Below are positions 1 through 20,232 of a stretch of DNA of 20,232 nt, piece after piece. The stretch is taken from positions 1-20,232 of the IMG/VR virus record IMGVR_UViG_3300025601_000164, one strand, 5' to 3'. Position numbers and translations under genes: made by a program. The stretch's first letter is position 1, and each line of letters opens with the position of its first letter. Below the pieces are notes generated by a model that was given only the letters and a program-made list of their open reading frames with translations, searched no databases and had not been told where the DNA came from. The DNA comes from a virus.

Positions 1-17
1 GAGGAGAACGACCAAAG

Positions 18-635
18 ATGAGCCAGCACCGCCCCGACGACGACGCCATGAATACTGAAACGATAATATCACCAAAGACTACCGCCAAAGCCGAAAGTGA
101 GTGCGGTGTTGGATCCGGCGCTTTGTTAGGCTTCCCGCCCGTTTTGGATGCGTGTTGTGGAAGTCGAATGTTTTGGTTTGACCGCAAAAACCCTGACGCA
201 CTCTACATGGATAAGCGCGAAGAAAAGTACGTCCTCTGTGACGGCCGCAATTTGGAAATATCTCCCGATGTCGTGGCTGACTTCACGAAGATGCCGTTTC
301 CGGATGAAACTTTCTATCTCGTCGTGTTTGACCCGCCGCACATGAATTCTCTCGGCGCGAATAGTTGGATCGCCAAGAAATACGGGCGGCTGCTCGGTGA
401 CTGGCACGATGAAATCCGGGAAGGCTTCAACGAATGCCTGCGCGTCCTCAAACCAAACGGAACGCTAATCTTCAAATGGAACACGACTGACGTGCCGCTA
501 AATGAAGTGCTGGCACTCGCGCCGCAACCTCCTCTTTTCGGACACACGACGGGACGCCAGGCGAAAACGCACTGGGTCACTTTTATGAAGCAGAACGATT
601 TAGCTCTGCCACAGACGGAGAGCCCAAGACTATGA
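18..635 (+). CDS. Class I SAM-dependent methyltransferase
   Basis: This 205-residue protein has a Rossmann-type methyltransferase pattern. Residues 42-48 read VLDACCG, a variant of the SAM-binding glycine motif I, and residues 102-108 read VVFDPPH, a motif IV of the D-P-P-Y/H type found in amino-methyltransferases acting on bases. A hydrophobic strand ending in GTLIFKWN follows. The size suits a stand-alone phage methyltransferase without a separate target-recognition domain. Start 18 is chosen because GAGGAG lies at 1-6 with suitable spacing; an in-frame ATG at 48 lacks such a site. The stop overlaps the next start as ATGA. Next to two other DNA-modification genes, a role in base methylation is inferred, but the substrate is not visible and RNA or protein cannot be excluded. 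The first 35 or so residues show no recognisable domain. Confidence 0.75.
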   Translation: MSQHRPDDDAMNTETIISPKTTAKAESECGVGSGALLGFPPVLDACCGSRMFWFDRKNPDALYMDKREEKYVLCDGRNLEISPDVVADFTKMPFPDETFYLVVFDPPHMNSLGANSWIAKKYGRLLGDWHDEIREGFNECLRVLKPNGTLIFKWNTTDVPLNEVLALAPQPPLFGHTTGRQAKTHWVTFMKQNDLALPQTESPRL

Positions 636-1354
636 ATACAAATCAAACTCCGCCGCCCTCGGGATTGGCATCAGTGCCTTGTTCTGTGTCTTCATTTTTA
701 TGCGTAGGTAGCTCAATGGAAGAGCTTCCCTTGTTCCAAAGGGAGGATGGCGGTTCGATTCCGACCTCTGCGCTCCAATTCAAAATCCGTCCGATTAAAA
801 ACGATACGGCAGAAAAGTGGGTGGTGAAATGGCACTACTCGCACCGAATTCCGGGAGGGAAAAATATCTGCTTTGGACTCTATGCGGATAACAGCCTCTA
901 TGCGGTGATAGTGTATGGAATCGGGGTGAACCCATATCAAGCAAAGTTCTTGGGTGTTGAGTGCGTGTTGGAAATCAAGCGCATGTGTAGGGCTGAACCA
1001 GCGCTGCCGTATCCGCTCTCACGTTTCATCGCACTCACGGCGAAAATGGCAGCGAAAGAATATCCTCACGATTGTTTAATAGCCTTTGCAGATCCAGAGC
1101 AAGGGCATGAGGGGACAGTCTACAAGGCGAGCGGCTTCAAAATGCACGGCATGACAAATGCCGAATGGCACTTGGAGGATGAGACTGGTGAAAAACGGCA
1201 TAGGCGACTGGACTACCATCACGCACGGAAAAATGGGCAAACTGTGGCTGAAAGCCGCGATCAAATGAATCTGAAACGAGTTAGGACTGCTCCTAAATAC
1301 AGATGGATCAGGATGAGAGAAAAAACCAACAAACACCGAAATCAATATGGCTAG
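632..1354 (+). CDS. Mom-like DNA base-modification protein (GNAT fold)
   Basis: From about residue 50 the 240-residue product resembles the Mom family, whose phage Mu member converts adenine to a carbamoylmethyl derivative that protects DNA from restriction. Visible support is the WHYSHRIP motif at 67-74, the segment VLEIKRMCR at 112-120, and the GNAT-like stretch FADPEQGHEGTVYKASGF at 152-169. The start is uncertain. ATG 632 overlaps the previous stop (ATGA) and has GGAG upstream, but the first 49 residues look non-domain-like and residues 24-49 are encoded by a tRNA-shaped sequence at 702-777. The only other ATG before the domain, at 716, lies inside that sequence, and no standard start follows it. 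The Mom-like assignment is fairly firm; the N-terminal extension is not. The flanking methyltransferases support a DNA-modification role. Confidence 0.75.
   Translation: MNTNQTPPPSGLASVPCSVSSFLCVGSSMEELPLFQREDGGSIPTSALQFKIRPIKNDTAEKWVVKWHYSHRIPGGKNICFGLYADNSLYAVIVYGIGVNPYQAKFLGVECVLEIKRMCRAEPALPYPLSRFIALTAKMAAKEYPHDCLIAFADPEQGHEGTVYKASGFKMHGMTNAEWHLEDETGEKRHRRLDYHHARKNGQTVAESRDQMNLKRVRTAPKYRWIRMREKTNKHRNQYG
702..777 (+). tRNA. tRNA-Gly(TCC)-like sequence inside the Mom-like ORF
   Basis: A complete cloverleaf can be drawn by hand. The acceptor stem 702-708/767-773 pairs at all seven positions with two G-T wobbles. The D-stem is GCTC/GAGC with GG in the loop. The anticodon stem TCCCT/AGGGA (727-731/740-744) is perfect, and the T-loop is TTCGATT. 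Discriminator T774 is followed by encoded CCA (775-777). The TCC at 735-737, after T734, would read glycine GGA codons. Three oddities stand out: the anticodon loop has 8 bases rather than 7, the T-stem needs one bulged base (A764), and the variable loop is 4 bases. It lies in frame within codons 24-49 of the Mom-like ORF. It may be a functional, frameshift-type or decaying tRNA; the tRNA origin is clear, function is not. Confidence 0.7.
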
Positions 1355-2423
1355 ACTGAGTAAACAATTTGAATCCGCGACCGGCGAATGGCCTACACCG
1401 GATAGCCTATGGAAGCCACTGGATGACGAGTTCGGCTTCACGCTGGACGTGGCCGCAAACTCCGCGAACGCCAAGTGTAAACGCTTCTTCGACCTTCAAT
1501 CTGATGGGCTGACCCAATCATGGGCAAAGGAAACCGTGTGGATGAATCCCCCCTACGGGAGAAATATGGTGGCATGGTTGAAAAAAGCCGAAGAGGAGAA
1601 AGCGAACGGGACAACCACGGTCGCTTTGATTCCAGCGCGAACCAATACAGGATGGTGGCATGACATTGTGATGTCGAATGAGGTCCGCTTCGTGAGAGGT
1701 CGTCCGAAATTTGGAAACGCCGATCAAGGATTACCGTGGCCTCTCGCGGTGATTATTTTCCGGGAGAACGCATTGCTCATGGACGCCGACCCTAAATCTC
1801 CGATTCAAGAAGGACGCTCCTCGGCGTTCCATGCAGCGCCTTGTTCTGCATTTCGGTGTATCGTGGCCGATCCGCCATGGCACTACGGGCGGAGTTGGGA
1901 CACCGGAAGCGAGAAGGCGCAATACAAAGGTTTCAACAACAAGGCAGTGCCGATGCCATACGATCAAATGAAGTTGCCCGAAATCAAGGCACTTCCCGTT
2001 GGGGAGCTTGCTGCGGATCAATGCGACCTCTACCTGTGGGCAACGCAGAAATATCTGCCGGATGCCTTCGATGTGCTCAAGGCGTGGGGCTTCCGCTACT
2101 GCCAGACGCTGACATGGTGCAAGGCACCGAGGGGAACCGGCCAAGGTGGACTCTACTGCCCGACGACTGAGTTCTTGATTCTGGGACGCCGTGGGAAAAT
2201 GCCCGCGAAAAAGCGAATAGATTCTACGTGGTGGCAGGTGAAGCGCCAGAAACGCCACAGCCAAAAGCCGGAGTTCTTCCATGACATGATCGAATCCCAA
2301 AGCGACGGCCCACGGTTGGAACTCTTCGCACGGAGGACTCGCCTCGGATGGTCAACGTGGGGAAACGAGGTCGCGTGCGACATCACCCTTTCTTCACATA
2401 ACAATAAATCTCTAATTTCATGA
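1347..2423 (+). CDS. Fusion of phage Dam-type and MT-A70-type adenine methyltransferases
   Basis: The 358-residue protein contains two methyltransferase domains. Residues about 12-143 match the phage N6-adenine methyltransferase (Dam, PF05869) pattern: EWPTPDSLW, DVAANSANAKC, the catalytic NPPY at 67-70, and ALIPARTNTGWW. Residues about 168-345 match the MT-A70 family (PF05063), with DPPW at 175-178, DLYLWATQKYLPDAF and a conserved tryptophan-rich C-terminal part. Both NPPY and DPPW are the expected catalytic tetrapeptides, so both domains may be active on adenine N6. These families usually occur as separate proteins. The start overlaps the Mom-like stop by 8 bases without a clear Shine-Dalgarno, suggesting translational coupling. 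The likely role is methylating phage DNA against host restriction; the recognition sites cannot be read from sequence. Confidence 0.85.
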   Translation: MARLSKQFESATGEWPTPDSLWKPLDDEFGFTLDVAANSANAKCKRFFDLQSDGLTQSWAKETVWMNPPYGRNMVAWLKKAEEEKANGTTTVALIPARTNTGWWHDIVMSNEVRFVRGRPKFGNADQGLPWPLAVIIFRENALLMDADPKSPIQEGRSSAFHAAPCSAFRCIVADPPWHYGRSWDTGSEKAQYKGFNNKAVPMPYDQMKLPEIKALPVGELAADQCDLYLWATQKYLPDAFDVLKAWGFRYCQTLTWCKAPRGTGQGGLYCPTTEFLILGRRGKMPAKKRIDSTWWQVKRQKRHSQKPEFFHDMIESQSDGPRLELFARRTRLGWSTWGNEVACDITLSSHNNKSLIS

Positions 2424-4861
2424 AAAACTCCATAATATCTCTGTTTTCCTCGGCACTTGCCAAGGAACCCGATCAAGCAATATCTATCTCTGACTTTCTG
2501 TCTGCCATTAAGGGCGGGCGCTGGGAACGTCAAATCACTGTCCTTCGTGACCATATCCGGCGAGGGGATCGTGTCCGCTATGACCACAAGAAACGGGATC
2601 TTCCCGCTGTGACCATCTCTTGCCATTGCCTTTCTCGCGAGATGGACCTTTCACCGGACGCGAAGTCCATCACTCACTCTGGCTTCCTCCAAGCTGATTT
2701 TGATTTGAAAGATAATCCAATCCTTGCGGAACCGGAATCGGTTACCAAGATGCGGGCGGACCTGCTTGAGGACACTCATGTTGCGGCTGTTTTTGTCGGA
2801 CCATCCGGCGAGGGCCTTAAGGCAGTGGTATCAATTGATACCGACCGCCACAAAGATTCATGGTTTGCGGCGGAGGCCCATTTTCGTGACGTTCACGGGA
2901 TCAAGCTGGACCGGGCCACCAAGGACCCGATGCGGCTTTGCTTTGTCTCGTTCGATCCTGAGTTGACCACTTCCGACGAATTCACCCCGCTCGCGGTGCC
3001 GGACAAGTTCCCAGAATCCCCAGCTTGGCGGCCACCGATTGAAACGACCGGCGCCGACATCGCGGAGATGCTCAAATTTTGCCCGCCACGGCCGGATTAT
3101 GACACATGGCTTCGCATCGCCTCGGCGGTGTGGTCGGTCCTTCCCATGGAGGATGGGGCCCGCCTGCTCGATCAATGGTCACCGGAAGAGAAGGATGGGG
3201 AATATGCCGGGAAGCACAAGGTCCGCCTGCAACAAATCACCATCGGAACGCTGTCCCACATTGCCAGCCTCCATGGATTTGACGCCAGGGCGGCTTGGCA
3301 ACGGCGGCGCTGGGCGGGCCGTATCCGTTTTGCCGACTCTGACCGTTCACCCGGACAGAGGGAAGATCCCGCGAAGGACACGGCGCCGGGACGGATTGCC
3401 ACGGAATTGACCCGAGAGCGGATCATGGAAGCCTTTCGCACCGGGCAGGCCGGGGACGCTCGCCTTTGGTGTGAGATGCGGAGGGGGCTCCGAGTCTGGA
3501 ATATCCATGCAAAAATGTGGATGATCTACGAGGATGGGCTTTGGACCAGGGACGCCGGACATTCCACGCCGTGGGACATTTCCGACACGCTTTGCCGAAT
3601 TTACGGTGGGCTCAAGGAATCTGTTCAAAAAGAAGTGGACGATGAACCCGCACCTGATCGGAAGAAAGACCCTCGGGAAAAGGAGATGGCGGCAATCATT
3701 GCCCGCATCTCTCAATTGCGGGAGTGGGCCTATGTCTCGGCGGTGGAAAAGTTTTGCCTACGGGAAATGTCCCTCCCGGCGACGGCATTTGATGCCAATA
3801 AGGAAATCCTTGTCCTTGAAAATGGCACTCTCGACTTCTCGGAGGGGATTTTTCGCGAACACCGTTCATCCGACAATGCCACGGTGCGGAGCCCGATTGA
3901 CTTTGACCCGGAAGCAGAGTGTCCATCGTGGGAGGCATTCCTTGATAGATTCATTCCAGACACAGAAACCCGGCTGTATATCGCTCGGGCGGTTGGGTAT
4001 TCGCTCACCGGTCGCACGGACTATGACGCGCTTTTCTTCACCTATGGGAAGGGGGCCAATGGCAAGAGCACGTTTCACGCTGTGATGAAGATTCTTTTGG
4101 GCGAACTCATGACATCGGTGCCGATTGCGGCACTCCTCGCGGCCAAGTCAGACAATAACTTCGATTACCACAAGGCATCCATGGAGGGAAAGCGGGTGGT
4201 GCTCACGGATGAGATCCCCGAAAATCGGCCACTGGCTGATAGCCAGGTGAAGGCAATCACAGGCGGCGACCTCATGAATGCCCGGAGGCCGTTCGAGTCG
4301 CCCTATACTTTCATGCCGACTCACAAGCTTTGGCTGATGGGGAACCACAAGCCAGAAATCAAGGGCACGGACGAGGGGATCTGGCGGCGGGTGCATCTCG
4401 TTCCGTTCTCGGTGCGGATTCCAGATGCCGAACGACGGCCACGGTCGGAGGTTGTCCGCGAGTTCCAGTCCGAAGCCTCGGGCATCCTTAATTGGGCCAT
4501 TCGGGGGTTGCTCGAAAGCCGGGATATTGGGTTGCGTCCACCGGCTCAGGTAACAGAGGCAACGGCAGAGTATCGGGACGAATCGGACCAGTTCGGCGCA
4601 TTCCTTACCGAATGTCTCGAAGAGGACGCAGGGGGAGAGTTAAGGGTTGGAAATATCTCGAAAATCTATGCCGTATGGTGTGAGCGAAACGGCGAGTATC
4701 CGCGCTACAAAGGCACTCGAAAGATCAAATCTATCCTTATTGATCGGGGGTTCGTCTCCAGAATCGGGCGCGGAAACCTTCCTGTGATTGAGGGATGGCG
4801 GCTCAAGGTTGATGAAGAATCTAACATTTTAGAGATTCATGGACAAAGATACCTTTCTTAG
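2420..4861 (+). CDS. P4-type primase-helicase with VirE/BT4734-like N-terminus
   Basis: This 813-residue replication protein appears to contain, in order: a BT4734/VirE-N-like domain (about 60-185, with acidic ADFDLKD at 92-98 and MRLCFVSFDP at 171-180); a PriCT_2-like domain (about 212-288); a D5_N-like region (about 340-510); and an SF3-type helicase. The helicase shows Walker A GKGANGKST at 543-551, Walker B VVLTDE at 593-598, a sensor-like GNHKP at 641-645 and RR at 656-657. The final 120 residues probably form the winged-helix DNA-binding end of this family. By family knowledge such proteins, like the phage P4 alpha protein, recognise an origin, unwind it and in many cases prime synthesis. 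The gene starts in an ATGA overlap, and its stop codon touches the first of the GTCACC repeats, which fits an initiator next to its own origin. Confidence 0.88.
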   Translation: MKNSIISLFSSALAKEPDQAISISDFLSAIKGGRWERQITVLRDHIRRGDRVRYDHKKRDLPAVTISCHCLSREMDLSPDAKSITHSGFLQADFDLKDNPILAEPESVTKMRADLLEDTHVAAVFVGPSGEGLKAVVSIDTDRHKDSWFAAEAHFRDVHGIKLDRATKDPMRLCFVSFDPELTTSDEFTPLAVPDKFPESPAWRPPIETTGADIAEMLKFCPPRPDYDTWLRIASAVWSVLPMEDGARLLDQWSPEEKDGEYAGKHKVRLQQITIGTLSHIASLHGFDARAAWQRRRWAGRIRFADSDRSPGQREDPAKDTAPGRIATELTRERIMEAFRTGQAGDARLWCEMRRGLRVWNIHAKMWMIYEDGLWTRDAGHSTPWDISDTLCRIYGGLKESVQKEVDDEPAPDRKKDPREKEMAAIIARISQLREWAYVSAVEKFCLREMSLPATAFDANKEILVLENGTLDFSEGIFREHRSSDNATVRSPIDFDPEAECPSWEAFLDRFIPDTETRLYIARAVGYSLTGRTDYDALFFTYGKGANGKSTFHAVMKILLGELMTSVPIAALLAAKSDNNFDYHKASMEGKRVVLTDEIPENRPLADSQVKAITGGDLMNARRPFESPYTFMPTHKLWLMGNHKPEIKGTDEGIWRRVHLVPFSVRIPDAERRPRSEVVREFQSEASGILNWAIRGLLESRDIGLRPPAQVTEATAEYRDESDQFGAFLTECLEEDAGGELRVGNISKIYAVWCERNGEYPRYKGTRKIKSILIDRGFVSRIGRGNLPVIEGWRLKVDEESNILEIHGQRYLS

Positions 4862-5085
4862 TCACCGAAGTCACCAGTCAAAAATGGTGATCTCGGTGAC
4901 TTCAAGGGTCTTTTTAGGGCTTCTTATTTTGAAAAGACTTAAAAACATCAACTCTAACTCTCTTTTTGGTGACTTCGGTGACTTCAAAAGGAAATTTACC
5001 TTCTTATATAGTACGTGTGGATTTTTAAAATAATGCTCCGTACAGAAAGGTTGCTAAATTCAGTCACCAAGTCACCGAAGTCACC
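4861..5085. repeat. GTCACC/GGTGAC iteron clusters, candidate replication origin
   Basis: The 245-base gap after the primase-helicase gene holds eight perfect copies of GTCACC or its complement plus one variant. Copies sit in pairs spaced 9 bases apart (unit GTCACCGAAGTCACC). GTCACC copies start at 4861 and 4870. GGTGAT (variant) and GGTGAC start at 4886 and 4895, and GGTGAC copies at 4968 and 4977. A triple set of GTCACC starts at 5063, 5071 and 5080. The first two pairs are inverted around a 10-base spacer. AT-rich stretches separate the clusters (about 4911-4967 and 4983-5060). The P4 alpha protein is known to bind iterons beginning GGTGA at its origin, so these are proposed binding sites for the adjacent initiator. 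A role as operator or hairpin terminator is an alternative. No convincing gene lies here. Confidence 0.65.
4983..5010 (+). promoter_or_regulatory. Possible sigma70-like promoter beside an iteron pair
   Basis: TTCAAA at 4983-4988 and TATATA at 5005-5010 are separated by 16 bases, resembling -35 and -10 hexamers with four and five matches to consensus. The -35 element directly abuts the GGTGAC pair at 4968-4982, so a protein bound there could regulate it. The region is AT-rich, so chance matches are likely. Confidence 0.25.
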
Positions 5086-5106
5086 AAATACTAATTCTAA
5101 CCCACC

Positions 5107-5556
5107 ATGTCCTTCACTCCCGATCAACTGCAACAACTCGGATTTGTCCTTCAACCGGACGGCTCATTCTCAAAACAATCTCATGCAACAAAACGAAATC
5201 CCGCCAACCTGGCGAAAAAAAAGAAAGCTCGTCCTCATAGGCTATCGAACTCCCTCCCTCAACCAATTGCTGAACAAACACTGGACGGTGGCCCACCGCG
5301 CCAAGAAAGCCGCCAAGGCAGCCCTTCAGTCTGCTCTCCGCGCTTCCGGCTGACCATCACCCGATATTCCACACGTTCGCTCGATGCCGACAATCTGGCC
5401 GGTGGATGCAAGCCGCTGATTGATGCTGTCCGCCGCGCTGGACTGATCCCGGACGATGATCCCAAGTCCGTTGAACTCCTATTTGCCCAGCAATCTTGCA
5501 GCAAGGGCGAGGAACGGACCGAACTCGAAATCTACGAACGCAACTTTGTTGCTTGA
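5107..5556 (+). CDS. RusA-like Holliday junction resolvase (split-frame)
   Basis: The 149-residue ORF ends with a good RusA-type catalytic half: RLTITRYSTRSLDADN (81-96), then LAGGCKPLIDAVRRAGLIPD and DDD at 116-118, supplying the acidic residues that bind metal. The first 25 residues, including LGFVLQPDGSFSK, also look genuine. The central part (about 40-78) is low-complexity and unlike RusA; in the +1 frame the same bases encode a typical RusA N-terminal motif (see 5183-5353). RusA enzymes cut four-way DNA junctions, which in phages helps clear branches before packaging, consistent with its place between replication and terminase genes. Either two compensating single-base indels or genuine dual coding explains this. 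A run of eight A bases near 5216-5224 is a plausible indel site. No clear Shine-Dalgarno precedes the ATG. Confidence 0.65.
   Translation: MSFTPDQLQQLGFVLQPDGSFSKQSHATKRNPANLAKKKKARPHRLSNSLPQPIAEQTLDGGPPRQESRQGSPSVCSPRFRLTITRYSTRSLDADNLAGGCKPLIDAVRRAGLIPDDDPKSVELLFAQQSCSKGEERTELEIYERNFVA
5183..5353 (+). other. Overlapping +1-frame ORF carrying the RusA N-terminal motif
   Basis: From ATG 5183, in the frame shifted by +1 relative to the 5107 ORF, a 56-codon ORF contains GYRTPSLNQLLNKHW followed by a lysine/alanine-rich helix, a pattern typical of RusA N-termini. It ends at TGA 5351-5353, just where the catalytic half resumes in the 5107 frame. The frame is open upstream to 5015, but that extension crosses the repeat region and looks non-coding. 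It may be a displaced part of the RusA gene or a separate small overlapping protein. Confidence 0.5.
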
Positions 5557-5575
5557 TATTCCCCGCAAATCGTGC

Positions 5576-5589
5576 TTCTACTGGAACCG
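5576..5589 (+). promoter_or_regulatory. Recurrent 14-base motif before the small terminase gene
   Basis: TTCTACTGGAACCG ends 2 bases before the small terminase ATG. The same 14 bases recur at 11789-11802 after the terminator that precedes the capsid gene and at 10920-10933 in the scaffold gene; the first 13 bases also occur at 10824-10836. A phage-specific promoter or other protein-binding site is a guess from position only. This copy is very close to the start codon for a standard promoter. Confidence 0.25.
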
Positions 5590-5591
5590 AA

Positions 5592-5981
5592 ATGCCAATC
5601 CTCAAAAACTCACGCCATGAACGCTTTTCGCAACTTGTTGCGAAGGGTGACTTGTCGGCGGAAAAGGCTTATGTCCAGTGCGGGTATTCCAAGAATGGGG
5701 CGGTCGGAGCGGCTTCAAAATTGCAATCAATTGCAAAGGTTGGGGCGAGGATTGCAGAATTGAAGCAATCTGCGGCCAAGAAATTCGAGATGACCCGCGA
5801 GGAGTACCAACAAATTTTGCGGGATCGTTTTCAGAAATTGGACCCAACTTTGCCGGTCTCCGCGAAATATGGGGAGATGCTCGCAAAGTCAATCGGGTGG
5901 AATGAGCCTGACCGGCTCACCCTCGAAGGCAATATTGACGTTCTTGTGAGGATCGGTGGTAATGCCAAAGTTGACGCTTGA
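5592..5981 (+). CDS. Terminase small subunit
   Basis: The 129-residue protein begins MPILKNSRHERFSQLVAKGD and has the helix-turn-helix pattern of small terminases (Terminase_2-like): AEKAYVQCGYSKNGAVGAA, then helices through IAKVGARIAELKQ. A charged helical region follows (MTREEYQQILRDRF), and an oligomerisation-like C-terminal part. Small terminases recognise the packaging site on concatemeric DNA and regulate the large subunit. The frame is open back to 5496, but that extension overlaps the RusA gene in another frame and looks non-coding, so ATG 5592, 35 bases after the RusA stop, is preferred even though its Shine-Dalgarno is weak. The gene overlaps the large terminase by 20 bases. Confidence 0.8.
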   Translation: MPILKNSRHERFSQLVAKGDLSAEKAYVQCGYSKNGAVGAASKLQSIAKVGARIAELKQSAAKKFEMTREEYQQILRDRFQKLDPTLPVSAKYGEMLAKSIGWNEPDRLTLEGNIDVLVRIGGNAKVDA

Positions 5982-7293
5982 GATTATCCCTCGGGAGCCC
6001 TTTCGGGCCTACCTTGAGCGGAAAGAGCGGTGGGCATGTATGGTCATTCACCGGCGAGGGGGAAAGACGTTCGCCTGCATTCAAGACTTGCTCATCAAGT
6101 CATTGACACACAAGCGACCTGGCCCACCGTTGCGCTATGCTTATATTGCCCCCACTCGCGACCAGGGGAAAGACATTGCCTTCGGCTACCTCGTTGAATT
6201 TGCCTCCCGGATACCTGGAACAGAGGTGAACCGGGCGGACTTGCAAATCACATTCCCAAACAAGTCCAGTATTCGCATTTATTCTGGCGAGTCATACGAC
6301 CGGATGCGGGGGCTTTATTTTGATGGCGTGATTCTCGATGAATATGCGGACCTTGACCCGTCTGCATGGGATTCGGTTATTAGACCGGCGCTTTCTGATT
6401 ATCAGGGATGGGCCACATTTATCGGGACACCCAAGGGAAGGTCGGGTTTCTGGCGGCAATGGACCTACGCGAGCAAGCAAGATGATTGGTTCACTCTGAT
6501 TCTCAAGGCAAGTGAGAGCGGGATCATTCCAGATTTGGAAATGCAGGACATCAGAAAATCAACTCCGGCTCACATTTACGAGCAAGAATATGAGTGCTCT
6601 TTTGCGGTGGGACGGCCTGGGGCCATCTTCTCGAAGCAGATTGAGGCGGCAAGGGCATCTCGCCGGATAACGAACGATGTTCTTTGGTTCAAAGAGCTTC
6701 CGGTCTATACTTCGTTCGATGTTGGCGCGGCACGGAATCAAAAGGTTTGGATCTGGCAAATGGTGGGCGACCGGCTGAATTACCTAGAAGCGCTCACCGG
6801 GGATGACGAGTGCAAGACTCCCGCTGATTGGGCCGCCCGACTCACTGCAAAAAGATACCGCTACGGGGCGCATTTTCTCCCGCATGATGCCTGTGCGGAG
6901 ACTGGCGGTCTCTGGCAAGATGGACTCAATACTGGCGGTCTATCGCACGTTGTGGGCGTTCCTCGGCAAGTGAGCGTGTGGGATGGAATCAATCTTGCTT
7001 TGGATGCGTTCGAGCGGGTGCATTTTAATGATGAGGGGTGCTTGCATGGACTGGATGCTCTCGACGCCTACCATTCCAAGGAAGAGCGGGATGGTGTGAC
7101 AATCAAGGATGTTCCCTCTCATGATTGGTCGTCGCATTTCAGCGATGCTTTCTCGCTCTCTCACCAAGCCATTAAGGCAGGGCTGGTCTCTGACCGGAGT
7201 GCAATTGCGAGCAAACCAAGGCGACCGGGTGGCGGGGTGATTGGTGGGATTCGTGACTCTTCGCCTACACGGCAAACGAAAGTGATTCGATGA
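5962..7293 (+). CDS. Terminase large subunit
   Basis: The 443-residue protein is the DNA-packaging motor: an ATPase that pumps DNA through the portal and a nuclease that cuts it. The ATPase domain shows Walker A HRRGGKT at 30-36 and Walker B VILDE at 123-127, followed by FIGTPKG. The RNase H-like nuclease shows SFDVG with an acidic residue near 253, FLPHD ending at 309, and FSDAF with an acidic residue at 395. ATG 5962 is preferred because GAGG at 5948-5951 gives 10-base spacing; an in-frame GTG at 5956 would leave only 4. It overlaps the small subunit gene and ends in an ATGA overlap with the next gene, so the packaging genes are probably co-translated. Length is normal for podovirus-type terminases. 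Confidence 0.93.
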   Translation: MPKLTLEIIPREPFRAYLERKERWACMVIHRRGGKTFACIQDLLIKSLTHKRPGPPLRYAYIAPTRDQGKDIAFGYLVEFASRIPGTEVNRADLQITFPNKSSIRIYSGESYDRMRGLYFDGVILDEYADLDPSAWDSVIRPALSDYQGWATFIGTPKGRSGFWRQWTYASKQDDWFTLILKASESGIIPDLEMQDIRKSTPAHIYEQEYECSFAVGRPGAIFSKQIEAARASRRITNDVLWFKELPVYTSFDVGAARNQKVWIWQMVGDRLNYLEALTGDDECKTPADWAARLTAKRYRYGAHFLPHDACAETGGLWQDGLNTGGLSHVVGVPRQVSVWDGINLALDAFERVHFNDEGCLHGLDALDAYHSKEERDGVTIKDVPSHDWSSHFSDAFSLSHQAIKAGLVSDRSAIASKPRRPGGGVIGGIRDSSPTRQTKVIR

Positions 7294-7646
7294 CGCCATT
7301 TGACCAGATAGCCGACCTTTACCAGCGATGGCCGCAACCTCGGAGCTTCGAGGAGGATATTTCCGCCCACATCAAGACGGGCTATGTGGTCTCAACGCCG
7401 GATTTTTTTATCATGGGGCGAGCGGTCAACCGTGGGGCCTCGCTGGAATTCATCGCGGACCCATGGCGGCGATTCGCTCGCAAGGAGCAAGACGCCTGGC
7501 TCGTTTATGCTTTTGCGGGTTCCAGCAGAAACTTCTTGTCATTCATCCCGTATCTGCTTAGGTGGATTGGTTTTCAACGGCGAAACCATCACATAAAATG
7601 GCATGATTCTGACAAACTTTTTCAACGTATTCGGCAAGCGGGTTAA
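7290..7646 (+). CDS. Small phage protein of unknown function after the terminase
   Basis: This 118-residue protein starts in an ATGA overlap with the large terminase. It contains IADLYQRWPQPRSFEEDI, then GYVVSTPDFFIMGRAVNRG, DAWLVYAFAG and an arginine-rich C-terminal part. From memory, small proteins with a similar pattern of an acidic helix, YVxSTPxFFxMGR and WxVYAFAG occur beside terminase or portal genes in other podovirus-like phages, with no established function. It is soluble-looking, without a signal peptide or clear membrane segment. The position suggests a packaging or head-assembly accessory role, which is inference only. The next gene begins 44 bases before its end in another frame. 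Confidence 0.7.
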   Translation: MTPFDQIADLYQRWPQPRSFEEDISAHIKTGYVVSTPDFFIMGRAVNRGASLEFIADPWRRFARKEQDAWLVYAFAGSSRNFLSFIPYLLRWIGFQRRNHHIKWHDSDKLFQRIRQAG

Positions 7647-7929
7647 TCCCGGTCAATTCTTCTTTGGCGGCGGCGGGTCATCCGTACCGGCTGCTCCCAA
7701 GCAACAAAAGATCCCGGAACCTCCACCTGTCGTTATCCCGGCTCCACCTCCCCCTGCGCCACCTCCTCCCCCGCCTCCCACTGAGAGCAAGATTGAGGCG
7801 GACGAAGCCCAATCCCAACGGGCGAAAGACGCCAAGCGCCGCCGAGGCATGAAGGCATCCCTGATTGCTGGCGAGACTGGCGGTGCGAACTCCGAAGCGG
7901 AATCGGGCAAGAAAACTCTTCTCGGGTAA
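7603..7929 (+). CDS. Proline-rich small protein before the portal
   Basis: The 108-residue product has a glycine-rich patch (FFFGGGGSS), a strongly proline-rich segment at about residues 38-60, an acidic and basic helix (AQSQRAKDAKRRR), and the C-terminal pattern RRGMKASLIAGETGG...KKTLLG. Small proteins ending in an RRG...L..G....KTLLG pattern are, by recollection, common directly upstream of podovirus portals; their role is not established. The N-terminal part, MILTNFFNVFGKR, is hydrophobic but short. The gene overlaps its upstream neighbour by 44 bases and stops immediately before the portal ATG. The start is uncertain because no good ribosome-binding site is visible. Confidence 0.6.
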   Translation: MILTNFFNVFGKRVNPGQFFFGGGGSSVPAAPKQQKIPEPPPVVIPAPPPPAPPPPPPPTESKIEADEAQSQRAKDAKRRRGMKASLIAGETGGANSEAESGKKTLLG

Positions 7930-9594
7930 ATGGTGGATAGCCCCACATTGGCAAATGATTTGATTGCACGGAGAGACCGCATGAAGGCGGCTCGCTCTTC
8001 GTGGGATTCATTCTGGCAGGAAGTCGCGCCCTACGTGATGCCCCGGAAGAACCAAATCAATCGGTCAACGGATCAACCGGACATTTCGGACAATGAAATG
8101 CTTTTCGACACGACGGCGATTCAAGGGAACATCACTCAGGCCAGCGGGCTCATGTCCTACATGGTGCCCAAAGGTGCGACTTGGTTTTCTTTCGATCCTC
8201 CCGCGCACCTGGCAGAGAATGACGAGGCAAAGCAATGGTTTCAACAATGCTCGGACATTGCCCGAAAGGAATTGGCCGCCTCGAATTTCTCTGAACGAAT
8301 ACACGAAGGCTTTCTTGATCGGGGAGCATTTGGCGTCACTGTCATTTTCTGCGAGGAAGGAAAGAAAAACACGCTCAACTTCACCACTTTTGATGCCGGA
8401 ACCTATTCAATCGACCAGAACGAAGAGGGTTTGGTTGACACGCTCATTCGTGACTTCACGCTGACGGCACGGCAGGCAAAGCAGAAGTTTGGCGATAGCA
8501 TTTCCGAAGAGATTAAGAAGGCACTGGAACAGGACAAAACGAAGGACCAATCCTTTGATTTCATCCATGCGGTATATCCTCGCTCGGAATACGATCCAAA
8601 ACGAAGCGATGGCGAGAACAAACCCTTTGCCTCGGTCTATCTCGAAGTAAAATCGAAGCTCGTCAACCGTGTTTCCGGATATGACGAACAAGCCTTTTTT
8701 GCATCACGCTATCTCCGGTGGGGCGATACCGCGTACGGCTGGGCTCCGTCTTGGATGGCCCTTCCTGATGCTCGACAACTGAATTTCCTTGAGAAGCAAA
8801 TGGATGCTTTGGCCGAAAAGGCGGCATTCCCTCCGATGTTAATCCCTGCCACCCATGAAGGCGGGATCGATGTTCGCGCCCTTGGTGTCACTTATTACGG
8901 CGGGTCAAGCAACGGTGAAGGTTTCCGCGAGTGGCAGAACACTGGCCGATATGACATCGGCAAAGATCGGGCGGAAGTGAAGCGGAAGGCAATCAATCGG
9001 GCCTATCATGTGGATCTCTTCCAGATGTTCGCGAATTACGAAGGACCGCAAATGACCGCACGGGAGGTCTCCGAACGTCAAAGCGAGAAGCTGACCCAAT
9101 TTTCCCCAACCGCTGACCGGATGACAACGGAGCTTTTCAACCCAATGTTGGAACGAGTCTTTGCGATTCTGTCCCGTCTTGGCAAGTTTCCGCCTGCGCC
9201 TCCTGAGATTGTTGTGGTCGATGCAGAGGGTGCATTTCTCCCCGATCCTGAAATCACCTATTCGAGCCGAATTGCCCTTGCCATCAAGTCGCTTGAAAAT
9301 AATGCCTGGTATAGGCAGATGGAATCTTCTCGCGAACTCTGGCAAGCAAAGCCTGAGCTTCTCGACAACTACGAGCTTGACGAGATAGAGCGCGACCTTT
9401 CCCGTAATAACGGATTGCCCGCCCGCTGGATTCGTCCGGAAGATGCGGTTGAAGAAATCCGAAAGATGCGGGCACAGGCTCAGGCCGAACAGCAAAAGAT
9501 GGAGCAAGCTATGATGATGGCCAAGGCCGCTGGCGACGTGGGCAAGATCCCGAATGATAGCGCGGCTGTGAATGCACTCAAGGACGCGGCATGA
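7930..9594 (+). CDS. Portal / head-tail connecting protein
   Basis: The 554-residue protein matches the podovirus head-to-tail connecting protein family (PF12236, T7 gp8-like) in length, position and motifs. The N-terminal helix reads LIARRDRMKAARSSWDSFWQEVAPYVMPRK, followed by LFDTTAIQGNITQASGLMSYM and WFSFDPP. Later come RYLRWGDTAYGWAPSWMALP, the family-typical PPMLIPA, and MTAREVSERQSEKL near residue 380, with a helical C-terminus rich in Q, M and A. Twelve copies would form the ring at one head vertex through which DNA is pumped and to which the tail attaches. ATG 7930 directly follows the previous stop codon. The gene overlaps the next one as ATGA. Confidence 0.92.
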   Translation: MVDSPTLANDLIARRDRMKAARSSWDSFWQEVAPYVMPRKNQINRSTDQPDISDNEMLFDTTAIQGNITQASGLMSYMVPKGATWFSFDPPAHLAENDEAKQWFQQCSDIARKELAASNFSERIHEGFLDRGAFGVTVIFCEEGKKNTLNFTTFDAGTYSIDQNEEGLVDTLIRDFTLTARQAKQKFGDSISEEIKKALEQDKTKDQSFDFIHAVYPRSEYDPKRSDGENKPFASVYLEVKSKLVNRVSGYDEQAFFASRYLRWGDTAYGWAPSWMALPDARQLNFLEKQMDALAEKAAFPPMLIPATHEGGIDVRALGVTYYGGSSNGEGFREWQNTGRYDIGKDRAEVKRKAINRAYHVDLFQMFANYEGPQMTAREVSERQSEKLTQFSPTADRMTTELFNPMLERVFAILSRLGKFPPAPPEIVVVDAEGAFLPDPEITYSSRIALAIKSLENNAWYRQMESSRELWQAKPELLDNYELDEIERDLSRNNGLPARWIRPEDAVEEIRKMRAQAQAEQQKMEQAMMMAKAAGDVGKIPNDSAAVNALKDAA

Positions 9595-9890
9595 AAGAGG
9601 ACGAATTCAAGCGCGAGCAAGCGAATGTCGAACTGGAGCGCCGGAAGAAGGCGCAAAGGGTTGTTCAAGCCTGTCACCGACTCAATGCGAATCTTGACTG
9701 GCAACTCTTCCGCGAGGAGATCACGAAGTCCATGGGGCTCGAAATGCCTTCTTTCTTGCCACCGTATGACACGCACCATGCGGCCATTCGTGACGGGCAA
9801 AAGTCTGTCTTCATCCATTTCGATGCAAAGCTCGAAATCCCGTCCACCGGGGACGCCAATCTCAAACCAAAAACCAAAGTTAGATCATAA
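9591..9890 (+). CDS. Small head-region protein, possibly Bbp19-like
   Basis: This 99-residue protein begins in an ATGA overlap with the portal gene. The N-terminal half is a charged helix (EFKREQANVELERRKKAQRVV). A compact region follows with NLDWQLFREEITKSMG and YDTHHAAIRDGQKSVFIHF. The pattern, a short helical domain followed by D-x-x-x-A-x-R-x-G-Q-x-S-V-F, resembles the small Bbp19-like proteins encoded next to portals in some podoviruses, but the similarity is judged by eye. The function is unknown. Confidence 0.65.
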   Translation: MKEDEFKREQANVELERRKKAQRVVQACHRLNANLDWQLFREEITKSMGLEMPSFLPPYDTHHAAIRDGQKSVFIHFDAKLEIPSTGDANLKPKTKVRS

Positions 9891-9892
9891 TC

Positions 9893-10291
9893 ATGCAAGC
9901 CACAAAAAGCCGCCGACGAAAGAAAACACCATCTCCAGAGCTAACAGAACGTGAGTACGAAGAGCAGTTCATCAAATATCAAAACGAGATGAGGGGCCAA
10001 ATGCTTCGGGCCGAACTTAGTAAACACGGAGACAAGATGGATCTCGGGGACTTCATCTTGAAGGGCATTGAGGATCAAATTGGAGATCAAATGAATGTCC
10101 TTCGGGATCGAACGGATGTTCTCGAAGGCCGATTCGATATTGCGGAGGGTCTCGCCATGATGAAGGCCATGGAGTGCTTTAACGATGTGTTCCTTCGCAT
10201 GTCTCAAATGGAGAAAAAAATCTCATCTTTGACGGCCAGCGATAAGCGGCCAAAGGGCAAAAAATCACGAAAGAAATCCAAAAAGAAATAA
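9893..10291 (+). CDS. Charged helical protein of unknown function
   Basis: The 132-residue product is not recognised. It has a basic N-terminus (SRRRKK), a largely helical middle with heptad-like spacing (REYEEQFIKYQNEMRGQMLRAEL and a later stretch around QMNVLRDRTDVLEGRF), and a very basic lysine-rich tail. No signal peptide or membrane segment is visible. It starts 2 bases after the preceding stop and ends 3 bases before the next gene, so it belongs to the head operon. A nucleic-acid or scaffold-interacting role would fit the basic ends but is speculative. Confidence 0.65.
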   Translation: MQATKSRRRKKTPSPELTEREYEEQFIKYQNEMRGQMLRAELSKHGDKMDLGDFILKGIEDQIGDQMNVLRDRTDVLEGRFDIAEGLAMMKAMECFNDVFLRMSQMEKKISSLTASDKRPKGKKSRKKSKKK

Positions 10292-10294
10292 ATC

Positions 10295-10738
10295 ATGAAA
10301 AACGAAATCACCATCGAAGGAACGGCCGTCTTGCGAGACGGGGAACCTGTAGGCGAACTCACTACGGAAGGAGACTTCAAGCCGATTGAGGGACTCCATC
10401 ACAAGACAGCGGAGAAGATCGCTAAGGAAATTGACATTTTGAAAGACCAGGGTGGACAAACGGCAAGTCACTCTGCTCATAACCAAGAGATCGCGGGTTC
10501 GATTCCCGCCACTGGCACCACTCACGACGAGGGGCTAGACAGGCTAGAGGTTCTATCCAAAAATCCCAAATTTAGAAGCGGGACCACTCCCATATCAGGC
10601 CCATTAGCAGCGCCACAGCAAGACCCCGCGCTAGGCGATAAGACCCGGACCTATGTGTCGTGGTATCGGCTCAATCACACGGCCAAGGCGTTTGATGCCA
10701 AGTATGGAAACCGCATCTTGGGAGGTGACGAGGAATGA
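10295..10738 (+). CDS. Phage protein upstream of scaffold, with an embedded tRNA-like stretch
   Basis: The 147-residue ORF has three parts. Residues 1-50 (MKNEITIEGTAVLRDGEPVGE...) look like a small beta/helical domain. Residues 51-76 are encoded by a tRNA-Met-shaped sequence and read NQEIAGSIPATGT near the end, a classic artefact-like translation of a tRNA T-arm. Residues about 95-147 contain DPALGDKTRTYVSWYRLNH and FDAKYGNRILG, which resembles a C-terminal motif of small proteins encoded just before scaffolds in other phages. No good start codon lies between the tRNA-like stretch and the C-terminal motif, so either the protein is read straight through or the gene is disrupted. It overlaps the scaffold start as ATGA. 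The function is unknown. Confidence 0.6.
   Translation: MKNEITIEGTAVLRDGEPVGELTTEGDFKPIEGLHHKTAEKIAKEIDILKDQGGQTASHSAHNQEIAGSIPATGTTHDEGLDRLEVLSKNPKFRSGTTPISGPLAAPQQDPALGDKTRTYVSWYRLNHTAKAFDAKYGNRILGGDEE
10446..10520 (+). tRNA. tRNA-Met(CAT)-like sequence, partly degenerate, inside an ORF
   Basis: The T-arm is perfect (GCGGG / TTCGATT / CCCGC, 10493-10509), the discriminator is A10517 and CCA is encoded at 10518-10520. The anticodon loop CTCATAA (10476-10482) reads CAT. Conserved positions T8, A14, G18, G19, A21 and T33 are all present. The acceptor stem pairs at five of seven positions (1-72 is A-C, 6-67 is G-A), the D-stem has three pairs and the anticodon stem three of five. The GGGTGGA start, the A11-T24 pair and an unpaired 1-72 recall bacterial initiator tRNA, but the three G-C pairs expected in an initiator anticodon stem are absent. 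It may be a decayed tRNA, an attachment-site remnant, or an unusual functional tRNA. Confidence 0.6.
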
Positions 10739-11700
10739 AACCATTCAATCACTCCATGATGTTTCTCGAAGCTGATGCGGGCGGCGGATCTGGCGGCGGT
10801 GAAGCTCCCGTCTCCATGTCTGATTCTACTGGAACCACTCCCGAAGCTGGCGGCGAAATCGCCGGAGGGTCTCTGCTTGGTGGGGAAGCTCCCGCGACTC
10901 CCGCCGAAGTTGTGCCAGCTTCTACTGGAACCGCCACTCCCGCCGGATGGGTCAAGGCTGATGGATCTTGGGAAGATGGCGTATTTGATCGCCTTCCCGA
11001 AAATCTCCAATCGGCTCGCGCAACCCTTGAGAAGTATCCCGGCTTTCCTGATCTTGTGAAGGCTCACATGGGATTGCGGCAAAAGCTCGGGAAGGGCGTT
11101 GATGGCGTCCTTGTCCCTGATGACAAATCCACACCGGAAGAACTTGCGATTTATCGCAAGGCCATCGGAGCCCCTGAGAATGCCGACGGCTACGCGCTCA
11201 AGCCGGAAGCATTACCGGAAGGCATCACATGGAGCGATGACCTCGCCAAGCCATTCGCGGACATTGCCCACAAGCACAACATTTCCCAAGCAGCCATGAA
11301 GGAGCTTGTGGCGGAAAATCTCCGTCAACAGGGCCTCCAAGGCGAAACTATTGGGAAGATGTTTGAGGAGAAGCGGACCGAGAACATGGGCAAGATCAAG
11401 GAAGCCTGGGGGAATTCGTTTGATAAGAATCTCAATCTTGCCAAGCGCGGGGCAGCGATTGCGGGAATCGATCCGAACAGCGAAGGCTTTTCTGATCCCA
11501 ATGTCGTCATGGCCTTCTCTAGGCTCGCATCGAAGCTCTCTGAGGACAAATTAGTTAGCGGCGAATCTCCATTAACCCTCACAGGCACAACTCTTGCCAA
11601 AGAGATCCAAGGGAACAAGTCTCACCCGCTCCATGAAAAATACGTGAGCGGCGATGCCGATACGGTGGATTATGTCCGCCGACTCAACGGCAAAAAATAG
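10735..11700 (+). CDS. Capsid assembly scaffolding protein
   Basis: The 321-residue protein precedes the major capsid gene, the usual place of a scaffold. A low-complexity N-terminus rich in G, A, P and T (about residues 13-75) contains an imperfect internal duplication (GGEAP...STGT...TP). The rest is charged and helical, with LPENLQSARATLEKYPGFPDLVKAHMGLRQKLG, a segment VLVPDDKSTPEELAIYRKAIGAP and a long amphipathic helical region around 190-240. The pattern fits phage scaffold proteins that direct head assembly and leave before DNA entry. No protease motif is seen. ATG 10735 lies in an ATGA overlap with the upstream gene; a strong terminator follows 34 bases after the stop. Confidence 0.78.
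   Translation: MKPFNHSMMFLEADAGGGSGGGEAPVSMSDSTGTTPEAGGEIAGGSLLGGEAPATPAEVVPASTGTATPAGWVKADGSWEDGVFDRLPENLQSARATLEKYPGFPDLVKAHMGLRQKLGKGVDGVLVPDDKSTPEELAIYRKAIGAPENADGYALKPEALPEGITWSDDLAKPFADIAHKHNISQAAMKELVAENLRQQGLQGETIGKMFEEKRTENMGKIKEAWGNSFDKNLNLAKRGAAIAGIDPNSEGFSDPNVVMAFSRLASKLSEDKLVSGESPLTLTGTTLAKEIQGNKSHPLHEKYVSGDADTVDYVRRLNGKK
10801..10933 (+). repeat. Imperfect internal duplication in the scaffold gene
   Basis: GAAGCTCCCG occurs at 10801-10810 and 10885-10894, and TTCTACTGGAACC at 10824-10836 and 10920-10932, encoding repeated GGEAP and STGT segments separated by 84 and 96 bases. It lies in the disordered N-terminal part and probably arose by tandem duplication. Confidence 0.5.
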
Positions 11701-11734
11701 ATAACAATCTCACGCTGTCTCTCCCCGCACCCTG

Positions 11735-11779
11735 CGCCCGTCATGGTTTATGATTTTTTCCATGGCGGGCGTTTTTTTT
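11735..11779 (+). terminator. Strong intrinsic terminator after the scaffold gene
   Basis: CGCCCGTCATGG (11735-11746) pairs with CCATGGCGGGCG (11760-11771) in a 12-base stem with one G-T wobble and a 13-base loop, followed directly by eight T bases. This is a textbook rho-independent terminator between the scaffold and capsid genes. Confidence 0.9.
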
Positions 11780-11788
11780 ACTTGCGTT

Positions 11789-11802
11789 TTCTACTGGAAC
11801 CG
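11789..11802 (+). promoter_or_regulatory. Recurrent 14-base motif just after the terminator
   Basis: TTCTACTGGAACCG begins 10 bases after the T-run of the terminator, where a fresh promoter for the capsid gene would be needed. It is identical to 5576-5589 and 10920-10933. A loose sigma70-like pair (TTGCGT at 11782-11787 and TAACCA at 11805-11810, 17 bases apart) flanks it, but the second hexamer is poor. Confidence 0.3.
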
Positions 11803-11822
11803 TCTAACCACAAAGTTACGCA

Positions 11823-11907
11823 GGCGGCTACCTCCTAGTTGAGCCCCGCCCACGGCATCCCAAAAGACGAGAACCCCGCAGCAATGCGGCTACTTCGAAG
11901 CCGAGGG
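11823..11907 (+). other. Potential structured 5' leader of the capsid mRNA
   Basis: The 244-base gap between scaffold and capsid genes holds, after the terminator, several possible hairpins: 11823-11829 with 11842-11850 (seven pairs, 2-base bulge); CCGCA-GCAA-TGCGG at 11876-11889 with a GNRA-type tetraloop; and a short stem around TTCGAA ending near 11902. GCGGCTAC occurs twice (11824-11831 and 11886-11893). No known riboswitch or ribozyme class was recognised. A stabilising or translation-enhancing leader for an abundant capsid mRNA is plausible. Confidence 0.35.
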
Positions 11908-11944
11908 CAAACCAAACTCAACCACACTCCAAGGAGGAATTATT

Positions 11945-12850
11945 ATGGGCGAAGCCCTTACCGAAATCCCGCAGTTCTACAAAACCGAGTTCTCGACGAA
12001 CTGGGAAACTGAATTGCAACAAATGCTCTCCCGTCTCAAGGACCACGCGACCGTGGCCTCCGTGAACGGAAAAGAGAAGAAATTCAACGTGTTCGGGGCT
12101 CAGTCGATGAGCCGCAAAACTGAACGCTCTGGCCAAACCAAACGCTCAGACGTTGTGCTTGATGAATACTGGGTGCGACCGCTCCCGTATGAACTCGCCA
12201 ATCTGTTTGACGAATACGATGAGGAATTCCTGGGCGACATCATCTTGCCGAAAAGCGAGACCGTGCAGTCTCACGTCATGGCCTATTACCGCGCTTGCGA
12301 TAATGTCATCATCGACGCGCTTGGTGGCACTCGTTACAGCGGCGAAAGCGGCACTGTCTCGAATGCTCTCACGCAAAACGTCGCGGTCAACTGGGTGAAG
12401 CCTGGAGACAGTCCGGCCAACGTCGGCTTGACTCTGCCAAAGCTCATTAAGGCGAAATCCATCCTCGGAAAAGCCGAAGCTATTGAGCCCGGAGACGAGT
12501 TGATTCTCGCCTACACTCAGCAGCAACTTGACGACTTGCTAAACAACGTGGCGCAGGTTTCCGACGCCGATTATAATAACGTGAAAGCTCTTGTAACCGG
12601 CGAACTTGACCACTTCATGGGGTTCAAGTTCGTTCGCCTCGAAGGTCTCGCCTTGAGCGGTGCCGACGTGCGGACCTGCTTTGCATACGTGAAGTCCGGC
12701 ATCAAGTTCGCTGACTCTGGCCGTCGGTCCTACATGGACATTCTTCCAGCCGAGTCCCACAGCCTCCAAATTCGCACGACTGCGAGCATGGGCGCTTCTC
12801 GGACCCGCGAAGCCAAGGTGGTCGCCGTCTATTGCGACGAATCGCCCTAA
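11945..12850 (+). CDS. Major capsid protein
   Basis: The 301-residue product fits the phage capsid protein family of podovirus-like phages by size, sequence style and position after the scaffold. Recognisable segments are FYKTEFSTNWETELQQMLSRLKD at the N-terminus, VLDEYWVRPLPYELANLFDEYDEE, AYYRACDNVIIDALGGTRYSG, and the C-terminal TTASMGASRTREAKVVAVYCDE. Hundreds of copies would form the icosahedral shell. It has the best ribosome-binding site in the window, AAGGAGG at 11931-11937 with 7 bases to the ATG, and sits downstream of a strong terminator with a long leader. This implies its own high expression. Confidence 0.88.
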   Translation: MGEALTEIPQFYKTEFSTNWETELQQMLSRLKDHATVASVNGKEKKFNVFGAQSMSRKTERSGQTKRSDVVLDEYWVRPLPYELANLFDEYDEEFLGDIILPKSETVQSHVMAYYRACDNVIIDALGGTRYSGESGTVSNALTQNVAVNWVKPGDSPANVGLTLPKLIKAKSILGKAEAIEPGDELILAYTQQQLDDLLNNVAQVSDADYNNVKALVTGELDHFMGFKFVRLEGLALSGADVRTCFAYVKSGIKFADSGRRSYMDILPAESHSLQIRTTASMGASRTREAKVVAVYCDESP

Positions 12851-12882
12851 CCCCTAACCAATAAAGAAAGGAATCCACTAAG

Positions 12883-13335
12883 ATGCCTGCTACTACACTC
12901 GCGAGCGTTGCCACAGGGCAAGACTCGAACACCTCACGAAACCTCGTCAACGGCAACCTTGTCAGTGGCAAAGTTGGAGTCTTGAACTCCACCTATGCCA
13001 TGTTGGGCACGGAAGCGGCTGGCGATTTAATCAAGATCGGCACCATCCCAAAAGGCGCAACCCTACTCGTTGAAGAGTGGCGCGTTGCTTCCGAGGGATC
13101 GGGCGGAACCACCGGCACAATTGCCACCATCGGAACCCTTGCCAATGATGATGAGTACTCCGCTACGGCGGCGGCCATCACGGCGGCTGGCAATGTGGCG
13201 GTGACGCCTATTGCTGGGCTTCCACCGGCGCAACTGACCGCAGCCACCGCAGTTTACGGAAAACTGGGACTTGCGTCCGGCTCGTTCACGGCGGGAAAAG
13301 TGCTGAACTTCCGGATCAAATATATCCTGCCCTAA
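12883..13335 (+). CDS. Head accessory / decoration-like protein
   Basis: The 150-residue protein follows the capsid gene by 32 bases, with AAAGGA at 12867-12872 as ribosome-binding site. The sequence is rich in A, G, T and V with few charged residues and alternates short beta-like strands (GDLIKIGTIPKGATLLVEEW, TGTIATIGTL, VLNFRIKYILP), as in small capsid-stabilising or decoration proteins. It contains no enzymatic motif or signal peptide. An intrinsic terminator starts just after its stop codon, so capsid and this protein appear to form a two-gene expression unit, which supports a virion protein made in high copy. Confidence 0.68.
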   Translation: MPATTLASVATGQDSNTSRNLVNGNLVSGKVGVLNSTYAMLGTEAAGDLIKIGTIPKGATLLVEEWRVASEGSGGTTGTIATIGTLANDDEYSATAAAITAAGNVAVTPIAGLPPAQLTAATAVYGKLGLASGSFTAGKVLNFRIKYILP

Positions 13336-13342
13336 AAGGCGG

Positions 13343-13400
13343 GAAGATACTTCGTCCCCGGTCCGCATGAGCCGGGGGCGAAAATCTTCTCGTATTTTTT
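13343..13400 (+). terminator. Two-part hairpin terminator before the tail genes
   Basis: CGTCCCCGGT (13353-13362) pairs with GCCGGGGGCG (13371-13380) around an 8-base loop, and an outer stem GAAGAT/ATCTTC (13343-13348/13384-13389) extends it. Six T bases follow at 13395-13400. The next start codon is only 3 bases beyond the T-run, so the tail genes must depend on read-through or a promoter not seen here. Confidence 0.82.
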
Positions 13401-13403
13401 CAA

Positions 13404-14000
13404 ATGGCAGCTTCCGAAACGACAATTTGCAATCTGGCATTGGCCAAGCTGGGCGCTGCCCGGATCATGTCGTTGCAGGATCAAAGCCCGGAAGCGAGGG
13501 CCTGCGAATTGATGTACGCTCTCACTCGGGATCAAGTCTTGCGTGGGCATCGGTGGAACTTCGCCATTCAGCGGGAAACGCTGGTCCAAATCTCGACGGC
13601 TCCAAGTTTCGGCTGGGCGGTTCATTTTGCGCTTCCTACGGACTGCCTTCGGGTGTTTCAGCTCAATGCTTACGAGCGGGACGAAGCGCGGCCAATGTGG
13701 GAGGTCGAGGGGCAACGGCTCTTGACTGACGAAACGGTCGCTCAGGTTAAATATGTGGCGCGGATCACGAACGCCGGGATATTTGACCCGATCTTCATCA
13801 AAGCTCTGGCAACGAAACTTGCGGCGGAGATGGCCAAGACGATCACCGGGAGCAATTCCGTAGCGTCTGAGCTTCTCACGGAATATGAGCGCGTGACGGG
13901 GCCGGAGGCTCGACTTGCTGACGCGATGGAATCCCGCCCTAAGCGAAAGCCTCCCTGGGTGGAAAGCGACTTTGTGCGGTCACGATTTGGAGGGCGTTAA
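13404..14000 (+). CDS. Tail tubular protein A-like (gp11-like) protein
   Basis: The 198-residue protein has the signature opening of podovirus tail tubular protein A relatives: ETTICNLALAKLG, DQSPEARACELMYALTRDQVLRGHRWNFA, then PTDCLRVFQLN and FIKALATKLAAEMAKTITGS. In T7, gp11 forms the ring that connects portal and nozzle and completes the short tail. Length matches that family. No Shine-Dalgarno is visible before ATG 13404 because the preceding bases are the T-run of the terminator, an unusual arrangement. The nozzle gene follows after 2 bases. Confidence 0.87.
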   Translation: MAASETTICNLALAKLGAARIMSLQDQSPEARACELMYALTRDQVLRGHRWNFAIQRETLVQISTAPSFGWAVHFALPTDCLRVFQLNAYERDEARPMWEVEGQRLLTDETVAQVKYVARITNAGIFDPIFIKALATKLAAEMAKTITGSNSVASELLTEYERVTGPEARLADAMESRPKRKPPWVESDFVRSRFGGR

Positions 14001-14002
14001 TC

Positions 14003-16297
14003 ATGGGCCTCGTTCAAATGATGCCTTCCTTCAATTCGGGGGAATTATCGCCGTTTCTCGACGCGCTCACGTCCCTTGAAAAGTATCGGGCCGGCTGCCG
14101 ACTGCTTGAGAACTTCATCTTGCTTCCCTATGGAGGCGCGGTTCGGAGGCCCGGGACGCAATATCTAGGCGCGGCCAAGAATGCCGATAAGCGATGCCGA
14201 TTGATCGGGTTCAATTTCTCCACCACAACGAATTTCATTCTGGAAGTGGGGGAAGAATATATCCGCTTTTGGTCCAATGGGGCCATCGTGGAAAGTGCGC
14301 CATCCACTCCGCTTGAAGTCGCCACGCCTTACCAAGAATCGGAGCTTCGGGAAATCCAGTATATCCAAATCAACGATCTGGTTTATATGGTCCACCCGAA
14401 TCATGCGCCCCGGAAGCTCTCCCGGCTGTCAGATACCAATTGGACGATTGAAGAAATCGATTGGATATGGCCAGCATTCCTTGACGAGAACAAGGAAGAT
14501 ACGACGATCACGCCAAGCGGAACCACTGGCAGCATTACCTTGACGGCCAGCGCGGCGACTTTTGAAGCTTCGCATGTTGGAGCATTCTACCGGATCGCGC
14601 ACAGGCGAGAACAAGCCTACGTGGAACGAGTTCTCGCGGCGGCGGATGGCAATAGTTCGACTTTGGAAATCTTGGGGGATTGGGAATTGACCACGTACGG
14701 AAACTGGAAAGGTGTGCTGAAAGTGCAACGATCCGTGGACGGCGGAACGACATGGGAAACGATTCGCACCTATGAAAGCGCATCTGTTGGGGAGCGAAAT
14801 GTCTCCACGACAGGCAATGAGGACAAACAATGTCTCCTCAGGCTCTCATGGGATGGAATCACGCCAGGGTCACTGAACCCAAACGCGAGACTTGAGGCAG
14901 GCGACAATCGAATTTATGGCGTTGTCCAAGTGACTGGGTTTACCAGTTCGACGGTCGTTTCTGCCACTGTGATAAATGACCTTCTCGAAACTGGCGCAAC
15001 GAAGATTTGGGCGGAAGGCGCATTCAGCGAAAAGCAGGGCTACCCGCGAACGGTGGCATTGCATGAGCAACGGTTGATTTTCGGCGGCACTCTGTCCAAG
15101 CCTTTGACCGTGTGGGGGTCGGTAGTCGATGACTTTGAAAATTTCCGCTTCAACTCGAATGACGACGGGGCCTTTGCATTCACCCTTTCGAGCAATGAAT
15201 CGAACCCAATCAACTGGATGGTCTCGCAAAATTCGCTTTTGATTGGGACGGCCGGCAACGAATGGACTCTAGCCGCGAGCGATTCCAACCAAGTGCTTTC
15301 GCCTACGAATGTTCAGGCAAAATTTCAATCGTCCTATGGATCGAAGTATTTGCAGTCCCGCCTTGTCAATGAGGTTATCATTTTCACTCAGCGGAATGGG
15401 AGAAAAGCGCGGGAACTGACCTACTCCTTCGAGAAAGACGGATGGGTTGCGCCCGATCTGACCATCTTGGCGGAACATATCACCCGTGGGGAATTGGCTG
15501 AAACTGCCTTCCAACAACAGCCTGACGCAATTTATTGGGGCATCACTGGGGCAGGGGTCTTGATCGGGATGACTTACGAGCGGGATCAAAACGTGGTCGG
15601 TTGGCATCGACACTCGACCCAAGGCGAATTTGAATCGGTTGCCACGATCTACGGGGACGGCGGGTCCGATGAACTTTGGCTGTCAGTCAAGCGGGAGGTG
15701 GATGGTCAGACGGTGCGTTACATTGAACGGATGTACCCAGACTATCGGCAGGCCCTCGACGCTGAGGACAAGGATTCTTGGTGGTATCTGGATTGTGCCA
15801 AGGCCGCTTCTTTCGGTTCCCCAAGCAATGCCGTGACCGGATTCGAGCATTTGGAGGGTATGACCGTTGGCGTTCTTGGTGACGGAGCTGTCTACCCAAG
15901 CGCGGAGGTGACTGGCGGCGGCTTCACGCTGCAAAGCACGGTCACGGCGGCGGTGATCGGATTGCCATTCACTTCCACGCTTCGCCCAATGAAGCTCGAT
16001 GCCCAATTGCAAACCGGGACAGCTCAGGGGCGCAAAGCCCGCATTCATGAGATTGTGGCACGGTTCTACAAGTCACTGGGCGGCGAGTATTCGACCGATG
16101 GCGTTCTCTGGAACAAGATCTTTGCGCGAGACATCGCGGACAATATGGACGAAAGCCCTCCCGCTTTCACCGGCGACCGGAAGCTTGTTACTGGGGCGAA
16201 TTACAAGGAGAGCGCGGATATGTGGATACGTCAACGGGAGCCGGTCCCGCTCGTCTTGCTGGCACTTATCCCAAAATGGAACGTTTACGGAGAATGA
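14003..16297 (+). CDS. Tail tubular protein B-like (gp12-like) nozzle protein
   Basis: The 764-residue protein begins MMPSFNSGELSPFLDALTS and continues with LEKYRAGCRLLENFILLPYGGAVRRPGT, the recognisable N-terminal pattern of podovirus tail nozzle proteins. It also has FNFSTTTNFILEVGEEYIRFW, GYPRTVALHEQRLIFGGT and NPINWMVSQNSLLIGT, which are common in this family. The length is close to T7 gp12 and relatives. It would form the hexameric nozzle through which DNA leaves. GGAGG at 13988-13992 supports ATG 14003. The stop overlaps the next start as ATGA. No catalytic motif was noticed. Confidence 0.9.
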   Translation: MGLVQMMPSFNSGELSPFLDALTSLEKYRAGCRLLENFILLPYGGAVRRPGTQYLGAAKNADKRCRLIGFNFSTTTNFILEVGEEYIRFWSNGAIVESAPSTPLEVATPYQESELREIQYIQINDLVYMVHPNHAPRKLSRLSDTNWTIEEIDWIWPAFLDENKEDTTITPSGTTGSITLTASAATFEASHVGAFYRIAHRREQAYVERVLAAADGNSSTLEILGDWELTTYGNWKGVLKVQRSVDGGTTWETIRTYESASVGERNVSTTGNEDKQCLLRLSWDGITPGSLNPNARLEAGDNRIYGVVQVTGFTSSTVVSATVINDLLETGATKIWAEGAFSEKQGYPRTVALHEQRLIFGGTLSKPLTVWGSVVDDFENFRFNSNDDGAFAFTLSSNESNPINWMVSQNSLLIGTAGNEWTLAASDSNQVLSPTNVQAKFQSSYGSKYLQSRLVNEVIIFTQRNGRKARELTYSFEKDGWVAPDLTILAEHITRGELAETAFQQQPDAIYWGITGAGVLIGMTYERDQNVVGWHRHSTQGEFESVATIYGDGGSDELWLSVKREVDGQTVRYIERMYPDYRQALDAEDKDSWWYLDCAKAASFGSPSNAVTGFEHLEGMTVGVLGDGAVYPSAEVTGGGFTLQSTVTAAVIGLPFTSTLRPMKLDAQLQTGTAQGRKARIHEIVARFYKSLGGEYSTDGVLWNKIFARDIADNMDESPPAFTGDRKLVTGANYKESADMWIRQREPVPLVLLALIPKWNVYGE

Positions 16298-16725
16298 ACC
16301 CGCTTTTTCTCATTCGTGAATTTGACCCGGAGACTGACTATCCGACGATCTGCGATTGGCACGATGCCCACGGCACAACGCCACCGCCCTTAGCCATTCT
16401 GCCTCGTCTTGGGGTTATTGTCTTTGAGGAAGGCGGCGATATGGCTGGGGCTCTCTGGCTCTACATGGATAATTCCGTAGGGGTCTGCTTTCCCGAACAC
16501 GCCGTGACCCGTCCCAGGCTCTCGGGTGCGAAGGTCAAGCGGGTTGGATTGGTGGCCTTGGAATTTCTACGGATGCGGGCCGCGGAACTCGATTACGGGG
16601 TGATGATTATGAACACGCTCCCAATCATGGGGCGGATCGTCGCGAAATATGCCGGATTTGAAAAAGTCGGTGATGGCAAGGTGACAATGATCGGACTGAC
16701 AAAGGAGGTTTCAAATGGGAACTGA
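16294..16725 (+). CDS. GNAT-like protein between tail and internal virion genes
   Basis: This 143-residue protein opens MNPLFLIREFDPETDYPTICDWHDAHG and contains GVIVFEEGGDMAGALWLY, then RVGLVALEFLRMRAAELDYGVMIM and AKYAGFEKVGDG, a plausible GNAT acetyltransferase layout ending in the usual GFE-type strand. The pyrophosphate-binding Q/R-x-x-G-x-G/A motif is not clear, so activity is uncertain. ATG 16294 overlaps the nozzle stop as ATGA and is preferred over upstream in-frame starts at 16222 and 16276, which lie inside the nozzle gene. Similar GNAT-like genes occur at this place in podoviruses, where T7 has gp13. A structural rather than enzymatic role is possible. Confidence 0.72.
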   Translation: MNPLFLIREFDPETDYPTICDWHDAHGTTPPPLAILPRLGVIVFEEGGDMAGALWLYMDNSVGVCFPEHAVTRPRLSGAKVKRVGLVALEFLRMRAAELDYGVMIMNTLPIMGRIVAKYAGFEKVGDGKVTMIGLTKEVSNGN

Positions 16726-17422
16726 AGTTTTAGCAGCGACGGCAATTATTGGAGTGGTTGGAAGCCTGGCCAGCGCGGGCATTTCCTACTACGGGCAGCA
16801 ACAGCAAGCGGACACGGCGAACCGGATGGCGAGCTACAACGCGGCGATCCAACGGCAAAATGCCGATGTTCAAGCCCGCATGGGTCAATATCAAGCCGGG
16901 GTGAATGCTAACGCGGCCAGCGCCGAAGCTCAAGCCCGAATGAACAATGCGGACAGCATCGCAAATCAGGTCACAGGAGTAGAGGCACAACAGCGCGAGA
17001 AGGTCCGACGGATGCGCGAGGACCAAGAGCGTCAACTCGCCATTCAGCGCGGGAAATACGCCAAAGCGGGAGTCGTCAACGAGGGATCTCCTCTGGTCGT
17101 TCTCGCGGATACTGCGCGACTCACTGAGTTGAACATTCAAGATGCTGCCTACGAGTCGGAACTTGAGCGTTCAAACCTCTTGCGGAAAGCGGAAATGGAA
17201 AAATTTCAATCCGGATTCTCGCTCCTCGATGCGGGCCAATACCAATACCAAGGCGCGATTGCAGGGGCGCAACAACGCATTGCCTTCCGTGAAGCGGATC
17301 TAACCAAGATGGCGGGCGCTGCCACGGCGCAATCATATCGCAATCAAGCTACGGGCTCGCTAATCTCTGGAATCTCAGGCGCGGCTAGTGACGCTTGGAC
17401 CGCTTACAGTTCAATTTACTGA
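16715..17422 (+). CDS. Internal virion protein, T7 gp14-like
   Basis: The 235-residue protein has a hydrophobic N-terminal segment, VLAATAIIGVVGSLASAGISYY (about 5-26), followed by a long helical Q/A/N-rich region with MASYNAAIQRQNADVQARM and a charged stretch EKVRRMREDQERQLAIQRGKYAKAGV. A GSPLVVLADTARLTELNIQDA segment is typical of this family. In T7, gp14 leaves the virion during infection and enters the outer membrane as part of the ejection channel; the hydrophobic segment fits membrane insertion. GGAGG at 16704-16708 gives a good start at 16715, overlapping the GNAT gene by 11 bases. Confidence 0.82.
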   Translation: MGTEVLAATAIIGVVGSLASAGISYYGQQQQADTANRMASYNAAIQRQNADVQARMGQYQAGVNANAASAEAQARMNNADSIANQVTGVEAQQREKVRRMREDQERQLAIQRGKYAKAGVVNEGSPLVVLADTARLTELNIQDAAYESELERSNLLRKAEMEKFQSGFSLLDAGQYQYQGAIAGAQQRIAFREADLTKMAGAATAQSYRNQATGSLISGISGAASDAWTAYSSIY

Positions 17423-17423
17423 T

Positions 17424-19460
17424 ATGCCAAGAATCTCTCTCGCAAATATCCCGCAAGCTCCCGGGCCCGGACCCGGTCCTGCGATGATTCAAACTCCAGG
17501 CTTTCGCGTAAATATGGCAGGCGCGGCTAATGGATTGATGCAGCGCGAGCAGAACGCGGCTCCATACGTGGCTGCTGCGGGCATGGGAGCAATTGCCGAA
17601 GGGGTCGGGCAGGCTGGCAATGTTTTTAGCCAGTTGTCGGCGGAAATGGCGCAATCAAAAAACCATGCTGACCTCGCAAGGGCTGACGACATTATGCAGA
17701 AGGCGCGAGCGCAACACGCCGAAGAGATTTTATCAAAGCCAGAAAACGAATGGGCTCCACTATGGGAATCGAAATACCGCCCGCAGATTGAAGGCGGGAT
17801 CAAGGATTTGGGTTTGTCCACTTGGTCGCGGCAGCGGGTGGAACCTGAGTTTATCCGGTTCGATGGGCGAGCAAGAACAGACATCTCCTACGATGCCCAC
17901 AAGGTCAGACTAGAGCGGGACAAGGACGCAATGCTAAACGGAGTCAATCGCGATATTGATGGCGGCAATATCGAGAAGGTCGCGGGATCAATTCAAGGAA
18001 TGGTCGCCTCTCGCCATATCACGCCAGAGCAGGGTGAGAAGATGCTTGGCGATGCTCAGAAGACCATTGACAAGCGGACATACATTACGTCCATGAATGA
18101 TTCGCCATTCAAATTCCAAGCTGCCATGAACCAGGCGAAGAAGGACGGCAAGAGCGAGGATTTCCCGAGGATGCAGCCGGAAGATATTTCTCGGTTCTCG
18201 AATGCGGTGGATTCAGAAGTGCGCGTGATTCAGCAAAATGGATTCGCGGCCCTTGATGATGAGATTTCCACAAGGCCCGATATGGGCGCTGACGAGGTGA
18301 TTTTGCGAATGGAGGAATTGAATGCCTCCCAAAAAGACACTCGATCAATGCTTGATTCGCTGACCGTTGAGAAGTCAAACACGCCGGAAGGGAAGGCGGA
18401 ATACATGGCGAATTATGACAAACTCATGATCTCTGCCGTAAATTACGACCCAATCACAGACACGGACGGAAAGGAGCGGCTTGGAATCCTTCGCGACATT
18501 CGGTCAACTGCCATACCGGGCGAGCGGCAATTCTTAATGAAGATCCTTAGCGACGCGCAAAAAGACGGCATGACACCAGAGAGGCAGCGCAAGGCGGGGC
18601 TGATGGATATTGTAAACAAGCTCGCTACGGACAACCTGCTTATGGAGCAGCCGAAAACGAAAAAGGAAGACGACCGGGTCGGGTGGGCTAATTACGAGAT
18701 CAATTTGAACCGGAAGAAAGGGGATCTTTACAAGAAAATCGAGAAGCAAATCAAAGATAACCCAAGTGACGCATCAAAGGATGACGAGTGGCTTAAGGGG
18801 CTGATCGGTCCAGCCGCGTCAAATGCTGCCTCGAAATCCATGTGGCAATCTCCCAGTACCTTATGGAGTTCATTTATGAGTAGGCAGACGGGAGGAATTG
18901 GAGACTTCATCCCAACCGTTCAACTTGGGCGATTTGGGGCGGCTGGAATTTGGGGCGACAAGAAAACGAATAGCGAAGTTCTATCTGATGCGATTCGAGC
19001 CAAAGTCAGCCAGCCTCAATCTCAGCCAAAGCCAGCCACGGGCGGCAGTCTCGACAGCGCCTTGATTGATTCCGTGAAACAGTGGGAAGGGTTTAGCTCT
19101 GGATCTTTTGACGACTACAAGCAAACCTCCATAGGCTACGGGACGAAGGGCAAGCCGGGGGAAACCATCACGAAGGCAGAGGCCGATAAGCGCCTTACCT
19201 CGGAATTAGAGACTCACGCGGCAAGGGTTGACGCTCAGATTGCCAAGAGCGGAATTAAGCTGAATCAAAATCAGAGAAACGCCTTGATTAGCTTCGACTT
19301 TAACACCGGGGAAATTGAAAAACTCATGACATCGAAAAGCGCGGAAGAGATCGCGAGACGGCTCCCGACATGGAACAAAGTCACGGAAGGTGGAAAATTA
19401 GTAGTGAATCAAGGGTTGATAAATCGTCGCAAAAAAGAACTTGAAATGTTCAACTACTGA
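17424..19460 (+). CDS. Internal virion protein with C-terminal GH24 lysozyme domain
   Basis: The 678-residue protein is mainly helical and Q/K/D-rich over the first 530 residues, with PGPGPGP near the N-terminus, as in podovirus internal virion proteins. The last 140 residues form a GH24 (T4-lysozyme-type) domain: catalytic Glu555 in WEGF, an acidic pair at 563-564, and SIGYG at 569-573, where the T4 threonine is serine. NQNQRNALISFDFNTG and a C-terminal RRKKELEMF follow, as in lysozymes. It would be a virion-carried peptidoglycan-cutting protein that helps the ejection channel cross the wall, the part played in T7 by the transglycosylase domain of gp16. ATG 17424 follows the previous stop by one base and is preferred to a GTG at 17388 inside the upstream gene. 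Confidence 0.82.
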   Translation: MPRISLANIPQAPGPGPGPAMIQTPGFRVNMAGAANGLMQREQNAAPYVAAAGMGAIAEGVGQAGNVFSQLSAEMAQSKNHADLARADDIMQKARAQHAEEILSKPENEWAPLWESKYRPQIEGGIKDLGLSTWSRQRVEPEFIRFDGRARTDISYDAHKVRLERDKDAMLNGVNRDIDGGNIEKVAGSIQGMVASRHITPEQGEKMLGDAQKTIDKRTYITSMNDSPFKFQAAMNQAKKDGKSEDFPRMQPEDISRFSNAVDSEVRVIQQNGFAALDDEISTRPDMGADEVILRMEELNASQKDTRSMLDSLTVEKSNTPEGKAEYMANYDKLMISAVNYDPITDTDGKERLGILRDIRSTAIPGERQFLMKILSDAQKDGMTPERQRKAGLMDIVNKLATDNLLMEQPKTKKEDDRVGWANYEINLNRKKGDLYKKIEKQIKDNPSDASKDDEWLKGLIGPAASNAASKSMWQSPSTLWSSFMSRQTGGIGDFIPTVQLGRFGAAGIWGDKKTNSEVLSDAIRAKVSQPQSQPKPATGGSLDSALIDSVKQWEGFSSGSFDDYKQTSIGYGTKGKPGETITKAEADKRLTSELETHAARVDAQIAKSGIKLNQNQRNALISFDFNTGEIEKLMTSKSAEEIARRLPTWNKVTEGGKLVVNQGLINRRKKELEMFNY

Positions 19461-19461
19461 C

Positions 19462-20232
19462 ATGGCTTTAATGATCGACCCAGAACCGCAAGAGGATAGT
19501 CCCGTCATTGACGATGCAACCGCTCATAGCTTTATGGAGCGACTCGACACGGCGGGACCGTATGAGCGGCCAACCATTGAGGCAAAGCTCTTGCAATATG
19601 CCGACGCGCAAGACGCAAGGAAGCGCGAAGTTCAAGGGGAGCATTTCGCAAAGCTCTATACAGACGATGAGTTTTTCAAGAAGCAGTCGCGCCAACCCGC
19701 CGTAGTTGATGCTATGGCGGCATCATTGATTCCCGAAACACTTCCAATCAGGGCGGCGAATCAAGCCTATCTCGAATTTTCGGCAGAAAAGCAACCGGGA
19801 GAGATGGCTGATACATACGAATTTTACCGCGACGGCTACATGAAGAACTTCACCGGGAAGCCTTCTGCCACTGACCAGGAGCTTTTCGAGCAAGTGAAGG
19901 ACAAATTCACCGGGGAGAAAGTGCGGGTAATGGATCAACAAATGATTCTTGGCGATGTGATGTTAGGATTCTTCGGTGAGGCGGCGACGGGAGTGGCGCA
20001 AACCGCAACGGCGGCATTGCAAAAATACAAGTCAGAGAATCCAGATTTCGCCAAGGGACTTAAGCCGGGTGAGGAGGCGCAATATCTCAATGGACTTATG
20101 GCGACGAGGGAAGACCTTCGAGAGAAATTCGCCAAATACGCTCCCACGGCGAAGCGCCTTTATGACGAGGTTACGGACAATACCGGGCTGATTGATGAAG
20201 GGGGGGAAGGCTTGCAGAAAATTTCGGGAGAG
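19462..20232 (+). CDS. Start of a large internal virion protein (cut by window end)
   Basis: ATG 19462 follows the lysozyme-protein stop by one base and the frame stays open for 257 codons to the end of the window. The sequence begins MALMIDPEPQEDSPVIDDAT and is acidic and helical, with repeated D/E/K/Q-rich segments (for example AKLLQYADAQDARKREVQGE and QPGEMADTYEFYRDGYMKNF), without a signal peptide or recognised catalytic motif so far. Position suggests the equivalent of the giant T7 gp16-like ejection protein. The C-terminal part is outside the window, so this is an inference from gene order. Confidence 0.7.
   Translation, partial: MALMIDPEPQEDSPVIDDATAHSFMERLDTAGPYERPTIEAKLLQYADAQDARKREVQGEHFAKLYTDDEFFKKQSRQPAVVDAMAASLIPETLPIRAANQAYLEFSAEKQPGEMADTYEFYRDGYMKNFTGKPSATDQELFEQVKDKFTGEKVRVMDQQMILGDVMLGFFGEAATGVAQTATAALQKYKSENPDFAKGLKPGEEAQYLNGLMATREDLREKFAKYAPTAKRLYDEVTDNTGLIDEGGEGLQKISGE

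What the first reader, a model, noticed from the sequence alone, without database searches (positions are those of the whole stretch)
702..777. tRNA-Gly-shaped sequence with 8-base anticodon loop inside the Mom-like ORF
All acceptor, D and anticodon stem pairs form and CCA is encoded, but the anticodon loop is TGTTCCAA (8 bases), the T-stem needs a bulged A and the variable loop is one base short. Eight-base anticodon loops are known in +1 frameshift suppressor tRNAs, including glycine ones. The sequence is also stop-free in the coding frame and is the N-terminal coding region of the Mom-like ORF, which has no standard start after it. Either a tRNA and an ORF share bases, or tRNA sequence was recruited as coding sequence.
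Basis: partly seen in the sequence, partly recalled or inferred. Interest (0 to 1): 0.65.

Follow-up and report, generated by a model that had tools for sequence, protein, structure and literature searches.

The report
Glycine tRNA built into DNA-modification gene
A phage gene for a DNA-modifying enzyme (Mom) begins inside a functional-looking glycine transfer RNA, and hundreds of related phages keep a glycine tRNA beside this gene, which suggests that the unknown source of the glycine-like group Mom puts on DNA is glycine carried by a tRNA.

Summary
The tRNA-Gly-shaped sequence at 702-777 is real: 32.8 bits with Rfam tRNA (cutoff 29), 90 bits with a model built from relatives. It is not a curiosity of one ORF. 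About 100 distinct elements fused 5' to Mom genes (Pfam PF25680) keep the stems through compensatory changes (97.6% of cells paired; covariation 0.54 against 0.15 shuffled). They also keep encoded CCA, the T-stem bulge and exactly the bacterial glycine-identity set (G1-C72, C2-G71, G3-C70, U73, C35, C36). The Mom frame runs through the RNA and codes for a disordered N-terminus; lengths change by multiples of three only in this fused class. Sampling by Mom protein instead, 60/80, 73/80 and 49/53 loci of three overlapping samples of distant Moms carry a tRNA-Gly, mostly directly downstream; 13 lie on the opposite strand, many lack a D-arm, and almost no other isotype occurs. Best reading: a dedicated, probably translation-excluded Gly-tRNA is the glycine donor for Mom, whose product on adenine is a glycinamide. 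The linkage is shown; charging and donor role are inferred. No such report was found in the library searched. The +1 frameshift-suppressor idea is not supported.

The parts
702..777 (+). Mom-linked tRNA-Gly element with encoded CCA
702..708 (+). acceptor stem 5' strand GCGTAGG, pairs with 767-773 TCTGCGC
   Evidence: covarying pairs 4-69 and 5-68; glycine identity G1-C72, C2-G71, G3-C70
711..725 (+). D arm GCTC-AATGGAA-GAGC
   Evidence: all four pairs change on both sides in relatives
727..744 (+). anticodon arm, stem TCCCT/AGGGA, loop TGTTCCAA holding C35 C36
749..766 (+). T arm GGCGG-TTCGATT-CCGACC with bulged A at 764
774..777 (+). discriminator U73 and CCA end
632..1354 (+). Mom ORF reading through the tRNA; start ATG 632 (ATGA overlap with upstream gene) or ATG 716 inside the tRNA
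   Evidence: Pfam PF25680 1.2e-34
779..1351 (+). Mom GNAT domain (residues 50-240), invariant H68, E114, R117, D154, G161, Y164
18..635 (+). DNA methyltransferase gene overlapping the mom start (context)
   Evidence: phrog_954 3e-76
1347..2423 (+). Dam + MT-A70 DNA methyltransferase gene (context)
   Evidence: Pfam

Best explanation
The element is a tRNA-Gly gene dedicated to Mom. Shown: it is a conserved tRNA with the full bacterial glycine identity set, tied to mom genes upstream (fused and in frame), downstream, and on either strand. Inferred: host glycyl-tRNA synthetase charges it; its odd T stem, anticodon loop and often missing D-arm or G18G19 keep it away from EF-Tu and the ribosome; Mom, a GNAT-fold enzyme, takes the glycyl group from this Gly-tRNA and puts it on N6 of adenine in phage DNA. 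Proposed chemistry: a glycyl residue adds C2H3NO (57 Da), the same formula as in Mu's Mom product alpha-N-(purin-6-yl)glycinamide; N6-glycyl-adenine could turn into it by an intramolecular N-to-N (Smiles-type) shift. In the fused class one transcript can serve either as mom mRNA (start codon just upstream of, or inside, the tRNA) or as tRNA precursor, since RNase P cleavage at G1 would cut off an upstream start. Phages such as Mu that lack such a tRNA would use host Gly-tRNA.
For: RNA reality and selection. Glycine identity: GCG/CGC, U73 and C35C36 nearly invariant in fused elements; GCG 101/105 and U73 104/105 in downstream elements; this is the published bacterial set (PMC9976931). Linkage found by protein-based sampling: BarretLemon-Mom relatives 60/80, Psychrobacter-Mom relatives 73/80, Pickles13-Mom relatives 49/53. 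Isotype: in 1.8 Mb around mom ARAGORN finds 65 tRNA-Gly, 44 odd-loop tRNAs without isotype, and 2 of any other isotype. Independence of position: 13 opposite-strand cases; tRNA presence needs at least 18 changes and strand at least 5 on a tree of 115 Moms. Read-through: 74 of 79 fused elements are 76+3n nt, downstream ones spread 37/28/40 over the frames. GNAT acyl-CoA motif A [QR]xxGx[GA] is present in 1 of 34 Moms. Precedents: GNAT-fold aminoacyl-tRNA transferases (PMC12945691); S. aureus tRNA-Gly set aside for FemXAB with altered T stem and lost G18G19 (PMC9976931, PMC4052509).
Against: No biochemical evidence here for charging, transfer or the product in these phages. Many mom genes have no such tRNA in the whole record, so a private tRNA is not required. 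Foldseek neighbours of the model beyond Mu Mom are acyl-CoA GNATs, with no Fem-type enzyme in the top 50. The rearrangement chemistry is unproven. A review assigns glycyl-CoA-like donors to Mom (PMC7824862). A few downstream elements appear to have lost the CC of the anticodon loop (L284, L267).
Confidence: 0.76

Rival explanations
1. Cis-acting tRNA mimic: the element is a structured leader of mom mRNA that controls Mom synthesis (for instance Mom binding its own leader, or sensing of glycine supply), not a free tRNA.
For: In the fused class the start codon lies 10-14 nt before the tRNA or inside it; Mu mom is controlled by an RNA hairpin bound by Com (PMC6483171).
Against: Downstream and opposite-strand positions in many groups; glycine identity, U73 and encoded CCA are kept; L127 and L277 have the tRNA apart from mom.
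Confidence: 0.08
2. Phage tRNA-Gly for translation (codon supply, or replacement of tRNA cleaved by host anticodon nucleases), linked to mom by chance or shared late expression.
For: Some downstream elements have 7-nt loops and canonical arms with UCC, CCC or ACC anticodons.
Against: 8-nt loops, conserved T-stem bulge (77/105) and D-arm loss do not fit decoding; only glycine, only at mom; recurrent along the Mom tree.
Confidence: 0.07
3. Decoy: the phage tRNA-Gly absorbs host GNAT toxins (TacT/AtaT type) that act on Gly-tRNA, and mom is a neighbour in an anti-defence cluster.
For: TacT reads U73 and G71, both conserved here (PMC9976931).
Against: Does not explain why the partner is always Mom, nor the in-frame fusion.
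Confidence: 0.04
4. tRNA-derived coding sequence only: an old tRNA fragment kept because its peptide is part of Mom.
For: Frame and the motif GG(S/A)xPTS are kept in the fused class.
Against: Flat codon-position rates, compensatory stems, disordered peptide, same RNA in positions without read-through.
Confidence: 0.02

Closest known systems
Staphylococcal non-proteinogenic tRNA-Gly with FemXAB (pentaglycine bridge)
   Same: Separate tRNA-Gly isoacceptors with changed T stem and lost G18G19 supply glycine to a GNAT-fold transferase instead of the ribosome (PMC4052509, PMC9976931).
   Different: Acceptor is peptidoglycan; the sources read describe no fusion of tRNA and enzyme genes, no 8-nt anticodon loop, no conserved T-stem bulge and no D-arm loss; FemX has two GNAT domains.
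Phage Mu Mom (PDB 8bv8) and Pfam PF25680 Mom family
   Same: Same protein family and fold; invariant H, E, R, D, G and Y positions shared with the Mu-like D108 Mom.
   Different: Mu-like D108 has no linked tRNA; there mom is controlled by Com and Dam.
TacT/AtaT-type GNAT toxins
   Same: GNAT fold acting on Gly-tRNA; TacT recognises it through U73 and G71 (PMC9976931).
   Different: They acetylate the charged amino acid and stop translation; not DNA modification and not Mom family.
+1 frameshift suppressor tRNA-Gly (SufD type, from own knowledge)
   Same: Extra base in the anticodon loop of a tRNA-Gly.
   Different: Here the extra base is on the 5' side, base 34 varies, and relatives have other loop sizes or no D-arm; the link is to mom.

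Membership tests
tRNA (Rfam RF00005) | score at or above the gathering cutoff, cloverleaf, CCA | tested here: met
   32.8 vs 29 bits; MFE cloverleaf; CCA at 775-777
tRNA-Gly, bacterial | identity set U73, G1-C72, C2-G71, G3-C70, C35, C36 | tested here: met
   all present in the window; near-invariant in relatives; set from PMC9976931
tRNA-Gly, bacterial | charged with glycine by GlyRS | not testable with these tools
   needs in vitro charging or tRNA-seq
Elongator tRNA used in translation | 7-nt anticodon loop and canonical T stem | tested here: not met
   8-nt loop and bulged A764, conserved in the fused class
Mom family PF25680 | profile match and Mom fold | tested here: met
   1.2e-34; 30/30 homologues; 8bv8 best fold hit
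Mom family PF25680 | makes the glycinamide-type adenine in DNA | not testable with these tools
   no chemistry available
Aminoacyl-tRNA-dependent transferases of GNAT fold | aminoacyl-tRNA as donor | not testable with these tools
   inferred from linkage; acyl-CoA motif A missing in 33 of 34 Moms
Aminoacyl-tRNA-dependent transferases of GNAT fold | structural closeness to FemX-type enzymes | tested here: inconclusive
   top PDB hits are Mu Mom, then acyl-CoA GNATs
+1 frameshift suppressor tRNA | expanded loop giving a conserved four-base anticodon | tested here: not met
   base 34 varies, loop sizes differ, D-arm-less relatives

The most novel reading that the evidence does not exclude
Aminoacyl-tRNA-dependent DNA modification: phages carry a private Gly-tRNA, kept out of translation, as glycine donor for the Mom modification of adenine, and in one large class the same nucleotides encode both the tRNA and the start of the enzyme that uses it, so that each transcript serves either as donor or as messenger.
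Probability: 0.7. Interest if true: 0.97.

Novelty: categorically new. Interest (0 to 1): 0.93.

Why it matters
The donor of the glycinamide-like group that Mom adds to adenine does not appear to be settled (a review in the library assumes a glycyl-CoA-like acyl donor). A tRNA-Gly tied to mom across distant phages names a concrete donor that can be tested in a tube. If right, DNA joins peptidoglycan, lipids, proteins and antibiotics as an acceptor of amino acids from tRNA. It also shows nucleotides under double selection as tRNA and as coding sequence, and unusual tRNAs (no D-arm, odd loops) that the Rfam tRNA model and ARAGORN miss or leave unassigned.

Tried and rejected
1) Chance or coding only: rejected by covariation, codon-position rates and fourfold sites. 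2) Frameshift suppressor: rejected. 3) Mu-like translational leader: unlikely because of downstream and opposite-strand cases. 4) Integration-site remnant: the element is full length, keeps stems by compensation and sits at mom (inference). 5) T-arm pattern hits L045, L047, L049, L057, L079 are chance matches without a tRNA fold. 6) Fold search for Fem-type neighbours: uninformative. 7) Folding 241 nt around the element: not more stable than shuffles, and the cloverleaf competes with other folds there. 8) Promoter scan: nothing above chance. 9) Literature searches for Mom with glycyl-tRNA or aminoacyl-tRNA: no paper making the link found; only open-licence PMC papers were searchable, so a report elsewhere cannot be excluded.

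Full report
Observation. The window is a virus record of 20,232 bases. At 702-777 lies a tRNA-shaped sequence found by ARAGORN and by Rfam above its cutoff. All stems form; the anticodon loop TGTTCCAA has eight bases; the T stem GGCGG/CCG-A-CC has one bulged A; U73 and CCA are encoded. It sits inside ORF 632-1354, whose Mom domain starts right after the CCA.

Close relatives. Sixteen Mom relatives were fetched by protein similarity. Eleven have the same element with its CCA abutting the Mom domain; five have none and start Mom with their own ATG or GTG. L013 has a stop in the D-loop region and a TTG restart within the tRNA, so the RNA outlives the frame.

Scan by RNA pattern. The T-arm pattern was scanned against IMG/VR. 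108 distinct matches were examined: 103 are tRNA elements, five are chance. In L018-L097 a Mom profile hit was found in 70 of 80 loci. Of the other ten, five are the chance matches, L027 and L084 run off the contig (L027 still shows Mom), L044 and L052 show Mom-like sequence by eye, and L091 keeps only a short open frame after the tRNA. L105, listed later, likewise keeps only a 49-residue remnant.

Selection on RNA. In 35 gap-free elements 97.6% of cells are paired against 77.8% shuffled and 44-50% when slid; covariation is 0.538 against 0.151 (sd 0.013) shuffled and at most 0.112 slid; twelve pairs show changes on both sides. The five T-stem pairs never vary, partly because the search pattern fixed them. 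In 25 disjoint pairs of related loci, change rates by codon position are 0.088/0.128/0.138 in the element and 0.165/0.104/0.430 in the Mom domain. Fourfold sites in GGC, CCG and ACC are constant in 41 sequences (again partly fixed by the pattern), while the peptide coded by the anticodon stem varies freely.

Selection on frame. The Mom frame is in the same phase in nearly all fused cases and usually open to an ATG or GTG about 10-14 nt before G1, or to an ATG in the D-loop. In the window the candidates are ATG 632 (overlapping the upstream stop) and ATG 716 inside the tRNA. 74 of 79 distinct fused elements have length 76+3n; downstream elements, which need not be read through, spread 37/28/40 over the three classes. 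AlphaFold puts residues 12-33 and 35-45 below pLDDT 50 and most of residues 50-230 above 90.

Other arrangements. GenBank: Psychrobacter phage Y8A has two tandem D-arm-less elements right after mom; Arthrobacter phage BarretLemon has an unannotated tRNA-Gly(UCC) overlapping the last 21 nt of mom; Microbacterium phage Pickles13 has an annotated tRNA-Gly(CCC) just downstream on the other strand. Sampling IMG/VR by these Mom proteins: 60/80, 73/80 and 49/53 loci carry a tRNA-Gly by the model or ARAGORN, nearly all directly downstream (the first and third samples are related). The opposite strand is used in 13 of the Psychrobacter-type cases. In 1.8 Mb around mom ARAGORN finds 65 tRNA-Gly, 44 odd-loop tRNAs without isotype, one tRNA-Ile and one tRNA-Gln. 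On a tree of 115 Moms the presence of the tRNA needs at least 18 changes (8 forced by well-supported branches) and its strand at least 5. L113 and L127 have the tRNA upstream without read-through; L128 and L140 have it after mom.

Identity. The fixed bases are the published bacterial glycine determinants G1-C72, C2-G71, G3-C70, U73, C35, C36 (PMC9976931), while wobble base 34 varies. This is what selection for charging, rather than for decoding, would leave. The changed parts (T stem, D-loop G18G19) are those altered in the S. aureus tRNA-Gly used for cell-wall synthesis (PMC4052509).

Enzyme. All 30 aligned proteins match Pfam Mom. H, E, R, D, G and Y positions are invariant from the window to the Mu-like D108 Mom. 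The best solved structure is Mu Mom 8bv8. The GNAT acyl-CoA motif A (definition from own knowledge) is present in 1 of 34.

Mechanism. Mu's product is alpha-N-(purin-6-yl)glycinamide (Swinton 1983, cited in PMC3874153). A glycyl residue has the same added formula, so N6-glycylation followed by an intramolecular shift would give it (chemical inference). I therefore take the tRNA as glycine donor, at 0.76. Phages without the tRNA would use host Gly-tRNA: 42 of 47 records lacking an adjacent element have none elsewhere, including Mu-like D108 and ICP1 (many of the records are fragments). In the fused class, RNase P cleavage and translation from an upstream start exclude each other on one transcript, which may set the balance of donor and enzyme (inference).

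Limits. No experiment; virus contigs are fragments; counts are of related sequences, not independent events; the literature library holds only open-licence papers, so prior reports elsewhere cannot be excluded.

Noticed in passing
window 10446-10520, ORF 10295-10738: A second tRNA (ARAGORN tRNA-Met CAT, Rfam 41.5 bits) also lies within an open reading frame; the ORF has no Pfam or PHROG match and no homologue in ten related records.
   Followed up: partly
L128 2608-2675, 4089-4156, 4480-4549, minus strand: Three type II hammerhead ribozymes above the Rfam cutoff in a phage contig that also has mom with a downstream tRNA-Gly element.
   Followed up: no
L141, L146, L150, L162: A ParB-like (or ParB/sulfiredoxin) domain protein is encoded directly or one gene upstream of mom in Psychrobacter, Microbacterium, Arthrobacter and Enterococcus phages; it may belong to the modification system.
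   Followed up: no
L019, L055 (and probably L039): Two Mom-like ORFs follow each other, the first fused to the tRNA element.
   Followed up: partly
L091 around 4047-4235, L105 around 2495-2842 (minus): The tRNA element is intact but the following Mom ORF is cut to 29 or 49 residues, as if mom had been lost after the tRNA.
   Followed up: partly
L143 1454-1530 (Acinetobacter phage AbTZA1): A tRNA-like element with CCA, unannotated and not called by ARAGORN, scores 24.5 bits with the Mom-tRNA model; no mom is annotated nearby.
   Followed up: no
OQ059336.1 39393-40157 (L142): Psychrobacter phage Y8A carries a second Mom (annotated methylcarbamoylase) far from the one followed by the tandem tRNA elements.
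   Followed up: no
window 18-2423: mom lies in a run of DNA-modification genes: a PHROG-954 methyltransferase, Mom, and a Dam plus MT-A70 fusion.
   Followed up: partly
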